Source: Marivita sp. (GTDB taxonomy: Bacteria > Pseudomonadota > Alphaproteobacteria > Rhodobacterales > Rhodobacteraceae). Taken from it: a stretch of 64,000 bases of DNA. The stretch's first letter is position 1; every line of letters begins with the position of its first letter. Of the stretch, positions 1-64,000 are shown one piece after another. Below the pieces are notes generated by a model. It saw nothing but the letters and a program-made list of their open reading frames with translations. It searched no databases and had not been told where the DNA came from. The DNA is taken from assembly GCF_020055675.1 (NCBI RefSeq), contig NZ_JAIPUS010000003.1, forward strand, positions 1 to 64,000. The letters run 5' to 3'. The position numbers and the translations under genes were made by a program.

Positions 1-187
1 CCGAAATGGCCTGCATCATGGCCAGGGCGTCCGAAAACCCCAGCGTTCCATGTTGCAGATCGACCGTCACGGCATGGACGCCACTGTGGCCGACACCCTC
101 GGCAGAATAGGACGAGGCGATCGACAGCCAGCCGTTGATCACGATCTGCGACGCCGCGAGGCGGGTTCGAACCGTATTGGCGCGCAT
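1..187 (-). CDS. HpcH/HpaI-type aldolase, N-terminal part
   Basis: The first 62 codons of a gene running off the left edge are visible. The start codon overlaps the stop of the upstream bicupin gene by one base (TAATG). The N-terminus reads MRANTVRTRLAASQ, then INGWLSIASSYSAE and AVTVDLQHG. This is the pattern of class II HpcH/HpaI aldolases, where the D-x-Q-H-G segment lies near the active site. Such enzymes cleave or form 2-keto-3-deoxy sugar acids and related 4-hydroxy-2-oxo acids, releasing pyruvate. As the last visible gene of an ABC importer operon it probably acts on a breakdown product of the imported solute. The substrate cannot be told from the visible part. Confidence 0.8.
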   Translation of the reverse strand, partial: MRANTVRTRLAASQIVINGWLSIASSYSAEGVGHSGVHAVTVDLQHGTLGFSDALAMMQAIS

Positions 188-1314
188 TACCCTGCCCGTC
201 CGTAACTTGGCAGAAGGCTCGCCTTGGCGACAAAGCCACTGGCATCAAGACCAAGGCCTGCGTCCCGTGCGGCGTCAAGGGTTTCAGGCGCGAAAACGGG
301 GCGTTTGCGGTGATCGCCGCTGAGGACGACAAGCGCCTCCACGGGCGTGTCGCCGGTTGCCGTGAGTGTGCGAAAAACCCCAGCCGGGACCGAATAGGTG
401 TCCCATGCGTCCAAAGTGACGGACGCGCCGCCATCGGCATAGTCCAGCCGGGCCTGTCCTTCGTGCATAATCAAGACCATCTTGTCGTCCAGCAGGAACG
501 GTCCGAGGGATTTGCCGGGTTCGATGCGCAGCCATTCGGCAGAGAACCCGTGCGGGTTGGTGATGGTCGCGGCATGGTCGCGGTTTTGCGTCATGCCGAA
601 CCCGATGACAGGCGCGATCTGGGCGCCGCCGCTTGGCAGGGCCTGGTCGATGAAACCGGGCCGGAAATCGCGGTCATCGGCGGTGACGATCCGCGACATC
701 ATCTCATCGCGCGACACATTGCGCAGGGCGGCGACGTCTTCATCGGGCATGGGCGGGATGCGGCCGCTTTCCGGGGGCACTTCGTCCCCGCGCGATTTGT
801 CGATCAGGCGATTGTCCGAAGAAATGTAAAGGCCGTAATCCGCCGCTTCCCGGATGATCTCGGGGTGGAAAATCACGCCGCCGGTGTTGTCGCCGCCCAG
901 GATAGTGAACAGCCATCCATCGTCGGGCCCTGCATTTGTGAACCCTCGGAAAATCCATGTCGGAACCGAAACGATATCGCCTTTACGGCCGGTAATCTCG
1001 TTTTCGCCGTCCGACCCCCACCGGAACGTCCATTCGCCCGCCTGCACGATGAACACCTCAGCGGTGAAGTGAATATGCAGATTGTTCGTTATCCCGTGCG
1101 GCATGGCGGCGGCGCCGATGTTGAAGCCGTGCGCCTCTGGCAGGTTCACGACCTGATCGTCGGAGGACGTCACACCGGGGCCGATGATCGAATAGTTTTC
1201 CTTCGTGTCCGATCCGGGCTTTTTGCAATCAATGAAAGCCACGGTGCAGGATACGTAGTCGTCCCGCTTGATATGGCGCGCGTCGGCTTTTGCCTGCGTG
1301 ATGGTGGGGGTCAT
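187..1314 (-). CDS. Bicupin domain protein
   Basis: The product is 375 residues from the ATG at 1314, chosen because GAAAGGA lies six bases upstream; an in-frame start 39 bases further up lacks such a site. Residues about 70-150 form a first cupin barrel with the metal-type motif LHIHFTAEVFIV (H-x-H-x3-E) and a downstream GDIVSVP segment. Residues about 255-350 form a second barrel (LLDDKMVLIMHEGQ, YSVPAGVFRTL) without an obvious metal triad. Two-barrel cupins include dioxygenases and sugar or keto-acid isomerases; the exact reaction is unknown. The position between the transporter ATPase and an aldolase suggests a catabolic role for the imported compound. Confidence 0.75.
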   Translation of the reverse strand: MTPTITQAKADARHIKRDDYVSCTVAFIDCKKPGSDTKENYSIIGPGVTSSDDQVVNLPEAHGFNIGAAAMPHGITNNLHIHFTAEVFIVQAGEWTFRWGSDGENEITGRKGDIVSVPTWIFRGFTNAGPDDGWLFTILGGDNTGGVIFHPEIIREAADYGLYISSDNRLIDKSRGDEVPPESGRIPPMPDEDVAALRNVSRDEMMSRIVTADDRDFRPGFIDQALPSGGAQIAPVIGFGMTQNRDHAATITNPHGFSAEWLRIEPGKSLGPFLLDDKMVLIMHEGQARLDYADGGASVTLDAWDTYSVPAGVFRTLTATGDTPVEALVVLSGDHRKRPVFAPETLDAARDAGLGLDASGFVAKASLLPSYGRAG

Positions 1315-1327
1315 GTGGTGTCCTTTC

Positions 1328-2380
1328 TTATCCGAGCCGTTCGCCCGTTTCACGGTCGAACAGATGAATGCGGGCTCCAGTTCTTGGTTTCAGGTGGCAG
1401 GGGGAATCGATCTCGGCTTCAAAGTCCGCGTGGCCGCGCGCACAGACCGATGACGGCCCGTTTCGCAGGGTCACCAAGGTGGATTCCCCCGTCAACTCGA
1501 GCGCATACAGCTTGCCGCTAATGGCTGCGCCCGTGTCATGGGTGATGTCGAGTTCCTCGGGACGAATGCCCAGAACCACCCCGTCGCGATCCGCCAGGTC
1601 AACAGGCAATTCCACGCCGTCGGCGCGAAACAGGCCGCCCGAAATGTGCCCATCGATCAGATTCATCGACGGCGACCCGATAAAGCCGGCGACGAACAAG
1701 TCGGCCGGTTCGGCATAGATCTTTTTGGGGGTGTCCAACTGAACGATCCTGCCGTCGCGCATTACGGCGACGCGGCTGGCCAGGGTCATGGCCTCCATCT
1801 GGTCATGCGTCACATAGACGGTGGTCACACCCAGCTCGTGGTGCAGATGCTTGAGTTCGGCCCGCATGGTGACACGCAGCTTGGCGTCTAGGTTCGAGAG
1901 CGGTTCATCCAGCAGGAAAATGCTTGGCGTGCGCACGATGGCACGTGCAAGGGCGACCCGCTGACGCTGACCGCCGGACAGCTCGGACGGGCGGCGGTCC
2001 AGAAGTGCGTCCAGTTCGACCTTTGCAGCCGTTTCCAGAACCCGCGCCTTGCGGTCTGCCAAGTTCATTCCCCGCAGCTTGAGCGGATAGTCGATATTCT
2101 GGCGCACGGTCATGTGCGGATAAAGACCGTAGTTCTGGAACACCATCGCGATGTCGCGGTCCTTGGGCGGCTTGTCGTTGACGCGGGCCCCCGCGATCAG
2201 GATGTCGCCAGCGGTAATGTCCTCCAGGCCCGCGATCATGCGCATTGTCGTGGTCTTCCCGCACCCCGACGGCCCGAGCAGCACAAGAAATTCGCCCTCA
2301 TGAATGGTCAGGCTCTGTTTCGGGACGGCAAGAAAACCACCATACCTCTTTTCGATATCGACAAGACGGACTTCGGCCAT
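1328..2380 (-). CDS. ABC transporter ATP-binding protein, MalK/UgpC type
   Basis: This 350-residue protein is the cytoplasmic ATPase of a carbohydrate-type ABC importer. It carries Walker A (GPSGCGKTT, near residue 36), the Q-loop (VFQNYGLYPHMTV), the signature LSGGQRQR, Walker B (IFLLDEPLSNLDAKLR) and the H-loop (YVTHDQMEA). The C-terminal third (VLGIRPEELDI onward) is the TOBE/OB extension typical of the MalK/UgpC/MsmK group. GAAGGA precedes the ATG. It lies 13 bp after the second permease gene and 13 bp before the bicupin start, so it belongs to the same operon. The transported substrate is not shown by the sequence. Confidence 0.93.
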   Translation of the reverse strand: MAEVRLVDIEKRYGGFLAVPKQSLTIHEGEFLVLLGPSGCGKTTTMRMIAGLEDITAGDILIAGARVNDKPPKDRDIAMVFQNYGLYPHMTVRQNIDYPLKLRGMNLADRKARVLETAAKVELDALLDRRPSELSGGQRQRVALARAIVRTPSIFLLDEPLSNLDAKLRVTMRAELKHLHHELGVTTVYVTHDQMEAMTLASRVAVMRDGRIVQLDTPKKIYAEPADLFVAGFIGSPSMNLIDGHISGGLFRADGVELPVDLADRDGVVLGIRPEELDITHDTGAAISGKLYALELTGESTLVTLRNGPSSVCARGHADFEAEIDSPCHLKPRTGARIHLFDRETGERLG

Positions 2381-2393
2381 GATCTTGTTCCTT

Positions 2394-3209
2394 CTATTTG
2401 ACCGCGCCGGCCGTCATGCCGCGCGTGAAATGTTTCTGGATGAACAGCGCCATGATGAAGATCGGCACGGTTATCATGACACCGGCCGCCGACATCAGTT
2501 CCCACAGGTCCCCGCGTTCGGTGCGGAAGCTGACCAGGCCGACCGGCAGGGTGACGGCATCGCGGCGTGACAGGATCAGGGCGAACAGGAATTCGTTCCA
2601 GGTCAGGATGAAGCAGAAGATGGACGAGGTCATGATGCCCGGCGCGGCCATGGGCAACACGATGTCCTTGATGACCCGCAGCCGGGACGCGCCATCAATC
2701 ATCGCGGCTTCTTCGCTGTCGGTCGGGATTGCGTCGATAAAGCCCTTGATCATCCAGATCACGAAGGGCGTGACGATGGCGAGGTTGACGATGATCAGGG
2801 CGAGGCGCGTGTCCAGCATGTCCAGCTGGCGGAACATCAGAAAGAACGGCAAGACGATGACAACCGCCGGGATGAACTGGGTCGACAGGATCAGGAAGAA
2901 CATGAATTTCCGCGCCTTCACCCGAAACCGCGAAAAGGAATAGGCGGCCAGCGTTGCGCAGGGCACCGCGATGGCCACCGTGACAGTCGCCACGATCACG
3001 GAGTTCATGACCATCGAGCCCAGGTTCCACGGGTCCGAGAACACGGTGACGAAGTTCCGAAAGGTCGGCTCGAAGTCCAGCGACAGCGAATAGGCGTCCC
3101 GCGGCTGCTTGAAAGCTGTCAGGAACATCCATCCGATCGGAAACAGGACCACGACGGAAATCAGAACCAGAAGGGCGCGTTCGCCCAGATATGCAAGGTT
3201 ACGCTTCAT
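2394..3209 (-). CDS. ABC transporter permease, MalG type
   Basis: A 271-residue inner-membrane permease starting at MKRNLAYLG; the ATG overlaps the stop of the preceding permease (ATGA). About six hydrophobic segments are visible, beginning with LLVLISVVVLFPIGWMF. The cytoplasmic EAA loop appears near residue 180 (EEAAMIDGASRLRVIKDIVLPMAAPG), which docks on the ATPase. It pairs with the MalF-type permease to form the translocation pore of the importer encoded here. Confidence 0.92.
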   Translation of the reverse strand: MKRNLAYLGERALLVLISVVVLFPIGWMFLTAFKQPRDAYSLSLDFEPTFRNFVTVFSDPWNLGSMVMNSVIVATVTVAIAVPCATLAAYSFSRFRVKARKFMFFLILSTQFIPAVVIVLPFFLMFRQLDMLDTRLALIIVNLAIVTPFVIWMIKGFIDAIPTDSEEAAMIDGASRLRVIKDIVLPMAAPGIMTSSIFCFILTWNEFLFALILSRRDAVTLPVGLVSFRTERGDLWELMSAAGVMITVPIFIMALFIQKHFTRGMTAGAVK

Positions 3210-4090
3210 GCGGTTGCCATCTTTCTTTCGCTCAGCAGCATGCGAACATACCAGATCGAGATGAACATCATGATCGCTGTCAGGATCCACGCGAGGGCAG
3301 AGGCATAGCCCATGTCAAACCAGCGGAAGCCGACATTGAAGATGAAATAAGCCAGGGTTTCGGTGGATGTGCCGGGGCCACCGCCCGTCAATGTCACGAC
3401 CTGGTCAAACATTTTCAGTGCGAAGATCGTTTTCAGAACGGCCATCACAAGGATCACACCTTTCATTTGCGGCAGGATGATTCCGAAAACGATGCGCAGG
3501 TTCGACGCGCCATCAATGCGCGCGGCTTCCTCGGTTTCACGCGGGATCGAGGCAAGGCCGCCAAGGCACATGAATGTCATGTAAGGGGTCCAGTGCCAGA
3601 CATCGGTCAGCACCAGGATCGCCATCGCCAGTTGCGGGTCCGCCAGCCATGGCACGCCTTGCAAGGCGGGAAAGATCGCGCCCAGGCCTTTGGCGAGCAC
3701 GCCGAATTCCGGGTTGAACATGAACCGGTAGCTGACGCCGATCAGCGCCGGGCTCATGGCGAAAGGCAGGATCAGGATGATGCGCGTGAAGGTGTGCATC
3801 GGCCCTTTGCGGCGCAGCAGCAATGCCAGTGCCATCGCCAGGATCACCGTGAGGATCACGCTCGTGATCACGAAGACGAAGGTCACCCAGAGCGAATTCA
3901 GGAACTGGCTTTCGCTTGCGGCGTAGACGTAGTTGTCAAAACCGACGAACCCTTCCGGGCGCCGGCTCTTGGTCAGGTCCCAGTCGCGCAACGAGGTTAT
4001 GAGCGAATGGGCGAGCGGGTAGATCGTCGTCGCCAACACGATGACGAAGGCCGGGATCAACAGCCAGTAGGGCAACAGCCGATCTTTCAC
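3206..4090 (-). CDS. ABC transporter permease, MalF/UgpA type
   Basis: A 294-residue membrane protein with an N-terminal transmembrane segment (LLPYWLLIPAFVIVLATTIY) and about five more. The EAA loop reads EEAARIDGASNLRIVFGIILP near residue 200. The motif GGPGTSTETLAYFIF near the C-terminus is usual in MalF/UgpA-like permeases of sugar and glycerol-phosphate importers. It overlaps the MalG-type gene by four bases, so the two are translationally coupled. The solute-binding protein gene ends 71 bp upstream. Confidence 0.92.
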   Translation of the reverse strand: MKDRLLPYWLLIPAFVIVLATTIYPLAHSLITSLRDWDLTKSRRPEGFVGFDNYVYAASESQFLNSLWVTFVFVITSVILTVILAMALALLLRRKGPMHTFTRIILILPFAMSPALIGVSYRFMFNPEFGVLAKGLGAIFPALQGVPWLADPQLAMAILVLTDVWHWTPYMTFMCLGGLASIPRETEEAARIDGASNLRIVFGIILPQMKGVILVMAVLKTIFALKMFDQVVTLTGGGPGTSTETLAYFIFNVGFRWFDMGYASALAWILTAIMMFISIWYVRMLLSERKMATA

Positions 4091-4161
4091 GGTGGAAACC
4101 TCATCTCGTTTTCGGGAAAGGGCGTGGGCCGGGTCACCGCTGGTGCCCGCCCCCCGCGCGG

Positions 4162-5436
4162 TCAGCGGATCGCCGCGATTTCTTCGGCAGCCGTGTCCAG
4201 CACGGCCTGCACATCCGTCGCTTCACCCGAGGCGAGGCTGGAAATCGCCGTCTCCAGGATCAGGACGATTCGCGGCCAGTTATCCCCGAATTCCACGCCA
4301 TCCGCGGTCGCCAGCGCATCCGCTGCCGCCTGGTGCATCCCGCCCCAGCGTTCGTTGACCTCGGGATCGGTCAGGTTGGACATGTGAACCGCGACAACCT
4401 CGGACAGGTCCGGGTCCATGAGCACGTCACGCTCAAGCGCCGGATCCGTCAGCCAACCCAGGAATTCGGTCGCCGCGTCCTTGTTGTCGGATTCGGATGT
4501 GACGCCGAAAATCCACGTGTTCGTGAACGTCGTGCGATCCGCGCCGGCAACCGACGGAAGCGCCGTAAAGCCGACCTGGTCGGGCGTCAGCCTGGATTGC
4601 TCCGGGTCGGTCAATTGCGAGCGGACCCACCACCAGACCGGCAGCATGGCGGAATTGCCTTGCTTGAAGCTGTTCACGGCGTCCTGTTCGACAAACACTG
4701 CGGAACCGGCGGGCACGATTTCTTCTTCCGTCAGGTAGCTGATATAGGTCTCGGTCGCCGCAACACCGGCATCGGAATTGAAGATCGCGTTGCCGTCCGC
4801 ATCAAACAGATCGCCACCATTGCCCCAAAGCAGGTTCATCCAGACCATCAGGTTCTGACCGTTGAGCTTGCCATATGGCAATGCAACCCCGGCGGCATCC
4901 GTGCTGTCCTGTATGGCCTTGGCCGCTGTCACCATGTCGCCCCATGTTCGGGGTGGCGTGACGCCCGCCTGCGCCAGCAGGTCGGTGCGGTAGAACATCA
5001 ATTGCACGTGACCACGCACCGGCAAACCGATCAATTCGCCGTTCAGCATACCATGGCGTATGTGTGCGGCCGGAAAATCGCTCAGGTCGGTGCCCTGTGC
5101 TTCAATGCCCGGTCCAATCGGCTCCATCAGCATTTGAAGCGAATGAACCCACTGGTCCATCACCGACACGACATCATAGTCGCCGCCCGCCACCATCTCG
5201 GTCGTCAAGGCCTCTTTCATATTCGGGAATGGCACGTAATCGTAAACGACGTCGATGCCGGTCGCGTCTTCGAATTCGGCCAGGCGCGCCTCGTGGGCTT
5301 CGAACTGGCTGGATTTCACGGCGAGCACGTTGACGGTCTGACCATCGAAGGGCCGACCTTCCATGGCCTCCCATGCATGGGCCTGAGCGCCCCAGAGTGA
5401 TGCCGCGATCGCAATCGCACTGCTAAGTGTTTTCAT
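4162..5436 (-). CDS. Extracellular solute-binding protein (family 1)
   Basis: A 424-residue periplasmic binding protein of a sugar-type ABC importer. The start at 5436 has GGGAGGAG just upstream; an in-frame ATG 18 bases earlier would place this site inside the gene. A signal peptide is clear (MKTLSSAIAIAASLWGAQAHA, cleavage after AHA). The mature protein shows the usual pattern of the group: TVNVLAVKSSQFEAHEARL, a WGDMVTAAKAIQD segment, and FTNTWIFGVTSES. First gene of the minus-strand operon, divergent from the GntR regulator, which probably controls it. Confidence 0.92.
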   Translation of the reverse strand: MKTLSSAIAIAASLWGAQAHAWEAMEGRPFDGQTVNVLAVKSSQFEAHEARLAEFEDATGIDVVYDYVPFPNMKEALTTEMVAGGDYDVVSVMDQWVHSLQMLMEPIGPGIEAQGTDLSDFPAAHIRHGMLNGELIGLPVRGHVQLMFYRTDLLAQAGVTPPRTWGDMVTAAKAIQDSTDAAGVALPYGKLNGQNLMVWMNLLWGNGGDLFDADGNAIFNSDAGVAATETYISYLTEEEIVPAGSAVFVEQDAVNSFKQGNSAMLPVWWWVRSQLTDPEQSRLTPDQVGFTALPSVAGADRTTFTNTWIFGVTSESDNKDAATEFLGWLTDPALERDVLMDPDLSEVVAVHMSNLTDPEVNERWGGMHQAAADALATADGVEFGDNWPRIVLILETAISSLASGEATDVQAVLDTAAEEIAAIR

Positions 5437-5485
5437 GGTCTCCTCCCTTAACATCCGTCACCGATACCGGAGCCACCCCGCTTCG

Positions 5486-5501
5486 TCAATAATAATATTG
5501 A
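5486..5501. promoter_or_regulatory. Palindromic operator candidate for the GntR regulator
   Basis: TCAATAATAATATTGA is a perfect inverted repeat (six-base arms, four-base centre) inside an A+T-rich patch between the divergent solute-binding protein and gntR genes. Short A+T-rich palindromes in such divergent regions are common sites for FCD-type GntR proteins. Its location fits repression of the transport operon and autoregulation. The assignment to this regulator is inferred from position. Confidence 0.5.
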
Positions 5502-5569
5502 TAATCCTGAATGGACGGTTTTTTCCTGACCTGATAAGGTGTGAACGTGATCGACACGGAGTGCTCAGA

Positions 5570-6223
5570 ATGTCCGACCAACTGACACAGGACCTTGAAT
5601 ATGACGTCATCTTCGGGGTCTTCCCGCCGGGTGCGCGAATTATCGAGGACCGCGTCATGGAGATATACGGCGCCAAGCGGCATGCGGTCCGCAACGCCTT
5701 CGCAGAGCTGGAAGCACGCGGCCTGCTGGTGCGGCGTCCCAATCGCGGGGTCGAGGTGGTCGATTTCACCCCGGACGAAGTCGACGCGCTGTACGACGTG
5801 CGCATCATCCTGGAAACGGCCGCCGCGGAACGCACCGATCTTCCCTGTGATCCGCAAATCGCGGCGCGGCTGAACGACATCGCAAAACGCCATGAAACCG
5901 CGGTAAACGAACAGGACTTGCGCGCCGTCTTCTGGCTCAATCAGGAATTTCACGAGGTGCAATATTCATGCTGCGGAAACCCGCGCCTTGCGGAACTGAT
6001 CAGCAAGCATGCCCGCGCGGCGCAGCCCATTCGGGTCATCAAATACGAAGACCGGGTCCACATGAAGCAGATCGTCAGCCAGCACTACGACATCATCGCA
6101 GCTATGCGTGGCACCTCGCAAGATGCGCTTGTCGCGGCGGTTCGCGCCCATTTGCCTGCATCTGCAGAGGCCTACCGAACGCTTTACAACCGCCGGTTCG
6201 GAGCAAGAGCCCAACCCGCATGA
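5570..6223 (+). CDS. GntR family transcriptional regulator, FCD type
   Basis: A 217-residue regulator. The start at 5570 is preceded by GGAG about eight bases upstream, and the sequence begins directly with the winged-helix domain (GARIIEDRVMEIYGAKRHAVRNAFAELEARGLLVRRPNRGVEVVDF). The C-terminal part, from about residue 75, is an all-helical ligand-binding FCD domain (VRIILETAAAERT, NQEFHEVQYSCCGNPRL, with HYDIIAAMRG further on). FCD regulators usually bind small organic acids and repress catabolic operons. It is divergent from the sugar-type importer and most likely its local repressor. An IS element lies 57 bp downstream. Confidence 0.88.
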   Translation: MSDQLTQDLEYDVIFGVFPPGARIIEDRVMEIYGAKRHAVRNAFAELEARGLLVRRPNRGVEVVDFTPDEVDALYDVRIILETAAAERTDLPCDPQIAARLNDIAKRHETAVNEQDLRAVFWLNQEFHEVQYSCCGNPRLAELISKHARAAQPIRVIKYEDRVHMKQIVSQHYDIIAAMRGTSQDALVAAVRAHLPASAEAYRTLYNRRFGARAQPA

Positions 6224-6276
6224 CGCCGCACATGCTCATGGGGAGGGCGTTCGGCGCATGACCGAAAGATGGCAAC

Positions 6277-6280
6277 CTAG
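6277..6280. repeat. Target-site duplication CTAG, left copy
   Basis: CTAG lies immediately outside the left terminal repeat and again at 7713-7716 outside the right one. IS701-family elements usually duplicate four bases of CTAG-like target. Because CTAG is itself palindromic, the exact boundary could be shifted by a base or two. Confidence 0.8.
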
Positions 6281-6343
6281 TACTACAGTTGCACTTGCGG
6301 AAGATCCATGGTTCATCCTTCTCAAGGAATGGGAGGATATGTC

Positions 6344-7534
6344 ATGACTGTTTCGGATTGGGCCGGCTGCATTTCGGATTGGTCGCATGCGCTTGCCGAC
6401 TTGAAAGAATTCATCGCCCCAGCGTTCAAACGTTCCGAGCAAAGCGGCTCCGCCGGGGTGTTTATCGACGGCCTTTTGTCCGGGGTGGAGCGCAAGACGG
6501 GCTGGATGCTTGCGGAAGAGGCGGGGTTGGCGCAGCCCTATCGGATCCAGTCTTTGCTGGGTAGATCATCCTGGTCGGCGGATACGCTCTGCGAGCGGGT
6601 TCGGAGCTATGCGATTGAGGCGCTTGGCGATCCGGATGGCGTGCTGGTCGTGGATGAGACCGGGTTCCTGAAAAAGGGGACACATTCCGTCGGCGTTGCA
6701 CGGCAGTATTCCGGTACCGCTGGACGGATCGAGAATTGCCAGATTGGCGTCTTCGTGAGCTATGCCAGCCGCTGGGGTCATGCGTTGATCGATCGGCGGC
6801 TTTATCTTCCCAAAGCCTGGGCAAATGCCCCCGACCGTCGTGCAAAGGCGCATGTGCCGAAAGACGTGGCCTTTGCCACCAAGCCGGCCATGGCCTGCGA
6901 AATGATAGCAAACCTGCTGGACGAGGGAACGCCGTGTGCCTTCGTGCTGGCCGATGCGGTCTACGGGTCCGATTCCCGGTTCCGTCGGATGCTGGAGACG
7001 CGTGAACAGCCCTATGTCCTGGCTGTGCGTTCGAACCATACACTACGGTTTCTCGACGAGTGGCATCTCGTTCAAACCGACCCTGCCACAATGATCGCAG
7101 ACCTGCCGCCCATGGATTGGCAGGCGCTCAGTGCGGGTGAAGGTGCCAAGGGACACAGGCTCTATGACTGGGCTCGAGTGCCCCTGAACTATACGGCCGG
7201 AGAGGGTTTTTCCCGTTGGTTGCTTGCCCGTCGAAGCCGGCGTGACCCGGAAGCCATCGCGTATTATTTTGCATATGCCCGCACGGATGCGACGCTTCCG
7301 GAACTGGCGGCCGCCGCTGGGCTGCGCTGGACCATCGAGGAATGCTTCCTTCGCGCTAAGGATGATCTCGGTCTCGATCACTGTGAGGCGCGCTCCTGGC
7401 ACGGATGGCATCGACATATGAGTCTGGTGATGGCCGCTGCCGCATTTCTGGCCAGCCTCAGCGCTGATCAGCGCCGCACGGCATTCAGCAAACCGAACAA
7501 AACGAGTCCGCGGGCTCAGCCGGAAGCAGCGTGA
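6344..7534 (+). CDS. IS701-family transposase
   Basis: The 396-residue product starts at 6344, where GGGAGGA lies about eight bases upstream; an in-frame ATG at 6308 is less well placed. DDE catalytic residues are recognisable: D104 in LVVDETGFLKKG, D204 in VLADAVYGSD, and a glutamate near 332 in WTIEECFLRAKDDLGLD. The fold is that of the IS701/IS4-like superfamily DDE_5 transposases. The reading frame stops at PRAQPEAA, whereas in many relatives a basic W-S-R-W-R-R-R-H-type tail follows in frame. That tail is encoded here in the overlapping -1 frame (next entry). Confidence 0.92.
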   Translation: MTVSDWAGCISDWSHALADLKEFIAPAFKRSEQSGSAGVFIDGLLSGVERKTGWMLAEEAGLAQPYRIQSLLGRSSWSADTLCERVRSYAIEALGDPDGVLVVDETGFLKKGTHSVGVARQYSGTAGRIENCQIGVFVSYASRWGHALIDRRLYLPKAWANAPDRRAKAHVPKDVAFATKPAMACEMIANLLDEGTPCAFVLADAVYGSDSRFRRMLETREQPYVLAVRSNHTLRFLDEWHLVQTDPATMIADLPPMDWQALSAGEGAKGHRLYDWARVPLNYTAGEGFSRWLLARRSRRDPEAIAYYFAYARTDATLPELAAAAGLRWTIEECFLRAKDDLGLDHCEARSWHGWHRHMSLVMAAAAFLASLSADQRRTAFSKPNKTSPRAQPEAA

Positions 7535-7710
7535 TCTTCAGGCTTCGAAACACCCTGACCACATCAGAAATCCGTCACCTGATCGCCCGCCTCTTGCTGC
7601 GACCGGTATTGACCGTCGCCTTCATCTGGAGCTGGTCCCGATGGCGAAGACAGCATCAAGCCATCGCAGCCCTCGCACATCGGAAAGCGCGGCTCAATGT
7701 GCAACTGTAG
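7531..7710 (+). CDS. Transposase C-terminal extension in -1 frame
   Basis: A 59-codon frame begins with GTG overlapping the transposase stop (GTGA). It encodes TLTTSEIRHLIARLLLRP and then WSWSRWRRQHQAIAALAHRKA, ending inside the right inverted repeat. This matches the tail seen at the end of many IS701-type transposases (LTVPEVRRLLWRL and WSRWRRRHQ patterns, as I recall the family). It could be made by translational reinitiation at the GTGA overlap, by frameshifting, or be a remnant of a split gene. No strong ribosome-binding site other than the coupled stop is visible. Confidence 0.55.
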   Translation: MIFRLRNTLTTSEIRHLIARLLLRPVLTVAFIWSWSRWRRQHQAIAALAHRKARLNVQL

Positions 7711-7782
7711 TACTAGACAGGTTCGTGGATGTCGGCAATCAGATGGTCGGACCGGGGGGCCGGGCATCTCGGCCGTGCCCTG

Positions 7783-8679
7783 TCATGACATATCCTGACC
7801 TGTCGAGAGGATGTTTGCGGTGGCCTGCTCCAGCCGCGCCAGGACGGCCTTGCAGACCGGGCTTGGCGCTCTGCCATCGCGCAGGATAACCCCGACCTTG
7901 CGGACGGCCAAGGGATCGGCCATCGGCACCGCGATCAGGTCCGCGGCCAGCGACACCGTGGCCAGGCGCGGCAAAAGCGTGACACCCGCCCCCGCGCGCA
8001 CGAGGGCCAGCAGCGAGATGACGCTGCGGGCCTTGAGCGCCGAGCCTGCGATCAAGCGGCGGCACGCCGCCGCGTCGATCGCCTCTGCGGCATCGTTGCC
8101 GATGATGCGCATCCCGGCGAGGTCGGACCAGCACAGCGGCGTCCGCCGTTCGGCCAGGTGATTGTCGGAGCGGCAGACAAGCCGGAACGGATCCTGAAAC
8201 AATGTCTTGAAACGCAAGTCCGACGCATCTTTCGGGGGCGCCGCGATCCCCAGCTCTACCGTGCCGTCGGCAACAAGGGCGTGCACGCCACCGCTGTCGG
8301 TATCGATAAGCTCGACCGTCAACCCCGGCCGCGTATCGAGGAAATCGGTCAACAGATGCGGCAAAAGTTCCGCCGCAACCGACGGCACCGACGCAAGCCG
8401 CAGGCGCCCGTGCCGGCCCGCCGCCACCGCTTCGATGCGTTCCAGCGCCTGGTCATGTTCGCGCAGCACGTCCCTTGCGGCTTCGAACACCTCTTCACCG
8501 AGCTTGGTCAGGCGGTTCTTGCGGTCGCTCTCGAACAGGGCGGCGCCCAGGTCGGTCTCGAATTGCTTGAGGGTCATCGAGATCGCGGAGGGCGTGCGAT
8601 GGAGCCGTGTCGCCGCGTCGCGAATATTGCCGCAAGAGGCGACATGCACGAAGACGCGCAGGGGGGCAATTCCGATCAT
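7783..8679 (-). CDS. LysR family transcriptional regulator
   Basis: A 298-residue LysR-type regulator. Residues 5-62 form the winged helix-turn-helix (LRVFVHVASCGNIRDAATRLHRTPSAISMTLKQFETDLGAALFES). The remainder is a periplasmic-binding-like effector domain (GRLRLASVPSVAAELLPHLL, then LVRAGAGVTLLPR). It is divergent from the Ldh_2/dipeptidase/ProXWV operon with 99 bp between start codons, the standard arrangement for a LysR activator of its neighbour. The inducer is unknown but probably the quaternary amine handled by that operon. Confidence 0.9.
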   Translation of the reverse strand: MIGIAPLRVFVHVASCGNIRDAATRLHRTPSAISMTLKQFETDLGAALFESDRKNRLTKLGEEVFEAARDVLREHDQALERIEAVAAGRHGRLRLASVPSVAAELLPHLLTDFLDTRPGLTVELIDTDSGGVHALVADGTVELGIAAPPKDASDLRFKTLFQDPFRLVCRSDNHLAERRTPLCWSDLAGMRIIGNDAAEAIDAAACRRLIAGSALKARSVISLLALVRAGAGVTLLPRLATVSLAADLIAVPMADPLAVRKVGVILRDGRAPSPVCKAVLARLEQATANILSTGQDMS

Positions 8680-8689
8680 GCGCGGATAT

Positions 8690-8729
8690 TTCAGGTTTGC
8701 TGAAATGGATTCAAGTTAAATTCGCTTGA
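8690..8729. promoter_or_regulatory. LysR-box candidates
   Basis: Two dyads lie in the divergent lysR/Ldh_2 intergenic region: TTCAGGTTTGCTGAA (8690-8704), which has the T-N11-A form of LysR binding sites, and TCAAG-N9-CTTGA (8711-8729). Their phase and position between the two start codons fit a recognition site plus an activation site. Binding by the adjacent LysR protein is inferred. Confidence 0.5.
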
Positions 8730-8778
8730 TCTTATCCATGCGTCTTCGCAGGCTGCCTTGACCAACGGGAGGATGCGC

Positions 8779-9780
8779 GTGTCGGAACAGCACATGACCC
8801 TGGACGCCATCGAGGACCTGTCGCGCGCGACTCTGCTGCGCGCGGGCGCCTCGGCCGCTCAGGCGGCGCCGGTGGCGCGGTCGACCCGTCTTGCCGAACG
8901 CGACGGCATCCGCAGCCATGGCCTGATGTATGTGCCGGTCTATGCCGAGCATCTGCGCTGTGGCAAGGTGCTTGGCGACGCCGCGCCGATCGTCCGGCAT
9001 CCGCGCCCCGGCGCGGTTCTGGTGGATGCGGCCAATGGCTTTGCCCATGCCGGGATCGATGCGGGCTGGCCCGAATTCACCGCCGCTGCGCGGGATCACG
9101 GCCTTGCCGCGCTGGCGCTTTCGCGATCCTACAATTGCGGCGTGCTGGGCCACCATGCCGAGCGCTTGGCCGAGGATGGTCTGGTGGGGTTGTGTTTCAC
9201 CAATGCGCCCGCGTCGATGGCGCCAACCGGTGGCCACCGACCAGTGATCGGAACCAACCCGTTTGCGCTGGCCGTGCCGGACGGGGCGGGGGGTGCGCGG
9301 CTGGTCATCGACCAATCCGCCAGCGCCATCGCCAAGTCCGAAATCGTGCTGCGCGCCCGTCAGGGAGAGCCGATCGAGCCGGGCTGGGCGCTTGATGCTG
9401 ACGGCAACGCGACGACGCAGGCGCAGGCCGCGCTCGCGGGGTCGATGTGCCCTGCCGGCGGCCAGAAGGGATTCGGCGCAGGGCTGATGGCCGAGATTTT
9501 CGCGGCCGCGCTTTCCGGGGCCAATCTCGGGCTTGATGCCAGCCCCTTCTCGGGGCCCAAGGGCGGACCGCCGGGTACGGGGCAATTCTTTATCGCCGTG
9601 GACCCGACAGCCTTTGCCGGCGATGCCTTCGGCCCTGCCATGGCGCGGTTGGCCGAGAGTATTTCCGAACAGGAGGGCGCCCGGCTGCCGGGCGCGCGCC
9701 GTGCCGCCAATCGCGCCCGCACCGAGGCCGAGGGTGTTTCGGTGCCACAAGACTTGCTGGACAGGATCGCCGCCGCCTGA
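8779..9780 (+). CDS. Ldh_2 (malate/lactate dehydrogenase-like) oxidoreductase
   Basis: About 333 residues from the GTG at 8779, which has GGGAGGA five bases upstream; TTG 8758 and ATG 8773 are poorer starts. The protein belongs to the NAD(P)-dependent LDH2/MDH2 family, unrelated to classical Rossmann LDH. Hallmarks are RSHGLMYVPVY near the N-terminus, SYNCGVLGHHAERLAEDGLVGL, GGHRPVIGTNPFALAVP and GGQKGFGAGLMAEIF. Family members reduce 2-keto acids or cyclic imines such as pyrroline-2-carboxylate, or oxidise ureidoglycolate and sulfolactate. Its place at the head of an operon with a betaine-type importer favours a step in amine or imino-acid catabolism. The substrate is not fixed by sequence. 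Confidence 0.85.
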   Translation: MSEQHMTLDAIEDLSRATLLRAGASAAQAAPVARSTRLAERDGIRSHGLMYVPVYAEHLRCGKVLGDAAPIVRHPRPGAVLVDAANGFAHAGIDAGWPEFTAAARDHGLAALALSRSYNCGVLGHHAERLAEDGLVGLCFTNAPASMAPTGGHRPVIGTNPFALAVPDGAGGARLVIDQSASAIAKSEIVLRARQGEPIEPGWALDADGNATTQAQAALAGSMCPAGGQKGFGAGLMAEIFAAALSGANLGLDASPFSGPKGGPPGTGQFFIAVDPTAFAGDAFGPAMARLAESISEQEGARLPGARRAANRARTEAEGVSVPQDLLDRIAAA

Positions 9781-9806
9781 ACCACCTGAAACCCGGAAGG
9801 ACGCGC

Positions 9807-9983
9807 ATGACCGAAGAGACCCGCAAGACCCGTCCGCTGTCGCGTGTTCCGCATTTGCGCAGCCATGCGCGGGCCGGCCGTGTGATGGTCATCCTGCCCA
9901 CCGCTGGACCGGACGACCACGTTGCTTTTGGCCCGCGTGGCGAGGGCCGCTATACCGACATCTTCACGGGAGATTCCGCATGA
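9807..9983 (+). CDS. Small uncharacterised protein, 58 residues
   Basis: A short gene with GGAAGG upstream of its ATG. Its stop overlaps the start of the dipeptidase gene (ATGA). The product (RKTRPLSRVPHLRSHARAG, then VMVILPTAGPDDHVAFGPRG) is basic in the first half, has no signal peptide and no membrane segment, and I do not recognise it. The position 26 bp after the Ldh_2 gene and the translational coupling to the dipeptidase make it a credible operon member rather than a chance frame. Function unknown. Confidence 0.6.
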   Translation: MTEETRKTRPLSRVPHLRSHARAGRVMVILPTAGPDDHVAFGPRGEGRYTDIFTGDSA

Positions 9984-10987
9984 CCGCGCCCCGCATCGAC
10001 GCGCTGCAATATGCCAACTGGTCCGAGAAGATCTTTCGCCAGATGCGCCTGGGCAATGTCGATGCGGTGCATGTCACGATCACCTATCACGAGAATTTTC
10101 GTGAAACAGTGCGCAATATCGAGACGTGGAACCGTTGGTTCGAGCAATACCCCGAGCGCATCTTCCAGGGCTTCACCGTCGATGACATAGCGCTTGCACA
10201 GCGCAGCGGGCGCACGGCGATCTTTTTCGGGGCGCAGAACCCGTCTTGCATGGAGGACGATATCGGGCTGGTGGAGGTGTTGCACCGCCTTGGCCTGCGT
10301 TTCATGCAGCTCAGCTACAACAACCAGTCGTTGCTGGCGACGGGCTGCTACGAGGCGGAGGATACCGGGCTGACGCGCATGGGCCGCGAGGTCGTGGCCG
10401 AGATGAACCGGGTGGGGATGGTGGTGGACATGAGCCATTCCGGCGAACGCTCCACGCTCGATGCGATCGAGCAGTCAACCCGGCCCATCGCCATCACGCA
10501 TGCCAACCCGTCCGAATGGCACCCGGCCCGGCGCAATGTCTCCGGGCGCGTGCTTGACGCGCTGTCACAAAGCGGCGGGATGCTGGGCTTTTCGCTTTAT
10601 CCGCATCACCTGCGCGGCGGCAGCGACTGCACGCTCGGCGACTTTTGCGAAATGGTCGCGCGAACCGCTGCGCGCGTGGGCGTGGACCGTGTTGGTATCG
10701 GGTCGGACCTGTGCCAGGATCAACCTGACAGCGTGGTGGACTGGATGCGCGCGGGCCGCTGGACCAAGGCACGGGACTACGGCGAAGGGAGTGCCGACAG
10801 TCCGGGCTTTCCGCCCATGCCGGACTGGTTCCGCGACAACCGCGATTTCGAGACGATCGCGCAGGGTCTGCGTGCCGCGGGGCTGGGCGATGCGGAAGTC
10901 GCTGGCATCATGGGCGGCAACTGGGCGCGGTTCTTCGCCGAGAGCTTTGGCGCCGTCGGGTCCGGCCAGAGAGAGGCCGCGCAGTGA
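9980..10987 (+). CDS. M19 membrane-dipeptidase-like protein
   Basis: A 335-residue member of the renal dipeptidase (M19) amidohydrolase family. The start at 9980 is set by the ATGA overlap and by the family N-terminus. It shows LRFMQLSYNNQSLLATGCYE, REVVAEMNRVGMVVDMSHSGERST, ITHANPSEWHPARRN and a C-terminal GGNWARFF. True M19 enzymes begin with an H-x-D zinc motif; here the corresponding place reads RIDALQYANW, so that motif is absent. This resembles, as I recall it, the dipeptidase-like protein found in glycine-betaine catabolic clusters of Pseudomonas. The role is therefore probably in betaine-type metabolism rather than peptide hydrolysis, by inference. Confidence 0.85.
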   Translation: MTAPRIDALQYANWSEKIFRQMRLGNVDAVHVTITYHENFRETVRNIETWNRWFEQYPERIFQGFTVDDIALAQRSGRTAIFFGAQNPSCMEDDIGLVEVLHRLGLRFMQLSYNNQSLLATGCYEAEDTGLTRMGREVVAEMNRVGMVVDMSHSGERSTLDAIEQSTRPIAITHANPSEWHPARRNVSGRVLDALSQSGGMLGFSLYPHHLRGGSDCTLGDFCEMVARTAARVGVDRVGIGSDLCQDQPDSVVDWMRAGRWTKARDYGEGSADSPGFPPMPDWFRDNRDFETIAQGLRAAGLGDAEVAGIMGGNWARFFAESFGAVGSGQREAAQ

Positions 10988-12663
10988 GCTGCGAAAGCCG
11001 GACACCGATGCCTCGGGCGGCGGATTTCCGGCGGTCTCCGGCAGAGGTCATGCGTCTGGCGCGCATGGGATGCAGCCACCCGACGCGCCTGTCCTTCCTG
11101 CGCCAACTGCTGCGCCGGATCGAGACCGAGGGCTGGGTGTTCGACCGCCCCCTATGGGACATGGATGCATGTGGCGTCGGGCGTGCGGTCTACCGCATGA
11201 CCACGCCGGACGGGGCGCTCAGCCTTGTCGCCTTTGCCCATGACCTGCCCGCCGATCAGCGGTCCGATCGGGTGATCGCCACCGCGTGGGACGCGACATT
11301 CGCGCTGTTTGACGGGACGCCGGACGCGGATGACCTGGAGCGTCTGCAAGCCAATGTGCCCCTGCAAGAGGCCGGGCGCGTGACGCCGCGCGAGCTGTCG
11401 CTCAGCCGGGCCAATCGGTCGGTGCGGATCTTCGATCACGTGCTCGAACGGCTTGCAGCGGGGCAGCAGCCGGACGAACGGATGCTGCGCGAGACCGGCT
11501 ATCTCATGCGGACCACGGCCGTTTACGGCTCGGGCAAGTTCGGCGCAGCGGACCACGCCATGATCGCCGGGCGGCCGGGGCTGTCGGCGCCATTCCAGGC
11601 GGAAATGCTGTCGGTCTGGCTGACGCGCGCCTTCACGGTCGATCTGGTCGAACACATGGCCCGGGCGCGCGGCGGGGAGCGCGCGGTGCGCCTGCGCCCC
11701 GATCTGCGGCGCGGCCTTGGCGTGGGCAATTCCACGGGTCTTGGTATGGCGCCTTTCCTTGTCTGGCATCCGGTGCTGCTGAACAACTGGATGATGGCAC
11801 GTGAAGAGGCGCTGGCGCGCGTGCGGGCGCAGCACGCCGCCAGCCAATCCGCGGTCGACGGTTTTCGTGCAGCGCTCGAGGCGGCACGGGTGAATGCGTC
11901 CGACTGGCAGAGTGATCATCCTGTCCAGCAGGCAAAGCTGTCGGATTTGCGCGATGGGCTGGCGCGGCTGGACCGCTTTGCAGCCAGCGAATGGGACAGC
12001 AGCGCCGCCAATCCCTGGAACACAGTCTGGGACTGGGGGCAGGCGGCCTTGCCGCTCGAGGCGCAGGAGGCTCTTCTTGCGGCGATGCTGGAGCCGCACG
12101 GCGATCTGATCGACGGGTTGGGGGGCTGCATGCGGGCTGACGAAGAGACCTGTTTCGGGATTGATGGCGCGATGACGACCGCGGAGTTGAGAGCCCTGCT
12201 GGAAACGCACTATGGCTGGGCGCTTGGCATCGATTACGTCGCGCCGCGCAATTGCGCGCGCTTTTGGTACATATCCGAGGAAAAGCTCGAGCCGCGGCTT
12301 GGGGAACGTTTTGATGAGCCCGGTGCCAGCCGCGAATTGCCGCTTGATACCGGGCGGCAGGCGGCGGCGCTCTGGGAGGCATTGCGGGACGCGCCGGATG
12401 ACACGCCGGTGGCGCGGCTGCTGCTTGCGCATCCGGACCATCGTCTGATGGTCCGCCGGGTTCAGACGACCAAGCGCCACCCGTTTGCGGAAATCCGCGA
12501 CAACCTGATTGCCGCAGACATGCTGCCCATCGACCTGTTGCGCTGCAAGCTTGCCTTTTTCGGCGCGACGCGCTTCGATCCGCGCTCGGATCGCTGGGTG
12601 CGGATCAGTCTCTTTCAGGGGGCGATCTATCCCGATGACCTTGCCGCGGGAGCGGCGGCTTGA
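10984..12663 (+). CDS. Uncharacterised 559-residue operon protein
   Basis: The GTG start overlaps the dipeptidase stop (GTGA) and the stop overlaps the next start (TGATG), so it is tightly embedded in the operon. The product has no signal peptide or membrane segment and is probably cytoplasmic. Distinctive segments include FRRSPAEVMRLARMGCSHPT near the N-terminus, YLMRTTAVYGSGKFGAADHA near residue 175, and GLGVGNSTGLGMAPFLVWHP near 245. I believe it is a conserved protein of alphaproteobacterial amine-catabolic clusters, but I know no assigned function. The invariant-looking glycine-rich stretch may be a ligand or cofactor site. Confidence 0.75.
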   Translation: MSCESRTPMPRAADFRRSPAEVMRLARMGCSHPTRLSFLRQLLRRIETEGWVFDRPLWDMDACGVGRAVYRMTTPDGALSLVAFAHDLPADQRSDRVIATAWDATFALFDGTPDADDLERLQANVPLQEAGRVTPRELSLSRANRSVRIFDHVLERLAAGQQPDERMLRETGYLMRTTAVYGSGKFGAADHAMIAGRPGLSAPFQAEMLSVWLTRAFTVDLVEHMARARGGERAVRLRPDLRRGLGVGNSTGLGMAPFLVWHPVLLNNWMMAREEALARVRAQHAASQSAVDGFRAALEAARVNASDWQSDHPVQQAKLSDLRDGLARLDRFAASEWDSSAANPWNTVWDWGQAALPLEAQEALLAAMLEPHGDLIDGLGGCMRADEETCFGIDGAMTTAELRALLETHYGWALGIDYVAPRNCARFWYISEEKLEPRLGERFDEPGASRELPLDTGRQAAALWEALRDAPDDTPVARLLLAHPDHRLMVRRVQTTKRHPFAEIRDNLIAADMLPIDLLRCKLAFFGATRFDPRSDRWVRISLFQGAIYPDDLAAGAAA

Positions 12664-13388
12664 TGATGCCCGCCATCGAGCCGACCGGCGGATTATCCGC
12701 CGCGTGTGGCGCATCTGACGCAGGGGCGCAATCCGCAGCGCAGGTCCGGCTGTCGCTGTCGGAGATCAATGCGCTGTGCTTCAAGGCGGCCCGCGGGTCC
12801 GGGTTGAGCTGGGGCGAGGCTGAAGAGGCAGGATGGGCCAGTGCCTGGCTGTCGCGCGCCGGGTTCGCCGGGCCGCGCATCCTGTTGCAACGGCTTCAGC
12901 ATGCCAGTCGGCTGGAATATCCGCAGATTGCGGCCGGACGCTGGCGGTCGCCGGAAGGTCCGCTTTGCCCGCTGCGCAGCGGCATGGCGCTGGCCGATCA
13001 TGCGGGACTTGCCGACGGTCCGGGAGACGCAGCCTTTTGCATGGAGGCGGTGTGTCATCCGCTCCTTGTCTTGCCCTTCGCGGCGCGTGTTGCCCGACAT
13101 CGCGTCCAGCCTCTTCGGATCGGCTGGACGGGGGCTGGCGTCACGGTCTGGGCCGACCAGGCATTTCCCGATGCCGAACCGGTCCGTGATCACGCCGAAA
13201 AACCGGTCGATCTGGGGCTGGAGTTCGCTCCGGGCTTGAGATTGCGGGCGCCCGACCTATTTCGGACCACCGGGTCTGTTGGTCCGGATGACTGGGCTGC
13301 GCTCAGTGCCCTTTCGATGCGCGTCACCGTCCCGCCGTCTGAATTGTCAAGGGCGGGTGCCGGCGCCACAAGGGGTGACAATGACTGA
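12663..13388 (+). CDS. DUF3726 family protein
   Basis: A 241-residue protein whose ATG overlaps the preceding stop (an ATG three bases later is equally possible). Residues about 30-60 read LSLSEINALCFKAARGSGLSWGEAEEAGWASAWL, written here in pieces by motif: L-S-E-I-x-A, K-A-A-R-G-S-G, W-G-E-A-E-E-A-G. This is the signature I recall for DUF3726. No membrane segment or catalytic motif is evident. It is coupled to the 559-residue gene, suggesting they form a complex or act on the same substrate. Function unknown. Confidence 0.7.
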   Translation: MMPAIEPTGGLSAACGASDAGAQSAAQVRLSLSEINALCFKAARGSGLSWGEAEEAGWASAWLSRAGFAGPRILLQRLQHASRLEYPQIAAGRWRSPEGPLCPLRSGMALADHAGLADGPGDAAFCMEAVCHPLLVLPFAARVARHRVQPLRIGWTGAGVTVWADQAFPDAEPVRDHAEKPVDLGLEFAPGLRLRAPDLFRTTGSVGPDDWAALSALSMRVTVPPSELSRAGAGATRGDND

Positions 13389-13435
13389 CCAAGACGATAC
13401 TCACATGTGACCTACGAAACCACTCACAGGAAAAA

Positions 13436-14401
13436 ATGATGAAGAAACTTACACTTGCACTGACTTTTGGCGCCCTGGCCGCGCCTGCGATCGCCCAGGC
13501 CGATTGTGGCAAGGTGTCGATCTCCGAGATGGATTGGGCGTCTGCCCAGATCATCACGCGCACCTCTGCGTTCCTGATGGAACAAGGCTATGGCTGCGAC
13601 GTCGATATCATACCGTCGGCAACAACCACCGCTGTCGCATCGCTGGCCGAGAATGGCGAGCCTGACATCGTGACAGAGCTGTGGGAGAACTCCACGGGCG
13701 ACGCGTTCGCCAAACTTCTCGAGTCCGGTGTGATCACGCCGTTGACAGACGTGATCACACCCGGTGCCGTCGAAGGCTGGTGGGTGCCCACGTCGCTGAT
13801 CGAGGAACACCCCGAAGTGGCCACCATCGAAGGCATCCTTGCCAACCCGGAACTGGTTGACGGACGCTTCAACAATTGCCCGGACGGCTGGGGATGCCGG
13901 ATTGTCAGTGACAACCTGATCGAAGCGCTGAACATGCGCGACACGATGGATATCTTTGACCATGGCTCGGGCGAAACGCTGGGCGCGTCGCTGGCATCCG
14001 CGGTTGAAAACGACGAGCCGTGGCTGGGCTACTACTGGGGTCCGACAGCCGTTTTGGGCAAGTACGACATGACCCGGATCGACCTTGGTGAGGTGGATAC
14101 GGAGATCCACACCGCCAACCAGAACGCTGACAACGAAAACCCCGCCGTGTCCGACTTTCCGGTGGGTACGGTTCTGACCGTGGCGACCAGTGACCTGGCC
14201 GAGCGCGAGCCGGAGATTGTCGAACTGATGTCGAACGTCTCGTTCGAGGTCGACACGCTGAACATGCTGCTGGCCTGGTCGGACGAGAACGGCGCCTCTT
14301 CCGAGGAAGCGGCCGTATATTTCCTGACCAACTATGCCGACACCTGGTCGGATTGGGTCAGCGATGCGGCGCGCGAAGAACTCGCAGCCTTTATCGAGTG
14401 A
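13436..14401 (+). CDS. proX: Glycine betaine/choline-type ABC substrate-binding protein
   Basis: A 321-residue periplasmic protein of the ProX/OpuAC family, with AGG five bases before the start. The signal peptide is MKKLTLALTFGALAAPAIAQA. The mature protein has the betaine-binding lobe pattern: SEMDWASAQIITRT, EPDIVTELWENSTGDAF, TPGAVEGWWVPTSL and EPWLGYYWGPTAVLGKYDM. Several tryptophans and tyrosines could form the aromatic cage that holds quaternary ammonium groups. Followed by permease and ATPase genes, and separated from them by strong hairpins that would favour higher expression of this binding protein. Confidence 0.88.
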   Translation: MMKKLTLALTFGALAAPAIAQADCGKVSISEMDWASAQIITRTSAFLMEQGYGCDVDIIPSATTTAVASLAENGEPDIVTELWENSTGDAFAKLLESGVITPLTDVITPGAVEGWWVPTSLIEEHPEVATIEGILANPELVDGRFNNCPDGWGCRIVSDNLIEALNMRDTMDIFDHGSGETLGASLASAVENDEPWLGYYWGPTAVLGKYDMTRIDLGEVDTEIHTANQNADNENPAVSDFPVGTVLTVATSDLAEREPEIVELMSNVSFEVDTLNMLLAWSDENGASSEEAAVYFLTNYADTWSDWVSDAAREELAAFIE

Positions 14402-14407
14402 TTGACA

Positions 14408-14474
14408 CTTGGCAGAGCCTGCCAAGGTTCTGCCAGACGCCCCGCCGGGTCCTGACTCGGCGGGGCATATTATT
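14408..14474 (+). terminator. Tandem hairpins between proX and proW
   Basis: Two perfect inverted repeats occur in tandem: CTTGGCAG-AGC-CTGCCAAG (14408-14426) and GCCCCGCCG-N10-CGGCGGGGC (14439-14466), the second followed by ATATTATT. The second looks like a partial intrinsic terminator. In ABC operons such structures often protect or terminate the binding-protein message so that less permease and ATPase are made. Confidence 0.65.
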
Positions 14475-14525
14475 CAATAATGCCCGCCAAGAACGGGCGA
14501 CAGGATCTGGACAGGGAAAGCTGTT

Positions 14526-15572
14526 ATGGCGGCATATGATTTCATATTCGAATGGCTCGGGTTGCAGGATTGGTGCGATGCCGGCGGTACGGGTGACAGC
14601 GGGCCAGTCTCCATGGCCGATCTGTTGGCCAAGGGCGGTAAAGGCGAGGAGCCATCCATCTGGAACCTGCCGTTTCCATCGCTGAACACGCTGAGTGATT
14701 CCTGTGGGCGGATCGCCCAATCCAGCGATGTGACGCAGGCGGTCGAGGACGGTTTCCTGGGCATCAAGGATTCGCTTCAGATCGTGCTGGATCCGATCAC
14801 GCAGCCTCTGAGCTGGATGTTGCGCAACGCGTTGGCCTTGTTCGAGGTGACACCCTGGTTCATCATGATTCCACTGCTGCTGGCCGTGGTCTACGTGGCA
14901 TCAAAATCGTTCAAGCTGGTGGGATTCGTGGCCGCCTGTTTCGGTTTTCTGGCCCTGATCGACCATTATGACCCCGCGATGCAGACGCTTGCGATCATCT
15001 TTGTCTGTGCTTTCCTGTGCGTCTTGTTAGGGGTGCCCATCGGCATTGCGATGTCCCGCAGCGACACGATGCGACGTCTGACCATCCCGGTTCTGGACAT
15101 GCTCCAGACATTGCCACCCTTCGTCTACCTGATCCCGCTGATCTTCCTGTTCTCGGTGACCGAGCCGAAGCTCTATGGCGTCGCCATCATCCTTTACGCC
15201 ATCGTCCCGGTTATTCGCCTGACGGACCTCGGGATTCGACTGGTCGACAAGGAGGTGATCGAAGCGGCAGATTCCTTTGGCATGACGAACCGGCAAAAGC
15301 TCTTTGGCGTTCAGATCCCTTTGGCGTTGCCGAACATCATGGCCGGGGTAAACCAGACCATCATGATGAGCCTCGCCATGGTCGTCATTGCCTCGCTGGT
15401 CTCTGCACCGGGTCTTGGTGTGCTCGTTCTGCGCGGTATTCGTAACCTTGAACTGGGTGTCGGTCTGATTTCCGGGCTTGGCATCGTGCTTCTTGCAATC
15501 ATCCTGGACCGCGTGACCAAGGCCGCCCTTGACCGTGTCAATGCCGCCAGTGCGGCGCAGAACAACTCATGA
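14526..15572 (+). CDS. proW: Betaine-type ABC transporter permease
   Basis: A 348-residue inner-membrane permease. The first 110 residues form an N-terminal extension before the transmembrane core, as in ProW. Hydrophobic segments follow (WFIMIPLLLAVVYVAS, LAIIFVCAFLCVLLGVPIG and others). The cytoplasmic coupling loop reads EVIEAADSFGMTNRQKLFGVQIPLALPNIMAG. It overlaps the ATPase start by four bases (ATGA). Together with ProX and ProV it makes an importer for a quaternary amine such as glycine betaine, choline or carnitine. Confidence 0.88.
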   Translation: MAAYDFIFEWLGLQDWCDAGGTGDSGPVSMADLLAKGGKGEEPSIWNLPFPSLNTLSDSCGRIAQSSDVTQAVEDGFLGIKDSLQIVLDPITQPLSWMLRNALALFEVTPWFIMIPLLLAVVYVASKSFKLVGFVAACFGFLALIDHYDPAMQTLAIIFVCAFLCVLLGVPIGIAMSRSDTMRRLTIPVLDMLQTLPPFVYLIPLIFLFSVTEPKLYGVAIILYAIVPVIRLTDLGIRLVDKEVIEAADSFGMTNRQKLFGVQIPLALPNIMAGVNQTIMMSLAMVVIASLVSAPGLGVLVLRGIRNLELGVGLISGLGIVLLAIILDRVTKAALDRVNAASAAQNNS

Positions 15573-16648
15573 CGGGAACCGCACCGATGGCAAACAACGT
15601 CAAGCTTTCTATCCGCAACCTTTACAAGATTTTCGGCCCCGACCCGCAACGCGCTCTCGAGCGCGTGCGCGCGGGCATGGACAAGACGGAGTTGTGGGAA
15701 AAGCACAACCACGTGCTGGGCTTGCAGAACATCAACGTCGACATGCAGGATGGCGAGATAACCGTCATCATGGGGCTGTCGGGGTCGGGCAAATCGACGC
15801 TCATCCGGCATCTCAATCGCCTTATCGAGCCGACTGCGGGCCAGATCCTGCTCGATGGCGAGGATGTGCTTGCCTATGATGAGCGGGCTTTACGGCAATT
15901 GCGGCGCGAGCAGATGTCGATGGTGTTCCAGCATTTCGCGCTCTTGCCGCACCGCACGGTACTGGAGAACACCGGAATGGCCCGCGCCGTGCGCGGTGAA
16001 ACCCGATCGGACTACCAGGACGACGCGCACAAGTGGCTTGATCGTGTCGGGCTGGGCGGCCAGGGCGGTCAGTATCCGCATCAGCTTTCTGGCGGGATGC
16101 AGCAGCGCGTCGGCATTTCGCGGGCGCTGGCGTCCAACTCGCCCATCATGCTGATGGACGAGGCGTTCTCTGCGCTGGATCCTCTGATCCGGACAGACAT
16201 GCAGGACTTGCTGCTCGAATTGCAGGCGGAATTGCAAAAGACGGTGGTCTTCATCAGTCACGACCTCGACGAGGCGCTCAAGCTCGCCGACCATCTTGTC
16301 ATTCTGAAGGATGGCTACGTCGTTCAGCAGGGTGAGCCGCAGGAAATTCTGCTGCATCCCAACGATCCCTATATCGTGGATTTCATCAGCGACATCAATC
16401 GTGCACGGGTTTTGCGCGTGCGCTCTGTCATGACAAAGTCCGTGGATGGCGCGGGGCCGTTCGCCGGAGACGTCGGACCAGATGATACGCTGGAATCGCT
16501 GATTGCCCTTTCGGGCGGGGATACCGCCTTGAGCTACCGGGTCATGCGCGACGGACGTCAAGTTGGCGTGCTGAACATGCAGGATCTTGTGCGGGCGCTT
16601 GTTCCAACCAGCGCCGCCGATGACGGGATGCGGGCGCGCGCGGTCTGA
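15569..16648 (+). CDS. proV: Betaine-type ABC transporter ATP-binding protein
   Basis: A 359-residue ATPase. It begins with the ProV/OpuAA-type leader (IRNLYKIFGPDPQRALERV) before Walker A (GLSGSGKST). It continues with FQHFALLPHRTV, the signature LSGGMQQRVGISRAL, Walker B (IMLMDEAFSALDPLIR) and FISHDLDEALKLADH. After about residue 275 a short region (SVMTKSVDG, then YRVMRDGRQVGVLNMQDLVRAL) resembles a CBS domain remnant, which in ProU-type systems senses ionic strength. Last gene of the operon that starts with the Ldh_2 oxidoreductase. Confidence 0.9.
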   Translation: MTGTAPMANNVKLSIRNLYKIFGPDPQRALERVRAGMDKTELWEKHNHVLGLQNINVDMQDGEITVIMGLSGSGKSTLIRHLNRLIEPTAGQILLDGEDVLAYDERALRQLRREQMSMVFQHFALLPHRTVLENTGMARAVRGETRSDYQDDAHKWLDRVGLGGQGGQYPHQLSGGMQQRVGISRALASNSPIMLMDEAFSALDPLIRTDMQDLLLELQAELQKTVVFISHDLDEALKLADHLVILKDGYVVQQGEPQEILLHPNDPYIVDFISDINRARVLRVRSVMTKSVDGAGPFAGDVGPDDTLESLIALSGGDTALSYRVMRDGRQVGVLNMQDLVRALVPTSAADDGMRARAV

Positions 16649-16652
16649 CGCA

Positions 16653-16689
16653 GGGGGCGCAAGCCCCCCGGCCTATCCCGCGCGGGATA
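16653..16689 (+). terminator. Hairpin pair after proV
   Basis: GGGGGC-GCAA-GCCCCC (16653-16668) and the perfect palindrome TATCCCGCGCGGGATA (16674-16689) follow the proV stop within 41 bases. Neither has a long T tract, so they may act in Rho-assisted termination or mRNA 3'-end protection. The remaining bases up to the convergent EamA gene hold no gene that I can support. Confidence 0.5.
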
Positions 16690-16917
16690 AGGACATGTGC
16701 ATCCTCGGCCGGGCTGGTTGTTCCGACATCCGCCCGGCACGTGATCCCCTCGGAAACACCTGCCCGGGGAGGCTGAAAAGACCTGTCATTCGCAGCGCGA
16801 CCCCTGCCCGATGGGGTCGCCTGACGCTCTCGTCTGGGACGCGACAGCGATGGGTCCGTGCGATCCGGCGGACGTGCCGCGCGGGTCTGTTCCTGACGGT
16901 ATGGAGGTCTTGCCGGC

Positions 16918-17865
16918 TCAGAACGGGGGAGCGGCGCGCTCGGTGACCAACTGCCGCGCGGTGACCCTTTCGCGGTGGATCATATAAAGCCCCGCGCCAA
17001 TGATGATGGCGATGCCGGTCAGGGCCAGCGCGTTGGGGAAGTCGCGGAACACCAGATACCCCAGCAAGGCCGCGACCGGCAATTCCAGGTATTGCAAAGG
17101 TGCCAGGGTGGCCGAGGGGGCAAAGGACAGCGCATAGGTCATCATCATATGGCTCAGCGTGGCGAAAAAACCGACCGCCAGCAGCAAGACCCACACGAAG
17201 CCTTCGGGCCAGACCGGGTCCAGCAGATCCGATCCGGTGCCCTCGGCCAGCAGCATTCCGGGCAGGCACAGCAGGCTGGCGATCAGGCCGGTGTGGAACT
17301 GCAAGGTCACCGGATGCATCCGCCGTGACAGCCCGCGTGTCACGAGAATGTAGGACGCGAACCCCACCGCGGTGCCCAATGGAAACAGCGCCACCGCGCC
17401 GAAGGCCGCGAAACTGGGCTGGATCACGAACAAGACCCCAGCAAAGCCCACCACCGCCGCCCCCACGCGGCGCGGGCCGACATCTTCGCCCAAGTAGAAT
17501 TTGCCCACCAGCAGCACTATGAACGGGGCCACGAACACGATCGCCAGCGCATCGGCCAGAGGCATGACGCGGATCGCGGCAATGAAACAAAAGGTCGAGA
17601 TCAACAGCAAGGCCGCACGGCACAGCAGAGCCAGCCAGTGCTCCCGCGCAACCCTCAGCGATAGCCCCATGGCCCAGACAAAGGGGGCCATCAGCGCGCA
17701 TTGCACGACAAAGCGTGCGGTTGTGATCTGTCCCACGGGAATGGTGTCCGACGCCAGCTTGGCCGCCACATCGAGCATGGGGGCGGTCACGCAAAACCCA
17801 AGCATCAGAACGACACCGGCAAGGATGCGATCGGTGGGTGGGGAGATTGAGGTCGTGGTCTGCAT
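16918..17865 (-). CDS. EamA/DMT-family transporter
   Basis: About 315 residues with ten hydrophobic segments arranged as two EamA repeats of five. The first segment is ILAGVVLMLGFCVTAPMLDVAAKL and later ones include LPLGTAVGFASYILVTRG-type and GIAIIIGAGLYMI patterns. The start at 17865 is a choice: an in-frame ATG at 17901 would add 12 residues. The first repeat ends near FAGVLFVIQPSF and the second begins just after it. Members of the drug/metabolite transporter superfamily mostly export amino acids or other metabolites; the substrate here is unknown. It is convergent with proV and probably transcribed alone. Confidence 0.82.
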   Translation of the reverse strand: MQTTTSISPPTDRILAGVVLMLGFCVTAPMLDVAAKLASDTIPVGQITTARFVVQCALMAPFVWAMGLSLRVAREHWLALLCRAALLLISTFCFIAAIRVMPLADALAIVFVAPFIVLLVGKFYLGEDVGPRRVGAAVVGFAGVLFVIQPSFAAFGAVALFPLGTAVGFASYILVTRGLSRRMHPVTLQFHTGLIASLLCLPGMLLAEGTGSDLLDPVWPEGFVWVLLLAVGFFATLSHMMMTYALSFAPSATLAPLQYLELPVAALLGYLVFRDFPNALALTGIAIIIGAGLYMIHRERVTARQLVTERAAPPF

Positions 17866-18195
17866 GGTCCTGCCATAGGGTGTCACAACGCGTGCGTCCA
17901 TGCCAAACCGGTGTTCTGCGGGCGCACTGTCCGAAGGGCCAGCATCGGGGCGGCTGGTTGACCGCCACGACGCCCGGGGAAAAACCGCGATTCAAGCGCA
18001 TATTCCGTCGTCGGCAAACGCGAAAGGAAAGCCGCCTGGCGAAAGACTGGTCAGCCGTGCATGCCACAAAGGAGGCCAGCGGTCAGGGCCGATCTGGCAC
18101 CTGATCTCTTGCCAAAGACGCGGACCGCCCATCGCCCGATACCGACAGCACGCGGCGTGGTCTGCGAATTTCCTTCCTCATCATTCAGCAGATAC
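17866..18195. other. Intergenic stretch with no recognisable gene
   Basis: About 330 bases between the EamA start and the tRNA-Gly promoter. Several frames are open across it on both strands, but none has a ribosome-binding site, a credible start or family-like residues. I see no long inverted repeat. Confidence 0.5.
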
Positions 18196-18224
18196 TTGAC
18201 CTCCCTGCGCGCATGAAATACCAG
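18196..18224 (+). promoter_or_regulatory. Sigma-70-type promoter of tRNA-Gly
   Basis: TTGACC (18196-18201) and TACCAG (18219-18224) are separated by 17 bases and end 12 bases before the mature tRNA. The -35 element matches five of six consensus positions. Confidence 0.6.
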
Positions 18225-18236
18225 ACACCACGCTGC

Positions 18237-18310
18237 GCGGGCGTTGTGTAATGGTAAGACCTCAGCCTTCCAAGCTGATGATACGGGTTCGATTCCCGTC
18301 GCCCGCTCCA
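18237..18310 (+). tRNA. tRNA-Gly (anticodon UCC)
   Basis: A 74-base cloverleaf with encoded CCA. The acceptor stem pairs GCGGGCG with CGCCCGC, followed by discriminator T and CCA. The anticodon loop is CTTCCAA, giving anticodon TCC for glycine codons GGA/GGG. The T arm (GGGTTCGATTCCC) is standard. Confidence 0.97.
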
Positions 18311-18439
18311 ACATCCCCGACATCGCGGACCTTGTGCGCTGCCCGTCTTGGCGCGGCAAATGGTAATTTCCGCAGGCTTCGGCTTGACCAATACCGGCGG
18401 GCCAATGTTTAAGCGTGTTCAACTGAAAACGGGACCCTG

Positions 18440-20239
18440 ATGGCGGACGCAACACAAATACCGAACAAGAAAGACGACCGCGAAAAATCCAAGAAGATTG
18501 GATCGCTTGCCGCGCTTTGGCCATTTGTTGCGCCCTACCGGCTGCTGATGTTCGCGGCGCTTTTCGTGCTGACGGCAACGGCTGGCGTATCGCTTATCCT
18601 GCCGATGGCCGTGCGCCGGGTGGTGGATAATTTCAACACGTCGGATGGGGCGTTGCTGGATCGGTATTTCGGCGCCGCCCTGGCCATTGCCGGCTTGCTC
18701 GCGGTCGGCACCGCGTTGCGCTATGCGCTTGTCACGCGGCTTGGCGAACGGGTGGTGGCCGATATCCGCATGGCGGTGTTCGCGCGTGTTGTCGGACTGA
18801 GCCCGACCTTTTACGAGCGGGTCATGACCGGCGAGGTTCTGAGCCGGATCACCACGGACACCACGCTGATCCTGAGCGTGATCGGGTCGTCCATTTCCAT
18901 CGCACTGCGCAATGCGCTCCTGTTTGTCGGCGGCATGATCCTGATGTTGTTCACCTCGGCCAAGCTGACGGGAATGGTTCTGTTAATCGTGCCTGCTGTG
19001 GTGATTCCGATCCTTGTACTGGGGCGCAAGATGCGCAAGCTGAGCCGCGAGAACCAGGATTGGATCGCGGCGTCCTCGGGCAATGCCTCCGAAACGCTTT
19101 TGTCGGTTCAGACGGTGCAGGCGTTCACGCATGAGACCATTTCAAAGCAGGCGTTTGCGGATGTGACGGAAAAGAGCTTTGACGCGGCGCGGCGGCGGAT
19201 CTGGACCCGGGCGCAGATGACGGCAATCGTCATTTTCCTCGTGTTCACCGGCATCGTCGGCGTGTTGTGGATCGGCGCGACGGATGTTCGAAGTGGCTCG
19301 ATGAGTGCGGGTGCGCTGGTGCAATTCGTTATCTATTCGGTGATGGTGGCGGGTTCTGTTGCGGCCCTGTCCGAGATTTTCGGTGAATTGCAGCGCGCGG
19401 CCGGTGCGACGGAACGGCTGGTCGAATTGCTGCATGCCGAGGACACGGTGAATGACCCGGACACGCCGCTGACCCTGACCGAGCCGGTGCGCGGCGAGAT
19501 CACCTTCGAGGATGTGCATTTCGCCTATCCGAGCCGACCGGGCGTTGCGGCGCTGGACGGTGTGAACCTGCGGATCGAGCCCGGGGAAACAGTGGCGGTT
19601 GTCGGGCCGAGCGGTGCAGGCAAGACAACCATCATTCAATTGATCCAGCGGTTTTATGACCCGGACTCGGGTGCTGTTTGCCTTGACGGCGTGCGGATTG
19701 ACGCGCTGAACCGCGATACCTTCCGCAAGCATATCGCGCTTGTGCCGCAGGACCCGGTGATCTTTGCCGCCTCGGCGCGCGACAATATCCGGTTTGGCCG
19801 GCCCGATGCGAGCGATGAAGAGATCGAGAGTGCCGCTAAGGCGGCGGCGGCGCATGAGTTTATCGCGGCGCTGCCCGAGGGGTATGGCAGTTGGTTGGGC
19901 GAACGTGGTGTGATGCTGTCGGGAGGCCAGAAGCAGCGGATCGCCATTGCGCGTGCCATTCTGCGCGATGCGCCGGTATTGCTGCTCGATGAAGCGACAA
20001 GCGCCCTGGACGCGGAAAGCGAACGCGCGGTGCAGCATGCCGTGGATGACCTGTCAGAGGGGCGCACCACGGTGATCGTGGCGCACCGGCTGGCCACGGT
20101 GAAGAAGGCCGACCGGATCATCGTCATGGATCAGGGCCATGTGGTTGCCACCGGGGCGCATGACGCCCTGGTGTCGGAGGACGGGCTTTATGCGCGTCTG
20201 GCGCGGTTGCAGTTCACCGATGGTATGGCGGCGGAATAG
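18440..20239 (+). CDS. ABC exporter, fused membrane and ATPase domains (MsbA type)
   Basis: A 599-residue half-transporter that should dimerise in the inner membrane. Residues about 30-320 contain six transmembrane helices (LLMFAALFVLTATAGVSLIL and onward). Residues about 350-590 form the ATPase with Walker A (GPSGAGKTT), Q-loop (VPQDPVIFAAS), signature LSGGQKQRIAIARAIL, Walker B (VLLLDEATSALD) and IVAHRLATV. Length and layout match MsbA/lipid or multidrug exporters. The cargo cannot be told from the sequence. It starts 129 bp after the tRNA-Gly gene and is followed at about 100 bp by a small membrane protein gene. Confidence 0.9.
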   Translation: MADATQIPNKKDDREKSKKIGSLAALWPFVAPYRLLMFAALFVLTATAGVSLILPMAVRRVVDNFNTSDGALLDRYFGAALAIAGLLAVGTALRYALVTRLGERVVADIRMAVFARVVGLSPTFYERVMTGEVLSRITTDTTLILSVIGSSISIALRNALLFVGGMILMLFTSAKLTGMVLLIVPAVVIPILVLGRKMRKLSRENQDWIAASSGNASETLLSVQTVQAFTHETISKQAFADVTEKSFDAARRRIWTRAQMTAIVIFLVFTGIVGVLWIGATDVRSGSMSAGALVQFVIYSVMVAGSVAALSEIFGELQRAAGATERLVELLHAEDTVNDPDTPLTLTEPVRGEITFEDVHFAYPSRPGVAALDGVNLRIEPGETVAVVGPSGAGKTTIIQLIQRFYDPDSGAVCLDGVRIDALNRDTFRKHIALVPQDPVIFAASARDNIRFGRPDASDEEIESAAKAAAAHEFIAALPEGYGSWLGERGVMLSGGQKQRIAIARAILRDAPVLLLDEATSALDAESERAVQHAVDDLSEGRTTVIVAHRLATVKKADRIIVMDQGHVVATGAHDALVSEDGLYARLARLQFTDGMAAE

Positions 20240-20336
20240 GCTCGTCCGTCCTGTGACGCGTCAGGGTTGATCAGGCGGTCTCGCCTTAGGCGCGTGAATG
20301 GGCTATCGGCGTCGGTGCATCACCGGGAGAGACGCT

Positions 20337-20813
20337 GTGCAGGATGAGATATTGGCAGAGGTAGACCCGCGCGGGCCACGGCGGGTCCTTGCGCTTGGCA
20401 TGTTGTTGACGCTCGGGGCGCTGGTTCTCTACCTGGCGTTCACGCAGCCGCCGGCGCACCTGGGGTGGCAGGTGTTCCTGATCGCGATGGGGCTTGGCGC
20501 GTTGGGAATGGCGTACAAGCTTCAGGTGGCGACAACCCGGTGCCTCTATCTGACGCGTGAGCATATTGCCGACAGCGATGGCAGGGTGCTGGCCCGGATC
20601 GAAGACGTTGAAGCGGTCAGCCGGGGGGCTTTTGCGATGAAGCCCTCGAACGGGTTCACGATAAAACTGAAAAACCCGGCGCCACGGGCGTGGCAGCCGG
20701 GTCTGTGGTGGCGTCTGGGGCGCCGGGTGGCCGTCGGCGGGGTGACCCCCGGGGCGCAAGCCCGTCCGATGGCCGACATCATCAGCGTGATGATTGCCCA
20801 GCGCGACGCTTAG
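20337..20813 (+). CDS. Small two-helix membrane protein of unknown function
   Basis: A 158-residue product from GTG 20337, preceded by GGGAGAG. Two adjacent hydrophobic segments lie near residues 17-36 (VLALGMLLTLGALVLYLAF) and 43-60 (QVFLIAMGLGALGMAY), followed by a cytoplasmic part (CLYLTREHIADSDGRVLARIEDVEAVSRG) with the look of a PH-like domain. I do not recognise a characterised relative. It ends three bases from the convergent TadE-like gene. Confidence 0.7.
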   Translation: MQDEILAEVDPRGPRRVLALGMLLTLGALVLYLAFTQPPAHLGWQVFLIAMGLGALGMAYKLQVATTRCLYLTREHIADSDGRVLARIEDVEAVSRGAFAMKPSNGFTIKLKNPAPRAWQPGLWWRLGRRVAVGGVTPGAQARPMADIISVMIAQRDA

Positions 20814-20816
20814 CCG

Positions 20817-21566
20817 TCAGGATTGCTTCTTGTTCTTCTTCCCGTTGGCCTTTGACGAGTCGCTCGAACAGCTAGTGTGATCGGCGTCGCCCTCAGAGCC
20901 GTTCTCGGCGTTGTTGTTGCACAGTGACCCACCGGGCGCGTCCTGATCGCCATTGCCCCAGCCATTGTTCTGCCACTGCTTGTTCGTTCCGTCGTTGATC
21001 CCTTCGAAGATCACCTGCGGTGCAAACCGCGGACGGGTGAAGGAATAGGTCGAGATGTCGAAATCCTCGATGCCCGGGATCTGGAAGGTCGGTTCGTACC
21101 AGTCTCGTGTTTCGACAAGGATCGACTGGTCACCCGGCGCAAGGAGCGGCAGTTGGTCGGTGTAATTCACCATGTCTGCCTGAACGTGGGCAGACCAATC
21201 GCCCCGTGCCTTGGACCAGGCCAACATATACGAGCCATCCGTACTTTCCTCCCCGGTCTGGACAAATTGAACGACCGATATCCGCAAGTCGACATCTTCC
21301 TCCTCGGCCTGTGCAAGGTGGTACAGAAGGCTCTGGGCATTATCGATATAGGTCTCGTCGAGTATCTCGGTTTCCCGCGAGATGATGTCGCCGATTGTAT
21401 AATTTGCCTTTTGATTGATCGCGGTCTGGCGAAACACATCGAAGAAGATCCATGTGGCTACAAAGATGACCAGGAGGATCGGGATGAAGATGATCGCTTC
21501 GAGCGACGCATCCCCTTTCTGGTCGCGGAAGAACCGCGAGATATCATTCTTGATACGAACTAGCAT
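20817..21566 (-). CDS. TadE-like pilus assembly protein with acidic/basic tail
   Basis: A 249-residue protein with a TadE-type N-terminus: a charged leader (IKNDISRFFRDQKGDASLEAI), then one hydrophobic segment (IIFIPILLVIFVATWIFFDVF). The G-D-A-S-L-E-A motif matches the pseudopilin-like processing and anchoring region. The rest is periplasmic. The last 45 residues are rich in Asn, Ser, Asp and Lys (from NNGWGNGDQDAPGG to KKNKKQS) and look disordered. Start overlaps the upstream TadE-like stop (TAATG), completing a three-gene unit. Confidence 0.8.
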   Translation of the reverse strand: MLVRIKNDISRFFRDQKGDASLEAIIFIPILLVIFVATWIFFDVFRQTAINQKANYTIGDIISRETEILDETYIDNAQSLLYHLAQAEEEDVDLRISVVQFVQTGEESTDGSYMLAWSKARGDWSAHVQADMVNYTDQLPLLAPGDQSILVETRDWYEPTFQIPGIEDFDISTYSFTRPRFAPQVIFEGINDGTNKQWQNNGWGNGDQDAPGGSLCNNNAENGSEGDADHTSCSSDSSKANGKKNKKQS

Positions 21567-22105
21567 TAGTAAGGCTCCTGTACGAAGGCCGTGTAGGACA
21601 CCAGCGCGGTATATCCTTCGGAGTCCTTTTCAAGGGATCCTCCAATGACGCCCGTCGGTGTGATCGGCTTGTACTTGTAGCAGGCGCGAAGCAGCATCAG
21701 CTCGTTCGGGGCGCCTGCGTCGAATGTGATGGCCGGGCGAACCTCTTCGGTTGTGTCCACGCATGTTGCTGACAAGGACGGTTCACTCCAGTTCCGCAGA
21801 TCAAGAGGGATCATTTCGAGGTACAAATTCTCATTGCATTCGGTCATGATATTCGCATTCTCGCAGATCTTCTGCTTGAGCGTGCTGTGATCGAAGGAGT
21901 CCCCGGTACCCAGCCGCACATCCCGCACGGTCGCATCGAGTCCACGCTCCAGCTCGGTATGGCGCAGCGACACGGCGCTGATTTCAAGTCCGGCAATAAT
22001 GATTGCCATGAAAACCGGTAGCCAAAGGGCGAATGGAAGCAATACCACAGAGCCGTTTTCATCCCGCAGGAAGCGGCGGATATATTTCATGTCTTGCCGC
22101 GTCAT
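21566..22105 (-). CDS. TadE-like pilus assembly protein
   Basis: A 179-residue protein with a short cytoplasmic leader (YIRRFLRDENGSVVLLPFALW) and a single hydrophobic segment (LPVFMAIIIAGLEISAVS), the usual layout of TadE. The periplasmic part contains four cysteines that could form disulfides (KICENANIMTEC, then SATCVDTT and LLRACYKY). GAGG lies eight bases before the ATG at 22105, which itself overlaps the TadG stop. It probably acts with its two neighbours in a Flp-type pilus or related envelope assembly. Confidence 0.8.
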   Translation of the reverse strand: MTRQDMKYIRRFLRDENGSVVLLPFALWLPVFMAIIIAGLEISAVSLRHTELERGLDATVRDVRLGTGDSFDHSTLKQKICENANIMTECNENLYLEMIPLDLRNWSEPSLSATCVDTTEEVRPAITFDAGAPNELMLLRACYKYKPITPTGVIGGSLEKDSEGYTALVSYTAFVQEPY

Positions 22106-23763
22106 TGTGTCAACCTCAGCTGGTTAATGGTCCGGGCAATCGCCTGGAACGCGTCCGAAATTTCAAGGCCTTCCACCGGGAAGTAGTGGGACGGCGAGGA
22201 TGCACAATCGCGCATCGCGGCTTGTCCTCGGTCCGGGGCTTCAAAGCCGATGGAAAAGATGGTGACATCCGCATCACGCGTTTCCGCACAGAGTGTCGAA
22301 AGCCGGGAATCTGCCTCCGAATTGCTGACGATTGTCTCGTAGGCATAGTAGGCGTTGTAATACTCGCTATAGGACACGCGATTGTCGTAATATGGCCGGC
22401 GGAAGAACTTTTGGCCAAAGGCGCGGGTGCCCCAGCGTGCGAAGACTTCGGCGTTGGTCATAGGGCGTGCGGCAGCTCCGCCGTCCGGTTCACTTTGATA
22501 CCTGTTGCGCCAATCATTGTCGAAGCGAACCCAGTAGTATTCTTCGCTGCTCCATCTGCCACCATCTGAAACGCGGTGGGAAAACCGGTCGTTGTACGGG
22601 TCATTGTCGCCTCGGTCGTCGATCCAGATATCGGACATGCCGCTGGCGTATTCGGGCGACAGATCATATTGCGTCGTGTTCATCCCGTCCGTCATGAGAA
22701 CCACGATTTTCATCGCGTCTTCGGCGGTGTAGTCGGCCGGGCGACCGATTGCTTCCGACGTGATATGACCGTCCGACGCAAGTGAGCTGACAACCGGTCT
22801 GGCAGAGGGATCGAGAAGGGCAACGCCCCATTTCATCCCAAGGTCGATCGCCGTGTTGCCGCCCGCCTGGAAGGTATCGATAAGCGCGGTGAGGTCCGCT
22901 TCGTTGTCGCTCTGCGCAATGATCTTGTTTTCTTCACCAAGAGGGCACCATGACGACGGCGTTTCAACCGTATTCTGATCCAGCGTGTACGGGTCGAAAT
23001 GCGCCAGGCGCTGCAACTGGGATCCCGGATCAATCCCCCGCGAATAGAACGCGGAATCCGGGAAGGACGCGCAGGTCGAGTTTTCGTGCTCTTCGGTCAG
23101 AATGTAATGCTGGGACAAGGTCGGTCCGAGGTTCACCGTCGCATTGTAGGGCACGATGTTGATCGTGGTCAGGCCCGACGTGTCGTCGTTGAGAACGGTT
23201 TCGATGAATTCCGTCGCAGCGACCTTGAGGTTGTCGATACGCTCGTTCTGACCCATCGATCCGGAGACGTCGAGGACGAGTGAAATTTCGATATTCGAAA
23301 TGCGTTCCTCGGCAGCCGCGTTGCCGACCGCCTTCAGGTTGTCGACACCGATCAGCTGAAGGAATTTCGCCGGGAAGATCCGCTCTCCTTCGGCAGATAC
23401 GTTCCGGTAGTTCAGCCCGGAATCCGGCGTGACCAAGATGTCTGCATCATCGAGACCCATTTTTTGCAGGTAGTCATCGACGATGACTTGTGGCTCGAGC
23501 TGCTGTTCAAGGTCGGCCGCGGCGAGCACGGCACGATCCAGCGTTGCTTGAAGCCGGGTTCTCTCGACCTCGGCATACATCAAATCGATCCCCATGCCGC
23601 CGTAGACCAGCATCATCATGGCGGCGATGATCGCCATGACTGACATGTTGCCATCGGTGTCACGGCCGAAGCGATACAGAGTCATGGCCGCACTGGACCT
23701 CAACTTTGATTTCTTGCGTCCCGCGACCGGCACCTTTGGCAGAAGGTTGCTTAATCCGATCAT
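22102..23763 (-). CDS. TadG-like protein with von Willebrand A domain
   Basis: A 553-residue protein with an N-terminal Flp-type anchor (DTDGNMSVMAIIAAMMMLVYGGMGIDLMYAEVERTRLQ, given here for its hydrophobic core around residue 50). A vWA domain follows, with the metal-ion-dependent adhesion site DVSGSMG near residue 165 and IVVLMTDGMNT near 350. An insertion rich in Tyr, Arg and Asp lies between about 370 and 480. AGAGAGG precedes the ATG. TadG proteins sit in the inner membrane and assist Tad pilus function. The trio stands apart from the tadA-C and rcpA genes, which are not in this window. Confidence 0.85.
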   Translation of the reverse strand: MIGLSNLLPKVPVAGRKKSKLRSSAAMTLYRFGRDTDGNMSVMAIIAAMMMLVYGGMGIDLMYAEVERTRLQATLDRAVLAAADLEQQLEPQVIVDDYLQKMGLDDADILVTPDSGLNYRNVSAEGERIFPAKFLQLIGVDNLKAVGNAAAEERISNIEISLVLDVSGSMGQNERIDNLKVAATEFIETVLNDDTSGLTTINIVPYNATVNLGPTLSQHYILTEEHENSTCASFPDSAFYSRGIDPGSQLQRLAHFDPYTLDQNTVETPSSWCPLGEENKIIAQSDNEADLTALIDTFQAGGNTAIDLGMKWGVALLDPSARPVVSSLASDGHITSEAIGRPADYTAEDAMKIVVLMTDGMNTTQYDLSPEYASGMSDIWIDDRGDNDPYNDRFSHRVSDGGRWSSEEYYWVRFDNDWRNRYQSEPDGGAAARPMTNAEVFARWGTRAFGQKFFRRPYYDNRVSYSEYYNAYYAYETIVSNSEADSRLSTLCAETRDADVTIFSIGFEAPDRGQAAMRDCASSPSHYFPVEGLEISDAFQAIARTINQLRLTQ

Positions 23764-23823
23764 TTGTTACCTCTCTCCCATCCATTCAGGACGGACTGAC
23801 ACCCCACTTCGATTTGAGGAGAA

Positions 23824-24012
23824 GTGAAGGCGAAAGGCGGCGGCAATAGGGCAGGAAATGTGGAAAAATTAAGGAGTATGCTGAATTTAAAAGATAATTC
23901 ACGGCTCTTTGGTCAAATTGATGCAATGGGTGAAACAGTTCTTCAGACTTGGCGGGATGATTTGAAAAGAATGTTCCACGCAATGCGTGCGAAATTTACA
24001 AAGCTGTCATAG
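23824..24012 (+). CDS. Possible small A+T-rich gene
   Basis: An open frame of 62 codons (or 44 from ATG 23878) in a stretch of markedly lower G+C than its surroundings, between the divergent tadG and dehydrogenase genes. The product (LNLKDNSRLFGQIDAMGE, then TWRDDLKRMFHAMRAKF) is amphipathic and could form helices. Start sites have weak, too-close ribosome-binding sequences. It may instead be promoter and leader DNA for the dehydrogenase. Confidence 0.3.
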   Translation: MKAKGGGNRAGNVEKLRSMLNLKDNSRLFGQIDAMGETVLQTWRDDLKRMFHAMRAKFTKLS

Positions 24013-24058
24013 GCTGCGCTTTGACACTGGGCGAAAGCCTGCCAACCGGGAGGAGTTT

Positions 24059-25495
24059 ATGAGTAACAACGCGCCAAATGAGCCGACATTCCGCGAATCA
24101 GTGGATCTGATGTTCAACCGCGCCGTGGCGCTGATGGATCTTCCGCCGGGACTCGAGGAGAAGATACGCGTTTGCAACGCGACCTATACGGTGCGCTTCG
24201 GGGTGCGCCTGCGAGGCCAGATCAGGACGTTCACCGGGTATCGCTCGGTGCATTCGGAACATATGGAGCCCGTGAAGGGGGGGATCCGTTTTTCCACGGC
24301 GGTCAATCAGGACGAGGTCGAGGCGCTGGCAGCACTGATGACGTATAAATGTGCCCTGGTCGAGGCGCCCTTTGGCGGGTCCAAGGGCGGGTTGTGCATC
24401 GACCCCCGAGAATACGACGAATTCGAGTTGGAACAGATCACCCGCCGCTTTGCCTATGAGCTGACCAAGCGGGACCTGATCCACCCGGCCCAGAACGTCC
24501 CGGCCCCGGACATGGGAACCGGAGAGCGCGAGATGTCCTGGATCGCGGATCAATATGCCCGGATGAACACCACCGATATCAATGCGCGGGCCTGTGTCAC
24601 GGGCAAGCCGCCGAACAATGGCGGGATCGCGGGCCGGGTCGAGGCGACGGGGCGCGGCGTGCAATATGCGCTGCGCGAATTTTTCCGTCATCCACCAGAC
24701 ATGAAGGCCGCCGGGCTGACCGGCTCGCTCGATGGAAAGCGGGTTGTCGTGCAAGGTCTGGGCAACGTGGGGTACCATGCGGCCAAATTCCTGCGTGACG
24801 AGGATGGGTGCAAGATCATTGGCATCATCGAACGCGACGGGGCGCTTTTCAATGAAAAAGGCATCGATGTCGAAGCGGTGCGTGAATGGATCATCAAGCA
24901 CGGGGGGGTCAGCGGCTATCCCGATGCGGCCCATACTGCGGACGGGGCGAGCGTTCTGGAGGCGGAATGTGACATCCTGATCCCGGCGGCGCTTGAAGGG
25001 GTGATCGACCTCAGCAATGCCGAACGGATCAAGGCGCCGCTGATCATCGAGGCGGCGAACGGGCCGATCACCGCCGGGGCCGACGATATCCTGCGCGAGA
25101 AGGGCACGGTCGTGATCCCCGACATGTATGCCAATGCCGGCGGTGTGACGGTGTCCTATTTCGAATGGGTCAAGAACCTCAGCCACATCCGCTTTGGCCG
25201 GATGCAGCGGCGTCAGGAAGAGGCGCGGCACCAATTGGTGATCGACGAATTGCAGCGGCTGGACAACATGCTGGGCGACAAATGGTCGATGACCCCCGAT
25301 TTCAAGGACCGTTACCTGCGTGGTGCGGATGAACTGGAACTGGTGCGCTCGGGGCTGGATGACACGATGCGCATTGCCTACCAGACGATGCATGAAGCCT
25401 GGCACAGCCGGGATGACGTGCATGACTTGCGGACCGCGGCCTATCTCGTGGCGATCGAAAAGGTCGCCGCGAGCTACCGGGCCAAGGGTCTCTGA
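24059..25495 (+). CDS. Glu/Leu/Phe/Val dehydrogenase
   Basis: A 478-residue NAD(P)-dependent amino-acid dehydrogenase, probably glutamate dehydrogenase, converting glutamate to 2-oxoglutarate and ammonia. GGGAGGAG lies upstream of the ATG. The catalytic core shows the P-V-K-G-G-I-R-F motif, MTYKCALVEAPFGGSKGG with the active-site lysine, and PAPDMGTGEREMSWI. The Rossmann domain begins at VVVQGLGNVGYHAAK, and IIEAANGPITAGAD closes the nucleotide site. Length exceeds the usual hexameric 420-450 residues slightly because of a C-terminal helical tail. It is monocistronic in appearance, with an A+T-rich upstream region. Confidence 0.9.
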   Translation: MSNNAPNEPTFRESVDLMFNRAVALMDLPPGLEEKIRVCNATYTVRFGVRLRGQIRTFTGYRSVHSEHMEPVKGGIRFSTAVNQDEVEALAALMTYKCALVEAPFGGSKGGLCIDPREYDEFELEQITRRFAYELTKRDLIHPAQNVPAPDMGTGEREMSWIADQYARMNTTDINARACVTGKPPNNGGIAGRVEATGRGVQYALREFFRHPPDMKAAGLTGSLDGKRVVVQGLGNVGYHAAKFLRDEDGCKIIGIIERDGALFNEKGIDVEAVREWIIKHGGVSGYPDAAHTADGASVLEAECDILIPAALEGVIDLSNAERIKAPLIIEAANGPITAGADDILREKGTVVIPDMYANAGGVTVSYFEWVKNLSHIRFGRMQRRQEEARHQLVIDELQRLDNMLGDKWSMTPDFKDRYLRGADELELVRSGLDDTMRIAYQTMHEAWHSRDDVHDLRTAAYLVAIEKVAASYRAKGL

Positions 25496-25570
25496 CGGAT
25501 TGGATGACAATCCGCTATGGCTGGGTTAGACGTGCGGCACATCTGATCCAGCCACCAAACGAGGATGCAC

Positions 25571-25873
25571 ATGCTCCGCACTGCGCTTGCCACCACAGCC
25601 CTGACGTTTTGCTTGACGATCCCCGCGGCCGGTCAGGAAGACGACACCGAATGCCTCAAACAGGGCCAGATCGCGACCAACATCATGTCCGAGCGCAAGA
25701 ACGGCACGAACGCCCGCCGCGCTGAAAGGCGTGTGATCGGAATGCTGCCGGAAGATGCGCAAAGCTATGAAGTTGCGGTTCCGGCGATGGTCGAATGGAT
25801 TTACGGCCTGCCTGAAGAGCAGTTGACCCAGGAGGTCAGCAACGCGCTGTATCAGGCTTGCATGTCGCAATAA
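25571..25873 (+). CDS. Small secreted protein of unknown function
   Basis: A 100-residue product from ATG 25571 (GAGG five bases upstream; ATG 25565 would be too close). It has a signal peptide (MLRTALATTALTFCLTIPAAG) and a mature part of about 78 residues with two cysteines (DDTECLKQGQ and YQACMSQ) that could form a disulfide. No family recognised. It lies between the dehydrogenase and dnaG, 73 bp before the latter. Confidence 0.7.
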   Translation: MLRTALATTALTFCLTIPAAGQEDDTECLKQGQIATNIMSERKNGTNARRAERRVIGMLPEDAQSYEVAVPAMVEWIYGLPEEQLTQEVSNALYQACMSQ

Positions 25874-25946
25874 GCACGTATCGCGCGGGACCTTCTGGTG
25901 CCGCGCCCCACTGGACTCTTGGCTGGCAAAGCCCGATATTCCGGTG

Positions 25947-27893
25947 ATGAGCCTGCCACCGAATTTTCTGGACGAATTGCGCACCCGCACAAGCCTGTCG
26001 CAGGTGGTTGGCCGCAAGGTTCTGTGGGACACGCGCAAATCGAACCAGGCCAAGGGCGACATGTGGGCACCATGCCCCTTTCACCAGGAAAAGTCGGCCA
26101 GTTTCCATGTCGATGATCGCAAAGGTTATTATTACTGCTTTGGCTGTCAGGCCAAAGGGGATGCAATTTCTTTCGTGCGCGAAACCGAGAATGTCGGTTT
26201 CATGGAGGCGGTGGAAATTCTTGCCGCCGAGGCCGGGATGCAGATGCCGAAACGCGATCCACAAGCGCAGGAGAAATCCGATCATCGGACCAGGCTGACC
26301 GAGGTGATGGAGCAGGCCGTGCGCTTTTTCGGCCGGCAATTGCGCAGCGGTGCCGGGGCGGATGCGCGCGAATACCTGGCCCGCCGCGGCCTGGACCAGG
26401 CGACGCAGGAGCGCTTCGCCATCGGGTTTGCTCCGCCCGGCTGGCAGACGCTTTGGGACCATTTGATCGGGCATGGCGTGCCGGGCGAACAGATCATCGA
26501 GGCGGGCCTGGCCAAACCGTCGCAGAAGGGGGGCAAACCCTATGACACGTTCCGCAACCGCATCATGTTCCCGATCCGCGATCCGCGCGGACGGGCCATC
26601 GCGTTTGGGGGTCGTGCGATGGACCCCAACGACAATGCCAAATATCTGAACAGCCCGGAAACCACGCTGTTCGACAAGAGCCGGACGCTCTACAACCACG
26701 GCCCGGCGCGCGAGGCGGCCGGCAAGGGCCAGCCGTTGGTCGTGGCCGAAGGCTACATGGATGTGATCGCGCTGGCATCAGGCGGGTTCGAGGCGGCTGT
26801 GGCGCCTTTGGGGACAGCCGTGACAGAGCACCAGCTACAGATGTTGTGGCGGATCACCGACGAGCCGGTGATGGCGCTGGACGGTGATGGCGCCGGGCTG
26901 CGCGCGGCGTACCGGGTGATCGACACGGCCTTGCCACTTCTCGAAGCGGGAAAATCCTTGCGCTTTGTGCTGTTGCCCGAAGGCCAGGACCCGGATGACC
27001 TGATCCGCTCCGAAGGGCGCGACGCGATGCGCACCCTGCTGACCGATGCGCAGCCGATGGTGCAGCTTTTGTGGCGACGCGAGACGGAAGGGCGTGTGTT
27101 CGACAGCCCGGAACGCAAGGCGGCGCTGGACAAGACATTGCGCGACCGCATTCGCACGATTCAGGACCCGTCGTTGCGCAACCATTACGGCGAAGAGATC
27201 AAGCGTCTGCGTTGGGAGCTGTTTCGCGGGCCATCGCGGCAAGCGCATCCCGGCCGACGCCGATTCACTATGCAAGCCCCGTCCAAACCGGCAGATGACA
27301 CGCGAGCATCGCTTCTGGTGGCAGGCGGCAAGGATGTGGAAATCCGACTGCGCGAGGCGGTGATTCTTGCTGCGCTGATCGTCACACCGGAGCTGATCCC
27401 CGAATTCGAGGCCAAGATCGAGGAAATGCCCTGCGCCGATCGTGACCATGCCGCGCTCAAGGCGTGTCTTTTGCGCCACGCCGGTGATACGGTGGAGGCG
27501 GTGCGCACCGCTGCTGATGCGGCTGTTGGCGATGATGCCCTTGAAATGCTGTGCCGCGCACGCCATGTCGCCATCACCCCGTGTTTGCGCAACCCCGGCG
27601 ATCCGGAATTGGCCCGCCAGACCATTGCCGAAGAACTGGCCAAACTCGAAGCGGGGACGGGGCTTGATGCGGAAATCGCCGAAGCCGCCGAAGATTTGTA
27701 TGCGTCGGCAGACGAAACGCTGACATGGCGGCTAGGCCAGGCAGCACAGGCCCGGCAATCCGCACAGCGGGCACAGTCCGAAGACAGGACGGAATATGAT
27801 CTTGGCCCCAACGGGGCCGCGATAAATCGGGAGGAACGCAGCGCATTTGCCGCTTTGATGGAGACAATTCGCTTCGATAAACCCCGCAGCTGA
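25947..27893 (+). CDS. dnaG: DNA primase
   Basis: A 648-residue primase that makes RNA primers at the replication fork. ATG 25947 is preferred to the GTG one codon earlier. The N-terminal zinc finger is C43-H46-C64-C67 (CPFHQEKSASFHV and YYCFGCQAKGD). The TOPRIM domain shows VVAEGYMDVIAL and MALDGDGAGLRAA. The C-terminal third is the helicase-binding region, where conservation is low, as normal. It precedes rpoD by 112 bp, the macromolecular-synthesis arrangement common in proteobacteria. Confidence 0.97.
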   Translation: MSLPPNFLDELRTRTSLSQVVGRKVLWDTRKSNQAKGDMWAPCPFHQEKSASFHVDDRKGYYYCFGCQAKGDAISFVRETENVGFMEAVEILAAEAGMQMPKRDPQAQEKSDHRTRLTEVMEQAVRFFGRQLRSGAGADAREYLARRGLDQATQERFAIGFAPPGWQTLWDHLIGHGVPGEQIIEAGLAKPSQKGGKPYDTFRNRIMFPIRDPRGRAIAFGGRAMDPNDNAKYLNSPETTLFDKSRTLYNHGPAREAAGKGQPLVVAEGYMDVIALASGGFEAAVAPLGTAVTEHQLQMLWRITDEPVMALDGDGAGLRAAYRVIDTALPLLEAGKSLRFVLLPEGQDPDDLIRSEGRDAMRTLLTDAQPMVQLLWRRETEGRVFDSPERKAALDKTLRDRIRTIQDPSLRNHYGEEIKRLRWELFRGPSRQAHPGRRRFTMQAPSKPADDTRASLLVAGGKDVEIRLREAVILAALIVTPELIPEFEAKIEEMPCADRDHAALKACLLRHAGDTVEAVRTAADAAVGDDALEMLCRARHVAITPCLRNPGDPELARQTIAEELAKLEAGTGLDAEIAEAAEDLYASADETLTWRLGQAAQARQSAQRAQSEDRTEYDLGPNGAAINREERSAFAALMETIRFDKPRS

Positions 27894-27940
27894 CGGTGTT
27901 TTGCTAAGGAAAGCGTAAACGAAACAGGGTAAACGGGTGT

Positions 27941-27982
27941 GCGAATCACTTATTCGCGCTATTGATTCGGGTCAATCGAATC
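27941..27982 (+). promoter_or_regulatory. Two inverted repeats in the rpoD leader
   Basis: GCGAAT-CACTT-ATTCGC (27941-27957) and GATTCG-N7-CGAATC (27964-27982) lie between dnaG and rpoD. They share the GATTCG/CGAAT element, so alternative pairings are possible. They could be operators, or RNA hairpins acting as a processing site between the two messages. Confidence 0.4.
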
Positions 27983-28005
27983 GCCCCGTCTCGACAGGAG
28001 CATCC

Positions 28006-30009
28006 ATGGCCGCCAAAGATAACGATGACGCCAAGACTGAAGACCGCGAAGAAGATGTCAGCCTCGACATGAGCCAGACTGCGGTCAAGAAGATGATCGC
28101 AGACGCGCGTGAACGCGGCTACATCACGTATGACCAACTGAACGAGGTGTTACCGCCGGATCAGGTCAGTTCCGACCAGATCGAGGACGTGATGTCGATG
28201 CTGTCCGAAATGGGCATCCAGATCACCGAGGCGGATGAAGAGTCCGAGGAAGAGGACAAGGGCGCCACGGATCTTGTGCAGACCGCCAAGCCCGGTGACG
28301 TGACCGTCGCGTCGGGCGGATCGGAAAAGCTGGACCGGACCGATGATCCGGTGCGCATGTACCTGCGCGAGATGGGCAGCGTCGAGTTGCTCTCGCGCGA
28401 GGGCGAGATCGCGATCGCAAAACGCATCGAAGCCGGGCGCAATACGATGATCGCCGGGCTTTGCGAAAGCCCGCTGACCTTCCAGGCGATCACGATCTGG
28501 CGCGAGGAATTGCTGTCAGAGGACATTCTGCTGCGCGACGTCATCGACCTCGAGACGACATTCGGCGACCAGATGGTTGACGAGGAAGAGGTGGCGGCGG
28601 CCGTTGCGACCCAGACCGGCGGCGAATCTGCGACGAACACATCGTCCTCCGAGAAGAAGTCCGAAGAAAAGCAGGAGCTTGATGCGGACGGAAATCCGAT
28701 TGCGACAGAAGATGACGAGGACGAGGAAGAGCAGGCGAACATGTCGCTCGCCGCGATGGAAGCCGCGCTCAAGCCGCGTGTTCTCGAAACGCTTGGCCGG
28801 ATTGCACAGGACTACGAAGAACTGTCCAGCATGCAGGACAACCGTATCTCGGCAACGCTCAACGAGGACGGTTCCTTCAGCAAGGTGGACGAGGAACGTT
28901 ACCAGAAGCTGCGCTCGGAAATCGTTGAGCTGGTGAATGAATTGCACCTGCACAACAACCGGATCGAGGCGTTGATCGATCAGCTTTACGGGATCAACAA
29001 GCGCATCATGTCGATCGATTCGTCCATGGTGAAGCTGGCCGACCAGGCGCGCATCAACCGCCGCGAATTCGTCGATGCCTACCGCGGTCGCGAGCTTGAC
29101 CCCAACTGGCTCGAAGAGATGAGCGAAAAGACCGGCCGTGGCTGGCAGATGTTCATCGAACGCTCGCTGCCCAAGGCCGAGGAATTGCGTGCCGACATGG
29201 CGCAGGTGGGTCAGTATGTCGGACTAGATATATCTGAATTCCGCCGCATCGTCGCCCAGGTCCAGAAAGGCGAAAAAGAGGCGCGGCAGGCCAAGAAGGA
29301 AATGGTCGAGGCGAACCTGCGCCTCGTGATCTCCATCGCCAAGAAATATACCAACCGTGGTTTGCAGTTCCTGGATTTGATCCAGGAGGGGAACATCGGC
29401 CTGATGAAGGCGGTGGACAAGTTCGAATACCGCCGGGGCTACAAGTTCTCCACCTACGCGACATGGTGGATCCGCCAGGCGATCACGCGGAGCATCGCAG
29501 ACCAGGCGCGCACCATCCGTATTCCGGTGCACATGATCGAAACGATCAACAAGCTGGTCCGCACCGGTCGGCAGATGCTGCACGAAATCGGTCGCGAGCC
29601 AACGCCCGAGGAACTGGCCGAAAAGCTCCAGATGCCTTTGGAGAAGGTGCGCAAGGTGATGAAAATCGCCAAGGAGCCGATCAGCCTCGAAACGCCGATC
29701 GGCGACGAGGAAGACAGTCAGCTTGGCGATTTCATCGAGGACAAGAACGCGGTTCTGCCGCTGGATGCCGCGATACAGGACAACCTCAAGGAAACCACGA
29801 CGCGGGTTCTGTCGTCGCTCACCCCGCGCGAGGAACGTGTTCTGCGGATGAGATTTGGGATCGGTATGAACACCGACCACACTCTCGAAGAGGTGGGTCA
29901 GCAGTTCACTGTTACGCGAGAACGTATTCGCCAGATCGAAGCGAAAGCACTGCGCAAGCTGAAGCATCCGTCGCGGAGCCGCAAGCTGCGCAGCTTCCTG
30001 GATCAGTAA
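28006..30009 (+). CDS. rpoD: Primary sigma factor of RNA polymerase
   Basis: A 667-residue housekeeping sigma-70. The start at 28006 has ACAGGAG six bases upstream. Region 1.1 is present near the N-terminus ([20 protein letters not shown]), then region 1.2 ([21 protein letters not shown]), and a long acidic non-conserved insert (residues about 195-260, rich in Glu, Asp, Ser). Region 2 follows ([20 protein letters not shown] and [17 protein letters not shown]). Regions 3 and 4 end with the DNA-binding helix [20 protein letters not shown]. It is the second gene of the dnaG-rpoD pair. Confidence 0.98.
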
Positions 30010-30012
30010 CCC

Positions 30013-30291
30013 ATGTCGTTTCTCAAGAAGCTCTTTGGCGGCGGCGGTGATTCATCGCCCCCGCCGGCACCCCCGGAACATCATAACGGGTACACGATCC
30101 GGCCAGAGCCGGTCAAAGACGGCGGCACATGGCGCATCGGGGCGCAGATCGAAAAAGAAATCGACGGCGCGTTGAAATCACATTTCATGATGCGTGCCGA
30201 TAGCCTGCAAGATTACGGCGACGCGGCGAAAGCGTCGGTGAGCAAGGCGAAGATGCTGGTCGACCAACAGGGCGACAGCATCTTCAAATAG
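30013..30291 (+). CDS. HlyU family protein
   Basis: A 92-residue protein starting three bases after rpoD. After a Gly/Pro-rich opening (KKLFGGGGDSSPPPAPPE), residues 25-90 show the HlyU pattern: YTIRPEPVKDGGTWRIGAQI and FMMRADSLQDYGDAAKASVSKAK. HlyU of Vibrio is named a transcriptional activator, but that protein is an ArsR-type regulator. This family shares only the annotation name, and its own function is unclear. It is likely co-transcribed with rpoD. Confidence 0.75.
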   Translation: MSFLKKLFGGGGDSSPPPAPPEHHNGYTIRPEPVKDGGTWRIGAQIEKEIDGALKSHFMMRADSLQDYGDAAKASVSKAKMLVDQQGDSIFK

Positions 30292-30317
30292 ATCAGGTCG
30301 TCAGCCTGTCGCTGTGA

Positions 30318-30515
30318 TCATGTCCGATCTGCCTGATTGGGGTCCTTGGTCGTGCCCGGTCCCGTCTCGGGATCGCGGTTCGTCTGTTTTGGCCCGTCCG
30401 TTTCATCGGGAACATCCTTGAAGGGATCGTGACCGGGGTTTCCGGTTCGGTCTGCCTGATTGGGGTCCGATGTTGTGCCGGGTCCCTTTTTCGGGTCGGT
30501 GTTGTCTGTGCTCAT
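30318..30515 (-). CDS. Small disordered repeat protein
   Basis: A 65-residue product with AGGAG seven bases before the ATG. It is hydrophilic and consists largely of two imperfect copies of one unit: DPKKGPGTTSDPNQADRTG near the start and DPETGPGTTKDPNQADRT at the end. They are joined by a segment rich in Asp, Pro and Lys. The nucleotide repeats are equally clear at about 30330-30375 and 30450-30500. It has no signal peptide or hydrophobic segment. The function is unknown; such proteins are often stress-related or entropic in nature. It is in tandem after the SDR gene's end on the other side and shares its orientation. Confidence 0.6.
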   Translation of the reverse strand: MSTDNTDPKKGPGTTSDPNQADRTGNPGHDPFKDVPDETDGPKQTNRDPETGPGTTKDPNQADRT

Positions 30516-30525
30516 CCTGTCACTC

Positions 30526-31200
30526 CTATTGCGTCGGCATTACGAAAACTTCCTGCACGTTGGCGCGCGGGTTGGCGCCGAGCGCGAAGACAACCGCGTC
30601 TGCCACGTCTTCTGCTTGCAACTTGTCCGGATGCGGCTCGTCAAAGAAGGGTGTGTCCACCATGCCCGGTGCGATCACGGTACAACGTCCGCCCCATTCG
30701 CGCATTTCCTCGGCCATATTGCCGCCATAGCCATGAACAAACCATTTGGACGCCCCATAGACAGAGCCTTTGATGTGGCGCCGTCCCGCAGCGGATCCCG
30801 TCATCAGCAGATGCCCCGTGCTCTTTCTCAGGTGCGGCATCGCGGCCTTCGTGGTCCAGAGCAGGCCCATGACATTCAACTCGATCATCTTGTGCCATTC
30901 GTCCGGGTCGCCGGCTTCGGTGCCCGCTGCGCTCAGCCCCGTGCCGGCGTTCGCAAAGGCGGCATCAACCGCGCCGAAGTGATCCGCCAAGTTGTCCAGC
31001 GCCTGAACCTGATCGTCGAGCCGGGCCGCATCTCCGGGCAGAGCCAGCGCGCGGTCGCCGATTTCACGGCCAAGTTTTTCCAACTTGTCCTTGGAGCGGG
31101 CGAAAAGGCCGACATTCCACCCGCTGTCTGCGGCGAAGCGGGCTGTGGCTGCGCCGATGCCGGTCGATGCGCCGGTGATGAAGATTGTTTTGTTGGGCAT
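30526..31200 (-). CDS. Short-chain dehydrogenase/reductase
   Basis: A 224-residue classical SDR. The start at 31200 has AGGAC seven bases upstream. The cofactor site is TGASTGIGAATARF near residue 9, followed by FANAGTG (the NAG motif), GSAAGRRHIKGSVYGASKW with catalytic Ser, Tyr and Lys (Y-x3-K), and VIAPGMVDTPF. It is NAD(P)-dependent and cytoplasmic. The substrate is unknown; the closest general similarity I see is to short-chain alcohol/3-oxoacyl reductases. The small repeat-protein gene follows in the same direction 10 bp later. Confidence 0.85.
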   Translation of the reverse strand: MPNKTIFITGASTGIGAATARFAADSGWNVGLFARSKDKLEKLGREIGDRALALPGDAARLDDQVQALDNLADHFGAVDAAFANAGTGLSAAGTEAGDPDEWHKMIELNVMGLLWTTKAAMPHLRKSTGHLLMTGSAAGRRHIKGSVYGASKWFVHGYGGNMAEEMREWGGRCTVIAPGMVDTPFFDEPHPDKLQAEDVADAVVFALGANPRANVQEVFVMPTQ

Positions 31201-31334
31201 GATCGGGTCCTGAGATTTGTGGTCCATGTCGGAAAGATAACGCGCCAGGGGGTGGGACAGGTTCCCTCGCTGTGCCGTAAGGCCGCGTTTTGTGTATATC
31301 CAAGGTATTTCACGATGCAGAGGCGGGATTGCGC

Positions 31335-31742
31335 ATGAAACATGCAACCTTTGAAATCCAGACAACAGGCCCGGGCCTTTACGAGTTCACGCGCGATGTC
31401 GCGGCATGGGTGCAGGGCGATGGCCTGTTGACGCTGTTCATCCAGCACACCTTCGCCAGCCTGCTGGTCCAGGAGAACGCCGATCCCGAGGTGAAGACCG
31501 ATCTGAGCGCTTATTTTCATCGCCTCGTGCCGCCGACCACCGATCCGGGGATGTCCTACCTGACGCACACCCATGAAGGCCTGGACGATATGCCGGCCCA
31601 TATCAAGGCGGCGATGCTGCCGGTGAGCCTGTCGATCCCGGTGGTGCACGGGGAGATCGGATTGGGCACATGGCAGGGCATTTATGTCTTTGAACATCGC
31701 AACGCGCCTCACAGGCGGCGCGTTTTGGCGCATCTGGGGTGA
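31335..31742 (+). CDS. YjbQ family protein (UPF0047)
   Basis: A 135-residue protein of the YjbQ family, homotrimeric in known structures. Signature segments are FIQHTFASLLVQENADPEV, THTHEGLDDMPAHIKAAML and IGLGTWQGIYVFEHR; the conserved histidines sit in the first two. E. coli YjbQ has a weak thiamine-phosphate synthase activity, but the physiological role is uncertain. The start at 31335 fits the family N-terminus (ATFEIQTTGPGLYEFT). Confidence 0.85.
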   Translation: MKHATFEIQTTGPGLYEFTRDVAAWVQGDGLLTLFIQHTFASLLVQENADPEVKTDLSAYFHRLVPPTTDPGMSYLTHTHEGLDDMPAHIKAAMLPVSLSIPVVHGEIGLGTWQGIYVFEHRNAPHRRRVLAHLG

Positions 31743-31914
31743 TCTTGCGCCGCGGAAAACCCGGGTCCACATGCAATCTGATGCAGCGGAACCACCAGTC
31801 CTTGCGGGGTAAATTCCGGGCTACCCAAAACCTCGCGGCTGACCTATAGTCGCTGTGGATAAGTGGGGGAAACCCACAGTCTGAGGCAGAGACGAAAAAG
31901 AAGGGGGACGGCCA

Positions 31915-32394
31915 ATGCGCTGCCCGTTTTGCGGAAATATCGATACACAGGTAAAAGATAGCCGCCCGGCAGAAGATCATGTCGCCATCAGGCGCAGACG
32001 CTTTTGCCCGGCTTGCGGCGGGCGGTTTACCACCTATGAGCGCGTCCAATTGCGCGATCTGGTGGTCGTCAAGACAAGTGGACGCCGAGAGGATTTCGAC
32101 CGCGACAAGCTGGAACGCTCTATCCGCATGGCGATGCAGAAACGCCCCGTGGACCCGGAACGGATCGACCAGATGATTTCCGGCATCGTGCGGCGTCTGG
32201 AAAGCCTTGGCGACACGGACATTCCCTCCAAGCAGATCGGCGAGATCGTCATGGAGTCGCTGGCGCGGATCGATACGGTTGCCTACGTGCGCTTTGCCAG
32301 CGTCTACAAGAATTTCCAGGAAGCCGACGATTTCGACAAGTTTGTCAGCGAGTTGCGCCCGTCCGACAAGGACAAATCCAAACCTGAAGAGTGA
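31915..32394 (+). CDS. nrdR: Transcriptional repressor NrdR
   Basis: A 159-residue repressor of ribonucleotide reductase genes. A zinc ribbon is formed by C3, C6, C31 and C34 (MRCPFCGN and [14 protein letters not shown]), followed by an ATP-cone ([20 protein letters not shown]) that reads the ATP/dATP ratio. AAGGGGGA lies before the ATG. The stop overlaps the ribD start by GTGA, so nrdR and ribD are coupled, as in many alphaproteobacteria. Confidence 0.97.
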
Positions 32395-33515
32395 CCGTGC
32401 CCGGCCCCCCCGATGACACGCGTCATATGGACCGGGCGCTGGCGCTGGGTCGGCAGGGGCTGGGCAACACCTGGCCCAACCCGGCGGTCGGCTGTGTCGT
32501 GGTGCGGGATGGGCGCGTGGTCGGCGAAGGCTGGACCCAGCCGGGCGGACGCCCCCATGCCGAGAGGCAGGCGCTGGACATGGCCGGCGCAGCGGCCAAG
32601 GGCGCGACGGCCTATGTCACATTGGAGCCCTGCGCCCATCACGGAAAGACACCGCCCTGCACGGAGGCCTTGATCGCCGCCGGTATTGCCCGCGTCGTCG
32701 CCCCCTTTGCCGACGCGGACCCACGCGTGTCGGGGCAAGGCTTTGCCCGGTTGCGCGAAGCCGGGATCGCGGTCGAGACCGGCATTGGCACCGATGCCGC
32801 GGCCCATGATCATGCCGGGTTCTTTTGCCGCCTCTCCAGCGGTCGCCCGCTCGTTACCCTGAAACTGGCCACCAGTCTTGATGGCCGCATCGCCACCGCC
32901 AATGGCGACAGCCAGTGGATCACCGGAGCCGAGACGCGCGCGGGTGTGCATCGCTTGCGCGCCTGTCACGACGCTGTGCTGGTGGGCGCGGGCACGGTGC
33001 GGGCGGATGATCCGCTGCTGACGGTACGCGGGATCGATGTGCCGCGACAACCGGTGCGCATTGTCGTGTCCAGACGGTTGGATATGCCAACTGATGGGCG
33101 GCTTGGCCAGACGCTGGATCAAGCGCCGGTCTGGCTATGCCATTCCGACGATGCGCCGATCGATGCGCGCGAAGCCTGGTCCGGTATCGGAGCCAAGCTG
33201 CTGCATCTGCCACTCGATGGACGCCAGGTCGATATCGCCGCGCTGATGCAGCGGCTGGGGCGCGAGGGACTGACCCGGGTGCTCTGCGAAGGTGGCGGGG
33301 AGCTTGCTGCGAGCCTGATTGCCGCTGATCTGGTGGACCGGTTGGAGGTGCATATGGGCGGTGTGATCATCGGGGCCGAGGGGCGCCCTGCGCTCGGCGC
33401 CCTGGGTCTCGACCGCTTGTCGGACGCACCGCGCTTTGCCTTGTGCGACCTGTGGAAAAGCGGCGATGACGTGGTGCAAAGCTGGGTGCGTCAACGCCGC
33501 CAGATCCATGCGTAA
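32391..33515 (+). CDS. ribD: Bifunctional riboflavin deaminase/reductase
   Basis: A 374-residue enzyme for two steps of riboflavin synthesis. Residues 10-140 are the cytidine-deaminase-like domain with zinc motifs PHAERQAL and [14 protein letters not shown]. Residues about 155-365 are the pyrimidine reductase ([48 protein letters not shown]). A GTG start at 32391 overlaps nrdR by four bases; GTG 32397 is possible. Its 3' end overlaps the convergent kpsC gene by 25 bp. Confidence 0.95.
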
Positions 33516-35515
33516 CTGGTCAGCATCCCTTGCATCTTGGCCAGGCGCCTCAGGCGCTTTGGCTGTTTGATCTGGCCGTTCGCAAGCCGGTCCAGAACAA
33601 CCTCCACAGGGCAGGCCTGCCCCGTCACCGGATCGAAATAGCGCGGGTAGTCGATGAGCGTGGCGTGGGCCAAAGCGTCGAGACTGACGGACTGTCCGCG
33701 CCGTGCCGGCATGGCGCATAGATCCGTGGTCAAACCCCAGCCTGCGTAAAACGGCTGGCCCAGGGTGGTAACCGGAACTCCGCGCAGAAGCGCCTCGAAC
33801 CCGCTCAGCGAGGTGAGGGTCCAGACCGCGTCGATCTGGCCATACAGCGGGGCGATTGCACGATGGGTGACAATGTGATCCGCCCAATCAGACGCGCCAC
33901 TTACCGCGCCGGGGCGCAAGCCGGCGACCACATCGGGGTGAGGTTTGTAGACAAGGACGGCGTCCGGATTGCTGGCCCGGACCTGTTGCAAAAGCGCGGC
34001 GTTGGTCGTGATATCCGGGCATCCCAACCGGATTGAGGCGTCATCCTCGACCTGACCCGGAACGAGGATAACCTGTCGCCCCTGGCTGTCCGGCAGATCG
34101 GGCGCCGTTTGATCAGCGGCGTATTTGCTCACCTCGTTTTTGACAATCCGGGCAATCACCTGTCGCGCTCGGTTGAGCGAGGACTCGTGCAGGTGAACGC
34201 TGTCGGCGATCAACCGTTCAAGCCGCGATGGCCGTGATGGGTCGAAATAGATGCCAAGATCGTCCAGCACCAGTGAAAGTGGCGGCATCAGCTCTGCGCC
34301 AAGGCCCTGCGATCGGATGAACCCGTCCTCGACGGTCCATGTGTCCTCGTCGGCTCCCGCCCCCCAGCGCATCACGCGAGGTGCCGTCCCGGACGGGGTT
34401 TCCGAGAACCGCATGGGATGGTGCGCGCCGAAGATCTTTTGCATATGTGGGCGCTTCCACAGGCGCATGTTTCGGCCCACCCAACCCGCGCGGTCCTCGG
34501 TCCAAGCGCGGCGGGTGGCCTCGACCGTGTCGATCACGCGGGAAAGATTGCACAGGCGGTCATGGTAAGGATCATACCAGACAGGAAACCGCATCATGGC
34601 CCCGGCAAAGATCTGACTGCGGGTGAGTTTGCGCTGGCGACGCGGCAGATGAATCTCGTCGTCACTCAGCCCCCACCCGGCATAGAAGGGGGTCCCGAAG
34701 ACGCGGGGCCGGTGCCCTGCGAGGATCGCCTCGAACCCCATCTGCGACGACAGGGTATAGACCGCGATCGCGCCATCCAGCAAATCCATCGGCGCGTGGG
34801 CACCGTCGATAAAGGACACGCGCCCCCGCGCGTGATCGTCTGTAAAATGGCCTGGACGCGTGCCCGCCCGTGTCTCGGGATGCGCCCGGATCAGGATGCG
34901 GCTGTTCGGGTGTTCTGTTTGTGCGAAATACAGCATTTCGGCAAATCTTGCCCGGGCCATGTCCGGACCCGAGACCGATGCATGTACTGACGCATCGTCC
35001 GCGACCTGGTCCATGACAAGCACATAGCCGGGGTCGGGCAAGGGCAGGTCCGGGTCGTACGCTGCGTATTTCGACAGTTTGCCGCGCACCATACGCGCCA
35101 TGAGGTCGCGCGCGGTGTTCAACTCCGCGGTATCGTCCAGCGGTTCTTCGATAAGAAGGGTTTCCAGATCCGACGGGCTGGACGCGTCGAAGTGCACGCC
35201 TGTCCGGTCGAGGGTCAGGCCAAGCGGTGGTTCGTTTGCAATTCGGCCCGGATGCAAGGACCGCAGGAAGGCATCTTCGACCCGCAGCACGGGCGCACCC
35301 CGCACGCGGGCCTGCGACGTGCCACGTCTGGCGCTTGGGGCGGCGCCCCAGATGCCGATCCAGTCATCGGAGTTCGGTCGTCCGAGGGCCACCCGCCAGC
35401 TGGAAAGCTCCAGAATGCGCTTGATCCGGCGCCGGGTGAAAAACCCGCTGTTGTAAACGTAAAGTCGCCGGAGGCTGGTGCCTCCGGCGTGCGTTGGGGG
35501 TGGATCCGCCTGCAC
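33491..35515 (-). CDS. kpsC: Capsule polysaccharide Kdo-linker transferase, KpsC type
   Basis: A 674-residue protein, matching KpsC in length. It consists of two homologous halves (about 20-330 and 345-650). Shared motifs occur in each half: ILIRAHPETRAGTRPG versus VLVYKPHPDVVAGLRPG, and VFGTPFYAGWGLSDDE versus TLGQPFYAGWGLTTD. KpsC adds beta-Kdo residues to the lipid anchor on which group 2-type capsule is built. The start is a GTG eight bases from the upstream gene's stop. A perfect hairpin overlaps codons 10-17. Confidence 0.9.
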   Translation of the reverse strand: MQADPPPTHAGGTSLRRLYVYNSGFFTRRRIKRILELSSWRVALGRPNSDDWIGIWGAAPSARRGTSQARVRGAPVLRVEDAFLRSLHPGRIANEPPLGLTLDRTGVHFDASSPSDLETLLIEEPLDDTAELNTARDLMARMVRGKLSKYAAYDPDLPLPDPGYVLVMDQVADDASVHASVSGPDMARARFAEMLYFAQTEHPNSRILIRAHPETRAGTRPGHFTDDHARGRVSFIDGAHAPMDLLDGAIAVYTLSSQMGFEAILAGHRPRVFGTPFYAGWGLSDDEIHLPRRQRKLTRSQIFAGAMMRFPVWYDPYHDRLCNLSRVIDTVEATRRAWTEDRAGWVGRNMRLWKRPHMQKIFGAHHPMRFSETPSGTAPRVMRWGAGADEDTWTVEDGFIRSQGLGAELMPPLSLVLDDLGIYFDPSRPSRLERLIADSVHLHESSLNRARQVIARIVKNEVSKYAADQTAPDLPDSQGRQVILVPGQVEDDASIRLGCPDITTNAALLQQVRASNPDAVLVYKPHPDVVAGLRPGAVSGASDWADHIVTHRAIAPLYGQIDAVWTLTSLSGFEALLRGVPVTTLGQPFYAGWGLTTDLCAMPARRGQSVSLDALAHATLIDYPRYFDPVTGQACPVEVVLDRLANGQIKQPKRLRRLAKMQGMLTSYAWIWRR
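35467..35488 (-). other. Hairpin at the beginning of kpsC
   Basis: GCCGGAGGC-TGGT-GCCTCCGGC is a perfect nine-base-pair inverted repeat inside codons 10-17 of kpsC and about 35 bases after the stop of the upstream lipoprotein gene. It has no T tract, so it is not a typical terminator. It may restrict kpsC translation. Confidence 0.5.
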
Positions 35516-35522
35516 GGCCCGT

Positions 35523-36671
35523 TTACTCGGTCAGGGGTCCGCCGGTTGCGGCCGTGGTCAGGCTCTGTGCGCCGCCCAGCGTGCCGGTGATCGACGATAT
35601 GGTCCGGTTCCACTGAACGATGGGCGCTTCTGTGACGTAGATCAGATCACCGTCGCGGATCAGGAAATCCCGTGCCGTGAAGAGCCCGTTGGGTTCGGTA
35701 AGGTCATGAACGTAGATCATGCGCTGGGCGCCGACGAAATCGTTCCGTCCAAGCACCGCGTTGGCGATATCCGCCGGCTCGTTGCGAAAGACGAAGACAC
35801 CCGTGGGGTCAGAAGTTGTCGGGATCAACCCGCCCAACTGGGCCAGAGCCTCGACCAGCGACAGGGTCCGCGTTTCAAAGGTCATCCGCGTTTGCGCGCC
35901 GGCTGCGCCAAGAGCGGTGAAGGCGCGCTGATCGGCTTCGATCAGGATGCGGTCGCCATTGCGCAAGGCGATGTCGAGTTCCGGGTGGTCGTAAAGATCC
36001 TCAAGCCAGATGGTTTCGCTGTGATTGCCCCGTGTCAGGGTGATCTGGGCAATTTCGGGCGATGTCCCGACGCCGCCCGCGCTGGCCACCATGGAGCCGA
36101 GCGTGCTTGTCGGGCGGGTGATCGGGAAGACGCCTTGCGCGCCGGCCGAGCCGAGAATCGAAACGGTCGCCCCGTCGCCCGCCGTTCGGCGCACCTGTAC
36201 CTGCGGGTCGGGGGTCTGGTCTTCCAGCTTGTTGGTAATGATCCGGCGAATGGCCTCGGGCGTGTTCCCGGCAGCTTTGATGCGGCCGGCATAGGGCACG
36301 AAGATAAAGCCGGATCCATCGACTTGAACCGCTTCGAGGACGGTCGCGTTCGAGGCTTCACCGGTCAGCAGACCGTCATCGACATTTTCCCAGATCGTCA
36401 GCCCCAGCGTGTCGCCCGGGCGAATGATGTCCGCGCTTTGCACGTTCGCGTTCACAAGTGACTGCGTGAATCCCAGGGCAGGCACCACAGCGGTTGCGCG
36501 CGTCACGCGGTCGTCGACAGACACCACGAACGCATCGCCTTCGCGTTGAACGGAGCCGGCAAAGATCTGATTCTTGTTCGGGCCGACACCCGGCAAGCCG
36601 CATGACGCCACGAGGGATGCCGAAAGCACCACCGCGATGGGCTTGGCCCACCGGAAATTCATTTTGAACAC
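35523..36671 (-). CDS. Polysaccharide export outer-membrane lipoprotein (Wza/KpsD-like)
   Basis: A 382-residue lipoprotein. The GTG start is taken because GAGGAG lies eight bases upstream; ATG 36662 is an alternative. The lipobox is VASC at residues 22-25 (SLVASC). A poly_export domain begins with IIRPGDTLGLTIWEN, followed by SLBB-type beta-grasp segments (VSILGSAGAQGVFPITRP and RTLSLVEALAQLGGLI). Such proteins form the outer-membrane channel through which capsule or exopolysaccharide leaves the cell. It lies between kpsS and kpsC, so the trio covers linker synthesis plus export; the KpsMT-type ABC exporter is not in the window. Confidence 0.88.
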   Translation of the reverse strand: MFKMNFRWAKPIAVVLSASLVASCGLPGVGPNKNQIFAGSVQREGDAFVVSVDDRVTRATAVVPALGFTQSLVNANVQSADIIRPGDTLGLTIWENVDDGLLTGEASNATVLEAVQVDGSGFIFVPYAGRIKAAGNTPEAIRRIITNKLEDQTPDPQVQVRRTAGDGATVSILGSAGAQGVFPITRPTSTLGSMVASAGGVGTSPEIAQITLTRGNHSETIWLEDLYDHPELDIALRNGDRILIEADQRAFTALGAAGAQTRMTFETRTLSLVEALAQLGGLIPTTSDPTGVFVFRNEPADIANAVLGRNDFVGAQRMIYVHDLTEPNGLFTARDFLIRDGDLIYVTEAPIVQWNRTISSITGTLGGAQSLTTAATGGPLTE

Positions 36672-36769
36672 TGCTCGGTCTCCTCGACCAGTTATTGTCT
36701 GCCTCGGTTCGTTTTTTCGTTAAAGTATCGAAAGATCGGCTCTTTGGCCAGCGTCCGGAGATCGGCGTT

Positions 36770-38077
36770 CTAGCGAACAAGCCGCAAGTGTTGCGCGGCG
36801 GTCTCGGACGGATCCAGTCGTTGTGGATAGGGACCTGCCGACCGCAACATGCGGTCTCCAACATTGCGCAAAAGTTCGGACCTGCCCTTGGCCGAATAAA
36901 ACCCGCCGGGAATCTGGCTCGTTTCCAGCAGGAATTGCCGGTATATCGCATAGGCCACCGGGTCCGGTGGCGTCGGGTCAGCGAAAAACGTGGTCAGCGG
37001 CTGGTGTGATACGAGGCCTGGCTTGTCATAGACGCTGATGCCGAAACTGCGTACCGGCAGGCCGCGCCACAGCGCCTGATGCGCCGATGTCGAATTCACC
37101 GTCACGGCTGATCGCGCGGCATAGAGCAGGAAAGCCAGCTTGCCGCCTCGGACAAAGCTGATCCTCCCGTCGACACCGTGCCGCTTTGCGATGTCCCGAA
37201 CCTGCATGTCCACCTTGGCGCGGCCGTCTTCCAGCGGATGCGCCTTGAAAACAAGCCGGTGGTGTTGCGGCGCGCCCTTGGCAAAGGCTTCGATCACATG
37301 CGCGACAAAGTCCGTCTGCGAGGGAAAGTCGGAAAAGGCGCGAAAACTGGCATCGTGGTCAAGCTGCAAAAGGACGACGTGGTAGGGCCAGCCCGCCTTT
37401 CGAATTGTGCGCGTGGTCATCCAGCGTTCAACAATGTGGCGCGGACGCCGCAGGAGCCGAAGAAGGTGCAGACGAAATTCCTCGGCCACGTTCTGATCGC
37501 GGTGCGGATGGTAATGTGGGAAGGCCTGGTTTCGGAAGAGCACATGCCAATGGTAGAGTGCCCCGTGCACCATGTGCATCCGCAAATCCCCCCAACGGTC
37601 GGGCGGCAATGCCGGGGGCTCCTCGGTACATGTCAGCGCGCGTTCCATCTCTTCGATGGTGATCGTCATCAGGCGTGAATTGCCGTTCGATCCGTCGCGC
37701 TCATAGGTCGCCCAATAGGGCCTCAGGTAGCCTTCCTCGAAGACATGGATCGTCAATCCGGCACTGCGCGCGGCGGCGATCGCCTCGGCGTGGTGGCGGC
37801 GAGTGTCGCCATAGAGCACGAGATCGGTTGCCCTGATCATCTTGACCCATTCGAGAAACCGGGTCGGCCATTCCTCGATCGGGGTGCAAAATCGCAAGAG
37901 CGTTTCGCCGTCGCGCCACTTCGATCCATCACCCGCGTTGAACGCCACCCGCCAGCAGCGCGCGCCCGTTTCCTTGAGATGATCGGCCAACTGGCTGAAG
38001 AACGGCCCATGCGGCCCCTGCAAAAACAGGAACACCCTTGAAGACGATGATTCCGGCGTGACCGTTGTGTTTGCCAT
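36770..38077 (-). CDS. kpsS: Capsule polysaccharide protein, KpsS type
   Basis: A 435-residue protein related to KpsS, the Kdo transferase that adds the first residue of the capsule linker. It opens with FLFLQGPHGPFFSQLADHL, which is typical of the group. Further family segments are IHVFEEGYLRPYWATYERDG, HHRLVFKAHPLEDG and LPVRSFGISVYDKPGL. The start at 38077 follows family length; its GAGGGG is a little far (about 11 bases), and ATG 38113 is possible. It is divergent from ribE. The lipoprotein gene starts 98 bp downstream, with room for its own promoter. Confidence 0.87.
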   Translation of the reverse strand: MANTTVTPESSSSRVFLFLQGPHGPFFSQLADHLKETGARCWRVAFNAGDGSKWRDGETLLRFCTPIEEWPTRFLEWVKMIRATDLVLYGDTRRHHAEAIAAARSAGLTIHVFEEGYLRPYWATYERDGSNGNSRLMTITIEEMERALTCTEEPPALPPDRWGDLRMHMVHGALYHWHVLFRNQAFPHYHPHRDQNVAEEFRLHLLRLLRRPRHIVERWMTTRTIRKAGWPYHVVLLQLDHDASFRAFSDFPSQTDFVAHVIEAFAKGAPQHHRLVFKAHPLEDGRAKVDMQVRDIAKRHGVDGRISFVRGGKLAFLLYAARSAVTVNSTSAHQALWRGLPVRSFGISVYDKPGLVSHQPLTTFFADPTPPDPVAYAIYRQFLLETSQIPGGFYSAKGRSELLRNVGDRMLRSAGPYPQRLDPSETAAQHLRLVR

Positions 38078-38184
38078 GGTGTCGCAGTACCCCTCGAATG
38101 AGGGATAAGCTATCATGAATGATATGCTTCTGAGAATGAAAATTCCCAAGGTTTTGTGTGGCTAGAAACAAAAGGGGCTAGATC

Positions 38185-38775
38185 ATGTTTACCGGCATCA
38201 TCACGGATATAGGTGAGATCCGCAGCCTCGAACACGCGGGCGATCTGCGCGCGCGTATCGGTACGGGCTACGACACGAACGGCATCGATATCGGAGCGTC
38301 CATCGCCTGCAGCGGGGTCTGTCTGACCGTTGTGCAGCTTGGTCCGGACTGGTTCGATGTGGAGATCAGTGTAGAGACATTGAACAAGACCAATATCGGC
38401 ACGTGGTCGGAGGGACAGAAGGTCAACCTCGAACGCGCCTTGAAGGTTGGAGACGAATTGGGCGGGCATATCGTTTCCGGCCATATCGACGGTCTGGCCG
38501 AGATCGTGCAGATGCGCAGCGAAGGAGACAGCGTGCGATATACCTTCGAGGCACCGCGTGCCCTTTCCAGGTTCATCGCGCCAAAGGGATCGGTCGCGCT
38601 GGACGGCACGTCCCTGACGGTGAACGAAGTTGATGACACGCGCTTCGGGGTGAATATCATCCGGCACACGCAGGAGGTGACCACCTGGGGCGTGTCCAAA
38701 GTCGGCGACCGGGTCAATCTCGAAATCGACACGCTGGCGCGTTATGTTGCGCGTCTTGCAGAGATGCAGGAGTAG
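38185..38775 (+). CDS. ribE: Riboflavin synthase alpha subunit
   Basis: A 196-residue enzyme that dismutates two 6,7-dimethyl-8-ribityllumazines into riboflavin. It has the N-terminal MFTGIITDIGEI and the duplicated lumazine-binding barrels: first GASIACSGVCLTVV, second KGSVALDGTSLTVNEV. AAAGGGG lies before the ATG. In many relatives it follows ribD directly; here the capsule genes separate the two. No FMN riboswitch is visible upstream. Confidence 0.95.
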   Translation: MFTGIITDIGEIRSLEHAGDLRARIGTGYDTNGIDIGASIACSGVCLTVVQLGPDWFDVEISVETLNKTNIGTWSEGQKVNLERALKVGDELGGHIVSGHIDGLAEIVQMRSEGDSVRYTFEAPRALSRFIAPKGSVALDGTSLTVNEVDDTRFGVNIIRHTQEVTTWGVSKVGDRVNLEIDTLARYVARLAEMQE

Positions 38776-38868
38776 CGCGGCGCGTTGCGCAGCGCCGCGC
38801 GCCTGCTGAGAGAGCCGCGACATTTCGCGATCAGGGGCAGGTGGCCTTGCCGATAGGCCGTTTTCTTT
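38776..38868 (+). terminator. Hairpins after ribE
   Basis: CGCGGCGC-N8-GCGCCGCG (38776-38799) directly follows the ribE stop. About 45 bases later GGCCT-N7-AGGCC is followed by GTTTTCTTT. The second is a weak intrinsic terminator candidate separating ribE from the helicase gene. Confidence 0.5.
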
Positions 38869-38894
38869 GGCCCCGCGTGGCATATGTATAGGCG

Positions 38895-41342
38895 ATGACT
38901 GCCCTTCCTCCCTCCCTTGCCGCGTGGTTCGACTCGCGTGGGTGGACCATCCATCCGCATCAGCAGGACATGCTGAACCGCGCCGACGATCCATGCCTTT
39001 TGCTGATCGCGCCGACCGGGGGTGGCAAGACATTGGCCGGGTTCCTGCCGACGCTCGCAGAGCTGGCCGAGGCGCCGCGCGAGCGGTTGCACACGCTTTA
39101 CGTCAGCCCGCTCAAGGCATTGGCCGCAGACATCAAGCGCAACCTGCGCACGCCGATTGACGAGGCCGGACTGGCGATCCGGGTCGAGGATCGCACCGGT
39201 GACACCTCGCAGCACATCAAGAAACGGCAACGCGCCGATCCGCCACATATTCTTCTGACGACCCCGGAGTCGCTGGCGCTGCTCACCAGCTACGAAGACG
39301 CGCCGCGCATGTTCAAGGATGTGCAGCGGGTGGTGGTGGACGAGATTCACGCTTTGGCCGAAAGCAAACGCGGCGACCAGTTGATGCTGGCGCTGGCGCG
39401 GTTGCAGACCATGTGCCCGGACCTGCGCCGTGTCGGTCTGTCCGCCACCGTTGATGATCCCGCTTCCATCGCGCGCCTGCTGGCGCGGCACCCCGACCCA
39501 TGCAAGATCGTTCAGGCTGATCCGGGGCCGGATCCCGATATCTCCATGCTGGTCACGGCAGAGGCGCCGCCCTGGTCCGGGGGCGGTGCGAAATACAGCA
39601 TTCCGGCAGTGCTGGAACAGGTCAAACAGCACAACACGACGCTCATTTTTCACAACACCCGCGCGCAGGCCGAGATCTTCTTTCACAACCTCTGGCTTGC
39701 CAACGAAGACGCCTTGCCCATCGGAATCCACCACGGCAGCCTTGATCGCGGTCAGCGTGAAAAGGTCGAAGCGGCGATGGTGCGCGGCGATCTGCGCGCG
39801 ATTGTCTGCACCGGAAGCCTGGATTTGGGCATCGACTGGGGCGATGTGGACCTGGTGATACAGATCGGCGCGCCCAAGAACGTCAAACGTCTGGTGCAGC
39901 GGATCGGGCGCGCCAACCACCGGTACAACGCGCCCAGCAAGGCGCTTCTGGTGCCCGCCAACCGGTTCGAAGTGGTCGAATGCGTTGCGGCTTTGGAGGC
40001 AGTGAAGGCGCATGATCTGGACGGCGAATGGCGCGGGCGCGGCCCGCGCGATGTGCTGTGCCAGCATATCCTGATCGCCGCCTGTTCCGGCCCCTTCGAT
40101 GCGGATGCGCTTTATGCGGAGATGACCGCCGCCGGGGCTTATGCGGATCTGAGCCGCGACGGGTTCGACGCCTGCCTGAATTTCTGCGCCACCGGCGGCT
40201 ATGCCCTGCGTGCCTATGACCAGTGGCAGCGGTTGACACAATTGCCCGACGGGCGCTGGCAATTGCGCGATCCCCGGTCCGCCGCGCGCATAAGGCAGAA
40301 CATCGGCACGATCCAGGACACCGACACGCTCAAGGTGAAATGGCGGGGCCGCGGCGGCGCGCCGTTGGGCGAAATCGAGGAAGGCTTTGCCGCCACGCTG
40401 ACCAAGGGCGACACGTTTCTGATCGGCGGCCAGATCGTGCGCTACGAGGGCTTGCGCGAATTGACTGTCGAAGTCACCCGCGACCCCGGACGCAAACCCA
40501 AGATCGCCACCTTCATGGGCACCAAGTTCGCCACCTCCACGCAGCTCTCAAACCGCATTGTCCGAATGTTCCAACAGGACGATTGGCCCGACCTGCCGCG
40601 CCATACCCGCGATTGGTTGCACATGCAGCGCGGGGTCAGCCGCCTGCCTGAACCGGGGCGGCTCTTGATCGAAAGCTTCCGGCATGACGGGCGCGAACAG
40701 CTTGTCGTCTACGGTTTCGCCGGGCGCAACGCGATGCAGACGCTGGGGCTGTTGCTGACCAAGCGGATGGAGGAGGAAGGCCTGGCTCCCATGGGCTTTG
40801 TCGCCACCGATTACGCCGTGCTGATCTGGGGGCTGGACGCGGTGATCGACCCCGCGCCGCTTTTTGATATCGACGCGCTGGAGGCTGGTCTCGAAGGCTG
40901 GCTTGCGGGCAACGCCGTGATGAAACGCACGTTCCGCGCCTGCGCCACCATCGCGGGGCTGATCGAACGCAACCTTGGCGGTCAGCGCAAGACCGGGCGG
41001 CAAGCGACCATGTCGTCGGATATCCTCTATGACACGCTGCTGAAATACGATCCCGATCACCTGCTCATGCAGATCACCCGCGAAGAGGCGATGCGCGGGC
41101 TGGTCGATTTCGCCCGCATCCGCGAGATGGCCGAACGGGTCGGTGACCGCATCGACCTGCTTCGTCTCGATCGCGTGACACCGCTCGCAGCACCGCTGTT
41201 CCTCGAACCGGGCCGGGTTCCGGTGCGCGGTTCCGCTGACGAACGATTGCTGGAAGAAGAGGTCACGCGCCTGATGGAAACCAGCGGCCTCGCGCGGGTC
41301 GAGGCGGCACCCGGCAAACCGAAATGGCGCGTGCCCTATTGA
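38895..41342 (+). CDS. Lhr-like DEXH-box DNA helicase
   Basis: An 815-residue superfamily 2 helicase. Domain 1 has LIAPTGGGKTLAGFLPTL (Walker A), VVVDEIHAL (Walker B, DEIH) and GLSATVDDP. Domain 2 has HHGSLDRGQREKVE and VQRIGRANHRY. A winged-helix and DEAD-associated C-terminal region follow. The length matches the group called ligase-associated DNA damage response helicases, which usually neighbour an ATP-dependent ligase and an exonuclease. Those partners are not adjacent here. Its start lies 119 bp after ribE. Confidence 0.9.
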   Translation: MTALPPSLAAWFDSRGWTIHPHQQDMLNRADDPCLLLIAPTGGGKTLAGFLPTLAELAEAPRERLHTLYVSPLKALAADIKRNLRTPIDEAGLAIRVEDRTGDTSQHIKKRQRADPPHILLTTPESLALLTSYEDAPRMFKDVQRVVVDEIHALAESKRGDQLMLALARLQTMCPDLRRVGLSATVDDPASIARLLARHPDPCKIVQADPGPDPDISMLVTAEAPPWSGGGAKYSIPAVLEQVKQHNTTLIFHNTRAQAEIFFHNLWLANEDALPIGIHHGSLDRGQREKVEAAMVRGDLRAIVCTGSLDLGIDWGDVDLVIQIGAPKNVKRLVQRIGRANHRYNAPSKALLVPANRFEVVECVAALEAVKAHDLDGEWRGRGPRDVLCQHILIAACSGPFDADALYAEMTAAGAYADLSRDGFDACLNFCATGGYALRAYDQWQRLTQLPDGRWQLRDPRSAARIRQNIGTIQDTDTLKVKWRGRGGAPLGEIEEGFAATLTKGDTFLIGGQIVRYEGLRELTVEVTRDPGRKPKIATFMGTKFATSTQLSNRIVRMFQQDDWPDLPRHTRDWLHMQRGVSRLPEPGRLLIESFRHDGREQLVVYGFAGRNAMQTLGLLLTKRMEEEGLAPMGFVATDYAVLIWGLDAVIDPAPLFDIDALEAGLEGWLAGNAVMKRTFRACATIAGLIERNLGGQRKTGRQATMSSDILYDTLLKYDPDHLLMQITREEAMRGLVDFARIREMAERVGDRIDLLRLDRVTPLAAPLFLEPGRVPVRGSADERLLEEEVTRLMETSGLARVEAAPGKPKWRVPY

Positions 41343-41348
41343 TCACGG

Positions 41349-41401
41349 TGCGTGCAGGCACTCACCCTGCGCCGGGTGCCCTTGCCTGCACGCATCTTTT
41401 T
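41349..41401 (+). terminator. Intrinsic terminator between the helicase gene and leuA
   Basis: A perfect 12-bp inverted repeat (TGCGTGCAGGCA at 41349-41360, TGCCTGCACGCA at 41383-41394) with a nested CACCC/GGGTG stem is followed by TCTTTTT. It directly follows the helicase gene and ends at the stop of convergent leuA. The T tract is on the plus strand; the stem could also serve leuA on the other strand. Confidence 0.85.
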
Positions 41402-42960
41402 CAGGTCACATCGCGGTACGAGATTTCCTTGACGTCCTTGCCGGTCTTGCCGCGCCGCACGATCAACCGGTTGAGCGCGTGGATATAGGCCTTGGCCGAC
41501 GCCACAACCGTATCGGTATCGGCGGATTGGCCGGTCGAGATCATGCCGTCTTCTTCCAGCCGCACACTGACCGTCGCCTGTGCGTCGGTGCCTTCGGTCA
41601 CGGCGTGGACCTGATAGAGTTGCAGCTTGGCCTTGTTTGGATGCACCTGCCGGATCGCCTTGAACGTGGCATCTACGGGGCCGTCGCCGGCACAGGTGGC
41701 AGAGTGTTCTTTTCCGTCCACCTCCATCTCGATACTGGCTTCGGCCGGGGCGGTGCCGCAAACGACTTTCAGGTTCACCAGTTGCAAGGCGTCCGAGCCT
41801 TCGGTTGTCGCCGTCACAAGCGCGAGGATATCCTCGTCATAGACGTCTTTCTTGCGGTCGGCGAGGTCCTTGAACCGGACAAAGATATCCTTGAGCTGGT
41901 TGTCCCCGACATCGGTGCCCAATTCCTTGAGCTTGGCGCGCAGCGCGGCGCGGCCGGAATGTTTCCCCAAAGGCAGGGAGGACGCGGCAAGACCCACATC
42001 CTCGGGGCGCATGATCTCGAAGGTCTCGGCGTTCTTGAGCATCCCATCCTGGTGGATGCCGGATTCATGCGCAAAGGCGTTCTTGCCGACAATCGCCTTG
42101 TTGAATTGTACGGCAAATCCCGAAACGGTCGCGACCCGGCGGGAGATCTGCATGATCTTCCTGGTGTCAACACCCGTGTGATAGGGCATGATATCGGTGC
42201 GCACCTTCAGCGCCATCACCACCTCTTCAAGAGCGGTGTTGCCCGCGCGTTCACCGAGCCCGTTGATCGTACACTCGATCTGCCGCGCGCCGCCCTCGAC
42301 GGCGGCGAGGGCGTTGGCGGTCGCCATGCCAAGGTCGTTGTGGCAGTGCGTGGCAAAGACGATCTCGTCGGCGCCCGGCACGGTTTCGATCAGGCGACGG
42401 ATCAGGTCCGCGCTTTCCACGGGCGCGGTATACCCGACGGTGTCCGGAATGTTGATCGTCGTCGCGCCTGCCTTGATCGCGATCTCCACGACGCGGCAGA
42501 GGTAATCCCACTCGGTGCGCGTTGCATCCATCGGCGACCACTGCACGTTGTCGCACAGGTTGCGGGCGTGGGTCACGGTCTGTTCGATCCGCTCCGCCAT
42601 TTCATCCTGGTCGAGGTTCGGAATCGCGCGGTGCAGCGGCGAGGTGCCGATAAAGGTGTGAATGCGCGGACGCTCGGACTGTTTGACCGCCTCCCAGCAG
42701 CGGTCGATATCGGGAAGCTGCGCACGTGCAAGGCCGCAGATCACCGATGTCTTGCTGCGCCGCGCAATCTCGGCCACGGCGCGGAAATCGCCTTCCGAGG
42801 CGATGGGAAACCCGGCCTCGATAATGTCGACACCCATATCGTCCAGCAGCTCGGCAATCTCGAGCTTTTCGGCATGCGTCATTGTCGCGCCGGGAGATTG
42901 TTCGCCGTCACGCAGGGTGGTGTCGAAGATCACCACGCGGTTCTTGTCAGTGCTTGTCAT
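41401..42960 (-). CDS. leuA: 2-isopropylmalate synthase
   Basis: A 519-residue enzyme that condenses acetyl-CoA with 2-oxoisovalerate, the first step of leucine synthesis. The catalytic barrel has the signature FDTTLRDGEQSPGATM, then MDATRTEWDY, FATHCHNDLGMATANALA and the NGLGERAGNTALEEVVMAL segment. The last 120 residues form the leucine-binding regulatory domain (GDGPVDATFKAIRQV). A leucine-rich leader peptide and alternative hairpins precede the gene, suggesting attenuation in addition to feedback inhibition. Confidence 0.97.
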   Translation of the reverse strand: MTSTDKNRVVIFDTTLRDGEQSPGATMTHAEKLEIAELLDDMGVDIIEAGFPIASEGDFRAVAEIARRSKTSVICGLARAQLPDIDRCWEAVKQSERPRIHTFIGTSPLHRAIPNLDQDEMAERIEQTVTHARNLCDNVQWSPMDATRTEWDYLCRVVEIAIKAGATTINIPDTVGYTAPVESADLIRRLIETVPGADEIVFATHCHNDLGMATANALAAVEGGARQIECTINGLGERAGNTALEEVVMALKVRTDIMPYHTGVDTRKIMQISRRVATVSGFAVQFNKAIVGKNAFAHESGIHQDGMLKNAETFEIMRPEDVGLAASSLPLGKHSGRAALRAKLKELGTDVGDNQLKDIFVRFKDLADRKKDVYDEDILALVTATTEGSDALQLVNLKVVCGTAPAEASIEMEVDGKEHSATCAGDGPVDATFKAIRQVHPNKAKLQLYQVHAVTEGTDAQATVSVRLEEDGMISTGQSADTDTVVASAKAYIHALNRLIVRRGKTGKDVKEISYRDVT

Positions 42961-42993
42961 GGTCAGGGTCTTTCATGTCTTGTCCAAATCCGT

Positions 42994-43048
42994 CGGCGCG
43001 AAACGGTCATCCTCTGAGCGGTCGCGCCGGATGCGCCGCGCTCAGAGG
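42994..43048 (-). promoter_or_regulatory. leuA attenuator: mutually exclusive hairpins
   Basis: On the minus strand CCTCTGAGCG (43048-43039) pairs perfectly with CGCTCAGAGG (43020-43011). The loop of that hairpin contains CGGCGCGA (43029-43022), which pairs perfectly with TCGCGCCG (43001-42994). The two hairpins compete, as in amino-acid attenuators. The first arm begins in the last leader codons, so ribosome position would decide which forms. Neither is followed by a strong T tract, so the output may be Rho-dependent or translational. Confidence 0.6.
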
Positions 43049-43128
43049 CGGATTAGGAGAAGACGGGTGGCCAACGCAAGAGGCGCACAGCTGTGCGAGC
43101 GGAATGCGATATGGGCCAAACATGTCAT
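43042..43128 (-). CDS. Leucine-rich leader peptide of leuA
   Basis: A 28-codon frame in the leuA leader whose product starts MTCLAHIAFR and ends ATRLLLIRL. Seven of its 28 residues are leucine, with three consecutive Leu codons (CTT CTC CTA) six codons before the stop and a fourth just before it. An in-frame ATG at 43140 could lengthen it by four residues. No strong ribosome-binding site is visible. The stop codon lies within the first arm of the attenuator hairpin. This is the standard design of a leucine-sensing leader. Confidence 0.65.
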   Translation of the reverse strand: MTCLAHIAFRSHSCAPLALATRLLLIRL

Positions 43129-43173
43129 GCAGGATATCATACCCAGCAATTCCCGAAAGAAAAGTCGTTTGGG

Positions 43174-43204
43174 AAAAAAAGACGCCCCCGGCTTCGGGAG
43201 CGTC
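43174..43204 (-). terminator. Intrinsic terminator downstream of glyA
   Basis: On the minus strand GACGCTCCCG-AAGC-CGGGGGCGTC forms a ten-pair stem with one G-T pair, followed by seven T. It lies about 105 bases after the glyA stop and upstream of the leuA leader, so the two genes are separate transcription units. Confidence 0.88.
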
Positions 43205-43257
43205 CTGTGCTTCTTCGGTTCAAAAATATCCCGGGGGTTTGGGGGCTGGCCCCCAAG
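43205..43257. repeat. Palindromic repeat element of Roseobacter type
   Basis: This G+C-rich stretch reads TTCAAAAATATCCCGGGGG and then TTTGGGGGCTGGCCCCCAAG (a near-perfect palindrome). I recognise this combination as a dispersed intergenic repeat in many Rhodobacteraceae genomes, usually next to gene ends. Only one copy is seen in this window, so the repeat nature rests on recall. Confidence 0.45.
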
Positions 43258-43298
43258 AGCGTCCGTTGAGGCAAACGCCAGGATGCATCGACGCGTCC

Positions 43299-43315
43299 TG
43301 CGCCGCGCTCAGAGG
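43299..43315. repeat. 17-bp direct repeat shared by glyA end and leuA leader
   Basis: TGCGCCGCGCTCAGAGG occurs here, spanning the glyA stop codon, and identically at 43032-43048, spanning the stop codon of the leuA leader peptide. In both, the minus strand reads CTC TGA followed by GCGCGGCGCA. Confidence 0.6.
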
Positions 43316-44604
43316 TCGGGATAGATCGGAAAGCGGGCGCACATCTCTGCGACTTCGCTGCGCACCTTGTCCTCCACCGCTGCATTGCCATCCTCGGCAT
43401 TGGCCGCAAGGCCATCTGTGACCTCGATGATCCAATCCGCAATCTGGCGGAATTCGGCCTCTCCGAACCCACGTGTCGTGCCGGCCGGCGTGCCAAGGCG
43501 GATGCCGGAGGTGACCATCGGCTTTTCCGGATCAAAGGGCACACCATTCTTGTTGCAGGTGATATGTGCGCGTCCCAGGGCTTTTTCCGTGGCGTTGCCC
43601 TTGACGCCCTTGGGGCGCAGATCGACCAGCACCACATGGGTGTCGGTGCCATGGGTCACGGTGTCCAGACCGCCCTTGATCAGCTGATCCGACAGGGCCT
43701 GTGCGTTTCGGATGACGTTCTGTTGGTAGATCTTGAAGTCCGGGCGCAGCGCCTCGCCAAAGGCCACGGCCTTGGCGGCGATCACGTGCATCAGGGGCCC
43801 ACCCTGAATGCCGGGGAAGATGGCGGAGTTGAATTTCTTCGCCAGCGCCGCGTCGTCGGTGAGGATCATGCCGCCGCGCGGTCCGCGCAGCGTCTTGTGG
43901 GTCGTCGTGGTAGCGACATGCGCGTGGGGGAACGGGCTGGGGTGTTCGCCTGCAGCCACCAATCCGGCGAAATGGGCCATGTCGACATGCAGGTAGGCGC
44001 CGACGCTGTCGGCAATTTCGCGCATCTTGGCAAAGTCGATCTGACGCGGGATGGCAGAGCCGCCCGCGATGATCAGCTTGGGCTGATGCTCGGTCGCGAG
44101 CGCCTGCACCTGATCATAGTCAAGCAGGTTGTCTTCCTTGCGCACCCCGTACTGGATCGCGTTGAACCACTTGCCCGACTGGTTGGGCGCGGCGCCATGC
44201 GTCAGGTGCCCCCCCGCGTCCAGGCTCATGCCGAGAATCGTGTCGCCTGGCTTCAAAAGCGCCGTGAACACGCCCTGGTTGGCTTGGCTGCCTGAGTTGG
44301 GCTGAACATTGGCAAAGCTGCAGCCGAACAAGTCGCAGGCCCGTTCGATGGCAAGGTTTTCGGCCACATCGACGTATTGGCATCCCCCGTAATAGCGACG
44401 GCCCGGATAGCCTTCGGCATATTTGTTGGTCATCACCGATCCCTGCGCCTCCATCACGGCGCGGCTGACGATGTTTTCCGATGCGATCAGCTCGATCTCG
44501 TCGCGCTGACGGCCCAGTTCGTCGGTGATCGACGTGAACAGGTCAGGGTCGCTGTCGGCCAGGGATTTGGTGAAAAAGCCGGTTTCGCGGTGCGGGGCAT
44601 TCAT
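43309..44604 (-). CDS. glyA: Serine hydroxymethyltransferase
   Basis: A 431-residue pyridoxal-phosphate enzyme that interconverts serine and glycine and supplies one-carbon units to tetrahydrofolate. AAGGAGG lies nine bases before the ATG at 44604. Motifs: [44 protein letters not shown] and the PLP-lysine segment [16 protein letters not shown]. It is divergent from nadK across 170 bp and ends in an intrinsic terminator. Confidence 0.98.
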
Positions 44605-44774
44605 GGGCTGCGCCTCCTTGAAGCATATTTTCGATGACTGTCTACCTATCGGAAACGGGGGAAAAGGCAAATGCGGGAAAGCGATCCTAGGCCAGAAAGC
44701 TGCGCCACGTCTGGCGTGGCGGGAATGTTTGTGATTGTTTCGGACCGGGATGACCCCGATAGGAAGCATTTCTC

Positions 44775-45536
44775 ATGTCGATGCGTATCGCTTTTGCCGC
44801 CAGTTCCGCGCCGATTGCCGAGGCGGCCAAGGCCGGGCTGACGCGGAAATACGGCGATCATGCCGAGGACGGAGCCGACGTCATCGTGGCGCTGGGGGGC
44901 GACGGGTTCATGCTGCACACGTTGCACCGGACAGAGGAATTGGCGGCGCCGGTGTACGGGATGAACCGGGGCACGGTCGGGTTCCTGATGAACGAGTATT
45001 CCGAGCACGATCTGGAGGCACGGCTGGAGCGGGCGCAAGAAGAGGTGATCAACCCGCTGTCGATGCTGGCCACGACCATGGACGGCATCACGCAGCGGGC
45101 GCTGGCGATCAACGAGGTTTCGCTTTTGCGGGCGGGGCCGCAGGCGGCACGGCTGCGGATCAGCGTGGACGGGCGGGTTCGGATGGCCGAGCTGGTCTGT
45201 GACGGGGCCCTGGTCGCGACGCCTGCCGGGTCGACCGCGTATAATTATTCCGCCCATGGTCCGATCCTGCCCATTGGATCGGATGTGCTGGCCCTGACGG
45301 CGATGTCGGCATTCCGGCCGCGGCGCTGGCGGGGGGCCTTGCTGCCCAAGACGGCGGAGGTCACCTTCGAGGTTCTGGACCCGGAAAAGCGGCCGGTCAT
45401 GGCCGAGGCGGATTCCCGCGCGGTGCGGGACGTGGTGCGGGTCGATATCCGGTCAGAGCCGTCAACGGCCCACCGGGTGCTGTTCGATCCGGGTCACGGG
45501 CTTGAGGAGCGGCTGATCCGGGAACAGTTCGTCTGA
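44775..45536 (+). CDS. nadK: NAD kinase
   Basis: A 253-residue enzyme that phosphorylates NAD to NADP. The GGDG motif is at residues 41-44 ([16 protein letters not shown]), followed by [14 protein letters not shown] and [18 protein letters not shown], the NAD-binding loop. The start is the first of two close ATG codons (MSMRIAF). It is divergent from glyA. Confidence 0.96.
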
Positions 45537-45539
45537 GCG

Positions 45540-45559
45540 GCGTCCCACGCGTGGGACGC
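45540..45559. terminator. Perfect 20-bp palindrome after nadK
   Basis: GCGTCCCACGCGTGGGACGC starts four bases after the nadK stop. With no T tract it is at best a Rho-assisted or bidirectional terminator stem. Confidence 0.5.
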
Positions 45560-45722
45560 GGCGGCACGCCCTGAAATCAATGGGTTACAGAGACCGGTTC
45601 ACAGTTTCTTAACCTTTGCCCGATCCAGACCCTTTGCAAGCCGTTGCCGCAAATCGGCCCATCTTGTGCCCCATCCGTCTTGTATGCCGCCCCGCTGCGC
45701 GGTTTCGAGAAGGCAAGACGAC

Positions 45723-46541
45723 ATGCGGATTTTGAGCTACGTGATCCTTGCGGTGCTTCTGCTTGCCCCCGGCATGGCGCAGGTTCAGGAGCGCGACCGT
45801 CTTGACCGGCGCGGTGAGCTTCTGGGCTGGGAAGGCGTCGGGCGGCTGGACCTTGGGGGCAGCACCTGCACGGGGGCACTGATCACCAGGACATTGGTCC
45901 TGACCGCCGCGCATTGCGTGGTGGACACGTCCCGGCAAACCCTGTTGCCAAAAGCGCCCATGCGCTTTCATGCCGGTCTGGCACATGACTTTGTCGCCGC
46001 GACGCGGCGGATCGACAAGATCGTTCTGGCCGATGGCTATCTTGGTTCGGGCGATGCCTCCTTGACAGACCAAGTGCGGACCGACCTGGCGCTCCTGCGG
46101 CTGGACAGGCCGATTTTCAGCACCGAGGCCGAACCGTTCAAGGTGCATGACGGCGTGTCGAGCAAGGGCAAGGTCACGCTGGTGTCATATGGGCGCGGTC
46201 GCAACACATCGCTCCAGCGCGAATCCGGGTGTCGGCACAAGGAAACATATCGCGGCGGGCTGATGAGCTTTGACTGCGATGTGACCTTCGGATCCTCCGG
46301 CGCGCCGGTGTTCGTCAAAGTCGATGGCAGATTGCGCATCGCGTCGGTGATTTCGATGATGAGCACGTTCGAGGATGGCAGCAAGGACGCGATTGGCATG
46401 TCCTTGCCGGCGACCGTGGCAAAACTCAGACGCGAGATGCGGAACGATGCGGCCCGTGCGCCGGTGTCGGCCGGCGCCAAGCGGGTCACGATCGGGCAAC
46501 GCTCGACCTCTGGCGGAGCGCGCTTTGTCACGGTGGATTGA
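45723..46541 (+). CDS. Trypsin-like serine protease, secreted
   Basis: A 272-residue exported protein with a signal peptide (ILSYVILAVLLLAPGMA). The chymotrypsin-fold triad is visible: His in LVLTAAHCVVD, Asp in VRTDLALLRLD, and Ser in FDCDVTFGSSGAPVFV. One disulfide across the histidine loop (STCTGALI with TAAHC) is usual. Cysteines at SGCRHKE and MSFDCD could form a second. The start at 45723 fits the signal peptide. It is probably a periplasmic quality-control or secreted protease; the substrate is unknown. It stands alone between nadK and the NUDIX gene. Confidence 0.87.
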   Translation: MRILSYVILAVLLLAPGMAQVQERDRLDRRGELLGWEGVGRLDLGGSTCTGALITRTLVLTAAHCVVDTSRQTLLPKAPMRFHAGLAHDFVAATRRIDKIVLADGYLGSGDASLTDQVRTDLALLRLDRPIFSTEAEPFKVHDGVSSKGKVTLVSYGRGRNTSLQRESGCRHKETYRGGLMSFDCDVTFGSSGAPVFVKVDGRLRIASVISMMSTFEDGSKDAIGMSLPATVAKLRREMRNDAARAPVSAGAKRVTIGQRSTSGGARFVTVD

Positions 46542-46610
46542 GGTGCGGTCACCTGTCCCGGCCCGAAAGGGGCTGTTGGCCCGTGTCGGGCGCGTCTTTG
46601 TGCGCGGGGC

Positions 46611-46768
46611 TCATGTCGGCAGCGGCAACGCGGGGTCGTCCTTGGCCTGATCCATGACGATCTGGCTGTGTAGCCGCCCGATGGCGCCTTGCGGAAGCAG
46701 GATATCCTGCACAAGCCGTTCGAGCGCGCGTGGCGTACGGAAGGCCCGATAACGCAGATCAGTTCGGC
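46611..46768 (-). pseudogene. Possible Lrp/AsnC C-terminal fragment
   Basis: A frame of about 50 codons ending in TGA encodes TDLRYRAFRTPRALERLVQD, then HSQIVMDQAKDDPALPLPT. The ending resembles the C-terminal RAM domain of Lrp/AsnC regulators, which often finish in V-x-x-K-x-x-x-x-L-P-L. No helix-turn-helix part remains, and the 5' side runs into the end of the NUDIX gene. It may be a remnant or a chance frame. Confidence 0.3.
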
Positions 46769-46771
46769 AGC

Positions 46772-47479
46772 TCAGTCTGGCAGCGGTTTGCCGTGGAGCC
46801 GCAGGAACAGGCTTTCCTCGTCGTCATTGCGGAAAAACGGCACCGACGCAGGCGGGGCGCGGTCCCTGGCGCGGGCTGCGACTTCGGCAAGGACGACCTC
46901 GGTGATGAAGGGCAAATCAAAGCCGCGCACCTTGTCCAGGGCGATCCATTGCAGATGCGCCAATTCGTCGGAGGCCGCCGAGAAATCGTCCGGGTCCGTG
47001 GCGAGGTCCTCCGCATCGAGCAGGAAGAACCGCGCATCGAACCGGCGCGGGCGGCCTGGCGGCGTGATGGCGCGGAAGACGAATTGCAGCGGAGCTGCGT
47101 TGGGCAGTTGGCCCTGCGCCGCGAAATCGCGCCAATTGCGCGGTGTCGGGGTGGGCCATTCTCCGGGTGTGCCGAGAACCTGGCCGGTTTCTTCCCAGAG
47201 TTCGCGGATCGCGGCGCCGGCGAGGGCGGGCGCGCAGCCCGGCGGCGCATCGTCGAGCAGGCGGCTTTCGCAGAGCGGTGACAGCGGATTGGCGAAGGGA
47301 ACATGCGCATCCTCGGGATCGACCGCGCCGCCGGGAAAGACGAACTTGTTCGGCATGAAGGCGGCTTTGGCGCCGCGCTGGCCCATCAGGATGCTGGGGG
47401 CGTGGCCCCGGTCGCGCAGGACGATCACCGTGGCGGCATCGCGGAGCGCGGATTTGTCGATGTTCGGTGCGTCGGTCAC
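46772..47479 (-). CDS. NUDIX hydrolase
   Basis: A 235-residue protein from GTG 47479. It has the group's opening (DAATVIVLRDRGHAPSILMGQRG), then KFVFPGGAVDPED and AAIRELWEETGQVLG, in which the Nudix box residues R-E-x2-E-E-x-G are intact but the loop between GG and the helix is long. This is the layout of the large NUDT7/NUDT19-like group, which cleaves CoA derivatives or nucleotides. It follows the DUF983 gene by 27 bp and is probably co-transcribed with it. Confidence 0.85.
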   Translation of the reverse strand: MTDAPNIDKSALRDAATVIVLRDRGHAPSILMGQRGAKAAFMPNKFVFPGGAVDPEDAHVPFANPLSPLCESRLLDDAPPGCAPALAGAAIRELWEETGQVLGTPGEWPTPTPRNWRDFAAQGQLPNAAPLQFVFRAITPPGRPRRFDARFFLLDAEDLATDPDDFSAASDELAHLQWIALDKVRGFDLPFITEVVLAEVAARARDRAPPASVPFFRNDDEESLFLRLHGKPLPD

Positions 47480-47506
47480 ACGGGACCCCCTGTTGCGCTG
47501 CAGGGG

Positions 47507-47902
47507 TCAGCCGGTGCCGGGTGCGAAGCCGTGCATGTAGCGCGACCACTGGAACGCGACGATTGCCCCTTTCAATCGGGGCAGAAGGTAAAGCGTCAGC
47601 CCGACGCAGCCAACCGCGAAGATCGTGAAGAGCACGAGCGGTTCGGGGCGGAACTGCACGAAGACGATATGCAGAAGCGGCGCCATCAGGTGGCCGACGA
47701 TCAGGATGGTCAGATACGCCGGACCGTCATCGGCGCGGTGGTGGTGCAGTTCTTCGCGGCAGACAGGACAGGTGTCGCGCACCTTGAGATAGCCGCGCAG
47801 AAGCGGACCGTTTCCGCAATTGGGGCATTTCCTGCTCCAGCCCTTGCGCAGGGCCGGCCAGGTTTCACGCTCGTCATGTGTCGTTACGTGTGATGTCGCC
47901 AT
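47507..47902 (-). CDS. DUF983 family membrane protein
   Basis: A 131-residue protein with a zinc-ribbon-like N-terminal part (CPNCGNGPLLRGYLKV and DTCPVCREELHHHRADDGPAYL) and two hydrophobic segments (ILIVGHLMAPLLHIVFV and LVLFTIFAVGCVGLTLYLL). The pattern is that of DUF983, found widely in alphaproteobacteria, often near cytochrome oxidase assembly genes. The start at 47902 (MATSHVTTHDE) is the family-consistent ATG. Function unknown. A NUDIX gene follows. Confidence 0.88.
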   Translation of the reverse strand: MATSHVTTHDERETWPALRKGWSRKCPNCGNGPLLRGYLKVRDTCPVCREELHHHRADDGPAYLTILIVGHLMAPLLHIVFVQFRPEPLVLFTIFAVGCVGLTLYLLPRLKGAIVAFQWSRYMHGFAPGTG

Positions 47903-47944
47903 GTTCGCTCTCCTGCGCGCAAGATGCAGAGCGCGAGACATATT

Positions 47945-47964
47945 GGACAGTTGCCAAACTGTCC
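47945..47964. promoter_or_regulatory. Operator-like palindrome between DUF983 and EF-hand genes
   Basis: GGACAGTT-GCCA-AACTGTCC is a perfect 8-bp dyad 43 bases upstream of the DUF983 start codon in a 285-bp divergent region. It could bind a dimeric regulator. The rest of this region shows no gene. Confidence 0.45.
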
Positions 47965-48187
47965 TTGCGGCTGGATGTCGCAAACATCCTGGCCGATTGG
48001 CCGCCGGCGCGGGACTTTGGCGACGGGGACCGACCGTGCGGAGAAAAAAATGCCCCGCCCGGCAAATAAATCCGACGGGATCGGACGCGCCCTGCGTGGA
48101 ACGAAGTGGATGGCAAGGGCAAACGCCTTGTCTTGATCCACCAAGCCACAGGGTCCGGCCGGCGTGCCGGGCAGGAAAGGAAACGAG

Positions 48188-48592
48188 ATGACTTTGAACA
48201 AGAAGGTCATGGCCCTTGTTGTCGCGGCCATGAGTGTCACCGGTGCAGCGACCGTGGTTCTGGCGCAGGACAGGATGGATCGCGGCGAACGGCCTGCGGA
48301 GATGTTCTCGCGGTTGGACACGGATGGCGATGGGCAGATCACCGCCGAAGAGCTGGACTCCGTCGGCCGGGGCCACATGCAAGACCGCGGGTCGCGTAAG
48401 ATTGCGCGGCTTGACAGCGATGGCGATGGCGCCGTGTCGGAGGACGAGTTTGCCGCACGCCGGGGCGAGGGTGCGATGTTCGACCGTCTGGACACGAACG
48501 CGGACGGCATGATCAGCGAAGAGGAATTCGCGGAGATGCGGAAGGGCCACATGAGCGGAATGAAAGGTGGCATGCGCCACGGCCACCGCTGA
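48188..48592 (+). CDS. Secreted EF-hand calcium-binding protein
   Basis: A 134-residue exported protein (AAAGGAAA before the ATG) with a signal peptide (KKVMALVVAAMSVTGAATVVLA). Three EF-hand loops are evident: DTDGDGQITAEE, DSDGDGAVSEDE and DTNADGMISEEE, each with acidic residues at positions 1, 3, 5 and 12. The C-terminus is rich in Met, His and Gly (MKGGMRHGHR) and could bind a soft metal. It lies 78 bp before the ECF sigma factor cassette and may be one of its targets or a calcium input. Confidence 0.85.
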   Translation: MTLNKKVMALVVAAMSVTGAATVVLAQDRMDRGERPAEMFSRLDTDGDGQITAEELDSVGRGHMQDRGSRKIARLDSDGDGAVSEDEFAARRGEGAMFDRLDTNADGMISEEEFAEMRKGHMSGMKGGMRHGHR

Positions 48593-48670
48593 GCCAAACG
48601 CTTCGGGCGGTGCGCGTGCATCGTCCGGGGTCCATGCTAGAGTTGATCCGAGAGTAACCAGCGCGGTGGC

Positions 48671-49270
48671 ATGAGCCAGAGACAGTCCGATCCCGAGACC
48701 GAGGCGGAATTGCTTGCAGCCTATGCCGCAGGCGAGCCTGCCGCCGCGCGCGCATTGGCGCAGAGCCTTGCGCCGCTGGTGTATGCCCATGCGGTGCGCA
48801 TGCTGAACGACCGCGCCGAGGCCGAGGACGTGGCGCAAGAGGCCATGTTGCGCCTGTGGCGCCAGGCGGCCGGATGGGACGCGCAGGGGGCGGCGTCGGT
48901 TCGCACCTGGCTTTACCGGGTGACGGCGAACCTGTGTATCGACCGGCTGCGCAAGACGCGGCCCGCCGGGTTGCCGGAGGACAGCGAAATGGCCGATGGC
49001 AAACCGGGGGCCGAGGCGCTGCTTCAGGCGCGGGACCGGCAGATGGCGCTGGAAGAGGCGCTGATGCACTTGCCCGACCGCCAGAGGCAGGCGGTCGTGC
49101 TGCGCCATATCGACGGGCTGGGCAATCCCGAGATCGCCCGGATCATGGACATCGGCCCGCGGGCCGTGGAAAGTCTGACCGCGCGGGGCAAACGGGCCTT
49201 GACCGCGCGTCTGAGCGGTCAGCGCGAGAATTTGGGGTATATGGATGACACAGTCGAAACCTCCTCTTGA
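48671..49270 (+). CDS. ECF-type RNA polymerase sigma factor
   Basis: A 199-residue sigma factor lacking regions 1 and 3. Region 2 spans about residues 22-90 (AARALAQSLAPLVYAHAVRM, EAEDVAQEAMLRLWRQA, RTWLYRVTANLCIDRLRK). Region 4 spans about 130-180 (LEEALMHLPDRQRQAVVLRH, then EIARIMDIGPRAVESLTARGK). The stop overlaps the next start by 26 bp. It is followed by a membrane protein and a periplasmic sensor, so it is probably controlled by them as an anti-sigma module. Confidence 0.9.
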   Translation: MSQRQSDPETEAELLAAYAAGEPAAARALAQSLAPLVYAHAVRMLNDRAEAEDVAQEAMLRLWRQAAGWDAQGAASVRTWLYRVTANLCIDRLRKTRPAGLPEDSEMADGKPGAEALLQARDRQMALEEALMHLPDRQRQAVVLRHIDGLGNPEIARIMDIGPRAVESLTARGKRALTARLSGQRENLGYMDDTVETSS

Positions 49271-49586
49271 CGATCCGCTCGAAGCGGCATTGGCGCAGGC
49301 ACGGCAGGCGCGACCAGAGATGCCCGACGGCCTGCTGGCGCGGGTGATGGCGGATGCCGCGGCCGAGATGCCCCAACCCCGGCGCCTGCCGGTCTGGCGG
49401 CAGATCTTTGGCACCCTGGGGGGCTGGCCCGCGATGGCCGGGCTGGCGGCAACGGCCTGCGCCGGTCTGTGGGTTGGCGGCGCGATGCCCGATGACGTGA
49501 TGTTTGCGTTCGATCCGGTGACCAGCGCTGCGCTGGACACAGGGACCGGGTTGAGCGCGTTTGATCTCTTGCTGGTGGATGGCTGA
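49245..49586 (+). CDS. Small membrane protein, probable anti-sigma component
   Basis: A 113-residue protein with a cytoplasmic N-terminus of about 60 residues, one hydrophobic segment (AMAGLAATACAGLWVGGAM) and a short periplasmic tail. It overlaps the sigma gene by 26 bp. The layout is that of short ECF-associated anti-sigma factors, although no zinc-binding HxxxCxxC motif is visible. It is the likely membrane anchor of the sigma factor. The role is inferred from context. Confidence 0.7.
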   Translation: MTQSKPPLDDPLEAALAQARQARPEMPDGLLARVMADAAAEMPQPRRLPVWRQIFGTLGGWPAMAGLAATACAGLWVGGAMPDDVMFAFDPVTSAALDTGTGLSAFDLLLVDG

Positions 49587-50070
49587 CATGGTGGACACGG
49601 CAAAACCGCGAACGCCATTGTGGCTGCGCCTGACGTTGTTGGGGTCGCTTGCCCTGAACCTGCTGGTGATCGGCGCGGTCGCCGGGGCCTTCGTTTTCGG
49701 CGGGCCGGAGCACCGGGCCCTGCGAGATCGGGGCGATCCGGTGCCGGTCTTTATCCGGGCGCTCGATCCGACGGACCGGCGCGCGCTTCGGCAGGACCTT
49801 CTGGAAAACCTGCGCGACAGGGCCCGCGACCGGGGCGGCATGATCGAAGATTTCCGCACCAGCCTTGCGGCGCTGCGCGCGACGCCCTTTGATGCGGAGG
49901 GTTTTGCCGCTCTCCTGGGGGATCAATCGGCGCGACGGGCGCAGCGCGACGCGATCGGCCGCGCGGCCCTGGCAGAGCGGATCGCCGCGATGAGCGATGC
50001 CGAGCGCGCCGCCTATGCCGCCCGGATCGAGGATAATCTGGACACTTTGGCCGACCGGGCGCGCCGGTAG
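49579..50070 (+). CDS. Periplasmic heavy-metal-sensor-like protein
   Basis: About 163 residues, start at ATG 49579 overlapping the previous stop by eight bases; ATG 49588 is an alternative. It has an N-terminal anchor (LRLTLLGSLALNLLVIGAVAG) and a helical periplasmic part rich in Arg, Asp and Ala (RRALRQDLLENLRDRARDRG, then LAERIAAMSDAERAAYAARI). This resembles CnrR/ZraP-type metal-sensing or Spy-like chaperone domains. His and Cys ligands are few, so metal binding is doubtful. It closes the ECF cassette. Confidence 0.7.
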   Translation: MADMVDTAKPRTPLWLRLTLLGSLALNLLVIGAVAGAFVFGGPEHRALRDRGDPVPVFIRALDPTDRRALRQDLLENLRDRARDRGGMIEDFRTSLAALRATPFDAEGFAALLGDQSARRAQRDAIGRAALAERIAAMSDAERAAYAARIEDNLDTLADRARR

Positions 50071-50083
50071 TTGGTGACACCGG

Positions 50084-51496
50084 TCAGGTCATGCCCTGGG
50101 TGACCGCGTCAACCGCGCGGGCCGGCAGCCGTTCGAAATCCTGCTGACCGGCCACTTCGATACGGTTCCGGCCATTGCCCTTGGCCAGGTAGAGCGCATT
50201 ATCAGCCGCCCGCAGCAGCGCGCGTGTCGACAGGCGGTCCGTGCGGCTGGCATGTGCCAGCCCGATGCTGATCGTGGCCCGCACATGGGGCCCGTCCTCG
50301 ATGCGTTTCGGAGTCGCGGCGACGCGGTTGCCAAGGCGCTGGGCGACGCTGCGGGCCTGGCCGGGGCCGACATCATGCAGGACGATCAGGAATTCCTCGC
50401 CGCCGTAGCGCGCGATGAAGTCGCCTTCGCGCAGGCCGGATTTCAGCAGTGTCGCGATATGCGCAAGAATGTCGTCTCCTGCGGCGTGACCGTGGTTGTC
50501 GTTGATCGCCTTGAAATGGTCGAGGTCGGCGATCAGCAGCGCCAGGGGGCGTGGATGTTCGGCCAGCGTGCGGTCCAACCGGGTCAGATATGCGTCCATC
50601 GCCTGCCGGTTGTTGAGCTTGGTCGTCGGGTCGGTATAGGCCAATTCGTTGAGGTGCCTGGCCGCGCTTCGCGCGCGGTCAGACTCTTGTTTGCGGCGGG
50701 CGAGCCGGCCGATCCGGACGGCCAGTTCGGCGGGTGTTACCGAATGCGGCACATGATCGTCTGCGCCGAGATCGAGCGGGGACGCCGCCGGAGCGCCCCT
50801 GTCGGACACAAAAAGGATGCGCGCGTGGCGGCTGTCGGGATGGGTCAGAAGGGCGCCCAGAAGGTCGCGTGCATCCGGCCCCGATCCGGATTCGACGATC
50901 ACGAACACGTCCGTTTCCGGATCCGGTGTGCGGCGGGCCGACAGGGCGGTGACGAAATGGGCACGCACCCCGCTGTCGTCCGGCATCGCCGCGATGCGGG
51001 TGGTCATGTCCTTTGTGCCGCCCGTGGCAATGACGCTGGCGCGGGTCTTGGGCGTAAAGTCCTGCCTGGCTTCGGCGAGACCGGTGGTGAGTCCCTGCTT
51101 TTGGTGCTGCGTTTCTTCGGTGGTTTGGCGGATGCGCATGAAATTGCGCAGTCGCGCCCGCAGGTCGGAGGCGTCCGAGTGATGGTCGATCACGTCATGC
51201 GCGCCCGCGCTCAGCGCGCTGATCCGGGCCGAATGGTTTTCGCGCGCCACGGCCACCACGATCGTGGTCAGTTGGGTCTTGGTATTGGCGCGCAGGGCCT
51301 TGCAGACCTGCCGCAGCCGCAGCCCCGGCAGATCATCGGCGAGGATCACGACATCCGGCGGATCGTGCTGAAGGCGCGTCAGTCCGTCCCGCAGCGTGTC
51401 GGCCAGATCGACCGCGTAGGCGGCGGTGTCCAGTTGCGCGCGCAGATGGATACGCCGGTTCGACACGGCGTCGATGATGAGGACGTGACCGGGCAC
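50084..51496 (-). CDS. pleD: PleD-type response regulator diguanylate cyclase
   Basis: A 470-residue cytoplasmic protein with two receiver domains and a GGDEF domain. Receiver 1 (about 3-120) keeps acceptor aspartates near residue 54 (VVILADDLPG). Receiver 2 (about 155-265) is degenerate. The cyclase domain starts at YTDPTTKLNNRQAMDAYL; the active site is GGEEF at 365-369 and the inhibitory site RxxD is REGD at 356-359, five residues upstream. It makes cyclic di-GMP, likely in response to phosphorylation. It is divergent from the DUF3572 gene. Confidence 0.92.
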   Translation of the reverse strand: MPGHVLIIDAVSNRRIHLRAQLDTAAYAVDLADTLRDGLTRLQHDPPDVVILADDLPGLRLRQVCKALRANTKTQLTTIVVAVARENHSARISALSAGAHDVIDHHSDASDLRARLRNFMRIRQTTEETQHQKQGLTTGLAEARQDFTPKTRASVIATGGTKDMTTRIAAMPDDSGVRAHFVTALSARRTPDPETDVFVIVESGSGPDARDLLGALLTHPDSRHARILFVSDRGAPAASPLDLGADDHVPHSVTPAELAVRIGRLARRKQESDRARSAARHLNELAYTDPTTKLNNRQAMDAYLTRLDRTLAEHPRPLALLIADLDHFKAINDNHGHAAGDDILAHIATLLKSGLREGDFIARYGGEEFLIVLHDVGPGQARSVAQRLGNRVAATPKRIEDGPHVRATISIGLAHASRTDRLSTRALLRAADNALYLAKGNGRNRIEVAGQQDFERLPARAVDAVTQGMT

Positions 51497-51585
51497 GACG
51501 CCTCCGTATTGGAACAGGTGTTAAGACTTTGCTCACCAATTCATTGCCGCTATTGGTTAAGAAAGAGTTTGGGAAATATCTAAAA

Positions 51586-51870
51586 ATGACGCTTTCGGAA
51601 GATGGAGCACAACAGGTTGCCCTAACGGCCATCGCCTGGCTTGCAGGCAATGAGGATCTCTTGCCGGTGTTCATGGGCTCCACCGGCGCGGATGAGGCGG
51701 CGTTCCGCAGCGGCCTGGACAATCCGGACTTCCAGGCCTCGGTGCTGGATTTCATCCTGATGGACGATGCCTGGGTGGTCGCCTTCTGCGACAATGAAGG
51801 CATCGCCTATGATCGCCTGATGCAGGCGCGCGCGGCCTTGCCGGGTGGCCAGCAGGTGCATTGGACATGA
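51586..51870 (+). CDS. DUF3572 family protein
   Basis: A 94-residue protein from ATG 51586. It shows the DUF3572 pattern: AQQVALTAIAWLAGNEDLLPVFMGSTG, broken into its two halves at AWLAG, followed by FQASVLDFILMDDAWVVAFC. It is all-helical in appearance, with no signal peptide. Function unknown. It overlaps the HAD phosphatase start by ATGA, and the pairing beside a pleD-like gene is common in this family. Confidence 0.82.
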   Translation: MTLSEDGAQQVALTAIAWLAGNEDLLPVFMGSTGADEAAFRSGLDNPDFQASVLDFILMDDAWVVAFCDNEGIAYDRLMQARAALPGGQQVHWT

Positions 51871-52574
51871 CGCGCCGCGATATCGGGGCGGTGTTGTTCG
51901 ACAAGGACGGCACGCTTTTCGATTTCGGGGCGACGTGGAATGGCTGGGCCGAGAAGTTGCTCCTGCAACTGGGCGAGGGGGACCGGGCGCGCGCCGCAGA
52001 TCTGGGCCGGTTGATCGGCTATGACCTGGAGGCATCGCGGTTTTCGCCCGACAGTTTCGTGATCGCGGGCACCCCGGACGACCTTGTCGATGTGCTGTCG
52101 CCGGAGTTGCCGGGTCTGACACGCTCTGATCTCCTTGCAAGGATCAACGTCGAGGCCGCCGCCGCGCCACTGGTCGAAGCGGTGCCCCTGGTCCCGTTGC
52201 TGGACCTGTTCCATGCGCAGGGAATGCGCCTTGGCGTGGTGACGAACGATGCCGAGGCACCGGCCCTTGCGCATCTGGAGGCGGCGCAAGTGCGCGACAG
52301 GTTCGATTTCATCGCCGGGTCGGACAGCGGCTACGGGGCCAAGCCGGCCGCGGGCCCGCTCCTGGCATTCAGCGAGGCCGTCGGCGTCCCGCGGGAGCGG
52401 ATCATCATGGTCGGGGACAGCACGCATGACCTTGTTGCAGGCCGGGCCGCCGGGATGTGGACCGTGGCCGTGCTGACGGGCCTCGCGGGACCCGAGGATC
52501 TGTCGCCGCATGCCGATGTGGTGCTGCCCGATATCGGGCATTTGCCACAGTGGCTTGGCTTCGGGGCCGAGTAG
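51867..52574 (+). CDS. HAD-superfamily phosphatase (Gph-like)
   Basis: A 235-residue hydrolase. Motif I is VLFDKDGTLFDFG (nucleophile Asp and D+2), motif II LGVVTNDAEAPA (Thr replaces the usual Ser position in LGVVTN), motif III a conserved Lys (GAKPAAGPLLAF), and motif IV IIMVGDSTHDLVAGRAAG. A helical cap lies between motifs I and II. It resembles phosphoglycolate phosphatase in layout. ATG 51867 overlaps the DUF3572 stop; TTG 51861 is an alternative. Confidence 0.88.
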   Translation: MTRRDIGAVLFDKDGTLFDFGATWNGWAEKLLLQLGEGDRARAADLGRLIGYDLEASRFSPDSFVIAGTPDDLVDVLSPELPGLTRSDLLARINVEAAAAPLVEAVPLVPLLDLFHAQGMRLGVVTNDAEAPALAHLEAAQVRDRFDFIAGSDSGYGAKPAAGPLLAFSEAVGVPRERIIMVGDSTHDLVAGRAAGMWTVAVLTGLAGPEDLSPHADVVLPDIGHLPQWLGFGAE

Positions 52575-52665
52575 CGCGGTCAGAAAGCGACGGGATGCGT
52601 CGTGTTCCGACAGGATAAGCCGCATCCGGGATGCCTAGCTGAGAGGGCAACTCAGGAGGCTGTCC

Positions 52666-54225
52666 ATGACCGAGGCCATCACGCGCAAACGTCGCAGCGG
52701 CGGGCGATCCGGCAATGCTCTCCGGCGGGGCACTGCGGCGATCGACCAACTGCCCTGGTGCGTGCCGCGCAACATCGACCGGCCGACCGAACCGTTGACC
52801 GAAGCGGGCGTGGCGCGGCTTCACGACACGGCGATGACGATTCTCGAAGAGATCGGGATCGCGTTCCTCAATCCCGAGGCGGTGCGACTCCTGCGGGCGG
52901 CGGGCTGTCGCGTGACGGGGGACAACGTGCGCATGGATCGTGCGTTCGTGATGGAGCACATCCGCAAGGCGCCGCCGTCCTTTCCCATCACACCGCGCAA
53001 CCCGGACCGCCGGATCGTGATCGGTGACGGGCATATCGTGTTTGGAAACGTGTCATCGCCGCCGAATTCCTGGGACATGGAGACGCGCCGGAAGCGGCCG
53101 GGCACGCGCGAGATGTGCCGCAATTTCCTCAAGCTCTCGCAGTATTTCAACTGCATCCATTTTGTTGGCGGCTACCCGGTGGAGCCGGTCGATGTGCACC
53201 CAAGCGTCCGGCATCTGGATGTGCTTTATGACAAGCTGACACTTTGCGACAAGGTGGCCCATGCCTATTCCCTGGGCAAGGAGCGGGTCGAGGACGTGAT
53301 GGAGATGGTGCGGATTGCCGGTGGCCTGAGCCATGCGGAGTTCGAGGCCACCCCGCGCATGTATACCAATATCAACAGCACGTCGCCTTTGAGGCATGAC
53401 TATCCGATGCTGGACGGTTGGATGCGCTGCGCCGCGCGCGGGCAGGGCTGCATCGTGACGCCGTTCACGCTGGCCGGTGCGATGGCCCCCGTGACGATGG
53501 CCGGTGCCGTGGCGCAATCATTGGCCGAGGGGCTGAGCGCGATCGTGCTGGCGCAGATCGTGCGTCCGGGGGCGCCCTGCGCCATTGGCACCTTCACCTC
53601 GAATGTCGACATGAAATCCGGCGCGCCCGCCTTCGGCACGCCGGAATACATGCGCGCGACCCAGATGACCGGGCAGATGGCGCGGTTTTACGGATTGCCG
53701 ATGCGGTCTTCTGGGGTGTGCGCCGCCAATGTTCCGGACGGCCAAGCCATGTGGGAGACCGAACACAGCCTTTGGGCGGCGATCCAATCGGGGTCCAACA
53801 TGGTCTATCATGCCGCTGGGTGGCTCGAAGGCGGGCTGATCGCCAGCCCGGAAAAATTAGTCATGGATTGCGAGGTGATCCAGCAGATGATCCGCTACAT
53901 GGACCCGATGATCTGTGACGTCAGCGATGACGGGCTGGGCCTAGAGGCGATCCGGGAGGTGGGCAGCAATGGCCATTTCTTTGGCACGCAGCACACACAG
54001 GACCGCTATACGACGGCATTCTACCAACCCTTCCTGTCCGACTGGAAAAATTACGAAGCCTGGGACGCTGCGGGCGGCGTTTGGACCCCCGAACGCGCAC
54101 ATGCGACTTACAAGGCGATCCTTGAAGATTTCCAGCCCCCGGCGATGGACCCGGCGATCCGGGAAGAGCTGGAGGCCTTTGTGACCCGTCGCAAGCAAGA
54201 AGGCGGCGCACCAACCGATTTCTAG
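52666..54225 (+). CDS. Non-pyrrolysine MttB-family methyltransferase
   Basis: A 519-residue member of the trimethylamine methyltransferase (MttB) superfamily, with AGGAGG seven bases before the ATG. Characteristic segments are EIGIAFLNPEAVRLLRAAG, GNVSSPPNSWDMETRR, TNINSTSPLRHDYPMLDG, and GSNMVYHAAGWLEGG in the TIM barrel. There is no in-frame amber codon, so it lacks pyrrolysine and belongs to the group that demethylates glycine betaine or related amines with a corrinoid partner. No corrinoid protein is encoded next to it. The substrate is unknown. Confidence 0.88.
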   Translation: MTEAITRKRRSGGRSGNALRRGTAAIDQLPWCVPRNIDRPTEPLTEAGVARLHDTAMTILEEIGIAFLNPEAVRLLRAAGCRVTGDNVRMDRAFVMEHIRKAPPSFPITPRNPDRRIVIGDGHIVFGNVSSPPNSWDMETRRKRPGTREMCRNFLKLSQYFNCIHFVGGYPVEPVDVHPSVRHLDVLYDKLTLCDKVAHAYSLGKERVEDVMEMVRIAGGLSHAEFEATPRMYTNINSTSPLRHDYPMLDGWMRCAARGQGCIVTPFTLAGAMAPVTMAGAVAQSLAEGLSAIVLAQIVRPGAPCAIGTFTSNVDMKSGAPAFGTPEYMRATQMTGQMARFYGLPMRSSGVCAANVPDGQAMWETEHSLWAAIQSGSNMVYHAAGWLEGGLIASPEKLVMDCEVIQQMIRYMDPMICDVSDDGLGLEAIREVGSNGHFFGTQHTQDRYTTAFYQPFLSDWKNYEAWDAAGGVWTPERAHATYKAILEDFQPPAMDPAIREELEAFVTRRKQEGGAPTDF

Positions 54226-54362
54226 GGCCCTGGCCCTTCGGTATCTCCGGTTTGCGCGCTTGCGACGTGGCTGAACACCGGGGTCAGTTGTTAGGATTTT
54301 AGAGGTTTGCGGAATTTTAAGACCGCCATGTGATCCTGCGCGGCAAGGTAAGGGCACAGGGT

Positions 54363-54962
54363 ATGCATGGATTGATCTTTCGCACGGTTGAGGCGTTCGT
54401 TTCAGACGCATTCGGGACAGGATCCTGGCAGGACGCGGTGGCGATCGCGGGGCTCGAGGTCAGCGCCTTCGAGGCCATGCTGCAATATGACCCGGCGTAT
54501 TTTCCAAGGCTGCTGGACGGCTGCGCCGAAGCGCTGGATCGTCCCAGATCCGTGATCCTTGAAGACATCGGCGCATATCTGATCACGCATCAGAACCATG
54601 CTTCGGTGCGTCGCTTGATGCGATTCGGGGGCGATACCTATTCCGAACTGCTTCATTCGCTGGACGAATTGCCCGGGCGCACACGGCTCGCTGTGTCCGG
54701 TCTGGAACTGCCGCAGATCAATATCCGCGAACCGATTCCGCATCAGTTCGTCGTCACATGCCACGGCGACCCTGCCGGGTTCGGGCATGTCCTGGTGGGC
54801 CTGTTGCGCGCGATGGCGGATGATTACGGCACATTGGCCGTGCTGGAGCATCGGGGCGTCCGCGACGCGGCAGAGGTGATCGAGGTCGCGGTGGTCGAAG
54901 CCGCCTTTTCGGAAGATCGCGGATTCATGCTTGCCGACCGCGCGGAGGATGCGCTGACATGA
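54363..54962 (+). CDS. H-NOX (HNOB) family protein, degenerate haem site
   Basis: A 199-residue single-domain H-NOX protein. The start at 54363 gives the family N-terminus MHGLIFRTVEAFV. Helical segments ILEDIGAYLITHQNHASVRRL and YSELLHSLDELP align with the region that carries the proximal haem histidine (L-D-x-L-H in soluble guanylate cyclase). Here that position is P104. The YxSxR haem-propionate motif is also missing around residues 131-139 (VTCHGDPAG). Its stop overlaps the diguanylate cyclase start (ATGA), so it is probably the sensory partner, but perhaps not through haem-bound NO. Confidence 0.85.
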   Translation: MHGLIFRTVEAFVSDAFGTGSWQDAVAIAGLEVSAFEAMLQYDPAYFPRLLDGCAEALDRPRSVILEDIGAYLITHQNHASVRRLMRFGGDTYSELLHSLDELPGRTRLAVSGLELPQINIREPIPHQFVVTCHGDPAGFGHVLVGLLRAMADDYGTLAVLEHRGVRDAAEVIEVAVVEAAFSEDRGFMLADRAEDALT

Positions 54963-55972
54963 TCACTGCACTGGACCTTCTGGCACAGCTGCGCCCCTTG
55001 CATGTTTGCGTCGGGCGCACGGGACATATCCGGCAAGTGGGCCACAGCCTTGCCAAGCTGGGGGCCGGAGACCTGACCGGCCTTCGCTTTCTCGAGGCGT
55101 TCGAGGTCCTGCGCCCCGCCCAGCCGTCCGGCATGGTCGGTCTTCGATCACTTGCGGGGCAGGTGTTGCGACTGCGGTTGCGGGCCGAACCGGGAATGAT
55201 CCTGCGCGCGTTGGTGGTTGACGACGGGGCAGGGGGCGTGATCCTGGACCTGTCCTTCGGCATCGCGGTGATCGAGGCGGTGCAGCGCTTCGGTCTGACG
55301 GCGCGGGACTTCGCGGCAAGCGATCTGGCGGTGGAACTGTTGTTCCTTCAAGAGGCCAAATCGAGCGCGATGGCCGCCTCTTTCAGCTTGAACGCGCGGC
55401 TTGATGGCGCGCGGCTTGCGGCCGAAACCGAAGCCATGACAGATGGGCTGACGGGGCTGCACAACCGTCGGGCGCTGGACGGTGCGCTGGGCCGCCTGGG
55501 ACAATCCGACACGCATTTCGCGGTGCTGCAGATGGACCTCGATCGCTTCAAGCCGGTGAACGATACGCTGGGCCATGCAGCGGGTGATGCCGTGCTCCGG
55601 CGCGTTGCGTCGATTCTGCGCGCGCAGACCCGGCAGGATGATCTGGTTGTGCGCACCGGCGGCGATGAATTCCTGGTTGTCTGTCCCGGACTGACAGATC
55701 ACGCGCGTCTGGACCAGCTGTCCCGGTCGCTGATCCACGACCTGTCGCAGCCGGTCGACTATGAAGGGATGCAGGTTCAGATCGGGGTGTCGATCGGGAT
55801 CGCCCAAAGCGCATCTACCCCCAAGGTCACGCCCGAAGGCGTGATCGAGCGAGCCGATATCGCGCTTTATGCAGCCAAACGCGCCGGGCGTGGCCGCTAC
55901 CGGCTCTGGACCGAGGACATGGGACACAGCCTGACAGAGCTTGCAGCGCCGCAAGAGCCGGCGCAGGCGTGA
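54959..55972 (+). CDS. HNOBA-GGDEF diguanylate cyclase
   Basis: A 337-residue protein. Residues about 1-140 look like an H-NOX-associated (HNOBA) domain, ending in a helix that leads into the cyclase (NARLDGARLAAETEAMTDGL). The GGDEF domain has the intact active site GGDEF at 234-238 and RxxD inhibitory site RQDD at 225-228. The substrate-binding segment reads MDLDRFKPVNDTLGHAAGD. It makes cyclic di-GMP. It is coupled to the H-NOX gene by ATGA overlap, the arrangement of H-NOX-regulated cyclases. Confidence 0.9.
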   Translation: MITALDLLAQLRPLHVCVGRTGHIRQVGHSLAKLGAGDLTGLRFLEAFEVLRPAQPSGMVGLRSLAGQVLRLRLRAEPGMILRALVVDDGAGGVILDLSFGIAVIEAVQRFGLTARDFAASDLAVELLFLQEAKSSAMAASFSLNARLDGARLAAETEAMTDGLTGLHNRRALDGALGRLGQSDTHFAVLQMDLDRFKPVNDTLGHAAGDAVLRRVASILRAQTRQDDLVVRTGGDEFLVVCPGLTDHARLDQLSRSLIHDLSQPVDYEGMQVQIGVSIGIAQSASTPKVTPEGVIERADIALYAAKRAGRGRYRLWTEDMGHSLTELAAPQEPAQA

Positions 55973-56163
55973 CCGCCTTGTATCCCGCTGGTCCCCGAAG
56001 ACGCCGCGCGTGCAGTGAAGACGGCCAGCCTGGGCGATTTTCAAGCCGATCGGGACAAGCAACCGGTCCGGAGTGTGGCCACCAAACGGGCCGTGACAGC
56101 GCAGGATGATCGGCCCAAGACCGATGCCCCGGACGGTGAAGGCATTTTTCGGTTTTAGGGGTC

Positions 56164-56192
56164 TTGATCCCATCTGCGGAGCGGCGTAAGTA
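56164..56192 (+). promoter_or_regulatory. Sigma-70-type promoter of tRNA-Gln
   Basis: TTGATC (56164-56169) and TAAGTA (56187-56192) are separated by 17 bases and end 12 bases before the tRNA. The same spacing is found for the tRNA-Gly promoter in this window. Confidence 0.55.
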
Positions 56193-56204
56193 GCGCCGCA
56201 CGGT

Positions 56205-56279
56205 TGGGGTGTAGCCAAGTGGTAAGGCAACGGTTTTTGGTACCGCGTACCGCAGGTTCGAATCCTGCCACCCCAGCCA
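56205..56279 (+). tRNA. tRNA-Gln (anticodon UUG)
   Basis: A 75-base tRNA with encoded CCA. The acceptor stem is TGGGGTG paired with CACCCCA, then discriminator G and CCA. The anticodon loop holds TTG within GGTTTTTGGTACC. The T arm is CAGGTTCGAATCCTG. The T-A first pair of the acceptor is typical of glutamine tRNAs. Confidence 0.96.
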
Positions 56280-56674
56280 GGTTTTCTGATATCAGTGGTT
56301 CAAGCCCCGCGTGGGCAGCGCCCTTCGGACTTGCCACCGAATGTGCCGCACGTCTTGGGATGTGATCGAAGACGCGTGTCTATGCTCCGATATGGCCCTG
56401 CCGGAAACATCCGCGACCGGGATGGTGTTTTCGGACGACCGCTTCGGACGACCGCAATGGCGCGTGGAACGCGGACCGGATATTTCGTCCGGGCATGGAC
56501 CACGGCGATGATGCGGTTGATGGCGCGTCGGCGGGAGCGAACCCGATGCGCCTGGATGCTGTCCGCATGACATCCAACACCAACGAGTGTTTGCACGGCG
56601 TCTGGTCTGACAGCGGCCGCGCGACACATCGGGACGGCGTGGCTTTGGGCATTGCCAAAAAGCGGATACAGCGG
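56280..56674. other. Intergenic stretch with a 13-bp tandem repeat
   Basis: About 395 bases between tRNA-Gln and the CoA-transferase stop. Several overlapping frames are open but none has family-like content or a good start. TTCGGACGACCGC is directly duplicated head-to-tail at 56430-56442 and 56443-56455. I support no gene here. Confidence 0.5.
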
Positions 56675-57829
56675 TCAGCCCTTGATGGCCCACCCCGCGC
56701 GACGCACCGCGTCTGTGTGCGCGCCAAGCGAGGGGGCGGTTTTGTCCAGCGCGAGGCTGGAGGCGCTGAAGGCGATCGGCGTGCGGACCCCGGGTACGCC
56801 TTCCGGGAGGATCTTCATGTCGCGATGATCGATTTGCGGATCGGCGAACACCTCGGCCACGCTATTGATGGGGGACGCGGGGACCTGCACCGCTTTCAGG
56901 GCCGCCAGCAGATCGGCTTTTGACCATGTCGCGGTTTCCGACTTGAGTTCGGGTACCAGCCTGTCGCGATTTTGCACGCGGTCGGCGTTGCTCTGGTAAT
57001 CCGGCTGCGCCGCCAGATCGGCGCGGCGCAAGGTATCGCACAGGCGTTGATACTGGCCGTCATTTCCTACCGCGATGATGATGTTGCCGTCGGAGACCGG
57101 AAACACCTCGTAGGGCACGATATTGGGGTGCTGATTGCCCATGCGGTCGGGGGACTGGCCGGTGGCCAGGAAATTCATCGCCTGATTGGCAAGGCTGCCG
57201 GCCCCGGCGTCCAGGAGGCTCATGTCGATATGCTGGCCCTGTCCTGTCCTGTCGCGTGCGGCAAGCGCCGCCTGAATGGCGATCACCGAATACAGCCCCG
57301 TGTAGATATCGGTCACGGCCACGCCCACCTTCTGCGGCGCGCCCTGCGGGTCTCCGGTGATCGACATGAGACCGGACATGCCCTGGATGAGGTAATCATA
57401 CCCGGCGCGGTCGGCGTAGGGCCCGGTCTGGCCGAAGCCGGTGATCGAACAATAGACAAGACCGGGATTCGAGGTGGAGAGGCTGGCATAATCCAGACCG
57501 TATTTCGCCAGGCCGCCGACCTTGAAATTCTCGATCAGGACATCGGCCTCTGCGGCCAGGCTTTGCACAAAGGCGCGGCCCTCGTCGGTTGTCAGATCCG
57601 CCGTGACGGAATACTTGCCCCGGTTGCAGCTGTAGAAATAGGCGGCTGACGGCCGGTCTTCACCTGCACGGTCGATGAACGGCGGCCCCCATGTGCGGGT
57701 ATCGTCGCCCTTGGGGCTTTCCACCTTGATCACGGTCGCGCCAAGATCGGCCAATGTCTGGCCAACGATCGGCCCGGCAAGGATGCGGGCCAATTCGAGA
57801 ACTTTCAAACCTTCCAGCGGGGCCGTCAT
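56675..57829 (-). CDS. CaiB/BaiF family CoA-transferase
   Basis: A 384-residue class III CoA-transferase. Key segments are LEGLKVLELARILAGPIVGQ, GATVIKVESPKGDDTRTWGPPF, YFYSCNRGKYSV, and GYDYLIQGMSGLMSITGDP, which carries the catalytic aspartate just after FGQTGPYADRAG. These enzymes move CoA between carboxylic acids. The start overlaps the glutaryl-CoA dehydrogenase stop by one base (TGATG). Paired with that gene, it is most likely a succinyl-CoA:glutarate CoA-transferase, as in glutarate and lysine catabolism. Confidence 0.88.
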   Translation of the reverse strand: MTAPLEGLKVLELARILAGPIVGQTLADLGATVIKVESPKGDDTRTWGPPFIDRAGEDRPSAAYFYSCNRGKYSVTADLTTDEGRAFVQSLAAEADVLIENFKVGGLAKYGLDYASLSTSNPGLVYCSITGFGQTGPYADRAGYDYLIQGMSGLMSITGDPQGAPQKVGVAVTDIYTGLYSVIAIQAALAARDRTGQGQHIDMSLLDAGAGSLANQAMNFLATGQSPDRMGNQHPNIVPYEVFPVSDGNIIIAVGNDGQYQRLCDTLRRADLAAQPDYQSNADRVQNRDRLVPELKSETATWSKADLLAALKAVQVPASPINSVAEVFADPQIDHRDMKILPEGVPGVRTPIAFSASSLALDKTAPSLGAHTDAVRRAGWAIKG

Positions 57830-59043
57830 CAGAAAAAGGCCTGCAACCCTGTCTGTGCGCGGCCAAGGATGAGGGCGTGCACGTCATGCGTGCCTTCGTA
57901 GGTGTTGACCGTTTCGAGGTTCTGCGCGTGCCGCATGACGTGGTATTCCGCCATGATCCCGTTGCCGCCATGCATGTCGCGGGCGTGGCGCGCGATGTCG
58001 AGCGCCTTGCCGCAATTGTTGCGTTTGATCAGGCTGATCGCTTCGGGGGCGGCGGTGCCGGCATCCAGCATGCGTCCCACCTGAAGGGCGGCGTGCAGGC
58101 CAAGCGCGATTTCGGTCTGCATGTCGGCCAGTTTTTTCTGGAACAACTGCGTCTGGGCCAGAGGACGCCCGAACTGCACCCGGTCCAACCCGTATTGACG
58201 CGCCCGGTGCCAGCTGTCCTCGGCGGCGCCCATGACGCCCCAGGCGATGCCATAGCGCGCGCGATTCAGACAGCCGAACGGACCCTTGAGGCCCTCGACG
58301 CCGGGCAGCAGCGCGTCTTCGCCAACCTCGACATCCTTCATCACGATCTCGCCGGTGACCGACGCGCGCAGCGACAGCTTGCCGTTGATCTTGGGCGCCG
58401 ACAGGCCGGTCATGCCTTTTTCGAGCACGAAACCCCGGATCTTGCCGCCATGCGCTTCGGACTTGGCCCAGATGACGAAGACATCGGCAATCGGGCTGTT
58501 GGAGATCCACATCTTGGCCCCGTTGATGACATAGCCACCCTCGGTTTTCTTGGCGACGGTCTTCATGCCCGCCGGGTCCGATCCGGCATCGGGTTCTGTC
58601 AGGCCGAAACAGCCGATCAGAGTGCCGGCTGCCAGGCCGGGCAGGTATTTCTTGCGCTGTTCGTCTGAGCCGTAGGCATGGATCGGGTACATCACCAGGG
58701 AGCTTTGAACGCTCATCATCGACCGGTAGCCGCTATCCACGCGCTCGACCTCGCGGGCGACAAGGCCGTAGCTGACATAATTCGCACCCAAGCCGCCGAA
58801 TTCCTCGGGAATGGTCACACCAAGCAAGCCCATCGCGCCCATCTCGGCAAATATCTCGGGGGCGACGCCTTCGTTCAGATACATGTCCGACACGCGCGGA
58901 GCGAGTTTGTCTGCCGCATAGGCCGCAGCGCTGTCGGCGATCATGCGCTCGTCCTCTTCCAGCGCCGCGCGCAAGCCCAAGGGGTCTTCCCAGTCGAAGT
59001 CTGCCAGTGACGGCCCGTGGCCTGCGTTCGATGCGTCAAGCAT
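57829..59043 (-). CDS. gcdH: Glutaryl-CoA dehydrogenase
   Basis: A 404-residue FAD enzyme that oxidatively decarboxylates glutaryl-CoA to crotonyl-CoA. ATG 59043 is preferred because AAAGGGAG then lies at proper spacing. The acyl-CoA dehydrogenase fold is clear: [53 protein letters not shown]. The C-terminal [20 protein letters not shown] has the catalytic Glu. The ARYGIAWG segment is typical of GcdH. It forms a two-gene operon with the CoA-transferase. Confidence 0.88.
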
Positions 59044-59459
59044 GTCCATGCTCCCTTTATTGGTCATCTGCGGCGGTCGATCCGGGGCGTCCGTACCGGG
59101 TGCCGAAAGCGGGTCTTTCGATCCATCTCCCTGATCGTCCGAACCTGGAATTCCTGTTGCGGTCCCGAATGTATCTGTGCGGCAGGGGTCTTTTGCCGGG
59201 CGCGAAACACCACCGCGTTTCGGCGCATGATACGGTGCGGTGCATCGCGCGCCAAGGGTTGTGTGGCCAAATGCGGCAGGTAAATTGAGCCGAGCCGGAG
59301 AGCGTCTGCGCGCGCCATGTGCGGCACAGGCAGGGCGTGCCCGTGCGGGGCCTCGAAGATCCGCCCATTAATTGGGCAAATAGCCCATAATTTTTGCATC
59401 TGACCATGTGGCATGCCGCATCAGCTTGCGTGTCTTGCGGGCCTGCGCAACGGTCAAGC
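59044..59459. other. Divergent region between gcdH and the Anbu operon
   Basis: About 416 bases without a gene I can support. The half nearer the Anbu operon holds an A+T-rich patch with a dyad described separately. It presumably contains the promoters of both units. Confidence 0.5.
59363..59391. promoter_or_regulatory. Operator-like dyad upstream of the Anbu operon
   Basis: GCCCATTAATTGGGC (59363-59377) has five-base arms around TTAAT. It is followed after six bases by a half site GCCCATAATTT (59383 onward). A -10-like CATAAT lies within it. The position about 70-95 bases before the first start codon suits a promoter with an overlapping regulator site. Confidence 0.45.
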
Positions 59460-60884
59460 ATGTCTGATCACTCTGTTTTTGATGAAATGTGGGGCCGGGA
59501 CGCGGGGCTGCGTGAGCCTTACCGGAATTTCCACGCTTGGTTCGACCAGGAAGACCCAAAGCGCCTGCGGGCGAAGAATCGCGAGGCCGAGGATCTTTTT
59601 CGCCTGACCGGGATCACTTTCAACGTTTACGGCCGGTCCGAGGCTGAAGAGCGTCTGATCCCCTTCGATATCATTCCGAGGATCATTTCAGGGTCTGAAT
59701 GGGCCAAGCTGTCGCGCGGTATCGATCAGCGGGTGCGCGCGATCAACGCGTTCCTGCATGACATTTACCATACGCAAGAGATCGTGAAGGCCGGACGCAT
59801 CCCGAAAGAGATGATCGCCCAGAACGAGGCGTTCCTGCCGCACATGATCGGGGTCGATGTGCCGGGCGGGGTGTATACGCATATCGTCGGGATCGACCTT
59901 GTGCGCACCGGGCCGGGTGAGTTTTTCGTGTTGGAGGACAACGCGCGGACGCCCTCCGGGGTGAGCTACATGCTCGAAAATCGCGAAACCATGCTTCAGA
60001 TGTTTCCCGAGCTGTTTTCCAAGAACCGCGTCCAGCCCGTGCAGCATTACCCGATCGACCTGCGCCGGTCGTTGGCCGCCTGCGCGCCCAAGGCGGCAGG
60101 CGCCAACCCCACGGTCGCGGTGCTGACGCCTGGTATCTACAATTCGGCCTATTTCGAACATGCGTTCCTAGCCGACCAGATGGGTGTCGAACTGGTCGAA
60201 GGGCATGACCTGCGGGTTGTGGATGGTCGCGTGGCGATGCGCACGACCCATGGCTACAAGGCGATTGACGTGCTGTACCGCCGGGTCGACGATGATTTCC
60301 TGGACCCGCTGAATTTCAATCCCGAAAGCCAGCTTGGCGTGCCGGGCATCATGGATGTCTACCGCGCGGGCGGGATCACCATCGCCAACGCGCCCGGAAC
60401 CGGGATATCCGACGACAAGGCGATTTATTCCTACATGCCGGAAATCGTCGAGTTTTATACCGGTGAGCGCCCCTTGTTGCAAAACGTGCCCACCCATCGC
60501 TGTTCCGAACCCGATGCGCTGGCCTATGTTCTGGACAACCTAGAGGACCTGGTGGTCAAGGAGGTTCACGGGTCGGGGGGGTATGGCATGCTGATCGGCC
60601 CTACCGCGACGAGGAAAGATCTTGCCGCGTTCCGCCGCAAGCTCAAGGCCCGCCCCAAGAACTACATTGCCCAGCCGACGCTGAGCCTGTCGACGGTGCC
60701 GATCTTTGCGCAGAAAGGGCTGGCTCCACGGCATGTCGATTTGCGCCCCTTCGTGCTCGTGAGTCCCGATGGCATCAAGATCACGCCTGGCGGCCTGACC
60801 CGTGTGGCGCTGAAGAAAGGATCCCTGGTGGTGAATTCGTCGCAAGGCGGCGGCACCAAGGACACATGGGTGCTGGAGGAGTAA
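59460..60884 (+). CDS. Circularly permuted ATP-grasp protein of the Anbu operon
   Basis: A 474-residue protein of the circularly permuted type 2 ATP-grasp family (formerly DUF404/DUF407). Segments near the N-terminus read GITFNVYGRSEAEERLIPFD and NAFLHDIYHTQEIVKAGRIP. The ATP-binding core shows LVRTGPGEFFVLEDNARTPSG and NLEDLVVKEVHGSGGYGMLIGP, with SSQGGGTKDTWVL at the end. Such enzymes are predicted to ligate amino acids or peptides using ATP. The start at 59460 opens the operon; the alpha-E gene follows after four bases. Confidence 0.9.
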   Translation: MSDHSVFDEMWGRDAGLREPYRNFHAWFDQEDPKRLRAKNREAEDLFRLTGITFNVYGRSEAEERLIPFDIIPRIISGSEWAKLSRGIDQRVRAINAFLHDIYHTQEIVKAGRIPKEMIAQNEAFLPHMIGVDVPGGVYTHIVGIDLVRTGPGEFFVLEDNARTPSGVSYMLENRETMLQMFPELFSKNRVQPVQHYPIDLRRSLAACAPKAAGANPTVAVLTPGIYNSAYFEHAFLADQMGVELVEGHDLRVVDGRVAMRTTHGYKAIDVLYRRVDDDFLDPLNFNPESQLGVPGIMDVYRAGGITIANAPGTGISDDKAIYSYMPEIVEFYTGERPLLQNVPTHRCSEPDALAYVLDNLEDLVVKEVHGSGGYGMLIGPTATRKDLAAFRRKLKARPKNYIAQPTLSLSTVPIFAQKGLAPRHVDLRPFVLVSPDGIKITPGGLTRVALKKGSLVVNSSQGGGTKDTWVLEE

Positions 60885-60888
60885 GGCC

Positions 60889-61830
60889 ATGCTGGGAAAA
60901 ACCGCGAACGGTCTTTACTGGATGTACCGCTACATGGAGCGCGCCGAGAACGCTGCGCGGCTCATCGAGACCGGGCAGCGGATCGCCCTGACCCGGTTGA
61001 ACCAGACGGACAAGGAATGGGCGTCGGTCTTGCGGTCGGGTGATTGCCTGCAAGGCTATACGGCCACGCATGACGAGATGTCCCGCGATCTTGCCGTCGA
61101 CTGGATGCTGCGGAGCAAGGACAACCCATCTTCGGTTGTCTCCAGCATAAACGCGGCGCGGTTGAACGCGCGGCTGGTGCGGACCGCGATCACGGGTGAG
61201 GTCTGGGAGGCCGTCAATTCCGCCTACATGACGCTGAAAAAGGCGCTGGGGCGCAAGGTGTCCGAGCGGGAACTGCCCAGTGTGCTGCGCCTGATCCGGC
61301 ACCATGCGGCACTGGTGCGTGGGGTCACGCATGGAACCATGCTGCGCAACGAGATTTACGATTTCGCCCGACTGGGCACATTCCTGGAACGGGCGGACAA
61401 CACGGCGCGCATTCTGGACGTGAAATATTACGTCCTGCTGCCATCCGCCCGGTCGGTCGGCTCGTCGATCGACAACGTGCAATGGGAGTCGATTCTCAGG
61501 TCCGTGTCTGCTCGGGGCGGCTTTCGCATGGAATACGGGGCCGGCGGCGGCCCGCGCGAGATCGCGGATTTCCTGATCCTGGACAAGCGCATGCCACGGT
61601 CACTGGCCTTTTGCGCCGGTGAGCTGAGCACCAACCTGGGCTTTCTCGCGAAGGGTGGGGATGTCGGCCAGGCGTCGCGCAACAAGGTGCGTGCCCTGGA
61701 AAACGGCCTGCTGTCAAAATCGATCGATGATATTTTTCGCCACGGTCTGCATGAATTCCTGCAAACGACGCTCAAGGACCTGACCGCCATTTCGCGCCAG
61801 ATCGAAGAGGAGTTCCGGTTCTATGCCTGA
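60889..61830 (+). CDS. Alpha-E domain protein (DUF403)
   Basis: A 313-residue all-helical protein. The family start is LGKTANGLYWMYRYMERAENAARLIET, which is split here as the motif W-M-Y-R-Y-x-E-R-A-E-N-A-A-R. The same E-R-A-x-N motif reappears in LGTFLERADNTARILDVKYY, reflecting internal helical repeats. Alpha-E proteins always travel with the circularly permuted ATP-grasp enzyme and are thought to assist it; the activity is unknown. It is tightly linked in the operon. Confidence 0.9.
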   Translation: MLGKTANGLYWMYRYMERAENAARLIETGQRIALTRLNQTDKEWASVLRSGDCLQGYTATHDEMSRDLAVDWMLRSKDNPSSVVSSINAARLNARLVRTAITGEVWEAVNSAYMTLKKALGRKVSERELPSVLRLIRHHAALVRGVTHGTMLRNEIYDFARLGTFLERADNTARILDVKYYVLLPSARSVGSSIDNVQWESILRSVSARGGFRMEYGAGGGPREIADFLILDKRMPRSLAFCAGELSTNLGFLAKGGDVGQASRNKVRALENGLLSKSIDDIFRHGLHEFLQTTLKDLTAISRQIEEEFRFYA

Positions 61831-61851
61831 TTTTGCCGGCACGAGCGCGTC

Positions 61852-62649
61852 ATGCGTCTGAAGATCGATCATACCACGCAGTACCGGTTCACCACGCCCG
61901 TGATCTACGGCTTGCAGCAGCTGCGCAAGACGCCAAAATCCTCTTGTAATCAATCTGTTGTGCAGTGGGAAACCCGGATTGACGGCGGCCGCAAGGAAGT
62001 GGTTTTCGAGGATCACCACCACAACACGACCGAGCTGATCAGCTTTGATCCCGATACCATCGAACTCTCGGTGACCAGCGAAGGCGATGTCGAGATCGAG
62101 GAGAATGTCGGCATCCTCGGCGCGCATCATGGCCCTGCGCCACTGTGGCTCTACCAGATGCCCACCGCGCGCACGCAGGTTGGAGCGGGCACACGCGTGC
62201 TGGTGCGTGACATCGTCTCCGCGCCCGGTATCCCCGATTTGCACGCGCTGTCGGCACGGATTTGCGAAACTGTGACCTTTACCCTGGGCGCGTCCGAGCC
62301 GAGCTGGTCCGCCGAAGACGCGATTTCGGCTGGAAAGGGGGTGTGTCAGGACCACACGCATATCTTCATTGCTTGCGCACGGGCCATGGGGCTTCCGGCC
62401 CGGTATGTCTCGGGGTACCTGATGCTGAACGAGTCCACGGTTCAGGAGGCGATGCACGCTTGGGCCGAGGCCTATGTCGACGGGCTTGGTTGGGTCGGTT
62501 TCGACGTATCGAACGGGATCTCCCCGGACACACGTTACGTTCGCGTCGCGACAGGGCTGGACTATTCCGATGCGGCACCGATATCTGGGACCCGAATTGG
62601 CGGGTCCGGCGAGGTGCTGGACGTCCGCATCAATGTGGTTCAGCAATAG
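61852..62649 (+). CDS. Transglutaminase-like protease of the Anbu operon
   Basis: A 265-residue protein with a C-terminal transglutaminase-like domain. The catalytic triad is C165 (GKGVCQDHTHIF), H202 (EAMHAWAEAYVDGLGW) and D218 (GFDVSNG). The N-terminal half is the usual beta-rich extension (LKIDHTTQYRFTTPVIYGLQ). Members are predicted to act as peptidases or to form isopeptide links. It starts 21 bases after the alpha-E gene and is likely to work on the product of the ATP-grasp enzyme. Confidence 0.92.
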   Translation: MRLKIDHTTQYRFTTPVIYGLQQLRKTPKSSCNQSVVQWETRIDGGRKEVVFEDHHHNTTELISFDPDTIELSVTSEGDVEIEENVGILGAHHGPAPLWLYQMPTARTQVGAGTRVLVRDIVSAPGIPDLHALSARICETVTFTLGASEPSWSAEDAISAGKGVCQDHTHIFIACARAMGLPARYVSGYLMLNESTVQEAMHAWAEAYVDGLGWVGFDVSNGISPDTRYVRVATGLDYSDAAPISGTRIGGSGEVLDVRINVVQQ

Positions 62650-62658
62650 GAATACCGC

Positions 62659-63399
62659 GTGACATATTGCGTTGGAATGATGCTGCGCAGCGGCCTGGTC
62701 TTCATGTCCGACACACGGACCAACGCCGGTCTGGACAATATCTCGACCTTCAAGAAGATGACGATCTGGGAGGACCCCGGTGAGCGCGTCCTGACGCTGA
62801 TGTCGGCGGGCAATCTGGCCACCACCCAAGCGGTTGTCAGCCTGCTGGAAGAGCGCAGCAAACAGCCCGAGGACCGCGAGCCGTCACTGATGAAGGCACC
62901 GTCGATGTTCCAGGCGGCCTGCATGGTGGGAGACACGCTGCGCGAGGTGATCCAGGATCTTGCCAAGGGCGGCCAGCGCGCTGACAGCAACTTTGACGCG
63001 ACCCTGATCCTGGGTGGTCAGATCGGGGACAGCCCGCCGCGTCTCTTTCTGATCTACCCGGCCGGCAATTTCATCGAGGCCGGCACGGATACGCCTTTCT
63101 TCCAGATCGGGGAGATCAAATATGGCCGCCCGATCCTGGTGCGGGCCTATGATCCGGATCTGACATTCGCCAATGCGCTCAAGCTCTTGCTGGTCAGTTT
63201 TGATTCGACCCTCAAGGCCAATCTTTCGGTCGGCGCGCCTTTGGATTATTTCTGCTACCGGACGGACAGTTTGAAGGTCGACACAGTCGGCCGTGTCGAA
63301 CCGGACAACCCGGAATTCCAGGCAATCTCGACCCAATGGGGCAACGCGCTCAAGCAAGCCCTCGACACGTTGCCGGACGTGACCCTTACCAGTAACTAA
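62659..63399 (+). CDS. anbu: Anbu proteasome-like protein
   Basis: A 246-residue member of the N-terminal nucleophile hydrolase superfamily, the bacterial proteasome homologue Anbu. After removal of Met, Thr becomes residue 1 (M-T-Y-C-V-G-M). Asp in VFMSDTRTNAGLD and Lys in FKKMTIW match the catalytic Asp17 and Lys33 of proteasome beta subunits. Known Anbu structures form open helical or ring-like assemblies. It follows the transglutaminase gene by nine bases and closes the four-gene module. Confidence 0.93.
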   Translation: MTYCVGMMLRSGLVFMSDTRTNAGLDNISTFKKMTIWEDPGERVLTLMSAGNLATTQAVVSLLEERSKQPEDREPSLMKAPSMFQAACMVGDTLREVIQDLAKGGQRADSNFDATLILGGQIGDSPPRLFLIYPAGNFIEAGTDTPFFQIGEIKYGRPILVRAYDPDLTFANALKLLLVSFDSTLKANLSVGAPLDYFCYRTDSLKVDTVGRVEPDNPEFQAISTQWGNALKQALDTLPDVTLTSN

Positions 63400-63423
63400 T
63401 CCCTTGCGTCGGAAGGAACCATC

Positions 63424-64000
63424 ATGACGACACATCCTGTAATCTGCGTTGGCGGCGAAAACCTTATCGACCATGTGACCCGCGATGGCGCGCAATCGGC
63501 TTTGGCCGGCGGGTCCCCGTTCAACGTGGCGATGGCGCTGGGCCGGCAGCAGGCGGATGTGCGCTATGTCACCCCGATTTCGACCGATTCCTGGGGCGAT
63601 CATTTGGCAGACACGCTGAAGTCTTCGAATGTCACGCTCAGCGGCGGGCGCAGCGATGCCCCGACAACCATCGCACGGGTGACGGTGCGCGATGGCATCC
63701 CGGACTATCGGTTCGAACGCGATGGAACCGCCGAACGCACTGTCACGCCGGCATTCTTGCAAGAGGTGATCCCGGCGGACACGGCGGCGCTGCACACGGG
63801 GTCGCTTGCCCTGACGATGGGGGCGGATGCCGAGGCGTGGGAGACAACCTGCGCAGCAGCGTTCGATAGCGGAACGCTCGTGTCATTGGACCCGAATGTG
63901 CGGATATCCGTGGTCGCCGATGTCGAAAGCTACCGCGCCCGGATCGGTCGGATGTTGGAAAAGACCAATCTTCTCAAACTGAGCGATGAAGATCTCGGTG
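63424..64000 (+). CDS. PfkB family carbohydrate kinase, partial at right edge
   Basis: The first 192 codons are visible, with GGAAGGA before the ATG. The ribokinase-fold N-terminus is clear: VICVGGENLIDHVT, GGSPFNVAMALGRQQADV with the sugar-binding Gly-Gly-x-x-x-N, and ISTDSWGDHLADTLKSSNV. Later LHTGSLALT and VSLDPNVRISVV also fit fructokinase-like members. It phosphorylates a sugar such as fructose using ATP. The gene starts 24 bases after Anbu but is probably an independent function. The catalytic GAGD motif lies beyond the window. Confidence 0.88.
   Translation, partial: MTTHPVICVGGENLIDHVTRDGAQSALAGGSPFNVAMALGRQQADVRYVTPISTDSWGDHLADTLKSSNVTLSGGRSDAPTTIARVTVRDGIPDYRFERDGTAERTVTPAFLQEVIPADTAALHTGSLALTMGADAEAWETTCAAAFDSGTLVSLDPNVRISVVADVESYRARIGRMLEKTNLLKLSDEDLG

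Follow-up and report, generated by a model that had tools for sequence, protein, structure and literature searches.

The operon and its proteins

In the window, that is, the whole stretch of 64,000 nucleotides of Marivita sp. DNA that was analysed, four genes on the forward strand are separated by gaps of 4, 21 and 9 bases, an arrangement that the earlier note had given correctly to the base according to the ORF coordinates. The first gene (59460–60884) encodes a circularly permuted ATP-grasp protein of 474 residues, which matches PF14403 (CP_ATPgrasp_2) with 552 bits (E = 6.3e-166), covers this type 2 circularly permuted profile in full (1–374 of 374) and has a solved relative, 3n6x, over residues 6–473 (1.4e-195). 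It is followed by an alpha-E protein of 313 residues (60889–61830; PF04168, 282 bits, 9.2e-84). The model of the latter is all-helical with a pLDDT of 89.2; Foldseek found nothing in the PDB at E ≤ 0.001 with this model, and the sequence search gave no solved relative but only four kinase chains at E values of 0.18–0.2. The third product, a transglutaminase-like protein of 265 residues (61852–62649), carries Transglut_core (PF01841, 3.4e-22) and Bact_transglu_N (PF08379), the core having 3isr as a solved relative. The fourth is Anbu (62659–63399, 246 residues, GTG start), which matches the Pfam Proteasome family at 8.7e-5 and, by sequence, the solved structures 5loy (designed; 7e-88), 5nyj, 5nyf, 5nyw and 5lox. 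Anbu and alpha-E are each present as a single copy in the genome, and NCBIfam supplied a name for none of the four proteins. The four genes thus form one more example of an established type, the Anbu operon (Anbu-1 type).

The N-terminus of Anbu reads Met-Thr-Tyr, placing a threonine directly after the initiator methionine with no propeptide. Numbered without this methionine, the active-site residues are Thr1 (codon 62662–62664), Asp17 (62710–62712) and Lys32 (62755–62757). In alignments from which proteins of more than 400 residues were excluded, Thr1 is threonine in 180 of 181 homologues (the exception, L229, has serine), and Asp17 and Lys32(33) are each found in all 181. The triad of the transglutaminase-like protein, Cys165 (62344–62346), His202 (62455–62457) and Asp218 (62503–62505), is likewise present in 160/160 homologues, here with proteins above 330 residues excluded. 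The earlier note had taken both sets of residues to be intact and had named their loss in an alignment as evidence that would count against it; the residues are kept. The S1 pocket described for Anbu, T20-F30-T48-L52-S55 (PMC5666114), corresponds here to T20, F30, S48, L52 and T55, three identical and two conservatively exchanged. A further mark of the Anbu-1 type is an open-ring oligomer with 12–14 subunits. The Anbu proteins of P. aeruginosa (5lox), Y. bercovieri (5nyw) and Hyphomicrobium (5nyj), which match over their full length, share Thr1, Asp17 and Lys32 as well as the operon.

Conservation of the gene set

That the set recurs across bacteria, as the earlier note stated, was borne out by the neighbourhood survey: the four-gene order is found in 55 of the 60 loci fetched from the same family, in 76/80 named loci and in 17/40 loci taken phylum-wide. 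It is also the order given in PMC6376114. The median gaps across 143 operons are 4, 4 and 31 bp. The four genes in the window may be co-transcribed: the gaps between them are short, and the one terminator-like site in 59050–63999 is upstream of them all. ATP-grasp is present at 58 of the 60 Anbu loci, and among 20 family genomes examined of the 37 that have no Anbu, it is also absent from 16 and kept in four.

NtrC-type boxes upstream of the operon

Two tandem boxes of NtrC type lie on the forward strand before the operon. Box 1 (59361–59379), a palindrome with a GCC-N9-GGC core, starts 99 bp upstream of the ATP-grasp gene's start codon and scores 19.2 bits; box 2 (59381–59399) begins 20 bp further on, 79 bp before the start codon, and scores 15.1 bits. 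The matrix used was learned de novo from the regions upstream of the P-II genes of 30 relatives, with no Anbu sequence included; all box counts use this P-II matrix only, a matrix trained on Anbu upstream regions being circular for those regions. The two boxes are the best and second best matches in the whole 64 kb. The earlier note made no mention of a promoter, and the tandem boxes at 59361–59399 group the operon with genes of nitrogen limitation.

The same signal is found before related operons. In the genomes compared, which are related, with the same-family set drawn across genera, a score of at least 12 bits is reached by 32/58 same-family Anbu upstream regions against 12/2883 other segments, and by 74 of 128 non-identical Anbu-operon upstream regions against 4/741 upstream regions of other genes. 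The remaining 54 of the 128, including all four with Sphingomonadales titles, fall below 12 bits; Paracoccus reaches 9.2 and Limimaricola 5.9. Box pairs, defined as sites of 12 and 10 bits in either order at a spacing of 19–21 or 29–31, occur three times in 39,000 bp of operon upstream sequence and once in the remaining 1.64 Mb, and of the 34 upstream regions carrying a box of at least 10 bits, seven have another one exactly 20 bp away. Among four regions upstream of ATP-grasp in family genomes lacking Anbu, one is boxed (21.8) and three are not (6.3–6.9). A search for a sigma-70 promoter at a fixed position downstream of the box found none.

Elsewhere in this genome the P-II matrix scores 24.9 before dusB-ntrB-ntrC and 12.0 before an amino-acid transporter gene, and tandem box pairs precede ureD, glnB-glnA and both glnK-amtB pairs (genes assigned by Pfam). 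The Anbu operon thus shares its type of upstream site with glnBA, amtB and ntrBC in this genome. In the accessible text of PMC5343134, the core NtrC regulon comprises glnA, amtB, glnBK and ntrBC, with urease added in Rhodobacterales. A whole-genome pattern search allowing two mismatches was uninformative, with 152 matches while the reversed control had 296, and only its two exact matches were used. By eye, ntrY/ntrX-like genes come after ntrBC.

The GAFTGA loop, through which NtrC contacts sigma-54, is missing from the NtrC encoded in this genome, and so no sigma-54 promoter is expected at the operon. Control of the operon by NtrC under nitrogen limitation is strongly predicted from these sites, and it is this promoter control that is new here.

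Related systems in other bacteria

Nitrogen control as such has been reported before, in Pseudomonas putida and in Burkholderia, the latter for a related cluster. The P. putida KT2440 genes PP_2685–PP_2688 form the same set of Anbu, transglutaminase, alpha-E and ATP-grasp. According to the sections of the papers available, their expression rises when nitrogen is limiting, which is attributed to NtrB/NtrC (PMC7801951, PMC3325844), and is higher on nitrate than on ammonium (PMC8050072); the induction persists in an rpoN mutant (PMC7801951). In one column of the data in the same sections, Anbu changes 1.12-fold and its partners 11–15-fold, the column order being inferred (PMC7801951). Anbu expression has been described as constitutive and unchanged across various conditions (PMC5666114). 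P. putida is a gammaproteobacterium; the operon described here is predicted to be controlled through tandem NtrC-type boxes, with no sigma-54 promoter involved. The B. cenocepacia H111 cluster I35_5080–5083, with DUF404/407, DUF403 and transglutaminase genes, depends on NtrC and sigma-54 but differs in that the genes given in the excerpt of PMC5491218 include an additional, large transglutaminase and do not include Anbu. The NtrC of Rhodobacter capsulatus acts without sigma-54, working with RpoD, and the available part of PMC6925177 names no Anbu operon among its targets.

Outside the alphaproteobacteria, a sigma-54-like site scoring at least 12 precedes 9 of 22 Anbu operons against 12/497 controls, as judged by a matrix built from a consensus and with control segments that are mostly coding; the other 13 operons have no such site at this threshold. 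The Caballeronia operon carries one of 18.2 bits. In six genomes with a solitary Anbu, sigma-54-like sites are found at the unlinked ATP-grasp/alpha-E operon and none at Anbu. In four of these six, however, the region before the other ATP-grasp copy, which lies far away, reaches only 2.7, 7.1, 10.3 and 12.9. Cyanobacterial Anbu was sought with regard to NtcA control, and none was present among 27 hits in plasmid records.

Possible function

Anbu has been discussed as a relic of the ancestor of the proteasome. The reading that we prefer is of an Anbu operon belonging to the NtrC regulon, in which an ATP-grasp/alpha-E core together with Cys and Thr hydrolases salvages nitrogen. When nitrogen is short, NtrC would bind the tandem boxes and switch on the four genes; ATP-grasp and alpha-E would activate a carboxylate with ATP and make or remodel an amide or isopeptide bond, and bonds of this kind would be hydrolysed or transferred by the other two enzymes, the transglutaminase-like protein with its Cys and Anbu with its Thr1. 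A cell short of nitrogen may in this way recover it from proteins, from peptides or from a store of amides. We infer both that ATP-grasp and alpha-E are the core of the module and that its activity runs in the salvage direction. Taken as a whole, the statement is somewhat better than evenly balanced in its favour; salvage as the role of the operon is put forward tentatively.

The earlier note inferred a peptide-tag or small-peptide system, in line with a prediction of Iyer 2009 that is described in PMC6376114. In such a system a protein or metabolite would receive a short peptide or an amino acid from ATP-grasp and alpha-E, to be trimmed or taken off again by the transglutaminase-like enzyme and Anbu, with nitrogen control setting only the timing. 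The release of phosphate from ATP by ATP-grasp (PMC6376114), the intact Cys and Thr active sites and the co-occurrence of ATP-grasp with Anbu described above are consistent with this, but ATP-grasp is kept without Anbu in those four of 20 genomes, the surveyed Anbu literature reports no conjugate, and gaps of at least 90 bp occur in only 16, 1 and 14 of the 143 operons, with no tag gene. Nothing in this analysis favours a peptide tag, the spaces between the genes being too small for a tag ORF in most of these operons, and we consider such a system rather doubtful. Somewhat less probable again is that Anbu is a self-compartmentalised protease for damaged or surplus proteins, with the other three genes adapting its substrates or regulating it. 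The proteasome-like active site and the reaction of Thr1 of P. aeruginosa Anbu with epoxomicin (PMC5666114) fit such a role; the authors of PMC5666114 held peptide synthesis to be less likely, favoured protein degradation and proposed it for nitrogen limitation. Against it, no peptidase activity was found on standard substrates (PMC5666114, PMC6376114) and no partner AAA ATPase is known for Anbu (PMC5666114); the two structural studies found no physiological substrate (PMC5666114, PMC6376114). Moreover, where the genes are apart, the sigma-54-like sites accompany ATP-grasp/alpha-E and not Anbu. The negative peptidase assays also weigh against the reading preferred here, as does the result that the four proteins were not found to form a complex (PMC5666114, PMC6376114).

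The upstream palindromes might instead be an RNA hairpin or terminator, or sites of another regulator such as NtrX. Between the boxes, the sequence at 59373–59387 could fold into a stem followed by a T-rich tail, like a terminator, the sole such site in 59050–63999, and the ntrY/ntrX-like genes would supply the other regulator. However, genes known as NtrC targets have the same box before them in this genome, and shuffled sequence contains more terminator-like sites (a mean of 3.9 against 1 here). This is the least probable of the alternatives.

The actinobacterial Pup-proteasome also combines an amidoligase with a proteasome-type hydrolase and is tied to nitrogen starvation. It depends on an ATPase ring and on Pup as its tag, and its ligase is unrelated to ATP-grasp/alpha-E; unlike the Pup system, the operon here, with its gaps of 4, 21 and 9 bp, contains no small tag gene. 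A bolder extension of the salvage reading, which we think unlikely as it stands, would make the operon a proteobacterial counterpart, a tagging-and-salvage system for nitrogen starvation. Its nitrogen-controlled amidoligase, ATP-grasp/alpha-E, would label proteins or assemble an amide conjugate although the operon encodes no tag, and Anbu would be an optional hydrolase added for clean-up. Nitrogen control would then have been retained, or have arisen anew, with promoters of two types: NtrC boxes without sigma-54 in the alphaproteobacteria, and sigma-54 in other groups.

The conserved nitrogen-limitation promoter points to nitrogen-starved cells as the place to study the operon and indicates tractable hosts in P. 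putida, Mesorhizobium and marine rhodobacteral strains. The pair to examine first is ATP-grasp with alpha-E, ahead of Anbu alone, and the job of the operon becomes directly testable through expression, deletion and metabolite work.

Neighbouring genes

Two flanking genes were considered as partners and rejected. The pfkB gene 24 bp downstream is found in that position in only 0/60, 1/80 and 0/40 of the same-family, named and phylum-wide loci, and the divergent acyl-CoA dehydrogenase gene lies divergently upstream in only 0/60, 3/80 and 0/40. Marivita sp. L145, the closest relative found, has both neighbours.

Predicted NtrC-type boxes upstream of the operon

The Anbu operon is already known, as is a nitrogen link for Pseudomonas putida and, in a cluster where Anbu is not listed, for Burkholderia. 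What we have newly mapped is its predicted control, since a literature search of mostly partial texts, with the RegPrecise tables outside its coverage, turned up no earlier account of NtrC boxes ahead of this operon in alphaproteobacteria; COG3484 is mentioned in a 2025 sigma-54 regulon paper (PMC12316311).

A palindrome is common to the operon upstreams of relatives. To guard against circularity, it was scored with a position weight matrix learned de novo from the 300-bp upstreams of 30 relatives' P-II genes, whose consensus is TGC(C/A)(C/T)AAANTTT(G/A)(G/T)GCA. The top two matches in the 64-kb window, at 59361–59379 (19.2 bits) and 59381–59399 (15.1 bits), are spaced by 20 bp upstream of the ATP-grasp gene. 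The third best is a single match at 31329–31347 (12.6 bits).

A score of at least 12 bits is reached by 32 of the 58 same-family upstreams of Anbu operons, compared with 12 of 2883 other segments. For same-family and named loci together, with three identical upstreams removed, 74 of 128 operon upstreams reach it; at the same loci, other genes have such a score in 4 of 741 upstreams. By title, 14/23 Hyphomicrobiales loci and 0/4 from Sphingomonadales reach this score. The 73 aligned sites of at least 12 bits carry 0.95 bits per column within the box and 0.03–0.07 in the flanks; the sites had been chosen by their box score, which does not depend on the flanks. The operon upstreams (39,000 bp) hold three tandem pairs of 12 and 10 bits (spacing 19–21 or 29–31 bp), and the remaining 1.64 Mb of the same loci one. 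Exact 20-bp tandems are a minority (7/34).

The same box and its probable regulator in the genome

In the same genome the P-II matrix finds a box of 24.9 bits before dusB-ntrB-ntrC, which is followed by genes that look by eye like ntrY and ntrX. Tandem boxes precede ureD of the urease operon (19.7/15.2 bits, 30 bp), glnB-glnA (17.2/16.1 bits, 20 bp) and two glnK-amtB operons (18.5/17.4 and 16.0/17.4 bits, 29 bp), and a weak box (12.0 bits) lies before an amino-acid transporter gene. Pfam confirmed dus, the histidine kinase, the NtrC-type regulator, UreD, UreC, P-II, GlnA, AmtB and the binding protein among these genes. The published NtrC regulon has glnA, amtB, glnBK and ntrBC as its core and urease as a Rhodobacterales target (PMC5343134).

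The NtrC sequence of this genome is missing the sigma-54 contact loop, like that of Rhodobacter capsulatus, for which RpoD is reported as the partner (PMC6925177); rpoN has one match in the genome. The rarity of sigma-54-like sites of at least 12 bits before alphaproteobacterial operons (2/58 and 3/73) fits such an NtrC.

Several other sites and loci were noted. The only other exact match to the palindrome pattern in the genome (25.4 bits; contig C33, 2959–2977 of fetched locus L142) lies between a short-chain dehydrogenase gene and uvrC, where there is no gene of obvious nitrogen function. A box of 18.6 bits on contig C34 (1237–1255 of locus L143) lies where a transporter-like gene ends; a convergent membrane-protein gene, exosortase-like by eye, ends ~370 bp further on. 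Each glnK-amtB operon (L108, L109) has a similar divergent gene, penicillin-binding-protein-like by eye, an apparent duplication.

Predicted promoter sites in other proteobacteria

With a matrix built from a sigma-54 consensus, sites scoring at least 12 precede 9 of 22 non-alphaproteobacterial Anbu operons against 12 of 497 control segments from the same loci, these being mostly coding and including four alphaproteobacterial loci (Fisher 1.6e-8); a site before a Caballeronia operon scores 18.2. Six genomes of one family have a solitary Anbu gene with no such site before it (best 8.5), while five of their unlinked ATP-grasp/alpha-E operons score 10.7, 14.4, 12.3, 11.9 and 16.0 between −40 and −51, and the sixth scores 13.4 at −150. 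Four of these genomes also have a distant, second copy of the ATP-grasp gene, with scores of 2.7, 12.9, 7.1 and 10.3. An alpha/beta-hydrolase-like gene, judged by eye, follows solitary Anbu at four of the six loci (L239, L251, L254 and L255).

In agreement with these results, the DUF404/407-DUF403-transglutaminase cluster of B. cenocepacia, for which Anbu is not listed, is sigma-54 dependent and 6- to 9-fold down in an ntrC mutant (PMC5491218), and the P. putida operon is reported to be up in nitrogen limitation (PMC7801951, PMC3325844) and on nitrate versus ammonium (PMC8050072). DUF403/404/407 have also been linked with urea-metabolism domains in a marine metagenome study (PMC3597751). However, the P. 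putida genes are still induced when rpoN is mutated, one column shows no change for Anbu itself (PMC7801951), and expression is described as unchanged under various conditions, yet up in nitrogen-limited P. putida (PMC5666114). The threshold is also missed by 54 of 128 alphaproteobacterial and 13 of 22 other upstreams.

The four proteins and their possible role

The four genes of the earlier note were confirmed at 59460–60884 (ATP-grasp), 60889–61830 (alpha-E), 61852–62649 (transglutaminase-like) and 62659–63399 (Anbu), all on the forward strand with gaps of 4, 21 and 9 bases. By Pfam, the products are a circularly permuted ATP-grasp, an Alpha-E protein, a transglutaminase core that also has its bacterial N-terminal domain, and a protein of proteasome subunit fold. 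At E ≤ 0.001, five different solved sequences matched Anbu; their labels read Anbu, designed Anbu or peptidase, and 5nyw and 5lox are Anbu structures (PMC6376114). Sequence searches matched residues 6–473 of the ATP-grasp to 3n6x and the transglutaminase core to 3isr. For alpha-E, no relative was found by sequence among solved structures, and a structure search with its confident, all-helical predicted model detected none in the PDB, so that it remains the least understood part of the operon. Alpha-E and Anbu are each present once in the 3.6-Mb genome. The catalytic residues said to be intact are so across relatives: Thr1 in 180 and Asp17 and Lys32 in all of 181 Anbu sequences (numbered without the initiator Met), and the Cys-His-Asp triad in 160/160 transglutaminase-like sequences. 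The sole exception, L229, has Ser at the first position.

Published work reports phosphate freed from ATP by the ATP-grasp, and found neither activity of Anbu on standard peptides nor a stable complex (PMC6376114); in P. aeruginosa Anbu, epoxomicin and MG132 both react with Thr1 (PMC5666114). ATP-grasp and alpha-E may form or remodel an amide bond, which the Cys enzyme (transglutaminase-like) and the Thr enzyme (Anbu) would break or transfer. A role in nitrogen salvage is favoured because the operon's company is urease, ammonium and amino-acid uptake and glutamine synthetase. The operon is unlikely to include a tag gene.

Distribution and gene order

Of the same-family genomes, 83 of 120 have Anbu; across the phylum, 76 of 199 do. 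The expected recurrence of the set was borne out, with all four genes in order at 55 of 60 fetched same-family loci, where contig ends interrupt two operons (L034, L055); the canonical operon is found at 76/80 named and 17/40 phylum-wide loci. At L077, L084 and L086, ATP-grasp, alpha-E and Anbu are present and the small transglutaminase beside Anbu is replaced by a divergent one of 1095–1102 residues, fused to a DUF2126 amidoligase domain.

At loci showing an ATP-grasp, it adjoins alpha-E on the same strand (tolerance 400 bp) in 58/58 same-family, 72/77 named and 28/29 phylum-wide cases. A hybrid operon (L076) has distant versions of both (31% and 24–26%) with an ordinary transglutaminase and Anbu. 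Of 37 same-family genomes without Anbu, 20 were examined; 16 are also without ATP-grasp and four keep it, one with an upstream box. From these observations, we read ATP-grasp and alpha-E as probably moving as one unit, with Anbu and the transglutaminase joined to it. A Klebsiella plasmid from water (NZ_CP084831.1, 172,669 bp) has an Anbu gene of 49.8% identity, so mobile DNA can carry Anbu.

Upstream of the operon, at 56675–59067, is a divergent pair of CoA-transferase and acyl-CoA dehydrogenase genes, which adjoins the operon in Marivita sp. locus L145 too; the nearest NCBIfam model for the former is succinate-glutarate CoA-transferase, with a score below the cut-off.
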